Shown piece after piece: positions 1 to 64,000 of a stretch of DNA of 64,000 nucleotides. Under the pieces are notes generated by a model. It was not told where the DNA came from. It worked only from the letters and a program-made list of their open reading frames with translations, and did no database searches. The position numbers and the translations under genes are program-made. Numbering within the stretch: position 1 is the stretch's first letter; each line of letters starts with the position of its first letter. Source of the stretch: Microbacterium sp. STN6 (GTDB lineage Bacteria; Actinomycetota; Actinomycetes; Actinomycetales; Microbacteriaceae). The stretch covers positions 496,001-560,000 of the forward strand of contig NZ_JAPMIT010000002.1 in assembly GCF_026410545.1 (NCBI RefSeq). Reading direction: 5' to 3'.

Positions 1-1062
1 GAGGTAGCCGCCGGTAGCCTGCTCCCACGGCTCCACGAGGTCGGCCGGCAGCGGCATGGCACCCGAGATGCCGATGGCAACACCGGCAAGGCTGACCTTC
101 TTCTCGTTGGCTGCGGCGAGCAGCCTGGCGCAGATGGGCGGCACGGCGGGCAGGAACGTGGGGGGCCTCTTCCGGAGCACGGGCAGCACCAGGTCGGGAT
201 CGAACTTGGGGAACAGCACGAGCCGCGCGCCCATGCTCATTGCGAACGTCAGGCACAGCGTGAGCCCGTACGCGTGGAACAGGGGAAGCACCGCGTAGAC
301 CACGGAGGTGCCGCGCGGGATCTGCGGCACCCACGCGCGGGCCTGCTCTGCGTTGGCCGTGAGGTTCGCGTGCGTGAGCACGGCCCCCTTCGGCGCGCCG
401 GTGGTGCCGCTCGTGTACTGGATCAGCGCCACGTCGTGCGGCTCGGGCCTGGCGACGGAGCGCTTGATGCGCCGGCTTTCCACCAGCTTCTGCCACGCCA
501 CGGTGCCGCGTGCCGGCCTGGTCAGCTGCTTCCTGGCCCGACGCGCGGCCGGCACTGGCAGTCGCAGGGCGAATCGCTTGCCCCACGGCATGGCCCGCGT
601 GATGTCGACGCCGACGACCGTGTCGACGGCCAGATCCGAGGGCAGATCCTGCACGGTCGGTGCGACCTGGTCCCACACGATGGCGATGCGCGCCCCATGA
701 TCCTCGAACTGGTGCCGAAGCTCCCGCGGCGTGTAGAGCGGGTTGTGTTCAACCACGATCGCGCCGAGACGCAGAACGGCATAGAAGGCGACCACGTGTT
801 GCGGGCAGTTGGGCAGCACAAGCGCCACCCTGTCGCCCTTGCGCACCCCGAGCCGCCGCAGCCCCTCCGCTGCACGCTCGATCTGGTCGCCAAGCTGGCG
901 GTAGGTGGTCGTCGCACCGAAGAACTCGAGAGCGACGTGCGAGCCGTATTGGTGTGCCGATTCCTCGATCAGGTGTGCCAGAGAGGCGGTCTGCTGCCCG
1001 ATGTCGTGCGGTACGGATTCGGCATAGCTCGCCAGCCAGGGGCGATCGTTCGTGCTGCTCAC
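1..1062 (-). CDS. Long-chain acyl-CoA ligase (AMP-forming), C-terminus cut by window edge
   Basis: This gene encodes an AMP-forming acyl-CoA synthetase that would activate fatty or aryl acids with ATP and CoA. The 354 residues inside the window carry the adenylation P-loop YTSGTTGAPKG at about 216-226, followed by an FHAYG segment near 262 and a GISGAMPLP segment near 331, which is the normal FadD order. The C-terminal subdomain lies outside the window. I chose the GTG at 1062 because homology-like sequence begins within about 20 codons of it. The TIGR03086-type gene upstream ends only 9 bases before this start, so the two are probably co-transcribed. The exact substrate cannot be read from sequence. 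Confidence 0.9.
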   Translation of the reverse strand, partial: MSSTNDRPWLASYAESVPHDIGQQTASLAHLIEESAHQYGSHVALEFFGATTTYRQLGDQIERAAEGLRRLGVRKGDRVALVLPNCPQHVVAFYAVLRLGAIVVEHNPLYTPRELRHQFEDHGARIAIVWDQVAPTVQDLPSDLAVDTVVGVDITRAMPWGKRFALRLPVPAARRARKQLTRPARGTVAWQKLVESRRIKRSVARPEPHDVALIQYTSGTTGAPKGAVLTHANLTANAEQARAWVPQIPRGTSVVYAVLPLFHAYGLTLCLTFAMSMGARLVLFPKFDPDLVLPVLRKRPPTFLPAVPPICARLLAAANEKKVSLAGVAIGISGAMPLPADLVEPWEQATGGYL

Positions 1063-1071
1063 CCTTCGAGC

Positions 1072-1638
1072 CTACGCGGCGATGCGGTCGTCCCTGCCGG
1101 TCAACGCGAGCAGGCGCGTCTGCAAGGGCGCGTCGTCGGTCACCGCGACGGGCGAGGCGAAGAGCCCGCTCGCCTCGAGCGTGTCCTTCTGCGGTTCGAA
1201 CAGGGTCCAGGCCGCCTCGACGAGCGCGGCGGGCAGCGCCTCATCCGCCCCCATCGCCCGCGCGAGATCCCACGTATGCACGATCACGTCGGACGCCTGT
1301 TCGCGCAGGTAGTCGAGCGCCTCGACCGTATCGTACGAGAGCTGCACCTTCTCGCCCAGGTCGACGCGTGACCATGCGTCAAGGGCGATGGCCGAGTAGC
1401 GCTGCCACTCGGCGACGAGGTCGGGGCCCAGGCGCAGGATGCGCAAGCGCGCCTCGCCCACGCTCCGCCCGTCGAGCAGCAACGGAACCCACTGCTGCTC
1501 CTCGATCACGTGCGAGACAAGCGCGCGCACATCCCATTCGGTGTCGGGCGTCGGAGCCTCCCAATCCGTGACCTTCTCGACGCGCCGGGCGAACTCGGCG
1601 TGCGCGTCACGCTGCACGTTCAGCCAGTCGATGCTCAC
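1072..1638 (-). CDS. TIGR03086/maleylpyruvate isomerase-like DinB-fold protein
   Basis: The 188-residue product looks like the mycothiol-dependent maleylpyruvate isomerase N-terminal/TIGR03086 family, four-helix-bundle proteins that often bind a metal through conserved His and Asp residues. Supporting segments are EWDVRALVSHVIEEQQW near residues 34-50, with the metal-site-like histidine, and VIVHTWDLARAMG near 118-130. It starts with ATG and sits directly upstream of the acyl-CoA ligase on the same strand. The family is common in mycothiol-producing actinobacteria, but the reaction is unknown for most members, so only the fold and likely metal or thiol association are proposed. Confidence 0.75.
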   Translation of the reverse strand: MSIDWLNVQRDAHAEFARRVEKVTDWEAPTPDTEWDVRALVSHVIEEQQWVPLLLDGRSVGEARLRILRLGPDLVAEWQRYSAIALDAWSRVDLGEKVQLSYDTVEALDYLREQASDVIVHTWDLARAMGADEALPAALVEAAWTLFEPQKDTLEASGLFASPVAVTDDAPLQTRLLALTGRDDRIAA

Positions 1639-1767
1639 AATGGTCTCCTCACGTTCGGTGGGTGGGGGCAGGCGCTCAGCTGATCGTTCGCAGCTGTGTC
1701 ACAACCAACGCACGCGGTCGCCGCTCTGTTCCCGGCTCTGCACGCCATGCGCTGCTCGCGGGCCGTG

Positions 1768-2439
1768 TCACCGCGCCGACTTCGATACCTGCTGCCAGAG
1801 TGCCTCGGCGATGGGAGTGTTCCCGCTCGTCGCCTCCCAGCACCGGCCCACCGTGTCGGCCTGGTCGAGGGCGGCAACGATGAGAGCCGCGACGTCGGCG
1901 CGGGGTATCGAGCCGCGAGCGACGTGAGCGCCGAGCTCGACATGCCCCGTTCCGGGCTCGTTCGTCAGGGTGCCGGGGCGCAGGATCGTCCACTGCAGAC
2001 CGCTGGCGCGCAGCTCGGCATCCGCATCGCGCTTCGCCTCCACGTATGCGCGCCAGACCTCGTCGGCGTCGTCTGCGACCGGCTCGTCGACACCCCAGGC
2101 CGAGACCTGCACGAATCGATGGATGCCGGCGGTGCGCGCCGCAGCCTGGGCGAGCACCGATCCGCCGAAGTCGACGGTGCGCTTGCGCTCGACGCCCGAT
2201 CCCGCGCCGGCGCCCGCGCTGAAGACGACCGCGGTGCAGCCCGCGAACGCGTCAGCCAGCTCGTCCGCAGTCGCCTTCTCGACGTCGAGCACGACGCCGC
2301 TGCCGCCCAGACGGTACACGTCGTCGGCATGTTCGGGGTTGCGCACGATGCCGACGAACTCGTCGAAACGGTCGTAGAGCACGCGCATGAGCTGTTGGGC
2401 CACCAGGCCGTGGGCGCCGACGATCGCGATGCGAGACAT
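1768..2439 (-). CDS. NAD(P)-binding atypical short-chain reductase
   Basis: This 223-residue protein is an atypical or extended SDR of the NAD(P)H-binding (SDR_a5-like) group. The N-terminus has a Rossmann beta strand and glycine motif, IAIVGAHGLVAQ at residues 4-15, and the middle contains VVFSAGAGAGSG followed by FVQVSAWGVDEP. The segment WTILRPGTLTNEPG is typical of this group. A canonical YxxxK pair is not obvious, although YVEAKRDAD at about 138 gives a Y-x3-K-like spacing. The substrate is unknown. It is monocistronic-looking, separated by about 130 bases from the TIGR03086 gene downstream. Confidence 0.8.
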   Translation of the reverse strand: MSRIAIVGAHGLVAQQLMRVLYDRFDEFVGIVRNPEHADDVYRLGGSGVVLDVEKATADELADAFAGCTAVVFSAGAGAGSGVERKRTVDFGGSVLAQAAARTAGIHRFVQVSAWGVDEPVADDADEVWRAYVEAKRDADAELRASGLQWTILRPGTLTNEPGTGHVELGAHVARGSIPRADVAALIVAALDQADTVGRCWEATSGNTPIAEALWQQVSKSAR

Positions 2440-2530
2440 GACCCCATCATGCGCCCGAGCGGGTGCGGGCGTCGAGTGCGGGCCCGGCCGGTGGTAGCGT
2501 CATCTCGAACACGCCAGGAGAGGACCGCTC

Positions 2531-2836
2531 GTGCTGCTGCACCTTGAGATGCTGCTGCGTCTCGTCAGCACCGCGGTCGACGGCGCCCTCACGCTCGGCC
2601 TGCCTGGCAGCATCCTCGCCCTCGCCTCCCTGGTCGGCGCCGCCTCTCTCGTGGCCGTCGCCGTGGTCATCGCGGCCCGCTCCGTGGCGGCGCTCGCCGC
2701 GGCCCTCGCGCTCGCCGGCCCCGCACCGCGTGCGGAATGCGCCGCCGACATCGGCCAGCTTCTTGCCCAGAGCGACCCGGATGCCGCGGGCCGCCCCCGC
2801 CCTCGAGCCCCCTCGGCGATCCCCTCGGCCGCGTAG
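2531..2836 (+). CDS. DUF6412-like small membrane protein
   Basis: This 101-residue product has one long hydrophobic stretch at about residues 20-62, probably two short membrane helices, and a charged Pro/Arg-rich tail. It resembles the small DUF6412 proteins found in Microbacteriaceae next to a YidC-type insertase gene, and here the insertase starts 130 bases downstream on the same strand. No catalytic motif is visible. A role in membrane protein insertion is suggested only by the neighbour. The start codon is GTG in a GC-rich leader and could be slightly misplaced. Confidence 0.6.
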   Translation: MLLHLEMLLRLVSTAVDGALTLGLPGSILALASLVGAASLVAVAVVIAARSVAALAAALALAGPAPRAECAADIGQLLAQSDPDAAGRPRPRAPSAIPSAA

Positions 2837-2965
2837 CCACGCCCGTCGCCGAACCCGCCCCGCGGGCGGAACTCGTCGATCCGCGCTGCCCACCTCAGCG
2901 GGCAGCGCCTCGTGCCTCACGGCCATACGTCACCCATTTGACGCGTATGACACAAGGGATCACCC

Positions 2966-3778
2966 ATGGACTTCTTCTCGTTCGGGCCGATTGCCGCCGT
3001 TCTCGGCGCGGCCTATTCGTTTCTTACGGCGCTCAGCGCCATGCTCACCCCGCTGTTCGGCACGGCCGCAGCGGCCGCTTCGATTGTGGCGCTCACCCTG
3101 CTGGTGCGTGCCGCGCTCATTCCCGTCGGCGTCTCGCAGGTGCGCGCCGAGAACACCCGGCGCCGCCTCGCGCCCAGGCTGGCCGAGTTGCAGCGACGGC
3201 ATCGGGGCAATCCCGAGCGGCTGCAGCGCGAGACCATGGCTCTCTACAGGCAGGAGAACGCGTCGCCGTTCGCCGGTTGCCTTCCGCTTGTGCTGCAGGC
3301 GCCTGTGCTCTCGATCGTGTACGCCCTGTTCCTGCACCCCCAGATCAACGGGAGTGCGAACGCGTTGCTCGCGCAGCACCTCGGGCCGGTGCCGCTTGGT
3401 GCGAGCTTCATACACCTGCTGGGAACCGCTGGGGGCGCAGCGGGCGGAACCGTGGGGCCCGTCGGACTGATCGTCGTGGGCGCGGTGCTCGCGCTGATCG
3501 CGGGTGTCGCCGCGGCATCCCGTCGCCTGCTTGCCTCTGCTGCGACTCCGGGGCTCTCGCCTGCCCCGGTGCCCTCGCCCGCTGCGGCGACGCCCGGCTC
3601 CGCTTCCGCCCCCGCCGGTCTTGCACGCGTGCTCTCGTTCCTGCCGTTCCTCACGGTCGTGTTCGCGGCGTTCGTGCCGGTGGCGGCGGCGCTCTACCTG
3701 CTGACCACGACCTCGTGGACCCTGGCCGAGCGGCTCGTGGTGCGCCGTGTACTCGCCCGCGGCGGGGCGCGCGGCTGA
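2966..3778 (+). CDS. yidC: YidC/Oxa1-family membrane protein insertase
   Basis: The 270-residue protein is a short YidC/Oxa1 insertase that would integrate proteins into the cytoplasmic membrane. The hydrophobic segment near residues 35-55 holds the arginine (R48 in LLVRAALIPV) that lines the hydrophilic groove in this family. It is followed by the basic cytoplasmic loop with MALYRQENASPFAGCLP and by three further membrane segments near 98-115, 160-180 and 215-240. At 270 residues it is shorter than the main actinobacterial YidC and is not beside rpmH/rnpA/jag, so it is likely a second paralogue. The last codons lie inside a 24-bp tandem repeat. Confidence 0.85.
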   Translation: MDFFSFGPIAAVLGAAYSFLTALSAMLTPLFGTAAAAASIVALTLLVRAALIPVGVSQVRAENTRRRLAPRLAELQRRHRGNPERLQRETMALYRQENASPFAGCLPLVLQAPVLSIVYALFLHPQINGSANALLAQHLGPVPLGASFIHLLGTAGGAAGGTVGPVGLIVVGAVLALIAGVAAASRRLLASAATPGLSPAPVPSPAAATPGSASAPAGLARVLSFLPFLTVVFAAFVPVAAALYLLTTTSWTLAERLVVRRVLARGGARG

Positions 3779-3862
3779 CGCGGTGCGATGGCACGCGGCT
3801 GACCCGCCGCGACGGCGCACGGCTGACCCGCCGCGATGACGCACGGCTGACGCGTCGCCGTG
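3767..3862. repeat. Four 24-bp tandem repeats over the insertase stop codon
   Basis: Four consecutive 24-base units (3767-3790, 3791-3814, 3815-3838, 3839-3862) share the core CGGCTGAC followed by a GC-rich block. The first unit contains the insertase stop codon and the last ends just before the convergent EXPERA gene. Units 2 and 3 are nearly identical, while 1 and 4 have several substitutions. Confidence 0.85.
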
Positions 3863-3874
3863 TTGGCGTTCTGC

Positions 3875-4378
3875 TCAGAACCGCCTGGCGAACGGCTGCG
3901 GTCGGCGCATGCGGACGAGCAGCAGGATCGGCAGCAGCACGTACGGCACGTTGAACGCGAGGAACTTGCCCGGGTTGGGCGTCACCCATTGCGCCTCGCC
4001 GAAGAACTCGACACCGAACACGACGATGCCGGTGATCGACGCGATCATGGTTGCGTAGATGACGGCGGGAAGCTGGATTCCGTTCCAGCCCCGGATGAGC
4101 GCGACGACGAGCACGACATAGAACGGCATATAGACGAATGCCGAGAGGCCGGTCACGATGCGCATCCAGGTCGGCGGCGTCATGAACAGCGGGTCGGTGT
4201 CGTGCGCGTACCACCAGTTGGAATTCACGAAGAAGTTCGACGACGCGTGCGAGATGTCGACACCGAGCGTCGGCAGCAGGTCGCTGATGAGCGACGTCAC
4301 GGTGAACGCGCTGAACACGACGATGAACACGATATCGATGGGGCGGCTCTTCAGGGGCAGCGTGCGGGTGGCGTCCAT
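3875..4378 (-). CDS. EXPERA-domain (emopamil-binding-like) membrane protein
   Basis: The 167-residue protein has four predicted membrane helices (about 14-34, 68-92, 100-125 and 135-155) and the aromatic-rich loop NSNWWYAHDTDPLF between helices 1 and 2. This pattern matches the EXPERA domain of emopamil-binding/TMEM97-like proteins, thought in eukaryotes to bind or isomerise sterols; the bacterial role is unknown. It converges on the YidC-type gene and is divergent from the gene at 4427, with only 48 bases between their starts. Confidence 0.7.
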   Translation of the reverse strand: MDATRTLPLKSRPIDIVFIVVFSAFTVTSLISDLLPTLGVDISHASSNFFVNSNWWYAHDTDPLFMTPPTWMRIVTGLSAFVYMPFYVVLVVALIRGWNGIQLPAVIYATMIASITGIVVFGVEFFGEAQWVTPNPGKFLAFNVPYVLLPILLLVRMRRPQPFARRF

Positions 4379-4426
4379 GGCGCGACCACTCTAGCGGCCG
4401 CGCAGGGCGGCTTCTATGCTGACACT

Positions 4427-5056
4427 ATGTTCGTCGAGGGCACCCTTCGATGGCAGGTCACAGAAGACTGCCCATGGGACCTGCTGATGGCGCTCTGCCT
4501 GCGCGACCTGGCCGGTATGACGGATGCGGGCGAGCCGCCGCTGCCGGCCGTCGCGCCCGCCGTCCTGCCGTCCAGCGCCGGCGCCCTCGCACGCAGCACA
4601 CTCGCCTCGAGCGTGCAGACCGACACGGCCGAGCTGAGGGCGCAGTGGGGTGCCTGGTGGCGGCGAACCGCCGTGCGTGAGTCGCGACCCGTGGCCTCGG
4701 CTCTGCGGCCGCCGCACTTCGCCGAGTTCGACCGCGAGCTCGCCCTGCAGGATCTCGTGGAGAACAACTACGAGGCGGCGTACGCGTGGAGCGCCGCCCG
4801 TTTCGATGAATACACCGACTCGCGAACGCGCCGGCACGCCAGTCTCACGGCAGACGTCGTTGACGTCGTCCGCGACCGAGAGCACGCCCTGAGACGCCAG
4901 GCCGGTTACTTCAGGCTCGACTTGCTCGTGCTGCCCCTCGCGTCATCGGGGGCGTGGGTGGTCGCCCCGCACACCGTGGCCATCAGCCAGAGCCTTCGGG
5001 ACGACTCCTCGGCGTTCCGTCGCTGGCTTCGCCCCATCGTGCACGCGCTCGTGTAA
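4427..5056 (+). CDS. Conserved hypothetical protein
   Basis: I do not recognise this 209-residue protein. It is soluble in appearance, acidic, and rich in Trp and Arg (WGAWWRRTAV near 77-86; HFAEFDRELALQ near 99-110). A C-terminal hydrophobic stretch, LDLLVLPLASSGAWVVAP, is followed by a helical end. It has no signal peptide. I chose the ATG at 4427 because upstream sequence belongs to the divergent EXPERA gene and its promoter region. The protein looks like a lineage-specific actinobacterial hypothetical. Confidence 0.7.
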   Translation: MFVEGTLRWQVTEDCPWDLLMALCLRDLAGMTDAGEPPLPAVAPAVLPSSAGALARSTLASSVQTDTAELRAQWGAWWRRTAVRESRPVASALRPPHFAEFDRELALQDLVENNYEAAYAWSAARFDEYTDSRTRRHASLTADVVDVVRDREHALRRQAGYFRLDLLVLPLASSGAWVVAPHTVAISQSLRDDSSAFRRWLRPIVHALV

Positions 5057-5089
5057 ACGCGGTGGTCGAGTAGCCCGCGCTACAGGGCC

Positions 5090-6094
5090 TCAGCTCGGCC
5101 GCGACTCGGGCGAGACGGTCTTCGTCGGGTCCGTCTCGGCGAGGCCGCCGAGCGCCTCATCGATGCGCGCGAGCACGGTCGCATCGAGCGTGACACCGGC
5201 GGCCTGCGCGTTCGACACGACCTGCTCGGGCCGGGAGGCCCCCACGATCGCACCCGCGACGTTGGGGTTGGCGAGCACCCACGCGATGGCGAGCTGTGCC
5301 ATCGTGATTCCGACCTCGTCGGCGATCGGCTGCAGCTTCTGCACGCCCTCAAGCACGTCGTCGCGCATGAACCCCTTGATGGCGCTCGCGCCGCCCTTCT
5401 CATCCGTCGCGCGCGAGCCGGCGGGCAGCTCGGCACCTGGCTTGTACTTGCCGGTCAGCACGCCCTGCGCCACGGGCGACCACACGATCTGCGAAATCCC
5501 GAGCTCTTCCGAGGTGGGTATCACCTCCTGCTCGATGACCCGCCACAGCATCGAGTACTGCGGCTGGTTCGAGATGAGCTGAATGCCGAGATCCCGCGCG
5601 AGCGCTCGCCCGGCGCGCAGCTGGTCGGCGTTCCACTCGCTGACGCCGATGTAAAGCGCCTTGCCGGCACGAACGACGTCGGCGAACGCCTGCATCGTTT
5701 CCTCGATCGGCGTCTCGTGGTCGAAACGGTGCGCCTGGTAGAGATCGACGTAGTCGGTGCCGAGGCGGGTGAGCGAGCCGTCGATCGACTCCATGATGTG
5801 CTTGCGAGAGAGGCCGCTGTCGTTGTGCCCGCGCGGCCCGGTGGGCCAATAGACCTTCGTGAAGATCTCGAGCGAGGCCCGCCGCTCGCTCGCCAGCGCG
5901 GCGCCGAGCACCGACTCCGCGGCGGTGTTCGCATAGGCGTCCGCCGTGTCGAACGTGGTGATGCCGGCCTCGAGGGCGGCGCGCACGCACTGCGTCGCGA
6001 CGTCGTTCTCGACCTGCGATCCATGCGTGAGCCAGTTGCCGTAGATGATCTCCGAGATTTTGAGTCCGCTGTTGCCGAGATACCTGAATTCCAT
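5090..6094 (-). CDS. Aldo/keto reductase, Kv-beta-like subfamily
   Basis: The 334-residue product is a TIM-barrel NADPH-dependent aldo/keto reductase. The catalytic tetrad is visible: D49 and Y54 in FDTADAY, K80 in IFTKVYW and H122 in YQAHRFD. The C-terminal cofactor segment AIVGASRPEQVVSNA is also present. Length and sequence resemble the potassium-channel beta-subunit/YghZ-like group. An in-frame start nine codons further upstream exists, but MEFRYLGNSGLKIS matches the usual family N-terminus, so the ATG at 6094 was chosen. The gene is divergent from dinB. Confidence 0.92.
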   Translation of the reverse strand: MEFRYLGNSGLKISEIIYGNWLTHGSQVENDVATQCVRAALEAGITTFDTADAYANTAAESVLGAALASERRASLEIFTKVYWPTGPRGHNDSGLSRKHIMESIDGSLTRLGTDYVDLYQAHRFDHETPIEETMQAFADVVRAGKALYIGVSEWNADQLRAGRALARDLGIQLISNQPQYSMLWRVIEQEVIPTSEELGISQIVWSPVAQGVLTGKYKPGAELPAGSRATDEKGGASAIKGFMRDDVLEGVQKLQPIADEVGITMAQLAIAWVLANPNVAGAIVGASRPEQVVSNAQAAGVTLDATVLARIDEALGGLAETDPTKTVSPESRPS

Positions 6095-6168
6095 CCCCTC
6101 AGAGTACGCGCGGAAGCCCACTGCTTTCGCGCGCGGCGGATGTCGGCGGCCGATGCGAGACTGGGGGA

Positions 6169-7449
6169 GTGGGGCGAACAGACGGCAGCGATCGGCGGGT
6201 GACGACGTCCCCGGTCGACGACTCCGGCGCCGGCATCCTGCACGTCGACATGGACGCGTTCTTCGCCTCCGTCGAGCTGCTCGATCACCCCGAACTGGTC
6301 GGCAAGCCGGCCATCGTCGGGCACGCCACCGGGCGCTCGGTCGTCACCAGCGCAACGTACGAGGCAAGGCGTCGCGGTGTGCGCAGCGCCATGCCGGTCT
6401 CGCAGGCGCTCCGGCTGTGCCCTGACGCCGTGGTGCTCACACCCCACATGCAGAAGTACCGCGAATATTCTGCGCGGGTCATGCAGCTGTTCGGCGAGGT
6501 CACGCCCGTCGTCGAGCAGGTGAGCATCGACGAGGCGTTCCTCGATGTCTCGGGCGCCCGACGCCTTCTTGGCTCCCCCGCCGACATCGGTGCCACGTTG
6601 CGGCGTCGCGTGCGTGAGCAGACGGGCTTGCCCTGCTCCGTCGGCATCGCCGGCACCAAGTTCGTCGCCAAGCTCGCGTCGGGCCGGGCCAAGCCAGACG
6701 GCCTGCTCGTCGTGCCGGTGGCCGAGACGCTCGCGTTCCTGCACCCGCTTCCCGTCGGCGCCCTGTGGGGCGTGGGCCCGAGCACAGAAGAGTCCCTGAC
6801 GCGCCGCGGCCTGCGCACGGTGGCCGACATCGCAGCGACCCCGCTCGAGGTGCTGCAGCGCTGGGTCGGTGAGGCGGTTGGGCGCAAACTGCACGAGCTT
6901 TCTCATGGTGTTGACCCGCGACCGGTCGCATCCGCTTCTCGCGAGAAGAGCGTGGGCCACGAGGTCACGTTCGAGCACGACGTGACGGATGCGGCGGTGC
7001 TGCGCCGTGAGCTGCTTCGCCTCGCCGGGCAGACGGGTGAGCGGCTGCGCCGGGCGGGTCTCGTCGGCCGCACGGTGTCGCTCAAGCTGCGCTACGGCGA
7101 CTTCCGCACGGTGACGCGCTCGCGTACGCTCGCGGAGCACACCGATGTGGGGCGACGCGTCTACGACGAGGTCGCCGCCGTCTTCGACGCGCTGTGGGCG
7201 CCGGGCGACGCGATTCGTCTCATCGGCGTTCGCATGGAGCAGCTACAGCCGGGCGGCGAGGGCGGGCTGGCGCTCTGGGATCCAGACGAGGAATGGCGCG
7301 ACGCCGAGCGGGCGCTCGACGAGGTCGCCGCCCGGTTCGGCGGTGGGGCGATCGGGCCGGCGTCGCTGGTGCGAACGCGGCCACGACGTGTGGGCGACAC
7401 CTCCAGCATCCGCTCGTCAGGGCTGTTGCCGCCCGCGCGCGACGGGTAG
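6169..7449 (+). CDS. dinB: DNA polymerase IV (Y-family translesion polymerase)
   Basis: The 426-residue protein is a Y-family polymerase that copies damaged templates. Metal-binding acidic residues are present: D27 and D29 in HVDMDAFFASVE, and D121-E122 in VSIDEAFLDVSG. The palm, finger, thumb (helix-hairpin-helix near 190-215) and little-finger regions follow in order. It is longer than the E. coli enzyme because of about 20 extra N-terminal residues and a C-terminal extension. The GTG start at 6169 overlaps a purine-rich GGGGGAG stretch; the GTG ten codons downstream is an alternative. No LexA box was recognised upstream. Confidence 0.93.
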   Translation: MGRTDGSDRRVTTSPVDDSGAGILHVDMDAFFASVELLDHPELVGKPAIVGHATGRSVVTSATYEARRRGVRSAMPVSQALRLCPDAVVLTPHMQKYREYSARVMQLFGEVTPVVEQVSIDEAFLDVSGARRLLGSPADIGATLRRRVREQTGLPCSVGIAGTKFVAKLASGRAKPDGLLVVPVAETLAFLHPLPVGALWGVGPSTEESLTRRGLRTVADIAATPLEVLQRWVGEAVGRKLHELSHGVDPRPVASASREKSVGHEVTFEHDVTDAAVLRRELLRLAGQTGERLRRAGLVGRTVSLKLRYGDFRTVTRSRTLAEHTDVGRRVYDEVAAVFDALWAPGDAIRLIGVRMEQLQPGGEGGLALWDPDEEWRDAERALDEVAARFGGGAIGPASLVRTRPRRVGDTSSIRSSGLLPPARDG

Positions 7450-7459
7450 CGTTGCCAGC

Positions 7460-7798
7460 ATGGCGAACCTGGCAGCACGTCTGGCGGAAACAGTGTCGAA
7501 GCTCGGGGTGAAGAGCTCATACGGCGACCCGGTTGAGGTGAACGGCGTCACGGTGATCCCCGTGGCGCTCGTGCAGTTCGGCTTTGGGGGCGGCAGCGAC
7601 GCGGGCGAGGGCGAATCCGATGCCGTCGCGGGCGGTGGCGGCGGGGGAGGCATGAGTATTCCGTTCGGCGCATACGTGCGTGACATCAACGGATTCCGGT
7701 TCGAGCCGAACCTCATCACGCTCGTCGCCGTCAGCATCCCGTTCGTCTGGCTCGCGGGTCGCGCCGGGGCCAGGCTTATCAAGGCGCTCAAGCGCTAG
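7460..7798 (+). CDS. GerW/YtfJ-like protein
   Basis: The 112-residue protein resembles the GerW (YtfJ) family: an N-terminal helix, a VNGVTVIPVALVQFGFG strand pair, an acidic spacer, a glycine run near 64-71, then a hydrophobic C-terminal helix that probably anchors it in the membrane. In Bacillus this family is linked to spore germination, but non-sporulating actinobacteria carry homologues of unknown role. It begins 10 bases after dinB, so co-transcription is likely. Confidence 0.75.
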   Translation: MANLAARLAETVSKLGVKSSYGDPVEVNGVTVIPVALVQFGFGGGSDAGEGESDAVAGGGGGGGMSIPFGAYVRDINGFRFEPNLITLVAVSIPFVWLAGRAGARLIKALKR

Positions 7799-7815
7799 AA
7801 GCCCTATACTCGTCA

Positions 7816-7912
7816 CTTGAACACGGGAGTCCGGTGAGCCGGGCTGAGAGGAAACTTCTCCAAGTTTCGACCGTCGAACCTGATCTGGGTCATGCCAGCG
7901 CAGGGAGGCATC
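7816..7912 (+). ncRNA. TPP (THI-box) riboswitch
   Basis: The region carries the conserved THI-element blocks in order: ACACGGGAG at 7821-7829, GGGCTGAGAGG near 7841-7851, a variable stem, GACCGTCGAACCTGATCTGG near 7869-7888, then CATGCCAGCGCAGGGA at 7891-7906. Thiamine pyrophosphate binding would repress the ykoEDC thiamine transport genes that start 75 bases downstream. Boundaries are approximate. Confidence 0.95.
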
Positions 7913-7987
7913 CACACTCTCCGATCCCCGGCACCCGCCGGTGATCGCACCCGTGCCCTCGTTACATCACGTGAAGGGGCACGAACA

Positions 7988-8608
7988 GTGCACGCAACAA
8001 TCGCATCAGCATCAACCCGGGTACGGGCGAGTCCTCGCTGGCGGGTCGTCGACATCGTCACGGCGAGCGTCGTGGCCGTCGCCAGCGGCGTCATCTTCTG
8101 GCTGTGGGATCAGGCCTCGAATCCCATCGGCGCGCCCATCGAGGCCGCGCTGCCCGGTCTTCAGGGCATCATCAACGGACCGTGGCTCTTCGCGGGCGTG
8201 CTTGGGGCTCTCATCGTGCGCAAGCCGGGCGCGGCGCTGTTCACCGAGCTGGTCGCCGCCGTCGTCTCGGCGTTGCTCGGCACGGCGTGGGGGCCGCTGA
8301 CGCTCGTCTCCGGCCTCGTGCAGGGCGTCGGCGCCGAGGTCGTGTTCGCCTGTTTCCTGTACGCCAACTGGCGAGTGTACGTCGCGCTCATCGCGGGAGC
8401 CGGCGCGGGCGTCGCCGAGTCGGTTCTCGACCTCACGGTCTGGTACCCGGGCGCCAAGGCGTCGTTCGCGATCGCGTACTCCGTCTCCACCATCGCCTCG
8501 GGCATCGTCATCGCGGGTGGCCTCTCCTGGCTGCTCGTGCGTGCTCTGGCTCGCACAGGGGCGCTCGGCCGATTCGCCGCCGGCCGCGAGGTCACTGGGC
8601 GGGTGTGA
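7988..8608 (+). CDS. ykoE: ECF transporter S component for thiamine or precursor (YkoE)
   Basis: The 206-residue membrane protein is the substrate-binding S component of an energy-coupling-factor transporter for thiamine or its hydroxymethylpyrimidine precursor. It has about five to six hydrophobic helices, and the order and family match YkoE. The GTG at 7988 was chosen because the TPP riboswitch ends upstream; an earlier in-frame ATG would lie inside the riboswitch. The stop overlaps the ATPase start (GTGA), so the genes are translationally coupled. Expression is probably controlled by thiamine pyrophosphate. Confidence 0.92.
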   Translation: MHATIASASTRVRASPRWRVVDIVTASVVAVASGVIFWLWDQASNPIGAPIEAALPGLQGIINGPWLFAGVLGALIVRKPGAALFTELVAAVVSALLGTAWGPLTLVSGLVQGVGAEVVFACFLYANWRVYVALIAGAGAGVAESVLDLTVWYPGAKASFAIAYSVSTIASGIVIAGGLSWLLVRALARTGALGRFAAGREVTGRV

Positions 8609-10122
8609 TCGTGGACGTGTCCTCTCCCGCGTCCGTGCGGGCATCCGGCTGGGGCTGGCGTTACGCCGGCAGGCAGGCGTGGGCCGCGCGCGAGATCGAC
8701 GTCTCGATCGAACCCGGTGAGCGGGTGCTGCTCCTCGGTGCCTCCGGGGCGGGCAAGAGCACGGTGCTCGCGGCCCTCGCCGGTGTGCTCGGCGGCAGCG
8801 ATGAGGGGGAGAGCACCGGCAGCCTCATGGTCGGCGGTGCCGATCCCGCCCGCGTACGGGGCGCGAGCGGCCTGCTCATGCAGGACCCGGATGCGCAGGT
8901 GATCCTCGCGCGGGTGGGCGACGACGTGGCGTTCGCGGCCGAGAACCTGGGGGTGCCGCGTACCGAGATCTGGGAGCGGGTGCACGAGTCGCTCGATGCG
9001 GTTGGCCTCAGGCTGCCGCTGGAGCACCCGACCTCTCGGCTCTCCGGTGGCCAGAAGCAGAGGCTCGCGCTCGCTGGTCTGCTCGCGATGCGGCCCGGGC
9101 TGCTGCTGCTCGACGAGCCGACGGCGAACCTCGACCCTGCGGGCGTCGAGGAGGTGCGCGATGCGGTCGGCGACGTCCTGGCCAGAACCGGCGCGACGCT
9201 CGTGGTGGTGGAGCACCGTGTCGACGTGTGGCGCCCGCTTATCGATCGCGTGATCGTACTCTCGTCAGAGGGCGGCGTACTCGCCGATGGGCCGGTCGAC
9301 GCGGTGCTGTCAGGCCAGGCGGATGCGCTGGACGCCGCCGGTGTGTGGCTGCCGGGGCGCGATCCCGCCCCGTTCTCAGCCCGCCCGATCCCGCCGGGGG
9401 ACCTGCTGCTCGCCGCGCGTTCCCTCTCGCTCGCTCGCCCGGGCTCTCAGCCACTTGGCCTGCACGTATACCTCGACGTGAGCGCCGGGTCGGCCACCGC
9501 ACTGACGGGCGCCAACGGGGTCGGCAAGTCGACGCTCGCACTCACGCTGGCGGGCCTGCTGAGGCCCGCTGGCGGTGAGCTGCGCGCTCGTGAGCAACTG
9601 GCCGCCGGCATCGGCTCGGCCCCCGCCGCGTGGAGCTCAAGCCAACTGCTGACCCGCATCGGCAGCGTGTTCCAGAACCCGGAGCACCAGTTCCTCGCCT
9701 CGAGTGTGCGGGCCGAACTCGCCATCGGGCCGCGTGCTCTCGGCGTGCCGCCCACGCAGGTGGCGAGCATGGTCGACGAGTTGCTCGCGCGACTGCGGCT
9801 CGACGGGCTCGCCCAGGCGAACCCGTTCACGCTCTCGGGGGGCCAGAAGCGGCGGCTCTCGGTCGCCACAGCGCTGGCGACCCGCCCGCGCATCCTCGTA
9901 CTCGACGAACCGACCTTCGGGCAGGATTCCAACACGTGGCGCGAGCTTGTGTCGATGCTGCTCGAGCTGCGCAGCCGGGGTCACGCCATCGTGGCGGCAA
10001 CCCACGACGAGGCGTTCGTTCGCGCGATCGGCGCGACGCCGCTACGGCTAGGCGACAGCCGAAGAGCGGATGCTGCCGCCGACCGCTCCGGCCGTGCGCC
10101 TGCGGCGGGGCGGCCCTCGTGA
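8605..10122 (+). CDS. ykoD: ECF transporter duplicated ATPase (YkoD)
   Basis: The 505-residue protein has two ABC ATPase domains in one chain and powers the thiamine ECF transporter. Domain 1 shows Walker A GASGAGKST at 45-53, signature LSGGQ at 147-151 and Walker B LLLLDEP near 166-172. Domain 2 shows GANGVGKST at 302-310, LSGGQ at 410-414 and LVLDEP at 431-436. The GTG start overlaps the ykoE stop. Both nucleotide sites look intact, although the second H-loop region (AATHDEAF) is more canonical than the first (VVEHRVD). Confidence 0.94.
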   Translation: MIVDVSSPASVRASGWGWRYAGRQAWAAREIDVSIEPGERVLLLGASGAGKSTVLAALAGVLGGSDEGESTGSLMVGGADPARVRGASGLLMQDPDAQVILARVGDDVAFAAENLGVPRTEIWERVHESLDAVGLRLPLEHPTSRLSGGQKQRLALAGLLAMRPGLLLLDEPTANLDPAGVEEVRDAVGDVLARTGATLVVVEHRVDVWRPLIDRVIVLSSEGGVLADGPVDAVLSGQADALDAAGVWLPGRDPAPFSARPIPPGDLLLAARSLSLARPGSQPLGLHVYLDVSAGSATALTGANGVGKSTLALTLAGLLRPAGGELRAREQLAAGIGSAPAAWSSSQLLTRIGSVFQNPEHQFLASSVRAELAIGPRALGVPPTQVASMVDELLARLRLDGLAQANPFTLSGGQKRRLSVATALATRPRILVLDEPTFGQDSNTWRELVSMLLELRSRGHAIVAATHDEAFVRAIGATPLRLGDSRRADAAADRSGRAPAAGRPS

Positions 10123-10901
10123 CCGTGCTCGCCGCGGTTCGCACCGGCCCCCTCGCCCGCATCAACCCGGTGGCGAAGCTGGGTGCCTCGCTCATCATCG
10201 CGGCCGTGCTGCTGCTCTCCATCGACTGGGTCTCCGCCCTGGTCGCGCTCGTCGCCGAGCTGGTGTTGCTGTGCTTCGCCCGCCTGCCGCTGCGCACGCT
10301 CTGGCTGCGTACGCTTCCTGTGCTGATCGCCGCGCCCCTCACCGGACTCACGACCCTGCTTTACGGCCGCACGTCGGGCACCGTGTACTGGCACTGGCTC
10401 TTCGTCGAGATCAGCGATGGGTCCATCGCGCTCGCCATTGCGACCGCCTTGCGCGTGCTGGCCATCGGCCTGCCCGCCGTTCTCCTGTTCCTCACGATCG
10501 ACCCCACGGACCTTGCCGATGGGCTCGCCCAGGTGCTGCATCTGCCGGCTCGTTTCGTGCTGGGCGGCCTCGCGGGCCTGCGCCTCGTCGGCCTGTTCAT
10601 CGACGACTGGCGGGCGCTCTCGCTCGCCCGGCGCGCACGCGGCGTGGCAGACCGGGGCCGCATTCGCCGCCTGCTCGGCCAGGCCTTCGCGCTGTTCGTG
10701 CTCTCGATCCGCCGAGGCAGCAAGCTCGCGACCGCCATGGAGGCCCGCGGCTTCGGCACCGAGCACCGGCGCACGTGGGCGCGCCCCTCCGCATTCGCCG
10801 GCCGCGACTGGGTGGTGCTCGCCCTCGGCGCGGCCGTCGGCGTTCTCGCCGTTGCGGTGTCGCTCTACACGGGGGACTGGAACTTTGTCGTCCGATCCTG
10901 A
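10119..10901 (+). CDS. ykoC: ECF transporter T component (YkoC/CbiQ family)
   Basis: This 260-residue transmembrane protein couples the ATPase to the S component. It has hydrophobic helices at about 22-55, 65-80, 103-127 and 230-250, and the two ARG motifs that contact the ATPases: ARG at 173-175 and ARG at 209-211 within EARGFG. The GTG start overlaps the ykoD stop by four bases. With ykoE and ykoD it completes the transporter. Confidence 0.92.
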   Translation: MTVLAAVRTGPLARINPVAKLGASLIIAAVLLLSIDWVSALVALVAELVLLCFARLPLRTLWLRTLPVLIAAPLTGLTTLLYGRTSGTVYWHWLFVEISDGSIALAIATALRVLAIGLPAVLLFLTIDPTDLADGLAQVLHLPARFVLGGLAGLRLVGLFIDDWRALSLARRARGVADRGRIRRLLGQAFALFVLSIRRGSKLATAMEARGFGTEHRRTWARPSAFAGRDWVVLALGAAVGVLAVAVSLYTGDWNFVVRS

Positions 10902-11529
10902 GGCGTTCGTTCGCGATGCCGTGCAGCGCGTGCTCTCGGGCGTTCGGGACAGGGCCGCGGCCCGGTGTGCAGGGGCCGCGCCTGTTCAGGCATCCGTGCG
11001 CCCTGTCGTCGTTCTCATCGACGGGCCGAGTGGCGCGGGGAAGTCCACCCTCGCAACCGCACTCGCCGCCGCCTGGCCGGCATCCGCCGACTCAGCGCGC
11101 CCGGCCGGGACCGCCGCACCCGCTTCCCCCACCGTGGTGCGCCTCGACGACATCTACCCGGGCTGGGACGGCCTCGAGCAGGCCAGCGACCACATCGAAG
11201 CCGAGCTGTTGCGGCCGTTCCGCGACGGCGGCGTGCCCCGGTGGCGGCGCCACGACTGGGTCGCCGACGCGCCCGCGGAGTGGCACGGGGTGGCGCGGGC
11301 GCATCCGCTGATCGTCGAGGGATGCGGCGCGCTCACGCGAGGCACCGCGCCGCTCGCCGACCTGCGCGTGTGGGTCACCGCCGACGACGCCGTGCGTAAG
11401 CGGCGTGCCCTCGCCCGCGACAACGGCGGCTTCGACGCGCACTGGGAGGGCTGGCAGCGCCAGTTCGAGCGATTCCTGGCCCGAGAGCGCCCGCTCGAGC
11501 TCGCCGACTTCGTCATCGACGCAGGCTGA
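10885..11529 (+). CDS. P-loop nucleoside-kinase-like ATPase
   Basis: The 214-residue protein has Walker A GPSGAGKST, then VVRLDDIYPGWDGL, where an aspartate resembles the lid or substrate region of uridine/cytidine kinases. Further segments are HDWVADAPAEWHG and ADLRVWVTADDAVRKRRALARD. Such proteins are annotated as AAA or uridine-kinase-like. The TTG at 10885 overlaps ykoC by 17 bases; the GTG at 10921 is an equally possible start. Its position at the end of a TPP-controlled operon raises the idea of a role in thiamine or pyrimidine salvage, but this is inference. Confidence 0.75.
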   Translation: MSSDPEAFVRDAVQRVLSGVRDRAAARCAGAAPVQASVRPVVVLIDGPSGAGKSTLATALAAAWPASADSARPAGTAAPASPTVVRLDDIYPGWDGLEQASDHIEAELLRPFRDGGVPRWRRHDWVADAPAEWHGVARAHPLIVEGCGALTRGTAPLADLRVWVTADDAVRKRRALARDNGGFDAHWEGWQRQFERFLARERPLELADFVIDAG

Positions 11530-11716
11530 GTCTTCGCGCCGGGCGGCTGCGGCTCTTCAGGAAGAATCGGCCGCCACGCCGTTCTCGCGCCGGGTGCGCG
11601 CGGCGTGTCGCGCGAGAACTCCTGCTGAAGCGCACACCGGATGCTGGTGGGCGCGCCGGGTCACCGATGCGCCTCTGCCCCTGTCGCCCCGCGTTCGCAC
11701 GACTACCGTGGGCGGC

Positions 11717-12001
11717 ATGAGTGATGCAGCGCAGAATCCCAACGAATACGTGGTCGAGTACATTGACGGGCCGTTGGAGGGCCGCACCGAGCGCATGGTG
11801 CTCGTCGACGGTTCGTACGACGAGCGGGTGAGCGCCCTGGTGGCGGTCGAGGGCATCGAGACGACGCTCTGGTACAAGGCCGTCGACGCGCGCACCGTCG
11901 CCGGCGAGCAGCACGTGCGCTACACGTTCGACGAGAACGACAGCGACACCATCAACGAAGACCGGCTCGACGGCAGCGGCAACATCGCCAACGAGATCTA
12001 A
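11717..12001 (+). CDS. Small acidic conserved hypothetical protein
   Basis: This 94-residue acidic protein (EYVVEYIDGPLEGRTERM near the start; FDENDSDTINED near the end) has alternating strand-like segments and no signal or membrane helix. It resembles short unassigned proteins of Microbacteriaceae. The 187 bases before it hold no recognisable gene. The function is unknown. Confidence 0.65.
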   Translation: MSDAAQNPNEYVVEYIDGPLEGRTERMVLVDGSYDERVSALVAVEGIETTLWYKAVDARTVAGEQHVRYTFDENDSDTINEDRLDGSGNIANEI

Positions 12002-12021
12002 AGCGAGCGCTCGCGGGCGCG

Positions 12022-13287
12022 CTACCCGAACAGCTTCTGCCAGAACGCGCCGATCACAGGCACGGGATGGCTAAGCCGCCAGCCGAGTCCCGGATCAGGC
12101 AGCGCCTCCGCCAGAACCAGTGGCACGCTCTCACGCACTCCGGGCACGGATGCCACAACCGACCCCACCACGCGTCCCTTCCCCGCCGTGGCCGGTGCCT
12201 CCACCCGCACCCGGTACTGCGGTTTCGCCGCGCCCCATCCGAGCGTCATCACGCTGTCGTCGGCCACCGCGGCGACGCGCGTGCCCGCGGCGCTGGTGAC
12301 GCGGGCGAACCGGTCGCCGGCGCGCACGAGGGTGATCTCGCGCACGGAGGTCGCGGCATCCGTCGTCAGCGTCTTCACTGCTTTTGTGAGCGTGGGGTAG
12401 TCGGGCTGGCCGAGAATGGCCCCGTAGTACGTGAACGGCTTGCCGGCGACCCGCTCGCTCGCGGCGAACAGCAGGCACACGCCGGCGTAGTCCGTGTAGC
12501 TGCGCGAGAGCCCGGTCAGGCCCAGCTCGGGATGAAACGGCGTCGCGTTGGTGAGCACGCGATCGTTCACGAGCGTCGTCGGCGGATGCGCAATGATGTC
12601 GGCGATGGCCGCGTTGCCGAATGCGAGCGCGGCGATGCGGGCGGCGTCGGCCGCGGTGCCGGTGTCGTCGGGGCTGAGTCCGGACGCGTCGGCGACGTGC
12701 GTGTGCGTCAGGCCGTGCCGCGTCACCCAGGCCCGCGCGGCCGCGAGGTAGCCGTCGATCGAGCCGAACGCCCAGCGGGCGAGCGAGTCGGCGTGGTTGT
12801 TGCTGGAGCCGAGCAGCATCGCCTCGAGCATCTGCCGCTCGGTCCATGCCTCGCCGGGGGAGACGACCACCGCCATGTCGCCCGCCCGCACGTGCGCGGC
12901 GTAGAGGGCGAGGTCGGCATCCGTCATGGTGATGAGTGGCCCGGAGCGGCCGGCGCTGAGCGGTTTGGCGTCGAGCACGACGAGCGCGGTGATCGCCTTG
13001 GCCGCGCCGGCGAGCGGCACCGCCTCGGCGGAACCGGCCGTGCTGACGAGCTGTGGCGCATCCGCTTGGCCTGGGGTGGTGGCGATCGCGCTGGCACCGG
13101 TTGTGGGCAGCACGGGGGCGGATGCGCCAGCGCCGCCGCTCGGCAGCGTGACGTCGGCGTGTGAGCCGGGCAGGGGGCCGGCGAGCGTCGCGGGGCCGTA
13201 GAGTCCGACGACGAGGATCACGATCGTGCCGGCCGTGACCCACAATGCGCGGCGCACCGGATGCCGGTTGATGGCGCGAGAGCTCAT
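12022..13287 (-). CDS. S11-type D-Ala-D-Ala carboxypeptidase fold lacking SxxK and KTG motifs
   Basis: The 421-residue protein has an N-terminal membrane anchor (about 13-35), a Ser/Pro/Ala-rich linker and a penicillin-binding-protein fold of the S11 carboxypeptidase type. The alignable landmarks are altered. The usual SxxK is GAAK at 94-97, so the nucleophilic serine is glycine. The SxN motif SSN at 161-163 is present. The KTG motif is SRS at 261-263 within GLSRSYTDYAG. Classical peptidase activity is therefore unlikely, and it may be a structural or regulatory pseudoenzyme. Its ATG overlaps the upstream zincin stop codon (ATGA), so the two are translationally coupled. Confidence 0.8.
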   Translation of the reverse strand: MSSRAINRHPVRRALWVTAGTIVILVVGLYGPATLAGPLPGSHADVTLPSGGAGASAPVLPTTGASAIATTPGQADAPQLVSTAGSAEAVPLAGAAKAITALVVLDAKPLSAGRSGPLITMTDADLALYAAHVRAGDMAVVVSPGEAWTERQMLEAMLLGSSNNHADSLARWAFGSIDGYLAAARAWVTRHGLTHTHVADASGLSPDDTGTAADAARIAALAFGNAAIADIIAHPPTTLVNDRVLTNATPFHPELGLTGLSRSYTDYAGVCLLFAASERVAGKPFTYYGAILGQPDYPTLTKAVKTLTTDAATSVREITLVRAGDRFARVTSAAGTRVAAVADDSVMTLGWGAAKPQYRVRVEAPATAGKGRVVGSVVASVPGVRESVPLVLAEALPDPGLGWRLSHPVPVIGAFWQKLFG

Positions 13288-13634
13288 GCCCAGCCCAGCT
13301 CGTGCAGGCGCTCGTCGTCGATGCCGTAGTAATGGCCGATCTCGTGCACGAGCGTCACGTGGATCTCGTGTCGCAACTCGTCGACGTCGGCGCACGCGTT
13401 GAGCAGCGGCTCGCGGTAGAGCACGATGCGGTCGGGCATCTCGCCGAAACCGTAGGTGCCCCGCTCGGTCAGCGCCACGCCGTCATAGATGCCGAGCGTA
13501 TCGAGCGAGCCGTCTTCCGGTCGGGCCTCGGTCACGATCACGACGTTCTCGAGCCCGTCGACCATCTCGTCGCTCAGCGCGTCGAGTTGCTCGGTGACGA
13601 GGGCGTCGAAGTCGTCAGGGGAGAGGTCGAGCAT
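13284..13634 (-). CDS. Small zincin metallopeptidase-family protein
   Basis: The 116-residue protein carries HEIGHYYGIDD at 97-107, an HExxHxxGxxD zinc-binding motif with E98 as catalytic base. It matches the short actinobacterial "metallopeptidase family" group (formerly DUF1025) thought to have a zincin fold. There is no signal peptide, so it is probably cytoplasmic. It overlaps the downstream carboxypeptidase-like gene by four bases, which suggests matched expression. The substrate is unknown. Confidence 0.85.
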   Translation of the reverse strand: MLDLSPDDFDALVTEQLDALSDEMVDGLENVVIVTEARPEDGSLDTLGIYDGVALTERGTYGFGEMPDRIVLYREPLLNACADVDELRHEIHVTLVHEIGHYYGIDDERLHELGWA

Positions 13635-13692
13635 GGCCTCAGCCTCTCATGGGCCATTACGCTCAGGAGCACGACACGATGGCGAGCGGGGG

Positions 13693-14676
13693 ATGGCGGC
13701 GACAATGCACTCACCGATAGCAGGGCCCGGCGCGGCACCGCACGAGTCGACACAGCATGGAGCGGCACCAGCCGATCACCGCATCGCGATCATTGGTAGC
13801 GGCAGTATGGGCGCCGCGCACGCGGAGGCGTGGTCGAGCCTCGGTCTCGGCGATGCGATCGCGTACATCTGCGGGCCGCACCCCCGGCCGCTGCCGCACG
13901 CTCCCGTCGCCAGCCTCGTCACTGATCTCGAAACCGTCATAGGCGATCCTGCCGTCTCGGTCGTTTCCGTCTGCACGCCCACACCCACGCACGCCGAGAT
14001 CGCCATCCGCCTGCTCGAAGCGGGCAAGAACGTGCTGCTCGAGAAGCCGATTGCGCTCACCCTTGAAGACGCGGGCGCGATAGCGGATGCCGCGGCCCGC
14101 TCTCGCGGCATGCTCATGGTCGCGCATGTGGTGCGCTTCTTCGCCGGCTACGCCGCGCTCGCCGACCGCGTCGCCGCCGGTTCGCTTGGCGAGGCCAGGG
14201 TCGTGCGCGCCCAGCGGCTCTCCTCGCCGCCGCGCTGGGCTGCCTGGATCCTCGACGAATCCGTCTCCGGGGGTCCGCTCGTCGACTTCGCGATCCACGA
14301 CTTCGACCAGCTCAACCTGCTGCTCGGTGAGCCGGTGAGCGTGTACTGCCGGGCGACGCCCGACGCCGCATTTTTCAGTACCGCTATCGAGTACGCGGAT
14401 GGCGGCATCGGCGAGGTCCTCACCAGTTGCGCGCTGCCCGACGGGTTCGCATTCACGAGCTCGATCGAGGTCGCGGGCACAGGCGGGGCGGCAGTGTTCC
14501 GGCACCCGAGCGGCGAGCCGGACGCGCCGTATGCGGCCCAGGCCCGGTACTTCCTCGATTGTCTGGTCTCCGGCGAGGCGCCTGAGCGCAGCACCGTCGA
14601 CGGGGCAATCCTCGCGCTGCGTGTCGCGCTTGCAGCCCGCCGCTCGCTTGCGGAGGGCGGACCTGTGCGGCCCTGA
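13693..14676 (+). CDS. Gfo/Idh/MocA-family oxidoreductase
   Basis: The 327-residue protein is an NAD(P)-dependent sugar or polyol dehydrogenase-like enzyme. A Rossmann motif, IAIIGSGSMGAAHAEAW, lies near residues 34-50. The family signature LLEKPIALTLEDA contains the conserved EKP lysine. The GG-PLVDFAIHDFDQL segment supplies the catalytic-site DxxxHDxD pattern. The ATG at 13693 follows a GAGCGGGGG ribosome-binding stretch. It is followed 40 bases later by the antiporter gene on the same strand. The substrate is not predictable. Confidence 0.9.
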   Translation: MAATMHSPIAGPGAAPHESTQHGAAPADHRIAIIGSGSMGAAHAEAWSSLGLGDAIAYICGPHPRPLPHAPVASLVTDLETVIGDPAVSVVSVCTPTPTHAEIAIRLLEAGKNVLLEKPIALTLEDAGAIADAAARSRGMLMVAHVVRFFAGYAALADRVAAGSLGEARVVRAQRLSSPPRWAAWILDESVSGGPLVDFAIHDFDQLNLLLGEPVSVYCRATPDAAFFSTAIEYADGGIGEVLTSCALPDGFAFTSSIEVAGTGGAAVFRHPSGEPDAPYAAQARYFLDCLVSGEAPERSTVDGAILALRVALAARRSLAEGGPVRP

Positions 14677-14716
14677 GGCCTCGACACGTGTCCGGCTGGC
14701 GACGAGTGTCGAAGCT

Positions 14717-15904
14717 ATGGCCCTGCTCTTCGCCTTCGCCGTGCTGCTGCTCGTCGCCGTTCTGATCTCCGGTTTCGCGCGTGGCACAGCATTGTCGACC
14801 GCCGTGTTGTTCCTGGCGGCCGGGTTCGTGCTCGGCCCTGGTGTTCTCGACGTCATCGGAATACATCCGGGTGACGACATGGTGGGCACGGTGTCGAAAC
14901 TGGCGCTGTTCGCGGTGCTCTTCACAGACGGCCAGCGGCTCGCCGCGCATGAGTTGCGGGCTACGTGGCGCCTTCCGGGGCGCGCGCTGCTGTTCGGACT
15001 GCCGCTCACGTTCGCGATTACCGCCGTGCTCGCCATGGTCATCGTTGGCCTGCCCCCGCTCGAGGCATGTCTCGTGGCCGCCGTGCTTGCGCCGACCGAC
15101 CCTGTGTTCGCGTCGGCGATCGTCGGTCGCGGCGAGGTGCCACAGAGGCTGCGAAGGCTGCTGAACGTCGAGTCGGGCCTGAACGACGGTTTCGCGCTGC
15201 CCGCCACGCTCGTGCTGATCGCGGTTTTGAAGGGCAATCATGCGGGATTCCTCGAGGTCGTCGGCGAACTGCTGCTCGGCATCGCCATTGGTGTGGTGGT
15301 GCCGCTCATCGTCGCCGCGCTCCTGCGCCTGCGCTTCATCTCGGTCACGCCGGTCTACGCCGCGCTGACGCCCGTCGCAATCGGCTTGATCGTCTTCGCT
15401 GTGTCTGGGGTGACACACGCCAACCTCTACCTTGCGGCGTTCAGCGCGGGCATCACCATTGCCACGGCAGCACCCGAGGTGCGCGACTCGTTCCACCGAT
15501 TCGGAGAGCTAGTGACCGAACTGCTCAAGCTCCTCGCGATCCTCGTGTTCGGCACCCTCGTCACGCCAACTCTCCTGGTCGATGCGCGCCTGCCCGGTTA
15601 CGCGTTCGGGCTCCTGGTGCTCGTGCTCGCCCGCCCGGCTGCCGTCATGCTCGCGCTGATCGGCAGCCACCTCCATCTCGATGAACGCCTGAGCGCCGCC
15701 TGGTTCGGCCCGAAGGGTTTCTCGTCGGTCGTCTACGCGCTGATCGTGCTGGGCAGCGGCGCCGGGAACGCACCCGAAATGTTCACGCTGATCGTCGTGG
15801 CCATCGTCATGTCGATCGTGGCCCACTCATCGACCGACGTGCCGATCGCCAAGTACTTCGGGCGCGCGAAGGCCGAGGCCTCGGCCCATCAGCCTGATGG
15901 ATGA
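14717..15904 (+). CDS. Cation/proton antiporter (CPA family)
   Basis: The 395-residue protein is a polytopic Na+(K+)/H+ antiporter with about 12 hydrophobic helices. The segment LAPTDPVFASAIVG near 136-149 is the family TDP motif in the ion-binding helix, and LNVESGLNDGFALP near 157-170 contains the conserved ND pair. There is no long cytoplasmic regulatory tail. The 3' end overlaps the convergent gene at 15827 by 78 bases. It may share a transcript with the upstream oxidoreductase. Confidence 0.92.
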   Translation: MALLFAFAVLLLVAVLISGFARGTALSTAVLFLAAGFVLGPGVLDVIGIHPGDDMVGTVSKLALFAVLFTDGQRLAAHELRATWRLPGRALLFGLPLTFAITAVLAMVIVGLPPLEACLVAAVLAPTDPVFASAIVGRGEVPQRLRRLLNVESGLNDGFALPATLVLIAVLKGNHAGFLEVVGELLLGIAIGVVVPLIVAALLRLRFISVTPVYAALTPVAIGLIVFAVSGVTHANLYLAAFSAGITIATAAPEVRDSFHRFGELVTELLKLLAILVFGTLVTPTLLVDARLPGYAFGLLVLVLARPAAVMLALIGSHLHLDERLSAAWFGPKGFSSVVYALIVLGSGAGNAPEMFTLIVVAIVMSIVAHSSTDVPIAKYFGRAKAEASAHQPDG

Positions 15905-16330
15905 GTTCAGAAACGCCAGGGCTACGAGAGCGCTGACCGCAACGGCGGCGATCCGCAAGGCGGCGCTGATTTCGGCGCTGACGCTGTCGCTCGCACCGTC
16001 TCCGGTGCCACTCGGCAGAGAGAAGGCCAGCCAGATCGCCTCGGCAGCGAACAGGGCGGCGAGCACGAAGCCGGCTCTCGGTCGCTCGCTCAACCGCCAC
16101 CACGGGCGGGGTGCGTGCGCATCCTCACTCTCTCCGCGAAAGACTCTCGTGAAGAAGACCACGGATGCGACAAGCAGCAGCAGTGCCGTTACGGCGCCTG
16201 CCACCGCCCCAGCCGCAACCGCCACACACACGGCGGCGGTGGCGCCGAGCGCGTAGGTGAGCACGACGCTTGTGACCTTGGCCTCGGTGGCTGTCACCCG
16301 GATCCTCATGCGCGCTCGCTCTCTGCTCAT
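15827..16330 (-). CDS. Hypothetical four-helix membrane protein
   Basis: The 167-residue protein has hydrophobic helices at about 15-34, 36-55, 78-98 and 125-146 and basic termini. It matches no family I recognise. Longer annotations that begin near 16513 would translate the tRNA-His gene and should be avoided; the ATG at 16330 or the in-frame ATG at 16312 is more plausible. Its 3' end overlaps the antiporter gene convergently. Confidence 0.6.
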   Translation of the reverse strand: MSRERARMRIRVTATEAKVTSVVLTYALGATAAVCVAVAAGAVAGAVTALLLLVASVVFFTRVFRGESEDAHAPRPWWRLSERPRAGFVLAALFAAEAIWLAFSLPSGTGDGASDSVSAEISAALRIAAVAVSALVALAFLNSSIRLMGRGLGLRAPEVLGDRHVGR

Positions 16331-16437
16331 CGCAGCGTACCGAGTCTCGCGAATAGAGCGCACGTGAACAAGTCGGCATCTCGGGGGACCGACCCCGGCG
16401 ACGTGCTCGTTCGGCCGCCGCGCACAGCGGCAATTGG

Positions 16438-16510
16438 GGTGAGTAACGGGGCTTGAACCCGCGACCTCCTGGACCACAACCAGGCGCTCTACCAGCTGAG
16501 CTATACCCAC
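16438..16510 (-). tRNA. tRNA-His (GTG)
   Basis: The reverse strand folds as a full cloverleaf. The 7-bp acceptor stem is GTGGGTA paired with TACTCAC, the D arm is GCTCAGCTGGTAGAGC, the anticodon stem is CCTGG/CCAGG with loop TTGTGGT (anticodon GTG), and the T arm contains GGGTTCAAGCCCC. CCA is not encoded. It lies 53 bases downstream of orn on the same strand. Confidence 0.97.
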
Positions 16511-16563
16511 CATGTTCGCGTCGAACGCGCTTCGGCGCGATCAAGGCAACGACAAGGATTCTA

Positions 16564-17184
16564 TTACATTCGCGCGGCCCACTCCGACACGACGGATGCC
16601 GCCGTCTGCTGCACCTGCTCGCTTGTCGGGCCGGGCTCGGGTACGAAGGCGGCGCGGCGGTAGAACTCGAGCTCGCGGATCGACTCGAGGATGTCGGCGA
16701 GCGCGCGGTGGCCGCCGTCTTTCGCCGGGGCGTTGAAGTAGATGCGCGGATACCAGCGGCGTGCGAGTTCCTTGATGGATGACACGTCGACGTTGCGGTA
16801 GTGCAGGTGCCCATCGACCCGAGGCATGAATTTCGCGATGAACGCCCGGTCTGTGCCGATCGTGTTGCCGGCGAGCGGAGCCTGCTTGCCCTCAGGCACG
16901 AACTTCAGAATGTACTCGTGCACCTGGTACTCGGCGTCGGCGAGGCTCACGCCGTTCGGGATCTCCTCGATGAGCCCGCTCGTCGTGTGCATCTGGCGCA
17001 CGAAGTCGCCCATATGCGCCAGCGCAGTGTCATTCGGTTTGATGACCACGTTCAGCCCGGGGTCGAGCACGGTGAGGTCGAAGTCGGTGATGACCACCGC
17101 GATCTCGACAAGCTCGTCGACCTCGAGGTCGAGCCCGGTCATTTCGCAGTCGATCCAGACCAGTCGATCCGAGGAAGATGCCAT
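16564..17184 (-). CDS. orn: Oligoribonuclease
   Basis: The 206-residue DEDDh exonuclease degrades two- to five-nucleotide RNAs, including pGpG, to mononucleotides. The first acidic motif is [21 protein letters not shown] near 9-29, with D12 and E14; the middle motif includes [15 protein letters not shown]; and the last is [16 protein letters not shown] with the catalytic His and Asp. Length matches the family. It is followed by tRNA-His on the same strand and faces tRNA-Arg on the other. Confidence 0.97.
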
Positions 17185-17304
17185 GCGAGAAGTCTACTTG
17201 CCGCCTCGGACACTCCTGTCGGGGCCCGCGAATCTGCTGCACAGCGGTGCGCACGGGGCACCTCTCCGCAACGCATGCCTCCTGTATCGTGGAGACGTTG
17301 TTCG

Positions 17305-17377
<73 letters not shown>

Positions 17378-17399
17378 CAACGGCTGCCGCTGGGCGTCT

Positions 17400-18839
17400 C
17401 TAGCCTCGGGGGCCCGGAGCCGCCGACGGGCGGCGACGCATCCGCCCCATCATGCCGCCGCGGCCGCGCTGAGGCACACGCTGGCGGCTCGCGGTTCGTG
17501 CCACGCGCACCTCCCGCTGCTGCCGGGGCACGATGCGTACGAACGGGTCGCGGCGCTTCAGGCTCACGCGGATGCCGAGGTGCCCGCGCCGGGCGAGCGC
17601 GACGGCGATCACGATTGCCGCGACCGCCGGCAGTGCACCGGAGGCGAACATGGCCGCGTGCGGTCCGAACTGCTCGACCGCCCAGCCCATGACCGGGCCG
17701 CCGAGAGCCTGGCCGCCCAGCAGCACCAGGATGTACAGCGACATGACGCGCCCGCGGATGCGCACGTTCGACGACATCTGCACGAGCGAGTTGGCGCCCG
17801 TGATGAACAGCAGGTTCGCGAACCCGTTGGCGATCAGCACGACCGCGAATGTCAGCTCGTTGGGCGCGAGCGCCGCGACGAGCTGAATGACGCCGAGGGC
17901 CGCCGCACCCAGAATGATGGTGCGCAGCCGAATGGACAGGCGCCTCGTCGAGGCGAGCGCCCCCACGAACGCGCCCGCGGCGACGAGGGCGTTGAACATG
18001 CCGTAGCCGCCCGCGCCCACGTGGTACACGTCGTTCGCGAACGACGTGAGGAACACGGGCATGCTGAACGCGAAGACCGAGAGGAAGGCGACCATGAGAA
18101 TGGTCCAGAAGATGGCCGGCTTGCTGCCGACGTATCGCATGCCCTCGACCAGCTGCCCCTTGGCTCGCGGCGCCACCGGCCCTACATGCAGTTCGGATGT
18201 GCGCAGCCTGAACAGATTGGTCACGACCACCGCGCAGCCCACGGCGTTGATCGCGAAAAGCCAGCCCGCGCCCACGAGCGTGATGAGCACACCGCCGACC
18301 GCCGGGCCGAGCAGGCCGCCCAGTTGGAAGATGGAGGAGTTGATGCTGATCGCGTTGCGCAGGTAGCGCGGCCCGACCAGCTCGTTGACGAACACCTGCC
18401 TAGCCGGGTTGTCGACGACGGTCGCCATGCCCTGCAGGAGCGCGATGATCCAGATCTGCCACACTGCGATCATGCCTGTCAGTGTGAGCACGGCGAGCGC
18501 GGCGGCGAGCAGTACAGCGGTGCTCTGCGTGCCGATCAGCAGGTTGCGCTTCGGGAAGCGGTCGGCGATGACACCACCGAACAGGCCGAGGCAGAGCATC
18601 GGCAGGAACTGCATGAACACGGTGATGCCGACGGCCGTGGCGCTACCGGTGAGCTCGAGCACGAGCCAGTCCATCGCGATGCGCTGCATCCACCCGGCCG
18701 TGTTCTGCACCAGGTTGGATGACGCGAACAGCCGATAGTTCGGCACCCTGAGGGCGACCAGCGTCTCGCGCCACGGCGGGCGGGCGCTGAGAACCGGCAT
18801 GGGGGCGGTGGCGGCGGCGTCGATGGGCGGGGGAGTCAC
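17400..18839 (-). CDS. MFS exporter (MFS_3/EntS-like)
   Basis: The 479-residue protein has 12 hydrophobic helices and the MFS loop signature FGGVIADRFPKRNLL near 85-100, together with NPARQVFVNELVGP, which is typical of the EntS-like MFS_3 exporters. The C-terminal 60 residues are basic and cytoplasmic. The GTG at 18839 is preceded by AGGAAA at a good distance; an ATG 13 codons downstream is an alternative. The gene is divergent from the LysR regulator, which may control it. The substrate is unknown but is likely a small molecule or drug. Confidence 0.88.
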   Translation of the reverse strand: MTPPPIDAAATAPMPVLSARPPWRETLVALRVPNYRLFASSNLVQNTAGWMQRIAMDWLVLELTGSATAVGITVFMQFLPMLCLGLFGGVIADRFPKRNLLIGTQSTAVLLAAALAVLTLTGMIAVWQIWIIALLQGMATVVDNPARQVFVNELVGPRYLRNAISINSSIFQLGGLLGPAVGGVLITLVGAGWLFAINAVGCAVVVTNLFRLRTSELHVGPVAPRAKGQLVEGMRYVGSKPAIFWTILMVAFLSVFAFSMPVFLTSFANDVYHVGAGGYGMFNALVAAGAFVGALASTRRLSIRLRTIILGAAALGVIQLVAALAPNELTFAVVLIANGFANLLFITGANSLVQMSSNVRIRGRVMSLYILVLLGGQALGGPVMGWAVEQFGPHAAMFASGALPAVAAIVIAVALARRGHLGIRVSLKRRDPFVRIVPRQQREVRVARTASRQRVPQRGRGGMMGRMRRRPSAAPGPRG

Positions 18840-18921
18840 GTAAGGTTTCCTGGCGAAGAGTGTCGTTGCGTATAGAGGTGTCGTACTGTCCGTGCAAACC
18901 AACGCTACGGCCCGACTCAGT

Positions 18922-18936
18922 ATTCCTGAATGAAAT
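18922..18936. promoter_or_regulatory. Possible LysR-type box between MFS and regulator genes
   Basis: The 15-base segment ATTCCTGAATGAAAT fits the loose LysR pattern ATT-N9-AAT and lies midway between the divergent MFS and LysR genes. The region is more AT-rich than its surroundings, as expected for a control region. Pattern match only. Confidence 0.3.
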
Positions 18937-18996
18937 TCGCGCTATAACTATCATTGGGTTTCGTAATGAGCCGTTTCGTGCTGAAGGGAGGCCGCC

Positions 18997-19851
18997 GTGT
19001 TTGATCCGGTGCTGCTGCGCTCGTTTCTGGCGCTCGCCGACACTCGCAGTTTCACTCGCGCCGCCGCGCAGCTCGGCATCAGCCAGCCCACGGTGAGCCA
19101 GCACGTGCGTCGGCTCGAAGACGCGGCGGGCCGCCTTTTGGTCACCCGCGACACCCGCGAGGTGCGGCTGACAGATAACGGCGACGCGATGGCGGGGTTC
19201 GCCCGCACGATCCTCGCCGCACACGCCGAGGCCGAGAGCTACTTCAGCGGTTCGGCCATGAAGGGGCGCCTCAGGTTCGGAACCGCCGACGACCTCGCGA
19301 TCACGCAGCTGCCGCGCATCCTTCGCCATTTTCGGCAGCTGCACCCGCAGATCAACCTCGAGCTCACGGTGGGTCAGAGCGGCCCGCTGCAGCGCAGGCT
19401 GAAGGGCGGCCAGCTCGACCTCATCTTCATCAAGCAGGGGCCGAGCCCCACCGAGGGCACGGTGGTCAGCCGGGACATTCTTGTGTGGGTCGGCCAGGAG
19501 AAGACCCTGATCGAGGATGCGGCGCCCGTTCCATTGGTTGCCTACCAGGCGCCGAGCATGAGCAGGCAGACCGCGATCGACGCGCTCGAGGGCGCCGGCC
19601 GCACGTGGAAGATCACGTGCAACACGCGCGACGTCAACAGCACGCTCGCGGCCGTGAGGGCGGGGCTCGGCATCGCGGTGTTCCCGCAGACCCTCATTCC
19701 CGACGATCTCGTGAAGGTCACGCGCCGCTTCGGCCTGCCGGATCTCGGCGAGATCACGTTCAGCCTGCTCGCGAACCCGTCGGCACCGAAGGAGCCGATT
19801 GAGGCTCTGACCGCGGCGATCATCCGCCGCGACCTGCGCCGCCCGGGCTGA
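18997..19851 (+). CDS. LysR-family transcriptional regulator
   Basis: The 284-residue protein has an N-terminal winged helix ([23 protein letters not shown] near residues 16-38) and a C-terminal periplasmic-binding-like effector domain. GTG start with AGGGAGG directly upstream. It is divergent from the MFS exporter gene with about 157 bases between them, a classic LysR arrangement in which the regulator binds the shared region and senses the exported or related compound. The inducer is unknown. Confidence 0.92.
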
Positions 19852-19885
19852 GGCCGTGGCTGCCGCCGTTCGGTACGCTGCAGGC

Positions 19886-20719
19886 ATGCGCGAAATCCAG
19901 CAGAGAATCATCAGCGACCTGCATGTGGCACCGAGCATCGACGTGGACGCCGAGATCGAGTCGCGTGTGCTCTTCCTCGTCGAGTACGCGAAGAGCGCGG
20001 GCGCCCGCGGCTTCGTGCTCGGCATCAGCGGCGGCCAGGATTCGACGCTCGCGGGCCGGCTCTGCCAGCTCGCCGTCGACCGCATGACCGAGGCGGGAGC
20101 GGATGCCGAGTTCGTCGCCGTGCGGCTTCCCTACGCGGTGCAGCACGACGAAGACGATGCCAAACTCGCCCTGGACTTCATCTCGGCCTCGCGGGAGATC
20201 ACGTTCAACATTCAGCGCGGCGTCGACGGCATCACGGCCGAGTTCGCCGACGCCGTCGCTGAACCGATGCGCGACTTCACCAAGGGCAACGTCAAAGCAC
20301 GCGAGCGCATGATCGCCCAGTACGCCATCGCCGGCCAGCTCGGCCTGCTCGTCGTGGGCACCGACCATGCCGCCGAGGCGGTCACCGGCTTCTACACGAA
20401 GTACGGCGACGGGGCTGCCGACATCACGCCCCTCGAGGGCTTGAACAAGCGGCAGGGCCGCGAGCTGCTGAAGCGGCTCGGTGCCCCGGAGCGCCTCTAC
20501 CTGAAGGTGCCGACGGCCGACCTGCTGGATGCCCGGCCCGGGCAGACAGATGAGACCGAACTGGGCATGCGGTACGACGACATCGACGACTTCCTCGAGG
20601 GGCGCGAGATCGAGACGACCGCCGCTGCCGCGATCGAGGCGCGTTACCTCGCGACACAGCACAAGCGACGGACGCCGGTGGCTCCGTCGGACACCTGGTG
20701 GCGCCCCGCTGCGGGTTGA
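19886..20719 (+). CDS. nadE: NH3-dependent NAD+ synthetase
   Basis: The 277-residue enzyme makes NAD+ from deamido-NAD, ATP and ammonia. The PP-loop SGGQDS is at 48-53, and [19 protein letters not shown] and [13 protein letters not shown] are the substrate-binding stretches. It has the short ammonia-dependent architecture with no nitrilase/glutaminase domain. The start at 19886 lies 34 bases after the LysR stop. The stop codon and last codons sit inside a dispersed inverted repeat. Confidence 0.96.
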
Positions 20720-20796
20720 GGAGCGCGCAGCGCGTCTCGAAACCCAGATGCTCGACGGGGTTTCGAGACGGCCGTTACGCGGCCTCCTCAACCGGC
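20711..20796. repeat. Dispersed inverted repeat, copy 1
   Basis: Left arm GCGGGTTGAGGAGCG...GTCTCGAAACCC (20711-20745) is complementary, with an imperfect centre, to right arm GGGTTTCGAGACGGCC...CCTCCTCAACCGGC (20758-20796). It overlaps the nadE stop codon and ends at the 3' end of the convergent gene. A related copy occurs at 43775-43866. Confidence 0.85.
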
Positions 20797-20797
20797 C

Positions 20798-21478
20798 TTA
20801 GTCGTTCGACGGGCCCGTCGGCCGCAGTCCCGGGTTCGCGGATGCGGCGGAGACGGGCTCGGGCACCGGCGCGACGGCGGTGTAGTCGGTCGCGGCGGGC
20901 GCCGCATCCGACTCGTACTTCTGGTGGTGCTGTTGGGCGACCCACGCGTCCTGCTGGGCCAGCAGCGAGCGCTCGGTGTCGGTGTTGTCGTAGCGCCACC
21001 GGTCGAGGTCGGCCTGGAACACGCGGCGGGCCTTGGCCGGGCGCATCTGCCAGTCGATGAGTCGCTCGCGGAACTCGGCGATGGCCGGGTCGAGCTGGTA
21101 GCCGAACGTGGCGGAGTTGCGCTTCATCTCGGCGAGCTGGTGCGACGCCCAGTTCGCCGCCGTGCCCGCGCCGCGGATGGGCAGCAGGCGCACGAGCGTG
21201 TCCGCCTGTCCCACGGCGCGGTCGGAGAGCACCTGCTCCTGTGGTGTCAGCGAGTTCCAGACGGACGCCTCGGTCGCCGCGTCGACCAGCGTCGCGATGG
21301 CCGACGCCTTCTGCGCCCGTTCGGTGTGCGCGAGCATCGAGCGCACCGTGCCGCGGGAGATCCAGGCGGCAAGGAGCCCCGAGACGATGATCGCGACGGC
21401 CAGCACCACGGCGCTGAAGACCACGGGCTGTGCGTCGGTTGAGGTGAACCAGTCGAAGAAGTCATTGAGCCACTGCAT
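20798..21478 (-). CDS. Hypothetical membrane-anchored protein
   Basis: The 226-residue product has one N-terminal membrane helix at about 19-41, followed by a mostly helical cytoplasmic region (HTERAQKASAIATLVDAATEASVW; IAEFRERLIDWQMRPAKARR) and a Pro/Ala-rich tail. It matches conserved Microbacteriaceae proteins with no assigned function. It lies downstream of the aldo/keto reductase gene, separated from it by a hairpin terminator. Gene calling is supported by codon use and a clear ATG. Confidence 0.7.
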   Translation of the reverse strand: MQWLNDFFDWFTSTDAQPVVFSAVVLAVAIIVSGLLAAWISRGTVRSMLAHTERAQKASAIATLVDAATEASVWNSLTPQEQVLSDRAVGQADTLVRLLPIRGAGTAANWASHQLAEMKRNSATFGYQLDPAIAEFRERLIDWQMRPAKARRVFQADLDRWRYDNTDTERSLLAQQDAWVAQQHHQKYESDAAPAATDYTAVAPVPEPVSAASANPGLRPTGPSND

Positions 21479-21526
21479 GGCGGCATGCTAACCCGGCCGA
21501 GCACCTGCGGTGCCGCGCGTCGTGCG

Positions 21527-21563
21527 CGCGTTGCGAAACCCGTCTCACGAGTTTCGCAACGCG
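21527..21563. terminator. Perfect 13-bp hairpin downstream of aldo/keto reductase
   Basis: Arms CGCGTTGCGAAAC (21527-21539) and GTTTCGCAACGCG (21551-21563) are perfectly complementary around an 11-base loop. It lies just after the reductase stop on the minus strand and would end that transcript. No U-tract follows, so it may act as a rho-assisted or mRNA-stabilising hairpin. Confidence 0.7.
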
Positions 21564-21576
21564 GCGCGGCGCCCTG

Positions 21577-22584
21577 TCAGTTGCGGCCGGTGCCGTCGAT
21601 CGCGAACCGGTCGATCGCCGCGATCTCCTCGTCGCTGAGCGGCTGCGCCTCCAGCGCCGCGACGTTCTGCTCCAGCTGCGCCACGCTCGAGGCGCCGATG
21701 AGTGCACTCGTGATCTGCGGATGCCGCAGCACCCATGTCAGGGCGAGCTGTGCGAGCGACTGGCCACGCGCATCCGCTATGTCGTTCAGGCCACGCGCGC
21801 GCTCGAGGTACGTCTCGCTGATCTGTGACTCGTTCAGGAACCGGCTTGTGGCCGCGCGCGAGTCGGCGGGTACGGATCCGCTCAGGTAACGGTCGGTGAG
21901 CAGGCCCTGTGCGAGCGGCGAGTAGACGATGCCGCCCGCACCGACCTCGTCGAGCACAGGAAGCAGGCCGTGCTCGACGTGGCGGTTGAACATGGAGTAG
22001 CTGGGCTGGTGGATCGTCAGCGGCACGTTGAACTGCTTGAGCGCGGCTGCGGCTGCCCTCGTCTGCTCGGGGCTGTAGTTCGAAATGCCGACGTACAGGG
22101 CTTTGCCCTGCTGCACGGCACTGGCGAGGGCGCCCATGGTCTCTTCGATGGGCGTCTCGGGGTCGGGCCGGTGCGAGTAGAAGATGTCGACGTAGTCGAG
22201 GCCGAGTCTCGCGAGGCTCGCGTCGAGCGAGGCGAGCAGGTACTTGCGTGAGCCGAAGTCGCCGTACGGGCCCGGCCACATGTCGTAGCCCGCCTTGCTC
22301 GAGATGATGAGCTCGTCGCGCCATGGCCGCAGATCTTCACTGAAGATGCGCCCGAAGTTGGTCTCAGCGCTCCCGGGAGGCGGGCCGTAGTTGTTCGCGA
22401 GGTCGAAGTGGGTGATTCCGAGGTCGAACGCGCGCCGCACGATGGCTCGTTGCGTGTCCACGGGCCTGCCGTGACCGAAGTTGTGCCACAGGCCGAGTGA
22501 GAGCTCAGGTAGTTTCAGCCCGCTCCTTCCGGATCGGCGGTAGGTCATCGTCTCGTAGCGGTCGTCGGCGGGAACAAATGTCAT
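21577..22584 (-). CDS. Aldo/keto reductase (YghZ/L-glyceraldehyde-3-phosphate reductase type)
   Basis: The 335-residue enzyme has the aldo/keto reductase fold. THFDLANNYGPPPGSAE supplies the D...Y pair, IISSKAGYDMWPGPYG the lysine, and IFYSHRPDPETP the histidine. The GPPPG and MWPGPYGDFGSRKYL segments are characteristic of YghZ-type enzymes that reduce methylglyoxal and similar aldehydes. The ATG at 22584 gives the usual N-terminal spacing before the YRRSGRSGLKLP motif. It is divergent from msrA, sharing a 47-base promoter region. Confidence 0.92.
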   Translation of the reverse strand: MTFVPADDRYETMTYRRSGRSGLKLPELSLGLWHNFGHGRPVDTQRAIVRRAFDLGITHFDLANNYGPPPGSAETNFGRIFSEDLRPWRDELIISSKAGYDMWPGPYGDFGSRKYLLASLDASLARLGLDYVDIFYSHRPDPETPIEETMGALASAVQQGKALYVGISNYSPEQTRAAAAALKQFNVPLTIHQPSYSMFNRHVEHGLLPVLDEVGAGGIVYSPLAQGLLTDRYLSGSVPADSRAATSRFLNESQISETYLERARGLNDIADARGQSLAQLALTWVLRHPQITSALIGASSVAQLEQNVAALEAQPLSDEEIAAIDRFAIDGTGRN

Positions 22585-22631
22585 TCCCACATCGTAGGAG
22601 CATGATGAGTCATAGAGCGAAAGGGCAACAT

Positions 22632-23156
22632 ATGCAGACCTTCTATCTCGCCGGCGGATGCTTCTGGTGTCTCGACGCCGTCTACCGCGTACTTCGTGGC
22701 GTCGACGACGTTGTCTCGGGCTACACAGGCGGAACCGTTGCGAACCCCGACTACGAGACCGTGTGCACAGGCCGCACGGGGCACGCCGAGACCGTGGCCG
22801 TCTCGTTCGACCCCGAGCAGGTGCCGGCCGAAGTCGTTCTCGACGTGTTCTTCACGCTGCACGACCCGACCCAGCTGAACCGGCAGGGCAACGACATCGG
22901 AACCCAGTACCGGTCGGCCATGTTCTACACGGACGAGGCACAGAAGGCGCTGTTCGAGGCCGCGCGCGATCGTGCCGCCGAGTGGTGGGAGGGGCAGCTC
23001 GTCACCTCGATCGAGCCGCTCGGCGACTTCTACGCCGCCGAGGAATACCACCAGGACTTCTTCGCCAAGAACCCCGGCCAGGGCTACTGCATGGCCGTGG
23101 CGCTGCCGAAGGTCAACAAGATCCGTAAGGCGTACTCGAAGTACCTCGCAGCGTAG
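22632..23156 (+). CDS. msrA: Peptide-methionine (S)-S-oxide reductase
   Basis: The 174-residue enzyme repairs oxidised methionine. The catalytic GCFWC motif has C10 as nucleophile and C13 in the second position, and the GTQYRSAMFYTDEAQ and YAAEEYHQDFFAKNP segments are typical MsrA. The ATG at 22632 follows AAAGGG. The MsrB partner is not fused or adjacent. Divergence from an aldehyde reductase gene suggests a shared oxidative or electrophile stress theme. Confidence 0.96.
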   Translation: MQTFYLAGGCFWCLDAVYRVLRGVDDVVSGYTGGTVANPDYETVCTGRTGHAETVAVSFDPEQVPAEVVLDVFFTLHDPTQLNRQGNDIGTQYRSAMFYTDEAQKALFEAARDRAAEWWEGQLVTSIEPLGDFYAAEEYHQDFFAKNPGQGYCMAVALPKVNKIRKAYSKYLAA

Positions 23157-23249
23157 GCCCCGGTCGCCGTCGCTCGGCTGCAGCCGGCGCGCCTTCTCCT
23201 CACCAGCGCCATCGACCGCGCGCGTTATGCACAGATCAGCGGATGCCGT

Positions 23250-23296
23250 CGGCGGGCCCCGCGCGCTCGGACACACTCGAGACACGGGGCCCGCCG
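23250..23296 (+). terminator. Hairpin terminator after msrA
   Basis: Arms CGGCGGGCCCCG (23250-23261) and CGGGGCCCGCCG (23285-23296) are perfect 12-bp complements with a 23-base loop, located about 95 bases after msrA and 80 bases before ssb. No U-run is seen. The rest of the 222-base gap holds no gene. Confidence 0.65.
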
Positions 23297-23378
23297 GCAA
23301 TCACCCAACGCACTGGCACACGAGCCGAGCGGGCCCCGCCCCCAGGCAGAGCGCCCGGGCGAGAGTGAGGAGACAGGC

Positions 23379-23912
23379 ATGAGTGACACAGTGACGGTGA
23401 CCGGCGTGGTTGCAAGCGACGTGAGTCTGACGGTGGCGGGTGAGGGGCTGCACATCGCCCGCTTCCGGCTCGCCTCAACGCAGCGCAGGCGCAACAAATC
23501 GAGCGGTGAATGGGAGGACGGGCCGACGAACTGGTACGGCGTCAGCGCCTTCCGCCGACTCGCTGACAACTCGGCGACGTCGCTCGTCAAGGGCGAGCGT
23601 GTGGTCGTGACCGGCCGCCTGCGCGTTCGCGAGTGGGAGACCGAAGGAAGGAAGGGAACGGCGATCGAAATCGATGCCGACGCCATCGGGCACGACCTCA
23701 ATTGGGGCACCACGGGCCTGACGAAGTCGAAGCCAAAGGGCCAGAGCGACGCCGGCGGCTCTGACGACGGCAGCCCAGTCGCTGACGGCGCGCTCGATGA
23801 CGACACTGAGGAGGCAGAGGCCGACACTGGCGTCTCAGGCGGCGACTCCTTCCTGCCGCAGGGCGACGCGTCGGGGTGGGCGGTCACCGAGCCTGTCGCG
23901 GCCGGGTCCTAG
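23379..23912 (+). CDS. ssb: Single-stranded DNA-binding protein (accessory type)
   Basis: The 177-residue protein has one OB-fold (residues about 3-105) with the SSB pattern VTVTGVVASDVSL, HIARFRLASTQRRRNK, WYGVSAFRRLADN and LVKGERVVVTGRLRVREWE. The tail is acidic and ends GWAVTEPVAAGS instead of the usual DDDIPF tip that recruits partner proteins. This, and the location away from rpsF/rpsR, marks it as a secondary SSB-like protein. The ATG follows GTGAGGAGACAGG. Confidence 0.88.
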   Translation: MSDTVTVTGVVASDVSLTVAGEGLHIARFRLASTQRRRNKSSGEWEDGPTNWYGVSAFRRLADNSATSLVKGERVVVTGRLRVREWETEGRKGTAIEIDADAIGHDLNWGTTGLTKSKPKGQSDAGGSDDGSPVADGALDDDTEEAEADTGVSGGDSFLPQGDASGWAVTEPVAAGS

Positions 23913-23962
23913 ACTCGACTCGCGCCGTGTGGCAGACGCCGCGCGCGGAAAGGGATCGAGCG

Positions 23963-24454
23963 ATGCCACGTGTCCGTGTAGTCGCGGCGCTCGCCGCGGC
24001 CGCCGTCGCGACGCTCGCCCTCTCTGCGTGCACGGGTTCCGGCGAACCGGCTGCCTCTCACACCGCCACGGCGCCGGCGAGCGAGGGTGCGTCCGCGCCC
24101 ACCTCCACACCAGCAGCCGAGGCGCAGCTTCGGCCCCGGCTGAGCGCCGAGGAGAACCTGGCCTTCTTCGACCAGGTGAACAGAGGCGTCATCGCCGCCG
24201 ATTCCGCGCCGGGGGGCAGAGATTTCGTCGATGCGCTCGTCTCCGCGGGGTTCGACAAGGAAGACATGCAGGTGACGCCCGATCGCACGACGATCGACCT
24301 CGCGGTGGGCTCCGTTCAGTTCTCGGTGCGGTTCAATGGCGATTGCCTCATCGGGCAGTACGGAGCCGACGGGGTCGGTTACCACAGCATGGTGACGCCG
24401 CTGCTTTCCACCGGCAACTGCCTGATCGGCAAGACGCGAACCATCGACTGGTGA
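23963..24454 (+). CDS. DUF6993-like lipoprotein
   Basis: The 163-residue product has a lipoprotein signal: basic start, hydrophobic core and lipobox LSAC with C23, then a Ser/Ala/Thr-rich linker. The globular part (LSAEENLAFFDQVNRGVIAAD; FVDALVSAGFDKEDMQVT; NGDCLIGQYGADGVGY) resembles the DUF6993 family of Microbacteriaceae. It is probably anchored on the outside of the membrane. The ATG at 23963 was chosen for the signal peptide. Function unknown. Confidence 0.75.
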   Translation: MPRVRVVAALAAAAVATLALSACTGSGEPAASHTATAPASEGASAPTSTPAAEAQLRPRLSAEENLAFFDQVNRGVIAADSAPGGRDFVDALVSAGFDKEDMQVTPDRTTIDLAVGSVQFSVRFNGDCLIGQYGADGVGYHSMVTPLLSTGNCLIGKTRTIDW

Positions 24455-24539
24455 CACTCCGTGGTCGCCCCTAACGCCCCGGCACGGCGCGATCGCCGCT
24501 CGATGAGGGCCGCCGCCTGCGCCACGTAGACTGGGGCGC

Positions 24540-26222
<1,683 letters not shown>

Positions 26223-26231
26223 GCGCTCACG

Positions 26232-26726
26232 GTGACGCGACTGCACGTGCCCATCCCGCTGCGTTGGAGCGACTTCGACGCGTACGGGCACGTGAACAAC
26301 GCCGAGATGCTTCGGCTGTTCGAGGAGGCGCGCATCCATGCCTTCTGGGCAGACGAGGAAGGCGGCGACCCCGGCGCAGACGCACTCGGCACCCCGCTGA
26401 CGACGCGCGTGCTCGACGGCAGGCCCGGCGCCGACACGCTCACCCTCATCGCCAAACAGACCATCGAGTACCTGCTGCCGATTCCGTACATGACCAGGCC
26501 CATCGACGTGCAGCTGTGGCTGGGCAGGCTGGGCGGGGCGAGCCTCGAGGTCTGCTACGAGGTGCACTCGCCGGTCGGCTCGGACGACGACCTGCTGTAC
26601 GCGAAGGCGTCCACCACAATCGTGCTCGTCGACGCGCAGAGCCAGCGGCCGCGGCGCATCACCGAGATCGAGCGGGCCGCCTGGCAGCCGCACGTGGGCG
26701 AGCCGGTGCAGTTCTCCCGGCGCTGA
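26232..26726 (+). CDS. Hot-dog acyl-CoA thioesterase
   Basis: The 164-residue protein is a 4HBT-type hot-dog thioesterase. The catalytic-site signature RWSDFDAYGHVNNAEMLRL is near residues 11-29, with the aspartate and the HVNN block seen in 4-hydroxybenzoyl-CoA-type enzymes. It would hydrolyse an acyl-CoA, possibly in fatty-acid metabolism. GTG start 10 bases after ettA, so they may be co-transcribed. The substrate is unknown. Confidence 0.88.
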   Translation: MTRLHVPIPLRWSDFDAYGHVNNAEMLRLFEEARIHAFWADEEGGDPGADALGTPLTTRVLDGRPGADTLTLIAKQTIEYLLPIPYMTRPIDVQLWLGRLGGASLEVCYEVHSPVGSDDDLLYAKASTTIVLVDAQSQRPRRITEIERAAWQPHVGEPVQFSRR

Positions 26727-26735
26727 CTCGCCGCA

Positions 26736-27209
26736 CTATTTCGAGACGGTCACGGCCGTTGTCACAAGATCTCCCTCGACCGAGATTGTGAGCGGATGCA
26801 GCGGGGCCGGCGCCGGCCCCTGAATGACCGCGCCCGTGGCCGCCCGGTACCGGGAGCCGTGGCACGGGCAGTCGAACTCATTGCCGGCGGGCGCGACCAC
26901 GCAGCCCTGATGCGTGCAGATCGCGCTGAACGCCACCACGGTTCCCTTCTTCGGCTGCGCCAGAAGCAGCGGCGCGCCGTTCAGGCTCGCGCTGATCGAG
27001 CCGCCCACCGGAATGTCGGAGACCTTCGCCAGCACACTGCGGCCGTCGGTCGTGGTGGGATTCGGCGTCGGGGCGCTGCCGCCGGCATCCGCTGTGCTCT
27101 GGCCGCCGTCCGGCGTGCACGCGGCGAGAGTGAGAACGCCGACACCGAGGGCTGCTGCCCCGGTGGAGGCGAGAACGGCGCGCCGCGTGAGCGCGGGGGA
27201 TTCGGGCAT
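26736..27209 (-). CDS. Exported Rieske [2Fe-2S] protein with Tat/lipoprotein signal
   Basis: The 157-residue protein has twin arginines R9-R10 before a hydrophobic region and a lipobox ending at C31, so it is probably Tat-exported and lipid anchored. The Rieske cluster ligands are C98 and H100 in CTHQGC and C114 and H117 in CPCHG; C103 and C116 would form the disulfide. It is not next to cytochrome bc genes, so it is a free-standing electron carrier of unknown partner. It converges on the thioesterase gene and is divergent from the anti-sigma gene. Confidence 0.92.
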   Translation of the reverse strand: MPESPALTRRAVLASTGAAALGVGVLTLAACTPDGGQSTADAGGSAPTPNPTTTDGRSVLAKVSDIPVGGSISASLNGAPLLLAQPKKGTVVAFSAICTHQGCVVAPAGNEFDCPCHGSRYRAATGAVIQGPAPAPLHPLTISVEGDLVTTAVTVSK

Positions 27210-27316
27210 GTGGGCTCCTCGTCGAAGTGCTGTCTGAACCCATCTTCCTCGTCTTGATGTGAGGGAAGTGATGAATCCGCTGCGAGGGTAGCGTGGGAAG
27301 GGGAAGGGGCATCAGG

Positions 27317-28099
27317 GTGCTGGGCAGAAGAGATCCGTTCACCGAGTGGGATGCCGCGTATGTGCTCGGTGCTCTCACGCCTGCGGAGCGCCGGGACTAC
27401 GAGGAGCATCTCTCGGGCTGCGTGCGCTGTGCCACGGCCGTCGCCGAGCTCGCGGGAATGCCGGGGATGTTCGCCCGCGTGCCGCAGGACGACGGCCGCC
27501 GGCCGGCCGTGCCCGCCGTCTCGGCCGAACCGCCCGCGCCCCGGGCTGCCTCGGGCCCCGACCAGGCGGCCCTCTCGCGAATCATCGCCACCGCGCACCG
27601 CCGACGGGTGCGCCGCCGCATCTGGGCCCTGACGGTCGGTGTCGCCGCGGCCGCGCTCGTGGCGGCCATCGCGCTGATTCTGCCGACCATGGCCGGCTCG
27701 ACCGCAGCACCGACACTCGTGGCGATGAAGACCGTGCACGCCTCACCGCTGACCGCGGAGGTGCGCCTGGTTGCCGAACCCTGGGGAACCCGGATCGAGG
27801 CCACCTGCTCCCTCGCCCGCAGCGCGCTCGCCCCGGCGCCGACGGCTGCCGCCGTCGCGACCGCACCGCCTGGGAGCGCCGGCGCATCCGCTGCCCAGGC
27901 CGCAGCAAAGAGTGTTGGGGATTACCGCATCTCCGTGACGGATCGCGCGGGCAAGCGCACGCAACTGGCCACGTGGCGCGAGCGTCCCGGCGTCACCGCG
28001 ACGCCGACGGCGACGACGAGTCTGAAGCGGTCTGAGATCGTGTCGATCGAGATCGACACCACCGGGGGAACGGTGCTGCTGCGTGGTCGGATGCCCTGA
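27317..28099 (+). CDS. Anti-sigma factor, RskA-like, with zinc-finger N-terminus
   Basis: The 260-residue protein has a cytoplasmic anti-sigma domain with HLSGCVRC (the H-x3-C-x2-C zinc motif), a membrane helix at about 108-130 and an extracytoplasmic RskA-like domain. It would hold an ECF sigma factor inactive at the membrane. GTG at 27317 follows GGAAGGGG; an earlier GTG at 27293 is possible. Unusually, no sigma factor gene is adjacent: the neighbours are a Rieske protein and a thioesterase. The cognate sigma factor must lie elsewhere. Confidence 0.85.
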   Translation: MLGRRDPFTEWDAAYVLGALTPAERRDYEEHLSGCVRCATAVAELAGMPGMFARVPQDDGRRPAVPAVSAEPPAPRAASGPDQAALSRIIATAHRRRVRRRIWALTVGVAAAALVAAIALILPTMAGSTAAPTLVAMKTVHASPLTAEVRLVAEPWGTRIEATCSLARSALAPAPTAAAVATAPPGSAGASAAQAAAKSVGDYRISVTDRAGKRTQLATWRERPGVTATPTATTSLKRSEIVSIEIDTTGGTVLLRGRMP

Positions 28100-28146
28100 G
28101 CGGTGAGCGGTGAGCGGTGAGCGGTGAGTGGTGACCGGTGAGCGCT
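28098..28146. repeat. Seven 7-bp tandem repeats after anti-sigma gene
   Basis: Units of GAGCGGT run from 28098: four perfect copies, then GAGTGGT, GACCGGT and GAGCGCT. The first unit overlaps the stop codon. Such a short array can gain or lose copies by slippage. Confidence 0.85.
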
Positions 28147-28201
28147 GCCGCTGAAGCGCTGAACCGTTGCTGAAGCCCCTAAGGCTAAAGTCGGCGCTCC
28201 G

Positions 28202-29074
28202 CTACCGCGGCGCGGCGAGGCGCAGCATGCCCTCCTGGGCGACGCTGGCGAGCAGCAGGCCGTCGCGGCTGTAGAGCCGGCCCAGCGAGAGGCCGCGGCC
28301 GCCGCCCGAGCTCGGGGACTCCTGGGCGTAGAGCATCCATTCGTCAACCCTGCCGAAGCGGTGCCACCACATGGCGTGGTCGAGGCTCGCGGCCTTGAGG
28401 CCCGGCTGCGACCAGGCGATGCCGTGGCGGCGAAAGATCGACTCGAGAATGGAATAGTCGCTCGCGTAGGCCAGCGCCGCACGGTGCAGGTTCTTGTCGT
28501 CAGGCAGCCGGTCGATAGCCTTGATCCACACGGCCTGGTGCGGCACGTGCTCGCCCTCGACCTTCAGATAGATGGGGGAGTCGACGTGGCGCATGTCGAA
28601 GGCGCGCCCGTCGGCCCAGTAGCGGGCGACCGGATGCTCCACATTTCCCAGCGCCTCGGCCGCGCTCGGCAGATCTTCGGGCTGGGTAAGGCCGGCAGGC
28701 ATATCGAGCTGGTGCTCAAGGCCCTCATCCTCGGTCTGGAACGACGCGATCATCGAGAGGATCGGCAGCCCCTGCTGATACGCCTGCACCCGTCTGGCCG
28801 AGAACGAGCGGCCATCATGAATGCGTTCGACCGAGAATGTGATGGGCTGCTCGACGTCTCCGGCCCGCAGAAAGTAGCCATGCATCGAATGAACGACGCG
28901 ATCCTCGTCGGTCGTGCGCATGGCGGCCACGAGTGACTGCGCGAGCACCTGCCCGCCGAAGACGCGCCCCTGCGGCATCCACTGCGACGGCCCCGTGAAG
29001 ATGTCCTCGTCGGTGCGAGCGCCCGTGTCGCTCAGGTCGAGTGCCCTCAGCAGTGAGGCGACAGGGTTCTCCAT
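28202..29074 (-). CDS. tesB: Acyl-CoA thioesterase II
   Basis: The 290-residue protein is a double-hot-dog thioesterase of the TesB family that hydrolyses medium- and long-chain acyl-CoAs. Typical segments are GRVFGGQVLAQSLVAA near 36-51, HSMHGYFLRAGD near 62-73, and the second hot-dog AWSQPGLKAASLDHAMWWHR near 221-240 with the catalytic aspartate. It converges with the anti-sigma gene and is divergent from the hypothetical gene at 29121. Confidence 0.94.
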   Translation of the reverse strand: MENPVASLLRALDLSDTGARTDEDIFTGPSQWMPQGRVFGGQVLAQSLVAAMRTTDEDRVVHSMHGYFLRAGDVEQPITFSVERIHDGRSFSARRVQAYQQGLPILSMIASFQTEDEGLEHQLDMPAGLTQPEDLPSAAEALGNVEHPVARYWADGRAFDMRHVDSPIYLKVEGEHVPHQAVWIKAIDRLPDDKNLHRAALAYASDYSILESIFRRHGIAWSQPGLKAASLDHAMWWHRFGRVDEWMLYAQESPSSGGGRGLSLGRLYSRDGLLLASVAQEGMLRLAAPR

Positions 29075-29120
29075 GCATCATCTCCATCGTCGGTGGCGTC
29101 CTTGGTAGTTTAGAGCGGAC

Positions 29121-29813
29121 ATGAATCAGTCCTTCTCCCTCATCGACCCGCTGGCGGTATCCGACCTGAAGGTGTACCTATCGCGGGCCTCGCGGGTCGA
29201 AGACGGCTCGGTCAGGCTCATCGCCGGCTCGGGAGTGCTCGCGGCCTACACCGCCATCCTGTACCCGCACGGGCTGCTCGACCGCATGCCCACGGTGCTC
29301 GGCCTGCGCACCTTCGCCACCGATACCGGTGCCGCGTTCGACGCCGTGGTGCCCGTGCGCTCCATGCTCGACCGGCTCGCACGCGTCGAATCGACGATCA
29401 AGGACCAGGCAGCGGATGCCGGGGGCGAGCCCATCGGCATCAGACTCCCGCTCGAGGTCAGCACCGTGACCTGGGCGGGCATCTCGCCGCCGCGCAAGGG
29501 CTGGCGCCCGGTGGGGGAGACCGCCTCGGAAACGCTGGAGGCTGCCGCGCGCGCCGGCATCGGGGAGGTCGCCGCCGACATTCCGGAGGGTACCGGCGAG
29601 CAGATCGTGCAGCGCGTGCGGGCCGAGGTGTGGGGCAGACCCATGGACGGGCTCGAATACGTTCCGGCCGGGGCGGGCTTCGCCGCATCCGGCCTGGGAT
29701 TCATCGCGGGAGACGAGAAGGTCGCGGTGTACGAGACCGGGCCGTGGACGCGTCTCACGCTGCGCCGCGGGCACGTTCTGGTGCGCCGGCAGGCGTGGAC
29801 GCTCAAGCCGTAG
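29121..29813 (+). CDS. Conserved actinobacterial hypothetical protein
   Basis: I cannot assign this 230-residue soluble protein. It begins with a hydrophobic, helical region (LKVYLSRASRVEDGSVRLIAG) and contains AAYTAILYPHGLLDRMPTVLGLR. The C-terminus is strand-rich (GDEKVAVYETGPWTRLTLRRG). It resembles widespread unannotated actinobacterial proteins. It is divergent from tesB, which is its only useful context. Confidence 0.75.
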   Translation: MNQSFSLIDPLAVSDLKVYLSRASRVEDGSVRLIAGSGVLAAYTAILYPHGLLDRMPTVLGLRTFATDTGAAFDAVVPVRSMLDRLARVESTIKDQAADAGGEPIGIRLPLEVSTVTWAGISPPRKGWRPVGETASETLEAAARAGIGEVAADIPEGTGEQIVQRVRAEVWGRPMDGLEYVPAGAGFAASGLGFIAGDEKVAVYETGPWTRLTLRRGHVLVRRQAWTLKP

Positions 29814-29838
29814 CTGCGGTCGAATCGGGCCGGCACCG

Positions 29839-29893
29839 ACAGGCGCTCGCCACCTACAGGCGCTCGCCACCGACAGGCGCTCGCCACTTACAG
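29839..29893. repeat. Three 17-bp tandem repeats
   Basis: Units begin at 29839, 29856 and 29873 with sequence ACAGGCGCTCGCCAC followed by two variable bases, plus a partial fourth unit. They lie between the ends of two convergent genes. Confidence 0.8.
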
Positions 29894-29895
29894 AC

Positions 29896-31554
29896 TCAGA
29901 CCGCCTGCGCCATCGCCCGCCCCGCCGTGCGCCCCGAGAACAGGCAGCCGCCGAGGAACGTGCCCTCGAGCGAGCGGTAACCGTGGATGCCGCCGCCGCC
30001 GAAGCCGCTGGCCTCGCCCGCGGCGTACAACCCGGGAATCGGCTCTCCGCCGGCACCGAGCGCGCGCGAAGAGAGGTCGGTCTGGATACCGCCGAGCGAC
30101 TTGCGCGTCAGAATGTGCAGCTTCACGGCGATGAGCGGGCCGGCCGCGGGATCGAGCAGCTTGTGCGGGCTCGCCACCCTGATGAGCTTGTCGCCGAGGT
30201 AGGCGCGCGCGCCGCGCAGGGCGGTGATCTGGGCATCCTTCGTGAAGTCGTTGTCCAGCTCGCGATCTCGCTCGCGGATGTGGCGCTCGACCCGCTCGGT
30301 GTCGAGCTGCGCGGCGCCGAGCCCGCGCATGCCCGCCAGCAGTTCGCCCAGCGTGTCGGCGACGATGAAGTCGGCGCCCTTCTGCTTGAACGCCTCGACC
30401 GGCCCAGGTGCACCGGGCGTGACGCGTTTCGCCAGCAGCCGGTAGTCCTTATTGGTGAGGTCGGGGTTCTGTTCGCTGCCCGAGAGCGCGAACTCCTTCT
30501 CGATGATCTTCTGCGTCAGCACGAACCAGCTGTGGTCGTACCCGGTCTTCATGAGGTGTTCAAGCGTGCCGAGCGTGTCGAAGCCGGGGAACAGCGGCGC
30601 GGGCAGCCGCTCGCCCGCCCCGTCGAGCCACAGTGAGGACGGCCCGGGCAGAATGCGAATGCCGTGCCTCTCCCACACGGGATTCCAGTTCTCGATGCCC
30701 TCCACGTAGTGCCACATGCGGTCGCCGTTGACGAGTCGGGCGCCGGCCCGCTCTGCCACGCCGAGCATGAGCCCGTCGACGTGGGCGGGCACGCCAGAGA
30801 GCATGTGCGCGGGCGGTGTCCCCAGGCGTTCCGGCCAGCTCTGGCGCACCAGGTCGTGATTGCCGCCGATGCCGCCGCTCGTGACGGCGACGGCCGGGGC
30901 CCGCAGTTCGAAGTCGCGCACGACCTCCCGGTTGCTCGCCTCGCCCCTCAGCGCGTCGTCGTCGGCGAGCACGGACCCGCGGACACCGACGACGGCACCG
31001 GACTCAACGATGAGCTCGTCGACGCGATGCCGGTTCAGGATGCGCGCCTGCCCGGCATCCACACCCTCCATGACGCGACGCACGAAGGGTGCCAGAATCC
31101 CGGGGCCGGTGCCCCACGTGATATGGAAGCGTGGCACGGAGTTGCCGTGGCCGCCCGCGGTGTAGCCACCGCGCTCGGCCCAGCCGACCACGGGGAAGAA
31201 GCGCACGCCCTTCTGCCTCAGCCAGGAGCGCTTCTCGCCCGCCGCGAACGCGAGGTATTCCTCTGCCCAGCGGCGCGCCCACGCGTCGTCGTCGCGGTCG
31301 AAGCCGGCGCTGCCGAACCAGTCCTGCCGGGCCAGCTCGATGCTGTCGTGCACGCCGAGGCGTCGCTGTTCGGGGGAATCAACGAGGAAGAGGCCGCCGA
31401 ACGACCACCACGCCTGCCCGCCGAGGGATGCGCGTGGTTCCTGCTCGACGAGGGTGACCCGTTTGCCGGCATCGAGCAGCTCGCTCGCGGCCACAAGCCC
31501 GGCGAGGCCGGCCCCCACGATGATCGCATCGGTCTCGGGCGCGCTCTTCGGCAT
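29896..31554 (-). CDS. FAD-binding dehydrogenase (fumarate reductase/ketosteroid dehydrogenase-like)
   Basis: The 552-residue flavoprotein has the dinucleotide motif IIVGAGLAGLVAASELL near 10-26, followed by an acidic ribose-binding stretch. The C-terminal FAD segment LYAAGEASGFGGGGIHGYRSLEGTFLGG matches the "FAD-binding dehydrogenase" group related to succinate dehydrogenase/fumarate reductase flavoproteins and 3-ketosteroid dehydrogenases. It has no haem or iron-sulfur partner nearby and the substrate is unknown. It is probably cytoplasmic. Confidence 0.9.
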   Translation of the reverse strand: MPKSAPETDAIIVGAGLAGLVAASELLDAGKRVTLVEQEPRASLGGQAWWSFGGLFLVDSPEQRRLGVHDSIELARQDWFGSAGFDRDDDAWARRWAEEYLAFAAGEKRSWLRQKGVRFFPVVGWAERGGYTAGGHGNSVPRFHITWGTGPGILAPFVRRVMEGVDAGQARILNRHRVDELIVESGAVVGVRGSVLADDDALRGEASNREVVRDFELRAPAVAVTSGGIGGNHDLVRQSWPERLGTPPAHMLSGVPAHVDGLMLGVAERAGARLVNGDRMWHYVEGIENWNPVWERHGIRILPGPSSLWLDGAGERLPAPLFPGFDTLGTLEHLMKTGYDHSWFVLTQKIIEKEFALSGSEQNPDLTNKDYRLLAKRVTPGAPGPVEAFKQKGADFIVADTLGELLAGMRGLGAAQLDTERVERHIRERDRELDNDFTKDAQITALRGARAYLGDKLIRVASPHKLLDPAAGPLIAVKLHILTRKSLGGIQTDLSSRALGAGGEPIPGLYAAGEASGFGGGGIHGYRSLEGTFLGGCLFSGRTAGRAMAQAV

Positions 31555-31620
31555 CGTGTGGCTCCTTCGTCACGTCGGCTGCTGCCCCCAAGCGTATCGA
31601 GGGCGCAGCGCCAGTGACGG

Positions 31621-32082
31621 TCAGTCGTCGAACGTGTTCACGAGCGCGTGCGCGGCCCGCTCGAGGTAGCCCCAGAGCGTCTCGTCCTGCAGCGGCGGCA
31701 GTTCGAGGGTGTCGATGGCGTGACGCATGTGTGCCAGCCACCGGTCGCGCGCGTCGGGGTTCACCTTGTACGGCACGTGTCGCATGCGCAGCCGCGGGTG
31801 CCCGCGCTTCTCGCTGTAGGTCGACGGCCCGCCCCAGAACTGCTCGAGGAACATGCGCAGCCGCTCGGCGGCCGGGCCCAGGTCTTCTTCGGGATACATC
31901 GGCTTCAGCACGGGGTCGGCCGCGACGCCGCGGTAGAACTCGTCTACCAGGCGCTGGAACGTTTCGTGCCCGCCGACCTGCGCATAGAAGGTGTCGCCCA
32001 GCCCTTCTCCGGTCTCGCTGCCGCGGAGGACGACGGGGCTCGGGCCGACGGGGCTCGCTGCGGCGCTCGTGGTGTGGTCCAT
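31621..32082 (-). CDS. glbO: Group II truncated haemoglobin (trHbO)
   Basis: The 153-residue protein is a truncated globin. Residue spacing matches mycobacterial trHbO: the CD1 tyrosine is Y63, the proximal histidine H102 in RLRMRHVPY and the G8 tryptophan W115. The signature FLEQFWGGPSTYSEKRGHPRL is typical. Likely role: oxygen or peroxide chemistry, or nitric-oxide handling. I chose the ATG at 32082 because AGGAAG precedes it; a GTG five codons earlier is also in frame. The MscS gene lies just upstream on the same strand. Confidence 0.93.
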   Translation of the reverse strand: MDHTTSAAASPVGPSPVVLRGSETGEGLGDTFYAQVGGHETFQRLVDEFYRGVAADPVLKPMYPEEDLGPAAERLRMFLEQFWGGPSTYSEKRGHPRLRMRHVPYKVNPDARDRWLAHMRHAIDTLELPPLQDETLWGYLERAAHALVNTFDD

Positions 32083-32098
32083 GTCAGCTTCCTGCACG

Positions 32099-33229
32099 TC
32101 AGGCTCCTGGTGTGGGGTTGTCGTCGCGCATCCCGGGCTTTGCGCCGGCGTCGCGAAGCGTGATGGCGTTCGGGTTGGTCAGGGAGCCCTTCTGCTCGCG
32201 GCCACGGCGGTTCTTCTTCGCCGGCTCCACGACGGTCACGGGCTTCGTGCGCGGCGGCCTCGCGCCGGCGACGCTCATGGCCCCGTCGAACCCTGTGAGC
32301 ACGACGGTGTTGAGTGAGGGCAGCGTGACGCCCAGCTCGTCGGTGGCCTTCTTCAGCCTGGTGCGCAGCTCACGCGCCACGTCGTCCTTCGCGTTCGCGC
32401 GCGTCTTGAGCACGACCCGGATCACCAGCGCATCGTCTGAAATGGACTCGAGACCCCACAGCTCCGCCTTGTCGAGCACGCGCGAGCGCCACTTGGGGGT
32501 GGTGGTGAGGCCGTTCGCCGCCTCGAGCACGGCCGTCTGCACCGCGTCGACGTCGGTGTCGTAGGGGATCGCGAGGTCGATGATGACGCGCGACCAGCCG
32601 TGCGACATGTTGCCGACCCGCAGGATCTCGCCGTTGCGCACGAACCAGAGGGTGCCGTTGACGTCGCGCACCTGGGTGATGCGGATGCCGACCTGTTCGA
32701 CGACGCCCGTGGCGGGGCCGACGTCGACGACGTCGCCGACGCCCAGCTGGTCCTCCACCACCATGAAGAGCCCGTTGAGCACGTCCTTGACGATGTTCTG
32801 CGCGCCGAAACCGAGGCCGGCGCCGAGTGCGGCCGTCAGGAGCGCGAATGAGCCGAGAACGTTGGGGTTGATGATGGTGATGGACAGCAGTACCGCCACG
32901 ACCGCCACGATCACGTTGATGATGTTGGAGAGCACCGTGCCGAGGGTTCTCGTGCGCTGCACGACGCGCACAGCAGCGAGTGGCGAGGCGAGAAGGGCCT
33001 GGGTGTCCTCGACGTTCTGGTTTCTCTTCACACCGTTGACGATGCGGTCGACGACGCGGCGAATGACGATGCGCAGCAGCCAGCTGAGCAGGATCGCGCC
33101 GGCAATGACGGCCGCGACTCCAATGAGACGCCAGCCGGCAGAGATGACGAAATGCAGAACGTCCCGGCCGATGTCGCCCCAGAAGGTCGATGGCTGGCTA
33201 GCGCTCACGGCGATGCTCAAAGTGACCAT
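32099..33229 (-). CDS. Mechanosensitive ion channel (MscS family)
   Basis: The 376-residue protein has three membrane helices at about 33-53, 97-120 and 126-147. The third carries the glycine/alanine-rich pore packing pattern LTAALGAGLGFGAQNIVKDVLNG. A cytoplasmic beta domain follows (GDVVDVGPATGVVEQVGIRITQVRD) and the C-terminus is basic and Arg/Lys rich. It should open under membrane tension to protect against hypo-osmotic shock. It ends 16 bases before the truncated haemoglobin start, so the two are probably one operon. Confidence 0.93.
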   Translation of the reverse strand: MVTLSIAVSASQPSTFWGDIGRDVLHFVISAGWRLIGVAAVIAGAILLSWLLRIVIRRVVDRIVNGVKRNQNVEDTQALLASPLAAVRVVQRTRTLGTVLSNIINVIVAVVAVLLSITIINPNVLGSFALLTAALGAGLGFGAQNIVKDVLNGLFMVVEDQLGVGDVVDVGPATGVVEQVGIRITQVRDVNGTLWFVRNGEILRVGNMSHGWSRVIIDLAIPYDTDVDAVQTAVLEAANGLTTTPKWRSRVLDKAELWGLESISDDALVIRVVLKTRANAKDDVARELRTRLKKATDELGVTLPSLNTVVLTGFDGAMSVAGARPPRTKPVTVVEPAKKNRRGREQKGSLTNPNAITLRDAGAKPGMRDDNPTPGA

Positions 33230-33386
33230 ATGCAGCCGAGTTTATCCGGCGCCCGCTGTACGACCTCTGCGGAGGCGCTGATGGTGTCGTTCGTCAGGAA
33301 GAAACCGGCGACATGCCGTCGCCCCAGTGTGGGCGGGCGGCGCGCCGGCCGATTTCTCCTGAATAGTCGCAGTCAGCGCGGCCCGG

Positions 33387-34244
33387 CTACACGTCTCGTC
33401 GCTTGGTGAGCAGCGCCCCGACAATGCCGAACACAACGACCCACGCGATCAGCACGAGCAGGCCCTCGGTGGCGTTGAGGGAAACGATGCCAGCGGGCGG
33501 CTGGGCCTGCTGCGCCGCATCCGGAACATAGGCGAAGATCTTGCCGCCCGCATTCGAGGGCGTGAACGCTGCCAGGTTGGTGATCCAGTCGGCCCGTGTG
33601 AGCGCGCCGAAGATCTGGAGCACGACCGGCACGACGAGCACGAGACCGAGAACGCTCGCGATGCCGCCGGCGCTATTGCGCACGATGGCGCCGAACGTGA
33701 ACGCGAGTACCGCGATCAGCGTGAGGTAGACGGCGCCTCCGAGCAGCGGCAGCAGTACTGAGCTTTCGCCGAGCTGCGCGTCGATGCCCTTCCCCGAGAG
33801 GATGGGTGCCGTGACGAGCGCCGTCACCGCGATCGACACGACACTCACCACGAAGGTCGTCACGGCGAGCACGAGCGCCTTGGCGAAGTACGCCGAAAGG
33901 CGGCCGGGTGCTGCGGTGAACGTCGAGCGGATCATGCCCGTTCCGTATTCGCCGCTGATCACCAGCACGCCGAGCACGGCCGCGATCAGCTGCGTGAAGT
34001 TGACGCTGAGCGTCATGCCCTGCACCGCCAGGCTGTTCTGCGTCTCGACTGAAATGTCGGAGGACTCGCTCACGGTCGCCGAGTAGAGCAGGCCGAAGCC
34101 GATCGTGAGCAGAATGATGAGCCCGTAGCACCACATGGTGGAGCGCACCGAGCGCAACTTGATCCATTCCGAACGCACCAGGCCGGAGAAGCCGAGTCGG
34201 ATACCGTCAAGGGCGCGCGGCGCCGCGGGGGTTGTGGTGGTCAT
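33387..34244 (-). CDS. ABC-2-type transporter permease
   Basis: The 285-residue protein has six hydrophobic helices (about 40-60, 80-100, 125-150, 165-190, 200-220 and 255-278) and the ABC-2 pattern SEWIKLRSVRSTMW near the N-terminus and ISGEYGTGMIRSTFTA near 97. The start codon overlaps the stop of the ATPase gene (ATGA), so they form one exporter. The substrate is not predictable; such exporters often handle antibiotics or lipids. Confidence 0.92.
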   Translation of the reverse strand: MTTTTPAAPRALDGIRLGFSGLVRSEWIKLRSVRSTMWCYGLIILLTIGFGLLYSATVSESSDISVETQNSLAVQGMTLSVNFTQLIAAVLGVLVISGEYGTGMIRSTFTAAPGRLSAYFAKALVLAVTTFVVSVVSIAVTALVTAPILSGKGIDAQLGESSVLLPLLGGAVYLTLIAVLAFTFGAIVRNSAGGIASVLGLVLVVPVVLQIFGALTRADWITNLAAFTPSNAGGKIFAYVPDAAQQAQPPAGIVSLNATEGLLVLIAWVVVFGIVGALLTKRRDV

Positions 34245-35152
34245 CGGGCTGCCTCCGAGCGGTATTCGACGTCGTCCTGGGTCAATTCGAGGTACGCCTC
34301 TTCGAGCGAGGCGCCCACGGGTGTGAGCTCGTGCAGCGCAATGCCTGCCTGGGCCGCCGCGTCGCCGATCTGCTCCGCGCCGATGCCCGTGATCTCGAGC
34401 GCGCCGTCGTCGAGTCCCGTCACGTTCACGTCGGGGCCGCTGATGCGGTCGACGAGAAGCTGCGCCTGCGGGGTGCGCACGCGCACGAGCTTGCGGGTTC
34501 CGCCGGCGATGATGTCGGCGATGGGGGCGTCGGCAAGGATGCGGCCGCGACCCAGCACGATCACGTGATCGGCCGTCTGCGCCATCTCGCTCATGAGGTG
34601 CGAGGAGAGGAAGACCGTGCGGCCCTGGCCGGCCAGGTAACGGGTGAGCTGGCGCACCCACAGAACGCCTTCGGGGTCGAGGCCGTTGACCGGCTCGTCG
34701 AGGATGAGCGTCTGCGGGTCACCGAGCAACGCCGCGGCGATGCCGAGACGCTGCCCCATGCCGAGTGAGAAGCCGCCGACGCGCTTGCCCGCCACTGCGG
34801 CGAGGCCGGTCATCTCGATGACCTCGTGCACGCGGCTCTTCGGAATGTGGTGTGTCGCGGCGAGCGCGAGCAGGTGGTTGTACGCGCTGCGGCCGGTGTG
34901 CACCGCCTTGGCCTCGAGCAGCGCCCCGACCTCGTGCAGGGGGTCGGCGTGCTTCACGTACGGCTTGCCGTTCACGAGCACGCTGCCTGTCGTGGGCTTG
35001 TCAAGCCCCACGATCATGCGCATCGTGGTGGATTTGCCCGCGCCGTTCGGCCCGAGAAAGCCCGTTACGATACCCGGTCGAACGGTGGCACTGATCCCGT
35101 CTACTGCAAGCTTGGAACCGTATCTCTTGCTGAGGTTCTGGATTTCGATCAC
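34241..35152 (-). CDS. ABC transporter ATP-binding protein
   Basis: The 303-residue ATPase drives the ABC-2 permease encoded downstream. Walker A is GPNGAGKST at 34-42, and Walker B is LILDEPVNGLDPEG. The signature region is FSLGMGQRLG, with the common GMGQ variation of LSGGQ seen in ABC-2 ATPases. The tail (about 225-300) is the family C-terminal domain. It is the first gene of a two-gene operon. Confidence 0.93.
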   Translation of the reverse strand: MIEIQNLSKRYGSKLAVDGISATVRPGIVTGFLGPNGAGKSTTMRMIVGLDKPTTGSVLVNGKPYVKHADPLHEVGALLEAKAVHTGRSAYNHLLALAATHHIPKSRVHEVIEMTGLAAVAGKRVGGFSLGMGQRLGIAAALLGDPQTLILDEPVNGLDPEGVLWVRQLTRYLAGQGRTVFLSSHLMSEMAQTADHVIVLGRGRILADAPIADIIAGGTRKLVRVRTPQAQLLVDRISGPDVNVTGLDDGALEITGIGAEQIGDAAAQAGIALHELTPVGASLEEAYLELTQDDVEYRSEAAR

Positions 35153-35240
35153 CAGAACACCCTACGCACCCGACAGGCTCGGTAAATCACTCTTGCGACG
35201 GATATCGTTGTGGAACCCGGTGCTGGGTCCCGGCTCGCGT

Positions 35241-37784
35241 TCAGCCGCGCGCGTCGCGCTCCTGCGCCGCGAGAGCCCGCTCGATCCCTGCAAGGTTCTC
35301 GACCACGAGCCGTCTCAGCGCCGCTGGCTCCGGGTTCGCCTCGAGCCAGGAACGCGTGGCGTCGACCAGCGCCTGGTTCGCGAGCGGCGCCGGGTAGAAG
35401 CCGTCGACAAGGTACTCCGCGATCTTGTACGAGCGGGACTGCCACACGCCCTGCAGCGCGTCGAAGTACCGCGGCACGAATTCCTCGAACACGCCGGTGT
35501 CCGCGGCACGCTGGAACCCCAGCCCGGTGTAGCGCACGATCGTGTTCGGCAGGCCGTCGTCGTCGAACACGCGGCTGAACGCGGCTCGCTTGCCCTCGAC
35601 ACTCGGGGCCGCAGCCGCCGCCTGGGCGGCGAACTGGGCGCCGTTCGCGGTGTTATCCGCGGCCTTCGCCTCCTCGATCTGGGCCTCGCCTGCGCGCCCG
35701 CCAGCCACGAGGGCGACGAGAAGCTCCCACGACAGGTCGGTGTCGATCTCGAGTCCGTCGAGCGTGGTCGTGCGCTCGCGAAGAGCCTGGATCGCGTCCA
35801 GGTGCTCGTCGGTCGAGGCGAGCGCCGCGAAGAACTTCACGAACTGGAATTGGGCGTCACTTCCCGCCTCCGCCTGCTGCGCGAGACGCCACAGAGCGGA
35901 TGCCGCCCCCACGGCGGTCTGCCGCTGCTTCTCGGGCGCGACATACGCCGTCGCGGCGAGCACCAGCTGGTTGAGCGTCGTGCGCAGCGTGGTGGACTCG
36001 GTTTCGCTCGCGATATTGCCGAGCACCAGCCGCACGTAGTCGCTCGGGCTCGTCTCGGCGTCGCGGGTCGAATCCCACACCGAGCCCCACACGAGCGAGC
36101 GCGCGAGCGGGTTCTCGATGGTCGACAGGTGCTCGATCGCGACCGTCAGTGAGGCCTCATCGAGGCGGATCTTGGCGTAGGCGAGGTCGTCGTCGTTGAG
36201 GAGCACGAGGTCAGGTCGCGGCTTGCCCACCAGCTCGGGGACCTCGGTGCGCTCGCCGTCCACATCGAGCTCCACTCGCTCGTCGCGCACGAGTTTGCCG
36301 TCGCGCAGGTTGTAGAAGCCGATGGCCAGGCGGTGCGGGCGGATCGTGGGGTAGTCGGCGGGGGCGGACTGCAGAACAGCGAACGACGAGATGGTGCCAC
36401 CGGCATCCGTCTCAATGTCAGGCCGAAGCGTGTTCACGCCCGCGGTCTCGAGCCAGAGCTTCGACCAACTGGTCAGGTCGCGGCCGCTCGTAGCCTCAAG
36501 CTCGACGAGCAGGTCCCGCAGCTCGGTGTTGGAGTACTCGTGCTTGGCGAAGTATTTGGCGACGCCGGCGAGGAACTGCTCCTGCCCCACCCAGGCGCCC
36601 AGCTGCTTGAGCACCGAGCCGCCCTTGGCGTAGGTGATTCCGTCGAAGTTGACCTGCACGTCTTCGAGGTCGTTGATGGTCGCGACGATGGGGTGCGTCG
36701 AGGGCAGCTGGTCCTGGCGGTAGGCCCAGCTCTTCTCCATGGCCGCGAAGGTGGTCCACGCCTCTTTCCACTCGGTGGCCTCGGCGGTGGCGAGAGTGGA
36801 GGCGTACTCGGCGAACGACTCGTTCAGCCACAGGTCGTTCCACCACTTCATGGTCACGAGGTCGCCGAACCACATGTGCGCCAGCTCGTGCAGGATCGTG
36901 ACGACCCGGCGCTCCTTGATCGCGTCGGTGACCTTCGCCCGGAACACGTACGTCTCCGTGAAGGTGATGGCCCCGGCGTTCTCCATGGCGCCCGCGTTGA
37001 ACTCGGGCACGAACAGTTGGTCGTACTTTGCGAACGGATACGGGTAGTCGAACTTCTCCTCATAGAACGCGAAGCCCTGCCGCGTCTTCTCGAAGATATA
37101 GTCGGCGTCGAGATACTGGGCGAGGCTCTTGCGCGCGTAGACGCCGAGTGGGATCACCCGGCCGTCGCGGCTCGTGAGCTCGCTGTGCACGCTCTCGTAC
37201 GGGCCCGCGATGAGCGCCGTGATGTAGGAGGAGATGCGGGGGGTCGGCTCGAATGCCCACGTCGTGGCGGCATCACCGGCCTCCTTCGACGCAATCGGAG
37301 AGTTGCTCACGAGAACCCAATGCGACGGCGCCGTCACCGTGAACGTGAAGTTCGCCTTGAGGTCAGGCTGCTCGAACACGGCGTACATGCGGCGCGAGTC
37401 GGGCACCTCGAACTGGCTGTAGAGGTATACCTCGCCGTCGACCGGGTCGACGAAACGGTGCAGGCCCTCGCCCGAGTTGGTGTACATGGCGTCGGAGACG
37501 ACCGTCAGCTCGTTCTCGGCGGCAAGATTGCGCAGCTGGATGCGCACCCCGTCAGAGACCTCGTCGACGTCGAGCGCCTCACCGTTCAGAGTCACCGAGT
37601 GCACGCGGCGCGTGATCGCATCGATGAACGTGGAGGAGCCGGCCCTCGCTGCGAAGCGCACGGTCGTCTCGCTGCGGAACGTCTCGTCGCCCTGCGTGAG
37701 GTCGAGTGTGACCTCGTAGCTGTGCGTCTCGATGAGAGCCTTGCGCTCCTGTGCTTCGACTCTGGTGAGGTTGTCTCCGGGCAA
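35241..37784 (-). CDS. pepN: Aminopeptidase N (M1 family)
   Basis: The 847-residue zinc aminopeptidase trims N-terminal residues from peptides. It has GAMEN at 265-269 (substrate-binding), HELAH at 299-303 with the third zinc ligand E322 in NESFAEY, and the C-terminal ERAP1-like helical domain. No signal peptide, so it acts in the cytoplasm. I chose the TTG at 37784: it follows AAGGAG at 6-base spacing and gives the usual N-terminus PGDNLTRVEAQER. An upstream ATG at 37841 lacks such support. Confidence 0.94.
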   Translation of the reverse strand: MPGDNLTRVEAQERKALIETHSYEVTLDLTQGDETFRSETTVRFAARAGSSTFIDAITRRVHSVTLNGEALDVDEVSDGVRIQLRNLAAENELTVVSDAMYTNSGEGLHRFVDPVDGEVYLYSQFEVPDSRRMYAVFEQPDLKANFTFTVTAPSHWVLVSNSPIASKEAGDAATTWAFEPTPRISSYITALIAGPYESVHSELTSRDGRVIPLGVYARKSLAQYLDADYIFEKTRQGFAFYEEKFDYPYPFAKYDQLFVPEFNAGAMENAGAITFTETYVFRAKVTDAIKERRVVTILHELAHMWFGDLVTMKWWNDLWLNESFAEYASTLATAEATEWKEAWTTFAAMEKSWAYRQDQLPSTHPIVATINDLEDVQVNFDGITYAKGGSVLKQLGAWVGQEQFLAGVAKYFAKHEYSNTELRDLLVELEATSGRDLTSWSKLWLETAGVNTLRPDIETDAGGTISSFAVLQSAPADYPTIRPHRLAIGFYNLRDGKLVRDERVELDVDGERTEVPELVGKPRPDLVLLNDDDLAYAKIRLDEASLTVAIEHLSTIENPLARSLVWGSVWDSTRDAETSPSDYVRLVLGNIASETESTTLRTTLNQLVLAATAYVAPEKQRQTAVGAASALWRLAQQAEAGSDAQFQFVKFFAALASTDEHLDAIQALRERTTTLDGLEIDTDLSWELLVALVAGGRAGEAQIEEAKAADNTANGAQFAAQAAAAAPSVEGKRAAFSRVFDDDGLPNTIVRYTGLGFQRAADTGVFEEFVPRYFDALQGVWQSRSYKIAEYLVDGFYPAPLANQALVDATRSWLEANPEPAALRRLVVENLAGIERALAAQERDARG

Positions 37785-37895
37785 CGGGCACTCCTTTGGC
37801 GCTGTTGGTTGTGAACGGCGACTCGTGATCGCCGCATTCAACCTTAGTCGGCACTTACACGCTCAATCAGTGCTGATCGGTGGTGAGATGGAGGC

Positions 37896-38522
37896 ATGAG
37901 CACTGACGAAACGAACACCGGATCCACCGTCGTTGATTTCTGGTTCGACCCGTCCTGTCCCTGGGCGTGGATGACGAGCCGCTGGGTGGGTGAGGTGGCG
38001 AAGCATCGCGACCTCGAGGTCACATGGCACGTCATGAGCCTTGCCGTGCTCAACGAGGACAAGGACGTCACCGACGACTACCGGTCGTTCTTTCCCCGGG
38101 CTCTTCGATACACGCGGCTCGTCACCGCGGTCGCGGAGCGGCACGGCCAGCAGTACGTGAAGCCGCTGTATGACGCGCTCGGCACGCGCATTCACCCGGG
38201 AGGCAGCAAGAACCCGGACGAGGTGATCCCCGCGGCGCTCGCCGAGGTGGGCCTGCCCGCCGACCTCGCCCGGTTCGCGGACAGCGACGAGTACGACGCC
38301 CAGATGCGCGCGAGCCACTTCGATGGCATCGAGCGCGTGGGTCAGGACGTCGGCACACCGGTCATCGCGGTGAACGGCGTGGCGTTCTTCGGTCCCGTCA
38401 TCTCGCCCGCCCCGAAGGGTGAGGAGGCGCTGCGGCTCTGGGACGGCGTCGTCGCCGCGGCGTCGTACGACGGCTTCTTCGAGCTGAAGCGCAGCCGCAC
38501 AAGGGAGCCGATCTTCGATTGA
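37896..38522 (+). CDS. DsbA-fold mycothiol-dependent nitroreductase-like (Rv2466c family)
   Basis: The 208-residue protein aligns in pattern with Rv2466c: FWFDPSCPWAWMTSRW near 15-30, VTWHVMSLAVLNE, and VGTPVIAVNGVAFFGPV near 150-166. The thioredoxin-like active site is CPWA at 21-24, whereas Rv2466c has CPWC, so only one cysteine remains. A monothiol mechanism with mycothiol would be required. Divergent from pepN with a 111-base gap. Expected to protect against oxidative or electrophile stress. Confidence 0.85.
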   Translation: MSTDETNTGSTVVDFWFDPSCPWAWMTSRWVGEVAKHRDLEVTWHVMSLAVLNEDKDVTDDYRSFFPRALRYTRLVTAVAERHGQQYVKPLYDALGTRIHPGGSKNPDEVIPAALAEVGLPADLARFADSDEYDAQMRASHFDGIERVGQDVGTPVIAVNGVAFFGPVISPAPKGEEALRLWDGVVAAASYDGFFELKRSRTREPIFD

Positions 38523-38600
38523 GCACCGCACGGGCGCTGCCCCCGCAGCGGCCCGCCCGCGCATCCGCTCTGCCTGCGCGCTCTCAATAGAATCGACACC

Positions 38601-39089
38601 ATGCGCATTCACATTGCCACCGACCATGCCGGGCTGGAGTTCAGCAGGCACCTCATCGCCCACCTGAGCGCGGCAGGACATGAGGTCGTCGACCACGGGC
38701 CGGCGCAGTACGACCCGCAAGACGACTACCCGGCGTTCTGCATCAACGCGGCGCAGGCGGTCGTGCGCGACCAGCAGGCGGGCGTGCAGGCGCTCGGCGT
38801 GGTCTTCGGCGGTTCGGGCAACGGCGAGCAGATCGCGGCGAACAAGGTGACGGGCGTGCGCGCGGCCCTCGTGTGGAACCTGAGCACGGCCCTTCTCGCT
38901 CGCCAGCACAACGATGCGAATGTCATCTCCATCGGCGCCCGCCAGCACACGGTCGATGAGGCGACGGGATTCATCGACGCGTTCATCGCCGAGCCCTTCT
39001 CACAAGAGGAGAGGCACGCCCGCCGCATCGCGCAGCTCGCCGAGTACGAGGCCACCGGCGACATTGCCGGCAAAGGCGTCGACCACTGA
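38601..39089 (+). CDS. rpiB: Ribose-5-phosphate isomerase B
   Basis: The 162-residue enzyme interconverts ribose-5-phosphate and ribulose-5-phosphate in the pentose phosphate pathway. It has the RpiB/LacAB fold pattern IATDHAGLEFSRHLI near 5-19, and VVFGGSGNGEQIAANKV near 68-84. The position of the cysteine general base of enterobacterial enzymes is taken by the actinobacterial glycine/glutamate form, with E76 as likely base. A TAGAAT -10-like element is at 38588-38593. The glycosylase gene follows 15 bases later. Confidence 0.95.
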   Translation: MRIHIATDHAGLEFSRHLIAHLSAAGHEVVDHGPAQYDPQDDYPAFCINAAQAVVRDQQAGVQALGVVFGGSGNGEQIAANKVTGVRAALVWNLSTALLARQHNDANVISIGARQHTVDEATGFIDAFIAEPFSQEERHARRIAQLAEYEATGDIAGKGVDH

Positions 39090-39104
39090 TCGGCGGCAAC
39101 GCGC

Positions 39105-40082
39105 ATGCCTGAAGGCCACTCGGTTCACCGAATCGCCCGCCAGTTCGCCCGCAACTTCGTCGGCGAGACGGTTGCCGTTTCGTCGCCGCAGGGCCGCTTC
39201 GCCGAGGGTGCGGCCCAGCTCGACGGCCGCGAGATGACGGATGCGCGTGCGGTCGGCAAGCAGATGTTCCTCGAGTTCACGGGCGGTCTGTGGCTGCGCG
39301 TGCATCTCGGCCTGTACGGCGCGTGGGATTTCGCGGGCGAGATCACGACGGATGCCACGATCCGCTCGGCAGGCGGGCGCATGGGGCAGACGAACCAGCG
39401 CGGCACGAGTCTCGATGATGCGGATGGCGAGGACTCCGTGCGTTCCATCGGTGCGCCGCGCAGGGCACGCCTGCGCATGGCCGAGTCGGAGAAGGAAGAC
39501 GACAGTGACTTCGTGTTCCCGCCGGAGCCGGTGGGGCAGGTGCGTGTGCGGCTGCTGACCGACACGGCCGTGGCCGACCTGCGCGGGCCGACGGCGTGCG
39601 AGGTCATTCTCGCCGAGCAGGTTCAGGCCACGGTCGACAGGCTCGGCCCCGACCCGCTGAACGACGATTCGCCCGAGGCGGGGGAGCGGTTCGTCGCCGC
39701 GGTGCGGCGCAAGCCCACCCCCATCGGCCTGCTGCTCATGGACCAGTCGGTCGTGAGCGGCATCGGCAACGTGTATCGGGCCGAGCTGCTCTACCGCTCA
39801 CGGTTGAACCCGCACACTCCCGGCAAGCAGGTGCCGGCGGAGACCGCCGCAGCGCTGTGGGAGGACTGGGCGTATCTGCTGGGGCTCGGCGTGGCCACGG
39901 GCCAGATGATGACAATGGACGGCCTCGACGACGACTCCTACGCGAAAGCGATGTCGAGTCGCGCCGACCGGCACTGGGTGTACAAGCGCGAGGGGCTGCC
40001 GTGCCGCGTGTGCGGCACGAACATCGCGCTCGAGACCATAGGCGCCCGCAAGCTCTACTGGTGCCCCACCTGCCAGGCCTAA
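39105..40082 (+). CDS. nei: Fpg/Nei-family DNA glycosylase (endonuclease VIII-like)
   Basis: The 325-residue enzyme should remove oxidised bases and nick the abasic site. It begins PEGHSVHRIARQF, with the N-terminal Pro-Glu catalytic pair after Met removal and the Nei-type H rather than Fpg. H2TH is at about 205-235 (LLLMDQSVVSGIGNVYRAELL). The C-terminal zinc finger has four cysteines, CRVCG and CPTC. The insert near 90-150 is charged and longer than in E. coli Nei. Its place right after rpiB suggests co-transcription. Confidence 0.93.
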   Translation: MPEGHSVHRIARQFARNFVGETVAVSSPQGRFAEGAAQLDGREMTDARAVGKQMFLEFTGGLWLRVHLGLYGAWDFAGEITTDATIRSAGGRMGQTNQRGTSLDDADGEDSVRSIGAPRRARLRMAESEKEDDSDFVFPPEPVGQVRVRLLTDTAVADLRGPTACEVILAEQVQATVDRLGPDPLNDDSPEAGERFVAAVRRKPTPIGLLLMDQSVVSGIGNVYRAELLYRSRLNPHTPGKQVPAETAAALWEDWAYLLGLGVATGQMMTMDGLDDDSYAKAMSSRADRHWVYKREGLPCRVCGTNIALETIGARKLYWCPTCQA

Positions 40083-40097
40083 CGCCGGCGCCCCTTA

Positions 40098-40583
40098 CTA
40101 CTCGCTGATGTGCGCCGCGAGGAACCACCGGTCCTTGTCGAGTCCGCGCGCGATCTCGATCGCCACGTCCTGACTCGTCTGGTCGAGCTCATCGAGCTCG
40201 GCGACGGCGGTGTTGACGCTCGCGAGCGCCGCATCCAGCTGGGCGATGACCTCGACGATCGTGTCCTGGTACGGCCGGAAGCCTGCTGTCAGCGGCTGGG
40301 TGGTGGTCTTCTCGGCAACCGTGTGCAGGCGGGCGTCGATGGGCAGGCCCAGGGCGATGATGCGCTCGGCGGCGACGTCGGCCCACTCCTGGGCGTGGTC
40401 GACGATGGTGTCGAGAAGCTCGTGCACGCCGATGAAGTTGGCGCCGCGCACATGCCAGTGCGCCTGCTTGCCGTTGACGACGAGAGCGGTCAGGTCGATG
40501 ACGACCGGGCTGAGGAACTGCGCGACGCCGGCGGCCACATCAGGGTTCGAGACGCTCTTCGGGGTGGATACGGTGCTGGTCAT
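40098..40583 (-). CDS. dps: Dps-family DNA-binding ferritin
   Basis: The 161-residue protein should form a 12-mer that stores iron and protects DNA. The intersubunit ferroxidase ligands are present with correct spacing: H42, H54, D58, D69 and E73, in KQAHWHVRGANFIGVHELLD and AAERI. A short N-terminal tail (MTSTVSTPKS) precedes the four-helix bundle. It converges on the glycosylase gene and faces the multicopper oxidase gene. Regulation is probably stress-linked, but no operator was recognised. Confidence 0.95.
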   Translation of the reverse strand: MTSTVSTPKSVSNPDVAAGVAQFLSPVVIDLTALVVNGKQAHWHVRGANFIGVHELLDTIVDHAQEWADVAAERIIALGLPIDARLHTVAEKTTTQPLTAGFRPYQDTIVEVIAQLDAALASVNTAVAELDELDQTSQDVAIEIARGLDKDRWFLAAHISE

Positions 40584-40676
40584 GACAGGATCCCTTCGCT
40601 CTCTTGAAGCTCAACCGTACGCGTCGCCCGCTATTCCGCAAGCAAGCTGAGGCTGCGCTCACCCGCCCGCCGCCGC

Positions 40677-40722
40677 TGGTCGAGCAACCCGCCGCGCGGG
40701 CGTATCGAGACCTCGCCCGTTC
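40677..40722. repeat. Inverted repeat of GGTCGAGCAACCC/CGTATCGAGACC type
   Basis: The segment has GCTGGTCGAGCAACCC followed by a GC-rich hairpin centre and GTATCGAGACCTCG. Its two ends pair partly and match sequence motifs at 5063-5088 and 54487-54530. It lies in the 210-base gap between dps and the multicopper oxidase gene. It resembles intergenic repeats frequent in Microbacteriaceae. Confidence 0.55.
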
Positions 40723-40793
40723 GGGATAACCCCCTCCCCGATTCGGATGCTCCCCGGCTACGGCCGCGCTCCCGCCGCCGCGAGGCTTGAACC

Positions 40794-42368
40794 ATGCTCG
40801 AACGACACGCGCCCCGGCGGCCACGCGCCACCCTCGCCGCGGCCTCGGTCGCCGTCCTGGCGACCGCATCCATCGCCCTTGCCCTGGCGGGCTGCGGTTC
40901 AGTGTTCGGCGGCGGCACGATGAACACCGCCGGCAAGGTTCACTTCGACACTCCGTTACCGATTCCACCGGTGGCGAAGGCGACGACGGATGCCGCTGGC
41001 GAGCGCGTCTTCACCCTGGCCGCCTCGGCCGGCAGCACCGAGTTCCGCCCGGGCGAGCGCACGACCACGTGGGGGTACAACGGCTCGTACCTGGGGCCGA
41101 CGATCGTCGCGAACCGGGGCGATGCGGTGCGAGTGGACGTGACGAACCGGCTCACCGTGCCCACGACCGTGCATTGGCACGGCATGCACCTGCCCGCCGC
41201 GATGGATGGCGGCCCGCACCAGATGGTGTCGCCGGGTGAGACGTGGTCGCCGCACTGGAGAATCGACCAGCCGGCCGCGACACTCTGGTACCACCCGCAC
41301 CCGCACGGCGAGACGCTGCACCAGGTGACCATGGGTCTTGCCGGCATGGTGATCCTGCACGACGAGGCCGAGGAGGCGCTGAACCTGCCGCGCGAGTACG
41401 GCGTCGACGACATCCCGGTCATCGTGCAGGACCGCCGCTTCGACGACGGCGGCCAGTTCACGAACAGCACGAGCGGGTTCATCGGCCCCATCGGCGACAC
41501 CGTTCTCGTCAACGGCGCGATCGGCGCCTACCTGCCCGTCACGACCGACGTGGTGCGACTGCGGCTCCTGAACGCGTCTGCCGCCCGCATCTACGACTTC
41601 GGCTTCAGCGACCACCGCTCGTTCGAGCTCATCGGCACCGACGGCGGGTTGCTTGCCGCGCCGGCCGCCATGACCGGCATCCGTCTCTCACCGGGGGAGC
41701 GCGCCGAGGTGCTGGTGCGCATGGAGCCCGGTGAGCGCGTCACCCTGCGCTCGACACCGCCGAAGCTCGGCGTGCCGGATTCGGTCGCCACCATGAACGC
41801 GGGCCGCGACACACTCGACATCATGCAACTGCGTGCCGCGGATTCCCTGACCAGTCTCGGCCCCATGCCCACCGAGCTGGTACCGATGGCGCGCTGGGAC
41901 GCGGCAGACGCATCCGTGACCTGCACCTTCGACATGCACGGAACCCGCATCAACGACCAGAGGATGCAGATGGACCGCATCGATCAGACGGTCGTGGTCG
42001 ACACGCTCGAGAAATGGGTCGTGACCAACAGCCAGAACGAGCCGCACAGCTTTCATGTGCACGACACGCAGTTCCAGGTCGCGAGCGTCGGTGGCGCCCC
42101 GCCGCCACCCGAGCTCGCGGGGTGGAAGGACACCGTCTACCTGGCGCCCGAGACTGCGTACGTTCTGCTGCTGCGCTTCAGCGACTACACCGACCGCAAC
42201 ATCCCGTACATGTACCACTGCCACCTGCTGCGGCACGAGGACGGCGGCATGATGGGCCAGTTCGTCGTCGTGAAGGCCGGCCAGAAGGCCGGAACCCCGC
42301 CCGAAGACAGCACCGAAGACCGAAGCGGCTACGGCCCGAGAGAGAACGAGACGAACCATGAGCACTGA
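40794..42368 (+). CDS. Multicopper oxidase, lipoprotein-type
   Basis: The 524-residue protein has a basic/hydrophobic signal ending at lipobox cysteine C34 (LAGC) and three cupredoxin domains. Copper sites: HWHGMH (H127, H129, H132), WYHPHPHG (H167, H169, H171), HSFHVHDTQF (H418, H421, H423) and YHCHLLRHEDGGMM with type 1 copper ligand C476 flanked by H475 and H477. All ligand motifs look intact, so laccase or cuprous oxidase activity outside the membrane is likely. Its 3' end overlaps the histidine kinase gene by 11 bases, so they are coupled. Confidence 0.93.
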   Translation: MLERHAPRRPRATLAAASVAVLATASIALALAGCGSVFGGGTMNTAGKVHFDTPLPIPPVAKATTDAAGERVFTLAASAGSTEFRPGERTTTWGYNGSYLGPTIVANRGDAVRVDVTNRLTVPTTVHWHGMHLPAAMDGGPHQMVSPGETWSPHWRIDQPAATLWYHPHPHGETLHQVTMGLAGMVILHDEAEEALNLPREYGVDDIPVIVQDRRFDDGGQFTNSTSGFIGPIGDTVLVNGAIGAYLPVTTDVVRLRLLNASAARIYDFGFSDHRSFELIGTDGGLLAAPAAMTGIRLSPGERAEVLVRMEPGERVTLRSTPPKLGVPDSVATMNAGRDTLDIMQLRAADSLTSLGPMPTELVPMARWDAADASVTCTFDMHGTRINDQRMQMDRIDQTVVVDTLEKWVVTNSQNEPHSFHVHDTQFQVASVGGAPPPPELAGWKDTVYLAPETAYVLLLRFSDYTDRNIPYMYHCHLLRHEDGGMMGQFVVVKAGQKAGTPPEDSTEDRSGYGPRENETNHEH

Positions 42369-43767
42369 ATCCCACGCCACGTCTGCCACGCTTGAACATG
42401 TGAGCGAACCCACGGATGCCGCCGCGGCCGGCCGCGCCGGTACCGCATCCCGCCGATTCGGCTACGGCCGGCTCTGGGCGGGCGTGCCCCGCGAGCTGGG
42501 CTTCCTGCTCCTGGGGCTGCCTGTCGCGATCACCGGCTTCGTCGTGCTCAACGCCGTGTTCTGGGGCGGGATCGGTACGGCCGTGATCTACGTCGGGCTG
42601 TTCCTGCTCGTCGCCGCCCTGTACATCGCCCGCGGGTTCGGCACTCTCGAACTCGTGCGCCTGGGCTGGGCGGGCCGAGGAGCGATCGTGCGACCAGCCT
42701 GGCGGCCGGAGGGGAGGCCGGCCGGTTTCCTGCGCGCCACCTTCGGCCCGTTCGTGAACGGCCACTACTGGCTGTACCTTCTGCACAGTTACGTCATCAA
42801 TCCGATCGTCGGCACGGTCACGTGGGTCGTCTCCGTCGTCTGGCTGGCAAGCGGGCTCGGCGGGGTCACGTACTGGTTCTGGGGGCGGTTCCTGCCAGCT
42901 GACGACCAGAACGTGTGGTTGCACAGCGTCGTGCTGGGGTTCTTCTTCCCCGGCTACCGCACCGGCGGTGACCCGCTCGCAGGCGAGGCAGTCTTCCTAC
43001 TCGTCGTCGGGCTCCTCTTCCTGGCGACGCTCCCGTTCGTCACGCGCGGGCTGACGTTGCTGCACGCGGTCATCGCGCGCGGAGTTCTCGGCGCCTGGCG
43101 CTCGGAGGCCCTGCAACGCGAGGTCGCCGACCTGAGCGCCTCACGCGGCGCGGCCGTGCTCGCCGAGGACTACTCACTGCGGCGCCTGGAGCGTGACATC
43201 CACGACGGCCCGCAGCAGCGGCTGGTGCGCCTTCAGATGGATCTCGCCACCCTTGAGCGCAAGCTCGATTCCGACCCGGATGCCGCCCGCTCGCTCGCGG
43301 TCGAGGCCCGCACGCGGGCTCACGACACGCTCGAGGAGCTGCGCGCGCTCTCCCGCGGCTTCGCCCCGCCGATCCTTCAGGATCGTGGGTTGGTCGCCGC
43401 ACTGGAATCGCTCGCGGCTCTCAGCACCGCGCCCGTCACGGTCGAGATCGATCTGGGCGACGCATCCCAGCTTCCTGGGGAAGTCGAGCGCAGCGTCTAC
43501 TACCTGGCGGCCGAGCTGCTCACGAACGTGTCGAAGCACTCGGGGGCGACGGCCGCCCGGCTCGTTGCGAGGGTTCGACCCGAGCCGACGACGGGCGGTC
43601 GGGTGCTGGAGGTGTGGGTGACCGACAACGGCGCCGGCGGCGCTCGTGTGACCGGCGGCCACGGACTCAGCGGCCTCGACGAGCGCGTACGCGGCCTGCG
43701 TGGGACACTCGTTCTCGACAGCCCGGCAGGTGGCCCGACCAGCATCGGCGCCGTCATCCCGCTCTGA
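42358..43767 (+). CDS. Sensor histidine kinase (NarL/DesK type)
   Basis: The 469-residue kinase has membrane helices at about 48-90 and 135-225. The dimerisation/phosphoacceptor region is LERDIHDGPQQRLVRLQMDLATLE with H282, followed by an HATPase_c domain (AAELLTNVSKHSGA N-box; TDNGAGGARVTGGHGLSGLDER G-boxes). The sensor part belongs to the putative-sensor group seen in actinobacterial NarL-type kinases. Its partner is the response regulator gene 128 bases downstream. Overlap with the oxidase suggests that it senses the oxidase substrate, copper or redox state. Confidence 0.92.
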   Translation: MSTESHATSATLEHVSEPTDAAAAGRAGTASRRFGYGRLWAGVPRELGFLLLGLPVAITGFVVLNAVFWGGIGTAVIYVGLFLLVAALYIARGFGTLELVRLGWAGRGAIVRPAWRPEGRPAGFLRATFGPFVNGHYWLYLLHSYVINPIVGTVTWVVSVVWLASGLGGVTYWFWGRFLPADDQNVWLHSVVLGFFFPGYRTGGDPLAGEAVFLLVVGLLFLATLPFVTRGLTLLHAVIARGVLGAWRSEALQREVADLSASRGAAVLAEDYSLRRLERDIHDGPQQRLVRLQMDLATLERKLDSDPDAARSLAVEARTRAHDTLEELRALSRGFAPPILQDRGLVAALESLAALSTAPVTVEIDLGDASQLPGEVERSVYYLAAELLTNVSKHSGATAARLVARVRPEPTTGGRVLEVWVTDNGAGGARVTGGHGLSGLDERVRGLRGTLVLDSPAGGPTSIGAVIPL

Positions 43768-43774
43768 TGTGAAC

Positions 43775-43866
43775 GCGGGTTGAGGAGCAGCCGAAGGCGG
43801 CGTCTCGAAACCCATCCGGCTATAGGGCAGGGCTTCGAGACGCCGCTTCGCGGCTCCTCACCCCGC
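43775..43866. repeat. Dispersed inverted repeat, copy 2
   Basis: Left arm GCGGGTTGAGGAGC...GTCTCGAAACCC (43775-43813) pairs with right arm GGGCTTCGAGACGCCG...GCTCCTCACCCCGC (43829-43866). It fills the gap between kinase and regulator genes and is related to the copy at 20711-20796. It could act as an attenuator or terminator in this operon. Confidence 0.85.
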
Positions 43867-43894
43867 AGCCGCCGTCTCCCGTAGCCTTGTCTGC

Positions 43895-44563
43895 ATGCCC
43901 GAGACTGCGCCTGCCGACCGCCCGCTCCGCATCGTGATCGCGGATGACTCCGTGCTGCTGCGCGAGGGGCTCGTACGGCTGTTCGACGAGGCGGGCTTCG
44001 AGACGGTGGGTGCGTTCGGCGACGCCGAGAGCCTGTTCGCCGAGATCGACGAGCTCGCCCCGGATCTGGCCGTGCTCGACGTGCGCATGCCTCCGTCGTA
44101 CCGCGACGAGGGGGTGCAGGCCGCGCTCGCCCTGCGACGGCGAATGCCGCGGCTCGGAATCCTTCTCCTCAGCCTGTATGTCGAGGGAACGTACGCGCAC
44201 GAGCTTCTGGCGGCGGGGCAGGGCGGCATGGGCTACCTGCTGAAAGACCGCGTCGCGTCGCTCGACGACCTCACGGATGCGGTCACCCGCATCGCTGCCG
44301 GCGGCACGGTGCTCGACCCACAGGTCGTGCGCGAGCTGCTCGGGCGCCAGTCCAACCCGCTCGCGGCCCTCACCCCGCGCGAACGCGAGGTGCTCGAGCT
44401 CATGGCTGAGGGCCGCACCAACGCGGGCATCGCCGAGCGGCTCGTGATCGGGGTGGGTGCGGTCGAGAAGAACGTGACCTCCATCTTCCAGAAGCTCGGC
44501 CTGCAGGACTCGGGCTCCGACCACCGTCGCGTTCTGGCGGTGCTCGCCTGGCTGCAGCGCTGA
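43895..44563 (+). CDS. LuxR/NarL-family response regulator
   Basis: The 222-residue regulator has a receiver domain (IVIADDSVLLREGLVRLF; phosphoacceptor D62 in LAVLDVRMP) and a C-terminal LuxR helix-turn-helix near 155-215 (LTPREREVLELMAEGRTNAGIAERLVIGVGAVEKNVTSIFQKL). It is the obvious partner of the kinase upstream. The repeat between them suggests that it may also be expressed separately. Confidence 0.95.
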   Translation: MPETAPADRPLRIVIADDSVLLREGLVRLFDEAGFETVGAFGDAESLFAEIDELAPDLAVLDVRMPPSYRDEGVQAALALRRRMPRLGILLLSLYVEGTYAHELLAAGQGGMGYLLKDRVASLDDLTDAVTRIAAGGTVLDPQVVRELLGRQSNPLAALTPREREVLELMAEGRTNAGIAERLVIGVGAVEKNVTSIFQKLGLQDSGSDHRRVLAVLAWLQR

Positions 44564-44584
44564 GAACAGCACCCTCGGGCGCCC

Positions 44585-47500
44585 TCATCGCAGCTGCGCG
44601 AGGCCGATCGCGAGAGTCTTCATGTCTCGAATGCGCCGCTCGTACGTGGCGGCGAGCGCGATGAGCAGTACCCCACCGATGCCGAGCCACACCCACCAGT
44701 CGACCGAGGCGTAGAGCGCGGCGATCCAGGGCCACAGCTGGGCTACCGCGTGCACGAGCAGCACCGCGGCACCGAGAATGAGCGGCGCCTGCAGGCGACG
44801 CGCGGCACCGACGACCACGGCGAGCACCGCAACGACACCCAGCCCGACCACGCGCCACAACTCGTTCGCGCCGATGTCTGCGGCGAGCGACGGCACCAGC
44901 AGTACGGCGCAGGCCGGCCCCAGCTGGCTCCAGCTTCGCGCGCTGTCTCGAACGGCGAGTCGATAGGCCCCGGCAGCGCCGAGTGCGATCCCGACGGGCA
45001 CCGTCACGAGTTCGAGCGGATGCGCGTTGCCGCCCGCGAGCGCAAGCACGCCGACGATCACCATCGACCCCAGCGCGAGCCACCCGATGCGCCGAGTGAG
45101 CGGAAGTGTGCCGGCCGATGCCGCGCCCACGTACACCGCGCCGAGCACCGCGAGGGTGACGAAAGCGCGCAGTGACGCGTTCGGGGCGGCCAGGACCGCG
45201 GCCGTCTCGACGCTCGCAAGGCTCGTGACGGCCACGGCGACCAGCGCCTCGGCAGCCCAGGCGGGGCGCTGGTCGCGGGCTGACCACAGACTCGCCGCGA
45301 CGACGGTGACGAGCACCGCGGGAATGGCCCATACCTCGGCGGCGAGGGGGCCAGGCGACGAGCCCTGCAGCCCAGAGAACCCACGGATCACGCCCGCGCC
45401 GAGCGCAGCCGCTGTGCCGGTGATGGCGAGTACGGGTGGCAGTCGAATACCCGCGACAACCGCCGGCGACATCGGGGCAGCGATCAACGCCAGTGCACCG
45501 CAGGCGAGCAGGACGGCGGGCCGAATGGCGGCGCCCGTCTCGACGGAGAGGAGGCCAGGGCCGACGATGAGCGCCAGCGCCGTGGCCGCCAGGGCGGTTG
45601 CAGCCGCCCGCCGCTCTCGATGACCGCCCGAGCGAACGCCGACGGTGAGCGCGATCACGCCGATCCCCAGCGCCCCCGGCAGCGTGAACGGCTCCGGCGC
45701 GCTCGAATGCCCCTGAGCCAAAGCCGCCGCCAGTGCGGCGATGGCGAGCGGCGCCCCGAGCCAGGCGAGTCGCCTCAGCCGGCGTGCTCGGCCGAGCGCG
45801 GCGGTGGCGAGCAGCGGGAGCGGGGCGAGCAGCATGAGGGCCACCGGCAGCTCGGCGCCGGCCCTGGCGCAGGCGAACACGAGCACGGCGAACGAGGCGA
45901 GTGCCGTCGACGACCACCACACGGCGCGCGCGAGAGCATCGATGCGCAACGCCGTGATGGCGAGCGCAGCTGCTGCCGAGAGCACGCACGCGAGCGGCGC
46001 GAGAGCGGCGAGCGCGAGCGAAGTGTGCAGGAGCGCGCCGCCAAGCAGGGAGAAGAAGGCGACGAGCGCGAGTGGCGCAGTCGCAGCAGCAATCCGTCGC
46101 CACGCCTCGGCACGTGGGCGCCTCGACGATGCCGCGAGCAGGCTCACGAGGGCCGTTGCACCGAACACCGCCGCTGTCGGCCCGGTCTGCAGAACGCTGC
46201 CGCTGGCGAGTACGGCGCACACGATCAACGCCGATCCCACGATGCGTGCGGCGGACACTCGCCCGAGCAGCGTCAGCGTGGCGCCCGCACCGATCGCACC
46301 GATCAGGATCGCCAGCATCCCGGCCCAGTTCGGCCCGCGCTCGCCAAGTGCGTCGCTCACGAATTCCTCGAAAGGCGAGAATTCGAGAGGGCCCGAGGGG
46401 GCTGCCAGCGTGAGGAAATAGGAGGCGATCGCGCGGGACACCGAGGCGAGAAGCGTGAGCGCGGCGACGGCGGCGATCGGCCACAGCGACACGCGGACCG
46501 CTTCTTCAAGACGGGGGCGACCGGCCAGGCGCGTCAACCACGCGGCGGTCACCATCAGCAGGGCGGCGGCGGCCGCGATGGGCAGCCAGGCCGCCGCGGC
46601 GGTGTCGGCGAGCCCGGTGGCCGCAACGGTGGCCGCAACTGTGGCCGCGAGCGCCGTAGCGAGCCCCGCTCCGACCGAAGAGGCGCGACGCCACCCCGTC
46701 GCTTCACGCCGGCCCTCAGGCGGCCCCGCGGCGGCGAGAACATGGCTTGCCCATACGACAGCCGTGATGAGGAGCAGGGCCGCTCTCGTCCACCCGCTCA
46801 GGTCGAAATCGAGTGCGGCCAGCGGCAGCGCGAGCGTGAGCGCGGCAAGCCCCATCGCTCGCAGAAGGGACGGAGCGAGGCGCCCGCGAACGAGAGGTGC
46901 AATGAGACAGAACGCGCCCGCGGCGACGAAACCGGCCCACGCGGCGAGCATGGTGTTCAACGGCCAGAGCGCGCCGAACACGAGAAACATGACTCCCGTC
47001 GGGCACAGCGCAGACCACGCCAGCTCCAGCACTCTGATTCTGGAACTGGTCGCCGCGAGGGCGCTCACCGCCCCGATAACGAGCAGGCCACCACCAGTGA
47101 ACGTCGTCGCATCAACGCGGTCGCTGCCGAAGGCGCCGCTGCCCCGCACCTGCCACACATCGAGCAGCAGCAGGATGACGGCCACCGCGGCGAGGGCCTC
47201 CGCCGTGCCGGGCAGCCGGCGCCCGCGCAGCAGCATCGCCAGCGCGAGCACGAGTGCGGCGGCGAGAGCGGTCAGCTCGGCGAGCGCCTCGGCGGTCGCG
47301 CTCACGATGGCGATGAAGAGGAAGAACGCGGCCGCCACTGAGACGAGCACCACGCCGAGAACGAGGAGGAGCACCTGCAGGCCCGACCGGCGCCGCACCG
47401 CGGTGGCCGCCGAAGCGGTCGCGCCAAGGGTAGGACGGGGCGCGTCTGCGGCGGCAGGGGGAGCGTCGGCGGCAGGGGGAGCGTCGGCGGCGGCAGGGGG

Positions 47501-47803
47501 AGCGTCGGCGGCAGGGGGAGCGTCGGCGGCTGCCGACGCCGGGTCGAGCCCGCGGCACGCGGCGAGCGCCTGCTCGCCGCGCATCCGCTCGATGGTGCGC
47601 TGACGGTGCTCTTCGAGCTGCACCAGCTGTACTCCGAGCGCGAGGAGCTCGGTTGCGGCGGGCGTGCGCAGGTCAAGACCGCAGACGGTGCATGCGGGCT
47701 CGGCGAGGCTCGCGAAGCAGGAGGGGCAGCGGTTCGTGTCGGCGAAGGCGGCAGGGCTGGCAGGCCACACACGCTGGTGCCGCGGCACACGGGAGTCGGT
47801 CAT
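44585..47803 (-). CDS. Giant zinc-ribbon multi-helix membrane protein (SCO7613-like)
   Basis: The 1072-residue protein has an N-terminal zinc ribbon (C26, C29, C38, C41 in CPSCFASLAEPACTVC), then a coiled region, a low-complexity stretch of ADAPPAA repeats at about 92-122, and about 30 hydrophobic helices up to the C-terminus (YERRIRDMKTLAIGLAQLR). It matches the architecture of the actinobacterial SCO7613 C-terminal-type membrane proteins. Function unknown; it converges with the response regulator and is divergent from the iron-permease-like gene. ATG at 47803 is chosen because upstream residues are unlike protein. Confidence 0.8.
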   Translation of the reverse strand: MTDSRVPRHQRVWPASPAAFADTNRCPSCFASLAEPACTVCGLDLRTPAATELLALGVQLVQLEEHRQRTIERMRGEQALAACRGLDPASAAADAPPAADAPPAAADAPPAADAPPAAADAPRPTLGATASAATAVRRRSGLQVLLLVLGVVLVSVAAAFFLFIAIVSATAEALAELTALAAALVLALAMLLRGRRLPGTAEALAAVAVILLLLDVWQVRGSGAFGSDRVDATTFTGGGLLVIGAVSALAATSSRIRVLELAWSALCPTGVMFLVFGALWPLNTMLAAWAGFVAAGAFCLIAPLVRGRLAPSLLRAMGLAALTLALPLAALDFDLSGWTRAALLLITAVVWASHVLAAAGPPEGRREATGWRRASSVGAGLATALAATVAATVAATGLADTAAAAWLPIAAAAALLMVTAAWLTRLAGRPRLEEAVRVSLWPIAAVAALTLLASVSRAIASYFLTLAAPSGPLEFSPFEEFVSDALGERGPNWAGMLAILIGAIGAGATLTLLGRVSAARIVGSALIVCAVLASGSVLQTGPTAAVFGATALVSLLAASSRRPRAEAWRRIAAATAPLALVAFFSLLGGALLHTSLALAALAPLACVLSAAAALAITALRIDALARAVWWSSTALASFAVLVFACARAGAELPVALMLLAPLPLLATAALGRARRLRRLAWLGAPLAIAALAAALAQGHSSAPEPFTLPGALGIGVIALTVGVRSGGHRERRAAATALAATALALIVGPGLLSVETGAAIRPAVLLACGALALIAAPMSPAVVAGIRLPPVLAITGTAAALGAGVIRGFSGLQGSSPGPLAAEVWAIPAVLVTVVAASLWSARDQRPAWAAEALVAVAVTSLASVETAAVLAAPNASLRAFVTLAVLGAVYVGAASAGTLPLTRRIGWLALGSMVIVGVLALAGGNAHPLELVTVPVGIALGAAGAYRLAVRDSARSWSQLGPACAVLLVPSLAADIGANELWRVVGLGVVAVLAVVVGAARRLQAPLILGAAVLLVHAVAQLWPWIAALYASVDWWVWLGIGGVLLIALAATYERRIRDMKTLAIGLAQLR

Positions 47804-47939
47804 GCAGAGACTCTGGCAGAGAGCGGGTGGTGGTCGGATCGGCGACGCGAGATCTGTGGAGAAGCGGGAGGAGCAGAGGGCAGGGCGGAGCGGAATCGAC
47901 CGGGGTACCGTGCAAAGCACAAGAGAAAGGTGACGTCAG

Positions 47940-48341
47940 ATGGCTGATGAGCCCACCATGCCGAGTGAGGTGTCCGAGCACGTCGGCGCGTTCGACAAGT
48001 TCGCGGAGGGCGCCTCAAAGCTCGCCAGCCGCGCCTGGTTCTTCTGCTTCTGCGTGCTGCTCGTGGTGCTGTGGGCGCCGTCGATCATCGTCATCAAGAC
48101 GATTGACACGTGGCAACTCATCATCAACACGCTGACGACGATCGTGACCTTTCTGCTCGTGGCCCTGCTGCAGAACAGCCAGACCCGTTCCGACCTGGCG
48201 GTGCAGCACAAGCTGAACGCCATCGCGGACGCGCTGAGCGACCTCATGGAGCAGAAGGACCAGCCCAACGACGCGAACGAATTGCGCCGCGCGGTCGGTC
48301 TGGAGGAGCACGAGAGCACCAGCAACAATGCTGAGGGCTAG
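47940..48341 (+). CDS. Low-affinity iron permease-like membrane protein
   Basis: The 133-residue protein matches the low-affinity iron permease-like family (PF04120): an N-terminal amphipathic stretch (FDKFAEGASKLASR), two helices at about 31-53 and 58-80, then an acidic cytoplasmic tail. The pattern LLQNSQTRSDLAVQHKLNAIADAL is typical. The transported substrate is unproven in bacteria. ATG follows GAAAGGTGACG. Its last 14 bases overlap the DUF421 gene, so the pair is one operon. Confidence 0.82.
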   Translation: MADEPTMPSEVSEHVGAFDKFAEGASKLASRAWFFCFCVLLVVLWAPSIIVIKTIDTWQLIINTLTTIVTFLLVALLQNSQTRSDLAVQHKLNAIADALSDLMEQKDQPNDANELRRAVGLEEHESTSNNAEG

Positions 48342-48885
48342 CGGCAGTCTCGACTGGCTCTGGGGCGTCGATTGGAAGACCGTCTTCATCCCCGACACGC
48401 CGCTTCTCGAGATCTTCGTTCGCGGAACGATCACCTACTTCGTCATCTACATGCTGCTGCGCTTCGTGCTGAAGCGGCAGACCAGCGGCGTCGAGATCAC
48501 CGACGTGCTCGTCATTGTTCTCATAGCGGATGCTGCGCAGAACGCCATGGCGGGCGAGTACAAGTCGATCACTGACGGTGTGCTGCTCGTCGCCGTCATC
48601 ATCGTGTGGGCGGCGGTGATGGCGATGCTGGGCTGGCGTTTCCCGGCCGTGGGGCGCATCCTGCACGCCAAGCCACTCCCGCTCATCAGGGACGGTGAGA
48701 TGCTGCACAAGAACATGGCTCGCGAGTTCGTGACCGACGACGAGTTGATGAGCCAGCTGCGCATGCAGGGCATCGAAGAAGTCGGTGAGGTGGAGCGCGC
48801 CTTCATGGAGCCGGATGGCCAGATCAGCATCATCAAGCGCAAGAAGGGCGGCGAGGCACGCCGCAAACGCGGCCGCACCTTCTGA
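48328..48885 (+). CDS. DUF421/YetF-like membrane protein
   Basis: The 185-residue protein has three N-terminal membrane helices (about 30-55, 60-78, 84-105) and a soluble DUF421 domain with PLPLIRDGEMLHKNMARE and LMSQLRMQGIEEVGEVERAFMEPDGQISIIK. This matches the YetF/DUF421 family of unknown function. It is translationally coupled to the iron-permease-like gene. The 131 bases after it contain no gene before tRNA-Gly. Confidence 0.85.
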   Translation: MLRASGSLDWLWGVDWKTVFIPDTPLLEIFVRGTITYFVIYMLLRFVLKRQTSGVEITDVLVIVLIADAAQNAMAGEYKSITDGVLLVAVIIVWAAVMAMLGWRFPAVGRILHAKPLPLIRDGEMLHKNMAREFVTDDELMSQLRMQGIEEVGEVERAFMEPDGQISIIKRKKGGEARRKRGRTF

Positions 48886-49016
48886 CCGAGCCGGCGGTAT
48901 CAACCGACGCGGGTTGCGAAACGGAACGCGCCTCCCGGTCGCCGAAAGTGCGTGTTCGCGACGAGATCTGCAGGAGGAACTCCCACGCTCGTCGCAAACT
49001 CCCGCTTTCGCCGCGG

Positions 49017-49087
49017 AGGGGATGACGGGAATCGAACCCGCGTAATCAGTTTGGAAGACTGAGGCTCTACCATTGAGCTACATCCCC
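49017..49087 (-). tRNA. tRNA-Gly (TCC)
   Basis: The reverse strand folds as a cloverleaf: acceptor GGGGATG paired with CATCCCC, D arm GCTCAATGGTAGAGC, anticodon loop CTTCCAA (TCC) on stem TCAGT/ACTGA, T arm GCGGGTTCGATTCCCGT. CCA is not encoded. Confidence 0.96.
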
Positions 49088-49211
49088 GCAAGCGCCTCAT
49101 CGGAGGCGTGCTGACCAATCCTATACATTAGACTTGCCAAGGTCATTTCGCCCCGGGCACGCGTCACGCGTTCGTCCTGGTGTCTGACCACGCGGGTTGT
49201 GGCAGTCGATT

Positions 49212-49289
49212 CGGGGCGTAGCTCAGCTTGGCTAGAGCGCCCGCTTTGGGAGCGGGAGGTCGCAGGTTCAAATCCTGTCGCCCCGACCA
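49212..49289 (+). tRNA. tRNA-Pro (TGG), with encoded CCA
   Basis: Acceptor CGGGGCG pairs with CGCCCCG, the anticodon loop is TTTGGGA (TGG) on stem CCCGC/GCGGG, and the T arm is GCAGGTTCAAATCCTGT. Discriminator A at 49286 is followed by genomic CCA at 49287-49289. It precedes tig, as in many actinobacteria. Confidence 0.97.
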
Positions 49290-49338
49290 AGCCCATCCCG
49301 CATACGGGAAAGTCCAACAAGCAGGAGAACCCAACAAC

Positions 49339-50793
49339 GTGAAGACCACGGTCGAGAAGCTCAGCCCCACGCGCGCAAAGCTCACCATTCTGGTGACGCC
49401 CGAGGAGCTGAAGCCGAGCATCACCCACGCCTACGGGCACATCGCCGAGCAGGTGAACATCCCGGGCTTCCGCAAGGGCAAGGTTCCGCCGCCCATCATC
49501 GACCAGCGTGTCGGTAAGGCCGCCGTGCTCGAGCACGCGGTCAACGAGGGGCTCGACGGCTTCTTCCGGCAGGCCGTCGACGAGCACGACCTGCGCCCGC
49601 TTGGCCGGCCCGAGGCCGACATCACCGAGTGGCCGAACGAGAAGGACTTCTCGGGCGACCTCACGGTCGTCGTCGAGGTCGACGTGCGCCCCGAGGTCAC
49701 GCTGCCCGACTACTCCGCCATCGAGGTCACGGTCGACCCCATCGAGGTCACCGCGCTCGACGTGACCGACGAACTCGACCGCCTGCGCAGCCGCTTCGGC
49801 ACGCTCGTCACGGTCGACCGGCCCGCCAAGACGGGCGACTTCGCCCAGATCGACCTGGTCGCCACCATCGGCGGCAACGAGGTCGACACCGCGAACAGCA
49901 TCTCGTACGAGGTGGGCAGCGGCGACCTGATCGACGGCATCGACGAGGCCCTCGACTCGCTCAGCGCGGGCGAGACCACCACGTTCACGGCCCCGCTCAT
50001 GGGCGGCGACCACGAGGGTGAAGACGCCGAGATCACCGTGACCGTCAGCGCCGTCAAGGAGCGCGAGCTTCCCGAGGCCGACGACGAGTTCGCCCAGATC
50101 GCCAGTGAGTTCGACACGATCGACGAGCTGCGCGACAGCCTGCGCGGCCAGGCGCAGCAGGCAAAGGCGCTCGAGCAGGCCAACGAGGCACGCAACAAGC
50201 TCGTTGACGCCCTTCTCGAGGCCGTCGAGATCCCCGTGCCCGAGCAGCTCGTCGAAGACGAGGTGCACCGCCACCTCGAGAGCGAGAACCGCCTCGAAGA
50301 CGATGAGCACCGGGCCGAGGTGGCTGAGTCGAGCGAGAAGACGTTCCGCACTCAGATCCTGCTTGACGAGGTCGCGCAGGCCGAGGGTGTCCAGGTCAGC
50401 CAGGACGAGCTCACCCAATACCTCATTCAGGGCGCCTCGCAGTACGGCATGGAGCCGAACGAGTTCGTCAAGATCCTCAGCGAGAGCAACCAGATTCCGG
50501 CCATGGTCGGCGAGGTCGCGCGCAACAAGTCGCTGGCGATCCTGCTCGGCAAGGTCTCGGTCGTCGACACGGCGGGCAAGCCCGTCGACCTCTCCGACTT
50601 CATCGCGGTCGCCGACGAGAACGCTGCGCCTGAAGGCGACGGTTCCGAAAGCGACGACGCCGTGAGCGCCGACGCGAACGACGAGGCAGAAGCGGATGCT
50701 GCTGCCGCCAAGCCCGCGAAGAAGAAGGCCCCGGCCAAGAAGCCTGCCGCAAAGAAGCCTGCCGCCAAGAAGGCGACGAAGAAGGATTCGTAA
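49339..50793 (+). CDS. tig: Trigger factor (ribosome-associated chaperone/PPIase)
   Basis: The 484-residue chaperone folds nascent chains at the ribosome exit. The N-terminal ribosome-binding domain has GFRKGKVPP near residues 36-44, the middle FKBP-like PPIase domain covers about 155-245 ([21 protein letters not shown]), and the C-terminal domain has the helical arms. The last 60 residues are acidic, then Lys/Ala/Pro rich (AKKPAAKK). GTG at 49339 is chosen because earlier in-frame starts would translate tRNA-Pro. It heads the tig-clpP-clpP region. Confidence 0.96.
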
Positions 50794-50818
50794 CGCGTAG
50801 CGAGTGACCTTCCGTCAC

Positions 50819-50854
50819 ATGAGGGGCCGGGCGCGAAGGCGCTCGGCCCCTCAT
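50819..50854 (+). terminator. Strong hairpin terminator after trigger factor
   Basis: Arms 50819-50834 (ATGAGGGGCCGGGCGC) and 50839-50854 (GCGCTCGGCCCCTCAT) are complementary at 15 of 16 positions around a GAAG tetraloop, 25 bases after the tig stop. It separates tig from the clpP pair. The remaining 200 bases up to clpP hold no gene. Confidence 0.85.
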
Positions 50855-51057
50855 GCATCCGTCTCAACGTCTCGCCACATTCCTCCCGCACACCCGAGTC
50901 GGGGCAGATCGTGGGTAGGGTGCGCTCGGACTGCAGATTTGGCCCGCCTCGTGGCGGGAGCGACGGCGGGGCCGATCTGCCCACGGCGAACATCACCGGC
51001 CCAGGTGCGCGGCCTCCGATAGATTCGAAACCAAGCGACAACGAAACGGAGCGACAC

Positions 51058-51648
51058 ATGGCCGAAGCGACACTGCAACCCAGTGTTTTTGACCGACTGC
51101 TGAAAGACCGCATCATCTGGCTGGGCTCCGAGGTGCGCGACGACAACGCCAACGAGATCGCGGCCAAGCTGCTGCTGCTCGCCGCGGAGGACCCGAAGCG
51201 CGACATCTCCCTGTACATCAACTCGCCCGGCGGCTCGATCACGGCAGGCATGGCCATTTACGACACCATGCAGTTCGTGCCGAACGACATCGTCACCGTC
51301 GGCATCGGGATGGCGGCCTCCATGGGCCAGCTGCTGCTGACGGCCGGCACGAAGGGCAAGCGGTTCATCACGCCGAATGCGCGTGTGCTGCTGCACCAGC
51401 CCCACGGCGGATTCGGCGGAACGGCCAGCGACATTCAGACGCAGGCGCAGCTGATTCTCGACATGAAGCGCAGGCTTGCCGAGATCACGGCGGCCCAGAC
51501 CGGCAAGACCGTCGAGCAGATCAACGCCGACGGCGACCGCGACCGGTGGTTCAACGCCCAGGAGGCGCTCGAGTACGGGTTCGTCGACCATATCCGCGAG
51601 ACGGCGCTCGACGTCGCCGAGGTCACCGCCGGCCAGGCCGGCAAATAG
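51058..51648 (+). CDS. clpP: ATP-dependent Clp protease proteolytic subunit (first clpP)
   Basis: The 196-residue serine protease subunit has catalytic S88 in [10 protein letters not shown] and H113 in LLHQPHGG, with the aspartate in the DGDRDRW segment. It has a short N-terminal propeptide. Together with the second clpP gene 27 bases downstream it would form the mixed ClpP1P2 tetradecamer typical of actinobacteria. The ATG follows GAAACGGAG. Confidence 0.97.
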
Positions 51649-51674
51649 GCGCGAAGGACACAAGGAAGAACGAC

Positions 51675-52340
51675 ATGGAAACCCCCAACTTCACCGCCGC
51701 GCGAGCCCTTGCGACCCCCGGCGCCCGCTACATTCTGCCGAGCTTCGAGGAGCGCACGGCCTACGGCTACAAGCGGCAGGACCCGTACGCGAAGCTCTTC
51801 GAGGACCGCATCATCTTCCTCGGCGTGCAGGTCGACGACGCATCGGCCGACGACGTGATGGCGCAGCTGCTCGTGCTCGAGAGCCAGGATCCCGACCGCG
51901 ACATCGTGATGTACATCAACTCGCCGGGCGGCTCGTTCACGGCGATGACGGCCATCTACGACACCATGCAGTACATTCGTCCGCACATTCAGACGGTCGT
52001 GCTCGGCCAGGCGGCCTCCGCTGCGGCGGTGCTCACGGCAGCCGGTACGCCCGGTAAGCGCCTCGCGCTGCCGAACGCGCGCATCCTGATTCACCAGCCC
52101 GCCGTCGGCGAGGCAGGGCAGGGCCAGGCGTCTGACATCGAGATCCAGGCGAACGAGATCATGCGCATGCGCACCTGGCTCGAGGAGACACTGTCGAAGC
52201 ACTCCAACCGCAGCATCGAGCAGGTGAACAAGGACATCGACCGCGACAAGATCCTTGGCGCAGAAGAGGCTCTGGAGTACGGGCTGATCGACCAGGTGCT
52301 CACGAGCCGGAAGACGATTCCGGCGGCCATCACGAAGTAG
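51675..52340 (+). CDS. clpP: ATP-dependent Clp protease proteolytic subunit (second clpP)
   Basis: The 221-residue subunit has catalytic S115 in [10 protein letters not shown] and H140 in [14 protein letters not shown], and [18 protein letters not shown] supplies the aspartate region. Its N-terminus is about 25 residues longer than the first subunit (propeptide and adapter contact). An AGGAAG site precedes the ATG. Co-transcribed with the first clpP. Confidence 0.97.
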
Positions 52341-52350
52341 GGCGCATCGC

Positions 52351-53097
52351 GTGGACGCGGCGGAAGACTGGCTGTACGACAGCCGGCCCATCCGCCGCGT
52401 TTCGCGTTTTCGGGACATCGAGCCGGACTTCTCGGCGTGGCCGGCGTCCATCCCAGCCGTGCGTCAGGTGCTCGACGAGGGTCTCGAGTTCCCTGCCGGT
52501 GTGACGTTCATCGTGGGGGAGAACGGCAGTGGCAAGTCGACGCTCGTCGAGGGCATCGCCGTCGCGGCTGGACTGCCGGCAGAGGGCGGCAGCAACCAGG
52601 GGTCGCATGCGACCCGCGCGAGCGAGTCGCCGCTCGGCGAGTGGCTGCGCGTCGAGCGCAGCCCATCCGGGCCCCGCTGGGGGTTCTTTCTGCGTGCCGA
52701 GACGATGCACGGCTACTACACATGGTTAGAGCAGTTGGGTGGCCCCGATCGGATGCTGCACGAGCTCAGTCACGGAGAGTCGTTCAATGCGCTCCTCGAC
52801 GACAAGCTCGACCATCCGCTCTTCGTGGCAGGCCTCGCCTGCCTCGATGAGCCCGAGGCCGCGCTCTCGTTCACGTCGACGCTGAAGTGGCTCGCATCGT
52901 TGCAGCACATGGTGGACCGGGGAACGCAGGTGATCTGCGCGACGCACTCCCCGGTTCTCGCGTCGCTGCCGGGCGCGCGGATTCTCGAGGTGGGGGAGTG
53001 GGGTATCCGTCGCTCGGAATGGGAAGACCTGGAGCTGGTGCGCAACTGGCGGTTGTATCTGGAGGCGCCGGGTCGCTTCCTGCGCCATCTGCTGTGA
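52351..53097 (+). CDS. AAA/ABC-type ATPase inserted between clpP and clpX
   Basis: The 248-residue soluble ATPase has Walker A GENGSGKST at 56-64, an ABC-like signature LSHGESF at 139-145, Walker B CLDEPEA near 164-170 and an H-loop ATHS at 197-200. It looks like an isolated SMC/ABC-type head such as the predicted ATPases with an AAA_21/AAA_23 fold, without a membrane domain or coiled coil. GTG begins 11 bases after clpP2 and the gene ends 114 bases before clpX, so it is part of the clp operon. Role unknown; it may be a stress or Clp accessory ATPase. Confidence 0.78.
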   Translation: MDAAEDWLYDSRPIRRVSRFRDIEPDFSAWPASIPAVRQVLDEGLEFPAGVTFIVGENGSGKSTLVEGIAVAAGLPAEGGSNQGSHATRASESPLGEWLRVERSPSGPRWGFFLRAETMHGYYTWLEQLGGPDRMLHELSHGESFNALLDDKLDHPLFVAGLACLDEPEAALSFTSTLKWLASLQHMVDRGTQVICATHSPVLASLPGARILEVGEWGIRRSEWEDLELVRNWRLYLEAPGRFLRHLL

Positions 53098-53211
53098 GGG
53101 TGAATCGCCGGCCCACGGCACGCCGCAGCGTCATTCGCCGCGCCCTGCGACATGATGTCGGGAGCACAAGCTAGGCTCGTAGAAAGCGTTCTGTTCAGAA
53201 GGAGTGTGAGA

Positions 53212-54486
<1,275 letters not shown>

Positions 54487-54542
54487 GCCGGGGTCTCGAT
54501 ACGGCGGCACTGCCGCCTACTCAGCAGCTTCATCCTGTTCGC

Positions 54543-54602
54543 GCGCCTCGCGGGACCCGATAGTGTCTGGCGGGGCCCGTTGTTTCGGGTCCCGCGAGGC
54601 GC
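54543..54602. terminator. Perfect 18-bp inverted repeat between convergent clpX and M3 peptidase
   Basis: Arms 54543-54560 (GCGCCTCGCGGGACCCGA) and 54585-54602 are exact reverse complements with a 24-base loop. It sits between the ends of two convergent genes and would act as a bidirectional terminator. A further GGGTCCCGGGACC palindromic stretch follows at 54607-54619. Confidence 0.8.
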
Positions 54603-54648
54603 TTTGGGGTCCCGGGACCGGAGGGCCGGTGCCCAGCGCCGACGGGGA

Positions 54649-56694
54649 TCAGTCGGCGAGGCCGCGGCGCTTCAACAGAGGCTCGATCACCGCGTCGCGG
54701 CCGCGGAAGTCGCGGTACGCCTCCAGCGGGTCTTTCGAGCCACCGACGCCGAGCAGGCGGGTGCGGAACCGCTCGCCGTTCTCGCGCGTGAGCCCGCCGT
54801 TCTCGCGGAACCACTCGACCGTGTCGGCATCCAGCACCTCGCTCCAGATGTAGGAGTAGTAGCCGGCGTCGTAGCCGCCGGCGAAGGTGTGCTGGAAGTA
54901 CGTGCTCGAGTACCGCGGCGGCACGGCGGGGTTGTCGAGTCCGACCGCCGCGAGCGCGCTCGACTCGAATGCGTCGACGTCGGTCACGGTGTCGTCGGCC
55001 GTGATGGAGTGCCACGCCTGGTCAAGCAGCGCCGCGCCCAGGTACTCGCTCGTCTTGAAGCCCTCATTGAACGCCTCCGACGCACGCAGCTTGTCGACCA
55101 GTTCCTGCGGCATCGGCTCGTTCGTGCGGTAGTGACGGGCGTAGTTCGCGAGAACGTCGGGCCACAGCATCCACATCTCATTCACCTGGCTCGGGAACTC
55201 CACGAAGTCGCGAAACACGTTCGTTCCCGCGAATTTCGGGTAGGTGACGTGGGCGAAGAGCCCGTGCAGCGCGTGGCCGAACTCGTGGAAGAGCGTGTTG
55301 ACCTCGTCGTACGTGAGCAGGGTCGGCTCGCCCGCCGCCGGCTTGGGCACGTTGTGGTTGTTCACGACGACGGTGGGGGAGTCGAGCAGCGTCGACTGCG
55401 AGGTCAGCGGGTTCATCCATGCCCCACCGCGCTTCGAGTCGCGCGTGTACAGGTCGTACAGGAACAGGCCGAGGGCGCTGCCGTCTTCGTTGAAGACCTC
55501 GAAAACCCGCACGTCGGGGTGGTAGGCCGTCAGGTCGTGTCGCTCGGCGAAGGTCAGGCCATAGAGCTTGCTGGCGGCGAAGAAGACCCCGTCGTGCAAC
55601 ACGCGCTCGGCCTCGAAGTACGGCCGCATGGCGGCGGTGTCGACATCGTAGGCCGCCTTTCGCGCAGCCTCGGTGTAGTAGGCCCAGTCCCATGCCTGCA
55701 CCTCGGAGTCGTGCCCGGCCGACTCTGCCTGGTGCTGCAGCTCCTGCTGTTCGGCGCGGGCGTTGCGCGCGGCGGGCACAGCAAGACGGCCGAGCATGTC
55801 GGCGACCGCCTGCGGATTCTTTGCGGTCTCATCCGCCGTCACGTACTCGGCGTGGGTGGCGAAGCCGAGCAGCCGCGCCCGTTCGGCGCGAAGCCGGGTG
55901 ATCTCGAGCACCACCTGCCGGTTGTCGTGCTCATTGCCGCGAGCCGAGCGTGAGCGTGAGGCGGCCATTACGCGCTGCCTGAGATCGCGGTTCGTGAGAG
56001 AAGCGAGAAGCGGATGCCCCGTCGGCAGCACCAGCGTGATGAGGTACTTGCCGTCGAGCCCTCGACCGCGGGCGGCCTCGGCAGCCGCCGAGACCTGCCC
56101 GTCATCGAGGCCGTCGAGCTGCGAAACGTCGTCCACGACGACCGCGAGATCGTTGGTGTCGGCGAGCAGGTTCTTGTCGAAGCGGGTCGTCAGGCTCGAC
56201 AGCGCCTCGTTGATCTCGCGCAGTCGTCGGGCACCCTCGTCGTCTAGCCCGGCGCCAGCGAGGGTGAACTCCGTGTGGTACCTCTCGAGCAAATATCGCG
56301 ATTCAGGGTCGAGGTCGAGTGCGTCGCGCTGGTCGTACACGCTTTCGATGCGCGCGTAGAGGTCGCGGTTCAGCGTGATGGCATCCTGGTGCGCGGCCAG
56401 CCGCGGCGCGATCTTCTCTTCGAGTGCATTGGTGAAGTCGGTCGAATCGGCCGAGCTCTTGTTGAAGAACACCTCCGCCACGCGCAGTAACGTCTGCCCG
56501 CTGCGTTCCAGCGGCAACAGCGTGTTCTCGAACGAGGCCGGCTCGGAGTTCGCAGTGATTGCGTCGATCTCGGCAAGCTGCTCGGCGAAGCCACGCTCGA
56601 AGGCGGGCTCATAGTGCTCGTCGGCGATCTCGGCGAACGGGGGCAGCTGGTACGGGAGCGGGCTCGGAGTGAAGAAGGGGTTCGTTTCGGCCAT
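54649..56694 (-). CDS. M3-family oligopeptidase/dipeptidyl carboxypeptidase
   Basis: The 681-residue zinc metallopeptidase resembles Dcp/oligopeptidase A. The zinc motif is HEFGH at 470-474 (FHEFGHALHGLF), with the downstream glutamate region. No signal peptide, so it would process peptides in the cytoplasm. It starts at the ATG 56694. It is divergent from a winged-helix regulator gene and shares a region with phased TTGCAAA elements that probably control one or both. Confidence 0.93.
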   Translation of the reverse strand: MAETNPFFTPSPLPYQLPPFAEIADEHYEPAFERGFAEQLAEIDAITANSEPASFENTLLPLERSGQTLLRVAEVFFNKSSADSTDFTNALEEKIAPRLAAHQDAITLNRDLYARIESVYDQRDALDLDPESRYLLERYHTEFTLAGAGLDDEGARRLREINEALSSLTTRFDKNLLADTNDLAVVVDDVSQLDGLDDGQVSAAAEAARGRGLDGKYLITLVLPTGHPLLASLTNRDLRQRVMAASRSRSARGNEHDNRQVVLEITRLRAERARLLGFATHAEYVTADETAKNPQAVADMLGRLAVPAARNARAEQQELQHQAESAGHDSEVQAWDWAYYTEAARKAAYDVDTAAMRPYFEAERVLHDGVFFAASKLYGLTFAERHDLTAYHPDVRVFEVFNEDGSALGLFLYDLYTRDSKRGGAWMNPLTSQSTLLDSPTVVVNNHNVPKPAAGEPTLLTYDEVNTLFHEFGHALHGLFAHVTYPKFAGTNVFRDFVEFPSQVNEMWMLWPDVLANYARHYRTNEPMPQELVDKLRASEAFNEGFKTSEYLGAALLDQAWHSITADDTVTDVDAFESSALAAVGLDNPAVPPRYSSTYFQHTFAGGYDAGYYSYIWSEVLDADTVEWFRENGGLTRENGERFRTRLLGVGGSKDPLEAYRDFRGRDAVIEPLLKRRGLAD

Positions 56695-56722
56695 GCCTCA
56701 AGCCTAGGGCGGCATGCGCGCG

Positions 56723-56785
56723 GTGCAAACACCCCGTTGCAAACCAGCTGTTGCAAAGAACCAGTTGCAAAGGATCCTTTGCAAC
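56723..56785. promoter_or_regulatory. Phased TTGCAAA operator array with 22-bp perfect palindrome
   Basis: The core TTGCAAA or TGCAAAC occurs as direct copies: GTGCAAAC at 56723, GTTGCAAAC at 56736, GTTGCAAAG at 56750 and GTTGCAAAG at 56764, spaced 13, 14 and 14 bases apart. The last copy forms the left half of a perfect 22-base palindrome, GTTGCAAAGGATCCTTTGCAAC at 56764-56785 (positions given as the two halves GTTGCAAAGGA/TCCTTTGCAAC). It lies between the divergent M3 peptidase and ArsR-like regulator genes. Confidence 0.8.
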
Positions 56786-56800
56786 TGTAACATTGGTGTT

Positions 56801-57400
56801 ATGGAAGAGGAGTACACGCCCAAGGCGGATCGCAACATCGACCTTGAGTCGCTCAAGGCGCTGGCGCATCCGCTTCGCGTGCAGATCGTCGACGTTCTCG
56901 CGCAGTATGGGCCGCACACCGCCAGTGGTCTGGCGGCCCGACTGGGGGAGTCGAGCGGCGCCACCAGCTACCACCTGCGCCAGCTGGCCAAGCACGACTT
57001 CGTGCGCGAAATCGTCGGCCGCGGCACATCCCGCGAGCGCTGGTGGGAACGGACGCCGGGCGGCCTCAACCTCGATGCCCGCACGCTCGCCGATACCGAG
57101 GCGGCCCGTGCTGCCGCCACCATGGTGGTGCGGCAGTGGCAGCAGACACGCGAGCAGCAGCTGAACGCGTTTCTCGACCGGGGCCTCGATGTGCTGCCTG
57201 GCGCATGGATGGATGCGTCGGTCATCTCGACCTCGAACGTGCGGGTGACGGCCGAGCAGCTGCACGAATTCACCGAGCAATGGCAGCGCCATGTTGATGC
57301 ATTCGCCGAGAAGCATCGCGGGCAGAACCCCACCGGGTCGCGGCCCGTGCAGATCCAGTTCAACGCCTTTCCCCTCATCGACGGCCAGGAGACCCCCTGA
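56801..57400 (+). CDS. ArsR-like winged-helix transcriptional regulator
   Basis: The 199-residue protein has an N-terminal winged helix (LKALAHPLRVQIVDVLAQYGPHTASGLAARLG near 17-48; SGATSYHLRQLAKHDFV near 51-67) and a helical C-terminal part (QQTREQQLNAFLDRGLDVLPGAW). The ATG at 56801 is 15 bases after the operator array, so autoregulation is likely; earlier in-frame starts would run through the array. No metal-binding cysteine cluster is seen. It may also control the divergent M3 peptidase and the small gene downstream, whose start overlaps its stop. Confidence 0.88.
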   Translation: MEEEYTPKADRNIDLESLKALAHPLRVQIVDVLAQYGPHTASGLAARLGESSGATSYHLRQLAKHDFVREIVGRGTSRERWWERTPGGLNLDARTLADTEAARAAATMVVRQWQQTREQQLNAFLDRGLDVLPGAWMDASVISTSNVRVTAEQLHEFTEQWQRHVDAFAEKHRGQNPTGSRPVQIQFNAFPLIDGQETP

Positions 57401-57624
57401 TGACGACAGTGACCATACGGATGACGGGCCGCCGCCGGCGCCCCAGCCCCTTCGAGGCCGCGGTGGCCCGCGTCGGCCTCGCCCTCGTACGCTGGGCCGG
57501 CCACAGGGCGGAGCGCCGCGCCGAGGCCGCGAACCGGCCGCGCCTCAGCGCGGCAGCGCGCTCCGCGGCGATAGACATGCAGCGTGAGAGGTCGCTACGC
57601 GCCTACGGATTCGGGCCGCGCTAA
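57400..57624 (+). CDS. Small basic hypothetical protein coupled to the regulator
   Basis: The 74-residue basic protein (RRRRPSPFEAAVARVGLALVRWAGHRAERRAEAANRP) overlaps the regulator stop codon (TGATG), so it is translationally coupled. It has an amphipathic or weakly hydrophobic helix at about 18-34. No family is recognised. In related genomes such short genes may precede a transporter, but none follows here. Confidence 0.6.
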   Translation: MTTVTIRMTGRRRRPSPFEAAVARVGLALVRWAGHRAERRAEAANRPRLSAAARSAAIDMQRERSLRAYGFGPR

Positions 57625-57630
57625 GCGCGC

Positions 57631-57662
57631 GAGCTATCGAGCTATCGAGCTATCGAGCGATC
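57631..57662. repeat. Four 8-bp tandem repeats
   Basis: GAGCTATC is repeated at 57631, 57639 and 57647, followed by GAGCGATC at 57655. It lies between the ends of two convergent genes and is unusually AT-rich for this genome. Confidence 0.85.
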
Positions 57663-57671
57663 GATGCGGCC

Positions 57672-57944
57672 CTACTCGTCGTCCTCGTCGAAAGGGTCGG
57701 GCACACCGTCGGCCGGCTGAGTGATCGTCGCGCTGTCCTCGTGCGGGTTGTAGCGGATCACGGTTCCATCGTCGAGCTCGATGACGGGCTTGTTCTCCAG
57801 CCACGTCAGCGTCCAGCGCCAGTTCGCAGTCTGCGCGTCGACGGCCGCGAGCTCCTCCTCGGCGGCGTGCACGGCAAGCCGCACGACCTCCGGGAGGTTC
57901 GCGGGCGGCTCGTCGCCGACGGCCCATCTCGTGCCGAGCTGCAT
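57672..57944 (-). CDS. Small acidic hypothetical protein
   Basis: The 90-residue protein (ANWRWTLTWLENKPVIELDDGTVIRYNPHED) has a helix followed by a strand-rich region and an acidic tail. ATG at 57944 lies 4 bases after the GNAT stop, so it is probably co-transcribed with GNAT and valS. No function is known. Confidence 0.65.
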   Translation of the reverse strand: MQLGTRWAVGDEPPANLPEVVRLAVHAAEEELAAVDAQTANWRWTLTWLENKPVIELDDGTVIRYNPHEDSATITQPADGVPDPFDEDDE

Positions 57945-57948
57945 GGCG

Positions 57949-58395
57949 CTACAGCCTGATCTCGTAAGTGACCGCGGGTGAGCGCGTGCCCAGCGTCTCG
58001 TACAGCGACGCCGCCGGGTCGTTCTCGCCGCTCGAGGCCCACTGCACCACCCCGAAGCCCTTCTCGGCGGCCAGCCCACGCACCGCCTGAATCAGTGCAG
58101 TGCCCGCGCCCTGCTCGCGCGAGTCGGGCGCGACGTAGAGCTCGTCGATGAACATGCCGTGGTCGTTGGCGAGCGGCCGGGCGAATTCCCGGAAGTGCGC
58201 GAGGCCCACGAGGCGACCGTCGTCAGCGGCAGCGACGATGGCCTGCTCCTCATGCGATGCGTCACTGAGCCACGTCCACACGCGAAGGGCGCGGGTGTCA
58301 TCCAGGGGGGTGTCGAACGTCTCGGCGTAGCCCTCGTAGAGGCTGAGCCACGCGAAGAAGTCGCCCTCGGCGAGTGGTCTGATGGTGATCGACAT
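57949..58395 (-). CDS. GNAT-family N-acetyltransferase
   Basis: The 148-residue protein has the GNAT acetyl-CoA motif LYVAPDSREQGAGTALIQAV near 86-105 and the C-terminal GFGVVQWASSGENDPAASLYETLGTR block. It would acetylate an amine substrate that cannot be predicted. AGGAGG precedes the ATG at 58395. It lies 62 bases downstream of valS on the same strand. Confidence 0.9.
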   Translation of the reverse strand: MSITIRPLAEGDFFAWLSLYEGYAETFDTPLDDTRALRVWTWLSDASHEEQAIVAAADDGRLVGLAHFREFARPLANDHGMFIDELYVAPDSREQGAGTALIQAVRGLAAEKGFGVVQWASSGENDPAASLYETLGTRSPAVTYEIRL

Positions 58396-58457
58396 GGCGG
58401 CCTCCTGTTCACTGACACTACCCGGCGTCGCGGCGCCCGGCGATGGGTGGGCGCCGC

Positions 58458-61130
58458 TCACGACTCGAACGTCACGGAGACGCTCAGCTCGTCGCCCTCG
58501 ACGATCTCGAGCGTGTCAATGCGGCCGACGGCCTTCAGATCGTCCGCGGCGTCGGCCAGCGCATCGCGCAGGTCGGCCGGTGCGGCGATCGTCGCCGAGG
58601 CTACCGGAGTCTTCTGCGACACCTTCGCATCGGTCTTCGCACGACGGATGCCGGTGAGAGCCGCACTCGCGGCCTGCAGCACCGCCGTGCGTCCTTCCGC
58701 CGCCGCGACCCCCGCCGCTTCCGGCCACGGTGCCGCGTGCACCGACCCGTCGTGCGACCACGACCACGCCTCTTCTGTCGCGAACGGCACGAACGGGGCG
58801 AACAGGCGTAGCAGTGTCGCCAGTGCGATGCGGAGGGCCCGCACCGCGGAGGCGCGGCCCTCGTCGTCGCCGTGCTGCCCGTATGCGCGCTCCTTGACGA
58901 GCTCGAGATAGTCGTCGCAGAACGTCCAGAAGAACGTCTCCGTCGTCTCGAGCGCACGCGCGTGGTCGTACTCGTCGAACGCCTTCGTGGCCTCCTGCAC
59001 GACGCGCGCGAGCGCGGCGAGCATGCTCGCGTCCAGGGGACGCAGGCCGCTGTCGGCGGCGTTCGCGCCCGCGGAGCCGGGCGCATCCGCTGCGTCGCCC
59101 GCTGCGTCGCCGGCTACGCCGTCCGCTGCGTCGCCCGCTGCCTCGTCGCCGGCTGCATCGATGCCCGAGGCGTCGAAGCCGAGGATGAACTTCGCGGCGT
59201 TCAGGATCTTGATGGCGAGCCGTCGGCCGATCTTGATCTGTGTCGGATTCTGCGGGTCGAAGGCGGCGTCGGTGCCGAGCCGGCTCGAGGCCGCCCAGTA
59301 GCGCACCGCGTCGGAGCCGTGCTGCTCAAGAATGTCGGCGGGCGTGACGACGTTGCCCTTCGACTTCGACATCTTCTTGCGGTCGGGGTCGACGATGAAG
59401 CCCGAGAGTGCCGCGTTCGCCCACGGCGCCCGGCCATGCTCGAGCTGAGCGCGGAGCATGGTGGAGAACAGCCAGGTGCGAATGATGTCCTGGCCCTGCG
59501 GGCGCAGGTCGAAGGGGAAGACCGCGTCGAACAGCTGCGGGTCGCGCTCCCAGCCGCCCGCCAGCTGCGGGGTGAGCGATGAGGTCATCCAGGTGTCCAT
59601 GACGTCCACCTCCCCGATGAAGCCGCCCGGCACACCGCGCCGACTCTCGTCGTAGCCGGGAGCCGGGGCGGAAGACGGGTCGACCGGCAGCTGCTCCTCG
59701 CTCGGCAGAATGGGCTCCTCGAACACCGGGTTGCCGTCGGAATCCAGCGGGTACCAGACCGGGATGGGCACACCGAAGAAACGCTGTCGCGAGATCAGCC
59801 AGTCGCCCGAGAGCCCGCCCACCCAGTTCTCGTAGCGCACGCGCATGAAGTCGGGGTGCCAGTCGAGCTCGCGGCCGAGGTCGGTGAGGCGCTGCTTGAG
59901 CGCATCATCCCTGGCGCCGTTGGTGACGTACCACTGACGGGTCGAGACAATCTCGAGGGGCTTGTCACCCTTCTCGAAGAACTTAACCGGGTGCGTGATG
60001 TTCTTCGGCTCGCCCTCGAGGTCGCCGGAGCCACGCAGCAGCTCTACCATCTCCTTCTTGGCCGAGAACACGGTCTTGCCCGCGAGCTGCTCGTAGGCCG
60101 CCCGGCCCGCCTCGGACGTGATCCACTCGGGGGTCTGACTTACGAGACGGCCATCGAATCCGAGGATCGCCCGGTTGGGCAGGTCGAGCTCGCGCCACCA
60201 CACCACGTCGGTGATGTCGCCGAACGTGCAGATCATCGCAATGCCGCTGCCCTTGTCCGGCTGGGCAAGGTGGTGCGCCAGGACGGGCACCTCGACGCCG
60301 AAGACCGGCGTCGTCACGGTCGTTCCGAAGAGCGCCTGATAGCGCTCGTCATCCGGATGCGCCACCAGCGCCACGCAGGCAGGCAGCAGTTCCGGCCGGG
60401 TCGTCTCGATGAAGACGGGGCCGGTCTCGCCGTGGAACGACACCCGGTGGTACGCGCCGGGGGCGTCGCGGTCCTCGAGCTCGGCCTGGGCGACGGCGGT
60501 GCGGAACGTGACATCCCACAGCGTCGGCGCCATGGCCTGGTATGCCTCGCCGCGCGCGATATTGCGCAGGAACGCCAGTTGCGAGGTGCGCAGCGATTCG
60601 TCGCCGATGGTGCGGTAGGTCTGGCTCCAGTCGACCGAGAGGCCGAGGGCACGCCACACGGCCTCGAACTGCTTCTCATCCTCGACCGTGAGGCGCTCGC
60701 ACAGCTCAATGAAGTTGCGCCGCGAAATGGGCTTCTGGTCGGCGGCCTTGGTGCTCTTGTTGTCGCCGCCCTCGAACGGCGGCGTGAAGTCGGTCTCATA
60801 CGGCAGGCTCGGGTCGCAGCGCACGCCGTAGTAGTTCTGAACGCGACGCTCGGTGGGCAGGCCGTTGTCGTCCCAGCCCATCGGGTAGAACACGTTCTTG
60901 CCGCGCATGCGCTGGTAGCGGGCCACGACATCCGTGTGCGTGTAGCTGAAGACGTGACCGATGTGCAGAGAGCCGGATGCCGTCGGCGGCGGCGTATCGA
61001 TCGAGTAGATCGCGTCGCGCTCAAGCCGGCCGCGATCGAAGCGATACGTGCCCTCGGCATCCCAGGTGCCGCCCCATTTTGCTTCGAGGCCCTCGAGTGC
61101 GGGCTTGTCGGGAATGTCGGGGCTGGTCAT
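58458..61130 (-). CDS. valS: Valyl-tRNA synthetase with low-complexity insertion
   Basis: The 890-residue class I synthetase charges tRNA-Val. The HIGH motif is at 56-59 in SLHIGHVF and KMSKS at 586-590. An editing (CP1) domain lies between. Residues about 655-693 form an Ala/Gly/Asp-rich low-complexity stretch (repeats of AAGDAA and GDAADG type) in the anticodon-binding region, encoded by a repetitive stretch near 59050-59165. The rest of the anticodon-binding domain follows. Catalytic motifs are intact, so it should be functional. Confidence 0.96.
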   Translation of the reverse strand: MTSPDIPDKPALEGLEAKWGGTWDAEGTYRFDRGRLERDAIYSIDTPPPTASGSLHIGHVFSYTHTDVVARYQRMRGKNVFYPMGWDDNGLPTERRVQNYYGVRCDPSLPYETDFTPPFEGGDNKSTKAADQKPISRRNFIELCERLTVEDEKQFEAVWRALGLSVDWSQTYRTIGDESLRTSQLAFLRNIARGEAYQAMAPTLWDVTFRTAVAQAELEDRDAPGAYHRVSFHGETGPVFIETTRPELLPACVALVAHPDDERYQALFGTTVTTPVFGVEVPVLAHHLAQPDKGSGIAMICTFGDITDVVWWRELDLPNRAILGFDGRLVSQTPEWITSEAGRAAYEQLAGKTVFSAKKEMVELLRGSGDLEGEPKNITHPVKFFEKGDKPLEIVSTRQWYVTNGARDDALKQRLTDLGRELDWHPDFMRVRYENWVGGLSGDWLISRQRFFGVPIPVWYPLDSDGNPVFEEPILPSEEQLPVDPSSAPAPGYDESRRGVPGGFIGEVDVMDTWMTSSLTPQLAGGWERDPQLFDAVFPFDLRPQGQDIIRTWLFSTMLRAQLEHGRAPWANAALSGFIVDPDRKKMSKSKGNVVTPADILEQHGSDAVRYWAASSRLGTDAAFDPQNPTQIKIGRRLAIKILNAAKFILGFDASGIDAAGDEAAGDAADGVAGDAAGDAADAPGSAGANAADSGLRPLDASMLAALARVVQEATKAFDEYDHARALETTETFFWTFCDDYLELVKERAYGQHGDDEGRASAVRALRIALATLLRLFAPFVPFATEEAWSWSHDGSVHAAPWPEAAGVAAAEGRTAVLQAASAALTGIRRAKTDAKVSQKTPVASATIAAPADLRDALADAADDLKAVGRIDTLEIVEGDELSVSVTFES

Positions 61131-61231
61131 GGCTCTGCTCTCGGTTCGATATATGCGGCACCGCGTCCGTGAAGGTGCCTGAGTGTGGGATCGCTCAATC
61201 TTAAGCGACGCGTCGGGGCATGCACCAAAGC

Positions 61232-61268
61232 GAGCGCGGGCCCGGCCGATGTGGCCAGGCCCGCGCTC
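61232..61268 (-). terminator. Hairpin terminator upstream of valS
   Basis: Arms 61232-61247 (GAGCGCGGGCCCGGCC) and 61253-61268 (GGCCAGGCCCGCGCTC) pair at 15 of 16 positions around a 5-base loop. On the minus strand it follows the small basic gene and is followed by a GCTTTGG stretch, so it probably ends that transcript before valS. Confidence 0.8.
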
Positions 61269-61286
61269 CCATTAATCGAACTGTTC

Positions 61287-61412
61287 TCAGTGCCCCTTGC
61301 GAGGCTTGATGAACTCGGTGTCGCTCTTCTCGCGCTTCTGTGCGCGCTTGTCCTTCAGCGACAACTGCGGTGCCTTTTTGGTCTTGTCTCCACGAGGTGA
61401 TTTACCGGCCAT
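61287..61412 (-). CDS. Small basic hypothetical protein (41 aa)
   Basis: The 41-residue lysine-rich protein begins MAGKSPRGDKTKKAP and contains LSLKDKRAQKREKSDTEF. This type of short basic product with a clear start recurs in Microbacteriaceae genomes. It has a purine-rich GGGAG about 12 bases upstream and a strong terminator downstream. Function unknown; possibly nucleic-acid or ribosome associated by composition only. Confidence 0.6.
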   Translation of the reverse strand: MAGKSPRGDKTKKAPQLSLKDKRAQKREKSDTEFIKPRKGH

Positions 61413-61501
61413 GATCCACTTACGCTCCCTTGTCAGATTGCGTGCTTGCCCTGACCATAGCCCAGTATCCGAAGGAATGGGCTGACAGTTGCCCGACACG
61501 C

Positions 61502-62488
61502 TCACCTCTCGAAAGGAGAGGTTCCGGCGAACTCCGCGAGACTGAGGAGGTTGCCCTCCGAGTCCATGAACCATGCGGCTTTCATGGCGCCGGTGTCCAT
61601 GATCTCCCCGCGCACGGTGACGCCTCGAATGTCATATCGCTTGAAGCACACACCCGCGGTCTTGAGCCGCGTGACCTCGGCCAGCAGATCGTCAACGACA
61701 AGTCCGACCTGGTCGTGCGTTCCCGAGGGGCTTCCCGTGCTCGGGAAGATCATGAAGTGGGCGCCGTTGACGTCAAAGTAGAGGTGATTGTGGATATCGG
61801 CGAAGGGCACGAGCCCGAGCGTCTCCTGATAGAACCGCCGGGCCCGCTCGAGATCCTGCGCGGGGAGCTTGGCATAGACGTCCCGTATCCCCCCAGCTGT
61901 GGAGACCGCACTCCGCCACGGAAGCACGTCTCTGCCGCTCAGCGCGATCAGTCGGTCCTGCAGGCTGTCGCTGGGTGCTGGCACTTCCGGGCCGAAGGCG
62001 GTGCCGCGCGGTCGAGTGCGAAACCGTTTCTCAGCGGTCCGCAGCGCGGTCTCGGCCACCTCCCGAGGCCACACGGGAGCGAGCTCGAGCGAAACGGCGA
62101 GATCCCAACCATGGATCAGCGAATCCATCTGATTGATGGCCGCCGCGGCCTCTGCCGGGAAGTCGCCAAACGACAGCGAAAGCACGGCAGACGGGTCGGC
62201 GAGGGAGGCCCATGCCGCCACATTTCGCTCGACGGCCGCGTCGAAGCGCTCGAGAGCGGTGCCGACCGCCGCGTCGGGATCGCTTTCAGCAACCGGCGCG
62301 CTCCGAGTGCCCCCGCCGGCCGCTCTGGAGAACATGTCGATCGTGTCGACGACGTGGTCGAACACGTCACGGACAGTCCATTCCGAGCACGGGGTCGGCT
62401 GACCCAACACGGCGTCGTTGATGCGCGCGATGGGCTCTCGCACGACGGCGTATGTGCCGGCAAGCAACTTTGGCCAGTCATTCATCAC
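61502..62488 (-). CDS. TIGR03086-like domain fused to a VOC (glyoxalase) domain
   Basis: The 328-residue protein is a two-domain fusion. Residues about 1-200 match the mycothiol-dependent/TIGR03086 DinB-fold family (EWTVRDVFDHVVDTIDMF near 38-55; LIHGWDLAVSLEL near 125-137). Residues about 205-325 form a VOC domain (AKLPAQDLERARRFYQETLGLVP; LYFDVNGAHFMIF; DTGAMKAAWFMDSEGNLLSLAEF) with metal-ligand-like histidine and glutamate positions. A divergent TetR regulator and its palindrome suggest induction by a small electrophile or toxic compound. The reaction is unknown. Confidence 0.8.
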   Translation of the reverse strand: MMNDWPKLLAGTYAVVREPIARINDAVLGQPTPCSEWTVRDVFDHVVDTIDMFSRAAGGGTRSAPVAESDPDAAVGTALERFDAAVERNVAAWASLADPSAVLSLSFGDFPAEAAAAINQMDSLIHGWDLAVSLELAPVWPREVAETALRTAEKRFRTRPRGTAFGPEVPAPSDSLQDRLIALSGRDVLPWRSAVSTAGGIRDVYAKLPAQDLERARRFYQETLGLVPFADIHNHLYFDVNGAHFMIFPSTGSPSGTHDQVGLVVDDLLAEVTRLKTAGVCFKRYDIRGVTVRGEIMDTGAMKAAWFMDSEGNLLSLAEFAGTSPFER

Positions 62489-62563
62489 GGTTCCCTACAC
62501 CTTCAGATTTCTTCTTGGGAACGCTTCAATCACCGGAGCGCTCCAGTTCAGCAACTCTCGCTC

Positions 62564-62592
62564 GCTAGAGTACGCTCTAGCTGATACTCTAG
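62564..62592. promoter_or_regulatory. Likely TetR operator: CTAGAG inverted repeats
   Basis: GCTAGAG at 62564-62570 and CTCTAGC at 62575-62581 form a 7-bp inverted repeat around TACG, followed by a related ACTCTAG half at 62586-62592. It lies 6 bases before the TetR start and 76 bases from the divergent fusion gene, a normal TetR autoregulation position. Confidence 0.7.
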
Positions 62593-62597
62593 TCAAC

Positions 62598-63221
62598 ATG
62601 GCGGCATCGGGGACTCGACGGGAGCAGGCTGAGCGTACGCGGGGACGCATCAGCGCTGCAGCCCAGCAGTTGTTTCTCGATCGCGGCTACAGGGCCACAA
62701 CGATCATGGACATCGCCAAGGCGGCAGATGTCGCCCATCAGACCGTGTACTTCACGTTCGGATCGAAGGCGGCCCTGCTGTCGGCGATCATGGATAGCGA
62801 GATCGTGGGCGATTCGCTCGCTGTCCCGCTGCTCGAGCGGCCACAGATCGGCGAGATCGCGCGGGTCCCCGACGCGGCCGAGCGGCTCGAGCGCATTGTC
62901 GCCGTCACGTGCGATATCACGGCGCGGTTGGCACCGCTGTATGAACTGGTGCGAAGCGGCGCAGCTGACGAGGAAGTGCGCCTTCTGCTCGACCGCCATG
63001 AGGAGCAGCGGTGGCGAAGCCTTCGTGGCCTCGTAGGTCTCCTCGACGGCGAACTGGCTGCGCACCTGAACCTCGACCGGGCGGCCGACCGCCTGTACGC
63101 CACGCTGAGCCACGAAGTCTTCTGGCTGCTCGTTCGTCGCCGGGGGTGGGGGCGTGCTCAGTGGCAGGAATACGTCGCGCAGCAAGCCGTGCGAGAGATC
63201 CTGCCTGCCGGGATCAGGTGA
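62598..63221 (+). CDS. TetR-family transcriptional regulator
   Basis: The 207-residue regulator has an N-terminal TetR helix-turn-helix (ERTRGRISAAAQQLFLDRGYRATTIMDIAKAADVAHQTVYFTFGSKAALL near 11-60) and an all-helical ligand domain. ATG at 62598 directly follows the CTAGAG operator, so it likely represses itself and the divergent fusion gene until a ligand binds. The ligand is unknown. Confidence 0.92.
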   Translation: MAASGTRREQAERTRGRISAAAQQLFLDRGYRATTIMDIAKAADVAHQTVYFTFGSKAALLSAIMDSEIVGDSLAVPLLERPQIGEIARVPDAAERLERIVAVTCDITARLAPLYELVRSGAADEEVRLLLDRHEEQRWRSLRGLVGLLDGELAAHLNLDRAADRLYATLSHEVFWLLVRRRGWGRAQWQEYVAQQAVREILPAGIR

Positions 63222-63242
63222 CGTTCCTGCTCGTTCCGGCTG

Positions 63243-64000
63243 TCAGGATTGCCGTGGCGTGAGGTCGCGACGATGCGGGACGGCGGTGAGTAGCCGTCTG
63301 GTGTATGGATGCCGGGGGTCGCTGAACACGGTCTCGGTCGCTCCCGTCTCCACGATTCGCCCCTCGGACATCACCGCGACGCGGTCGCTGATATGCCGGA
63401 TCACGCCCAGGTCGTGCGAGATGAACAGGTAGCTGAGGTTCCGCTGCTCCTGCAGCTCGTCGAGGAGGTCGAGCACCTGGGCCTGCACCGAGACGTCGAG
63501 CGAGGAGACGGGCTCGTCGCAGATGAGTACGCGCGGGCCCGGCGCGATCGCGCGGGCGATCGAAACGCGCTGGCGCTGACCGCCTGAGAGCCCGTGCGTG
63601 CGCCGCCGCATGAGGTCAGGGTTCAACCCGACCGATCGCAGCAGCGCCGCTACCTCGTCTTCATACCGGCGAATGCTCCTGCTGGCGCCGCCGGTCAGAG
63701 CGTCGGTCAGGATGCCACCGACGCTCCAGCGCGGGTCGAACGAGCTGAGCGCGTCCTGGTACACCGCGCCGAGCAGATGGCGCCGCGGCCTCCGTTCGCG
63801 CTCGGGGAGCGGCGCCCACTCCTGGTCGAGGAGGCGCACCTGCCCGGCATCCGGCGCGAGGAGACCGAGGGCGATGCGCGCGGTGGTCGACTTCCCCGAC
63901 CCCGACTCGCCGACGAGCCCAAGAGTGGTTCCCGGCTCAAGCCTCAGCGAGACGTCGCGAACTGCCTGCAGCGTGCCTGCAGGGGTTCGGAATGCCTTCG
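63243..64000 (-). CDS. Oligopeptide/nickel ABC transporter ATPase, N-terminus beyond window
   Basis: The visible 252 codons encode a peptide-family ABC ATPase of the OppF/DppF type. Walker A GESGSGKST is near the window end, the signature LSGGQRQRVSIARAI follows, Walker B is VLICDEPVSSLDVS, and the C-terminal DPRHPYTRRLLTAVP motif is diagnostic for Opp/Dpp ATPases. The N-terminal part is outside the window, so it may be a single ATPase or the second half of a fused pair. It converges on the TetR gene with a 21-base gap. Confidence 0.92.
   Translation of the reverse strand, partial: KAFRTPAGTLQAVRDVSLRLEPGTTLGLVGESGSGKSTTARIALGLLAPDAGQVRLLDQEWAPLPERERRPRRHLLGAVYQDALSSFDPRWSVGGILTDALTGGASRSIRRYEDEVAALLRSVGLNPDLMRRRTHGLSGGQRQRVSIARAIAPGPRVLICDEPVSSLDVSVQAQVLDLLDELQEQRNLSYLFISHDLGVIRHISDRVAVMSEGRIVETGATETVFSDPRHPYTRRLLTAVPHRRDLTPRQS

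Follow-up and report, generated by a model that had tools for sequence, protein, structure and literature searches.

In the 64,000-nucleotide stretch of Microbacterium sp. STN6 DNA analysed here (the window), a gene for an M3 metallopeptidase (Dcp-like; 54649..56694, minus strand) and a gene for an HTH_20/ArsR-like regulator of 199 aa (56801..57400, plus strand) diverge from an intergenic region that contains an array of TTGCAA-type repeats. The region measures 106 bp (56695-56800), as stated in the initial annotation, in which the repeats were proposed to be bound cooperatively and to control both genes. It was asked which of the neighbouring genes the array serves and which protein reads it. 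The comparisons described below indicate that it is very probably the autoregulatory operator of the adjacent HTH_20 regulator and of a partner gene translationally coupled to it.

Organization of the array

The array extends over 56723..56784 (plus strand) and comprises five TTGCAA-type cores, GTGCAA at 56723-56728 and TTGCAA at 56737-56742, 56751-56756, 56765-56770 and 56779-56784, at an exact spacing of 14 bp. The half-sites reported initially were real, but their number had been given as four and their spacing as 13–14 bases. The description of the array as helically phased had to be abandoned, because 14 bp corresponds to 1.33 turns of B-DNA and the cores are on different faces of the DNA: successive cores are rotated by approximately 120 degrees and the same face is regained after 42 bp (three steps).

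The pattern TTGCAA-N8-TTGCAA-N8-TTGCAA gave two overlapping matches in the window and none in 100 dinucleotide shuffles. Single TTGCAA hexamers were not enriched in the window (5 observed versus 3.9 expected), and four of the five were located within the array. When the 3.1-Mb genome was searched with the two-core pattern allowing at most one mismatch, the array was the sole site besides one unrelated TTGGAA...TTGCAA.

The last two cores are part of a perfect palindrome, noted earlier with a length of 22 bp and found here to cover 26 bp (56762..56787; arms 56762-56774 and 56775-56787). It results from the flanks of the cores, which are of the TTGCAAAG type at the inner forward copies and of the CTTTGCAA type at the last copy, so that the element flips from forward to reverse at the junction. 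Relatives share this junction, which is presumed to be the primary dimer site. Upstream of the homologues the half-site is asymmetric, TTGCAAAGaa being repeated every 14 bp in one to five forward copies, after which there are usually one or two reversed ones. Where the forward element (T)TGCAAAGaa meets the reverse element ttCTTTGCA, the junction therefore reads TGCAAAGA-N2-TCTTTGCA.

Distribution of the array among relatives

A search for homologues of the regulator, which is encoded by a single-copy gene, yielded 51 loci, including representatives of Cryobacterium, Microcella, Agromyces, Brevibacterium, Oerskovia and Promicromonospora, and in nearly all of them the array was directly upstream of the regulator gene. 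An in-register array was present at 94 of 97 regulator loci. When 132 unique upstream regions were compared, each of the 143 pairs of successive exact TTGCAA cores was separated by a multiple of 14 bp (133 by 14, 9 by 28 and 1 by 42), and no TTGCAA core occurred in the first 260 bp of the 163 coding regions used as the comparison set. The search for the half-site in related genomes, suggested with the initial annotation, thus found the spaced sites conserved and always upstream of the regulator.

To approach the same question from DNA alone, 396 Micrococcales genomes were scanned with TTGCAAA-N7-TTGCAAA-N7-TTGCA and with a control pattern. The three-core pattern was matched in 36 of the 396 genomes and the control pattern in 0, and a regulator homologue adjoined the array at all 30 of the scan loci that were fetched. 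Array matches in the small genomes G006 and G015 and in G656 (L113) had no regulator nearby and were set aside as chance-like. In Promicromonospora and Myceligenerans the array is placed approximately 0.5 kb upstream of the regulator, and at the Promicromonospora loci examined a small ORF separates the two.

The remaining neighbours vary between lineages: an M3 peptidase and ValS in Microbacteriaceae; an M4 protease, tryptophan dioxygenase and LtrA in Brevibacterium; Lrp, an E1 dehydrogenase and PNPase in Agromyces; MarR, an MFS transporter and ClpP in Oerskovia and Promicromonospora, with a methyltransferase also seen in some lineage. The site accompanies the regulator gene in relatives whatever the other neighbours are. 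Among the loci compared, the array goes with the regulator and with no other neighbour.

At all examined Brevibacterium loci (L015-L024, L035, L052) the M4 protease is of the thermolysin type and is divergent from the regulator. A ClpP gene follows the regulator in L040-L050, L053 and L086-L088 (Promicromonospora, Oerskovia and relatives), with two in tandem in Oerskovia, and ClpP may represent another type of operon partner. The closeness of proteases (M3, M4 and ClpP) to the regulator in three lineages was considered as an explanation and rejected, since neither Agromyces (Lrp/PNPase) nor the outer MFS-coupled homologues conform to it. In G009 (L133/L158) the regulator gene is apparently frame-shifted and the array is kept; at L052 the regulator gene is apparently truncated and no in-register array was found.

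Relation of the array to the M3 peptidase gene

A shared divergent operator, through which the regulator would co-control the M3 peptidase and its own gene, is suggested by the position of the outermost core. The predicted leaderless promoter of the M3 gene has its −10 motif TAGGCT at 56701..56706 (minus strand), 6 nt before the ATG, and the core at 56723-56728 falls in the predicted −35 region, at a distance of 17 bp from TAGGCT when the hexamer is taken as TTTGCA. The 16-bp gap between core and −10 observed in the window recurs in L158 and L108, and many Microbacteriaceae have M3 as the gene divergent from the regulator. Across loci, however, the gap between the M3 −10 and the nearest core varies from 7 to 91 bp, and a leaderless-looking −10 of its own (TAGGCT and variants, approximately 6 nt before the AUG) is usual for the M3 gene with or without the array. 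At loci where the two genes are apart (L004-L007, L063/L150, L068/L159, G008, G021, G031, G040) the array is retained by the regulator and not by M3, the sequence upstream of M3 being masked in G031, and in Brevibacterium, Agromyces and Promicromonospora the array is present although M3 does not adjoin it.

Control of both genes from one operator is rather unlikely on this evidence, and co-control of the peptidase was rejected as a conserved function because the array neither follows M3 nor keeps a fixed spacing to its promoter. Since the outermost core overlaps the −35 predicted for the M3 gene, the peptidase may be repressed collaterally in this genome, as a feature that is not conserved. 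What stands of the cooperative control proposed initially is a conserved, cooperative-looking operator overlapping the regulator promoter; control of M3 is not general. The pairing of the two genes, described as unusual, is positional, other lineages pairing the regulator with an M4 protease, Lrp, MarR-MFS or a methyltransferase. The annotation is to be corrected: unless data support it, M3 should not be listed as a target of this regulator.

The predicted regulator promoter and the probable mode of control

The fourth core (56765..56770, plus strand), which is the left core of the palindrome, coincides with the predicted −35 hexamer TTGCAA of the regulator promoter and is separated by 17 bp from the predicted −10 TAACAT (56788..56793, plus strand). 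Both assignments draw on comparison with the homologues, in which the spacer between core and TANNNT was 17 bp in 73 of 80 core/−10 pairs. The −10-like TAACAT had been noticed previously as overlapping the right side of the array; it directly abuts the end of the palindrome. In the window a strict consensus promoter scan did not report the regulator promoter, TAACAT being weak, so the promoter call there rests on the relatives.

The regulator ATG is at 56801, 13 nt past the palindrome, and in the homologues the start codon is located 7–9, 21–23 or approximately 35 bp from the start of the last core, i.e. in the 14-bp register. Given the 17-bp spacer and a start codon in register with the cores, the predicted transcript start (approximately 56800) coincides with the AUG, as expected of a leaderless mRNA. 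The array is built into the predicted leaderless promoter and, in the sequences compared, is in register with both this promoter and the start codon. The array can be found by eye, and it predicts the start codon and the promoter of the regulator and identifies the target operon.

Because the array overlaps the −35 and −10 motifs and the AUG is at approximately +1, autorepression fits the arrangement, and we infer that the regulator operon is repressed rather than activated. A regulator dimer would bind the junction palindrome across the −35/−10 spacer, and more dimers would occupy the upstream 14-bp steps, each approximately 120 degrees further on, to form a nucleoprotein filament blocking RNA polymerase. 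Where reversed copies continue, dimers would reach over the −10 and the AUG. The operon would stay repressed until a ligand, probably the substrate of the exporter in the ancestral regulator-MFS operon, releases the regulator. In this genome the regulated operon would consist of the regulator and a 74-aa protein, with M3 at most co-repressed.

The opposite assumption, that the regulator activates from the array with the upstream cores as activator sites, takes account of the fact that most forward cores are upstream of the −35, where activators bind. It is nevertheless improbable: the strongest (palindromic) site spans the −35 and the spacer, and another core extends over the −10 and the start codon in many relatives, so that binding at these places would block the polymerase.

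Recognition helix and core sequence

At the class level, TTGCAAAG arrays were found upstream of most of the distant homologues fetched, including those of large-genome actinomycetes. In 40 divergent homologues without TTGCAA the periodicity peaked at 14 bp (z 17) and 28 bp (z 6.8). A 13-bp spacing was detected in three divergent homologues (L210, L223, L239); TGCAGAA- or TGCATAGG-like units at this spacing were seen in these and, by eye, also in L143 and L203.

The core sequence was compared with the recognition helix of the regulator. The helix ES[ST]G[AS]TSYHL was accompanied by TTGCAA in 93 of 107 cases, [VI]NSG[TA]ASYHL by GCGAAG in 5 of 5, EA[PV]SLVSYHL by TTGCGCAA in 4 of 4 and SVASCSFHL by TTAGCA in 2 of 2; these counts track clades, so that the cases are not independent of one another, and the core classes were defined once the data had been seen. 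In this set of homologues, when the recognition helix changes the core changes and the 14-bp period stays. As the core changes together with the helix, direct reading of the array by the regulator is supported; the covariation would be hard to explain otherwise, and we regard it as supporting and not as decisive. The matched helices and cores offer a starting point for deriving a DNA-recognition code and for designing orthogonal repressors.

The same covariation bears on the idea that a different trans-acting factor binds the array and that the adjacency of the regulator is incidental. No protein-DNA data were found for the family of the regulator in the sources searched, which leaves some room for such a factor, but the array occurs as one site per genome, always at the regulator, and its core sequence shifts with the regulator's own recognition helix, so this idea is very improbable. 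It is scarcely credible that the palindrome acts mainly as an RNA hairpin, a terminator or a dispersed repeat (REP/MITE): a stem resembling a terminator was predicted on the minus strand, but both flanking transcripts are predicted to be leaderless and would therefore exclude the palindrome, the element is single-copy in the genome, and the conserved feature is the 14-bp period and not a stem.

With the regulator as the reader of the array, a wider rule may be envisaged, for and against which we see the arguments as evenly balanced. The whole actinobacterial HTH_20 family would carry 14-bp arrays (13-bp in a few cases) fused to a leaderless promoter, with dimers spiralling in 120-degree steps, and the helix residues (approximately 50-55) and cores would constitute a specificity code: ESSGAT-TTGCAA, VNSGTA-GCGAAG, EAPSLV-TTGCGCAA and ESVASC-TTAGCA.

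The regulator and its coupled partner

The regulator scored above the Pfam gathering thresholds for PF12840 (HTH_20; E 2e-12, 47.2 bits versus 27) and for HTH_5 (arsR; 35.8 versus 22). The AlphaFold2 model (pLDDT 88.5) predicts an HTH at residues 15-64, a wing at 68-84 and a long helix at 100-131, that is, an N-terminal winged helix and a helix suited to dimerisation. Fold matches included 4g6q, 1uly, SqrR and CadC, the best ones being uncharacterised or ArsR-type regulators. No cysteine, and hence no ArsR/SmtB cysteine metal site of the alpha3 CxC type, is present in the 199-aa protein, and its score for NCBIfam HTH_metalloreg (43.8 bits) is under the cut-off of 55. Identity as a metalloregulator was rejected on these grounds, and metal sensing of the usual kind is unlikely. 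A link to anti-phage defence was also dismissed, since PADLOC matched the HTH domain only weakly, to Csa3/CasR.

The regulator gene overlaps a small ORF (57400..57624, plus strand) in a TGATG stop/start arrangement. The encoded 74-aa protein has no Pfam match and takes the position of the MFS exporter in the outer homologues, in which the regulator gene overlaps an MFS transporter gene (MFS_3/MFS_1) by 4 bp. In Microbacteriaceae, Brevibacterium and Oerskovia the coupled position is held by a protein of 60–160 aa, often with a GLALxxWGxRRA-like helix. The homologues of the 74-aa protein (60–160 aa) have in common a helix like GLALVRWGRRRA. In L064, L068, L099, L101, L108 and L109 (Microbacteriaceae) the regulator gene, the small ORF and an MFS gene are consecutive, and in the midpoint-rooted regulator tree the outer clades mostly have MFS partners and the clade of the window mostly has the small ORF. 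The simplest reading, the direction of which depends on the midpoint rooting, is that the small gene was inserted and the MFS gene was lost later. The co-transcribed partner would accordingly be ancestrally an MFS exporter and in this genome the 74-aa protein. Through the array, an anonymous class of actinobacterial regulators, many of them MFS-coupled, gains a readable operator.

In many Microbacteriaceae a conserved protein without a Pfam match (ORF135; 57672-58079, minus strand, in the window) is encoded between the regulator and valS, and its gene often adjoins a GNAT gene.

Comparison with known systems

The predicted system resembles the ArsR/SmtB metalloregulators in its winged-helix ArsR-type DNA-binding domain, in an inverted repeat with a 2-bp centre over the −35/−10 and in the (here predicted) autoregulation of a local operon that often includes a transporter. 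Operators of that family, e.g. of AzuR/nmtA, consist of one or two 12-2-12 inverted repeats (PMC8790569). The array does not conform to this plan: its arms are TGCAAAGA-N2-TCTTTGCA, and the junction palindrome is extended in tandem by up to five more half-sites at a strict 14-bp step. The 199-aa regulator also differs from the family in lacking cysteines, in contrast to the cysteine metal sites of ArsR/SmtB proteins.

The MFS-coupled actinobacterial regulators of the HTH_20 family (PF12840), such as 4g6q (Kfla_6221), share the domain family with the regulator, and 4g6q was its best fold match. The outer homologues keep the coupled MFS gene, whereas the window has the 74-aa protein instead. No description of an operator or function was found for these regulators, and neither a 14-bp array nor the TTGCAAAG element was found described in the open-licence literature; an earlier report elsewhere is possible.

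Iterated half-sites are known from operators of the Fur and DtxR types, on which overlapping dimers are able to spread around the helix. Those proteins have an unrelated fold and differ in metal sensing, and the step is approximately 6 bp for Fur versus 14 bp here. As the 14-bp step is strict and is not one helical turn, the way in which winged-helix dimers would read it is a clear structural question. Among the known local autorepressors, the feature that appears to be new in the system described here is its iterated operator.
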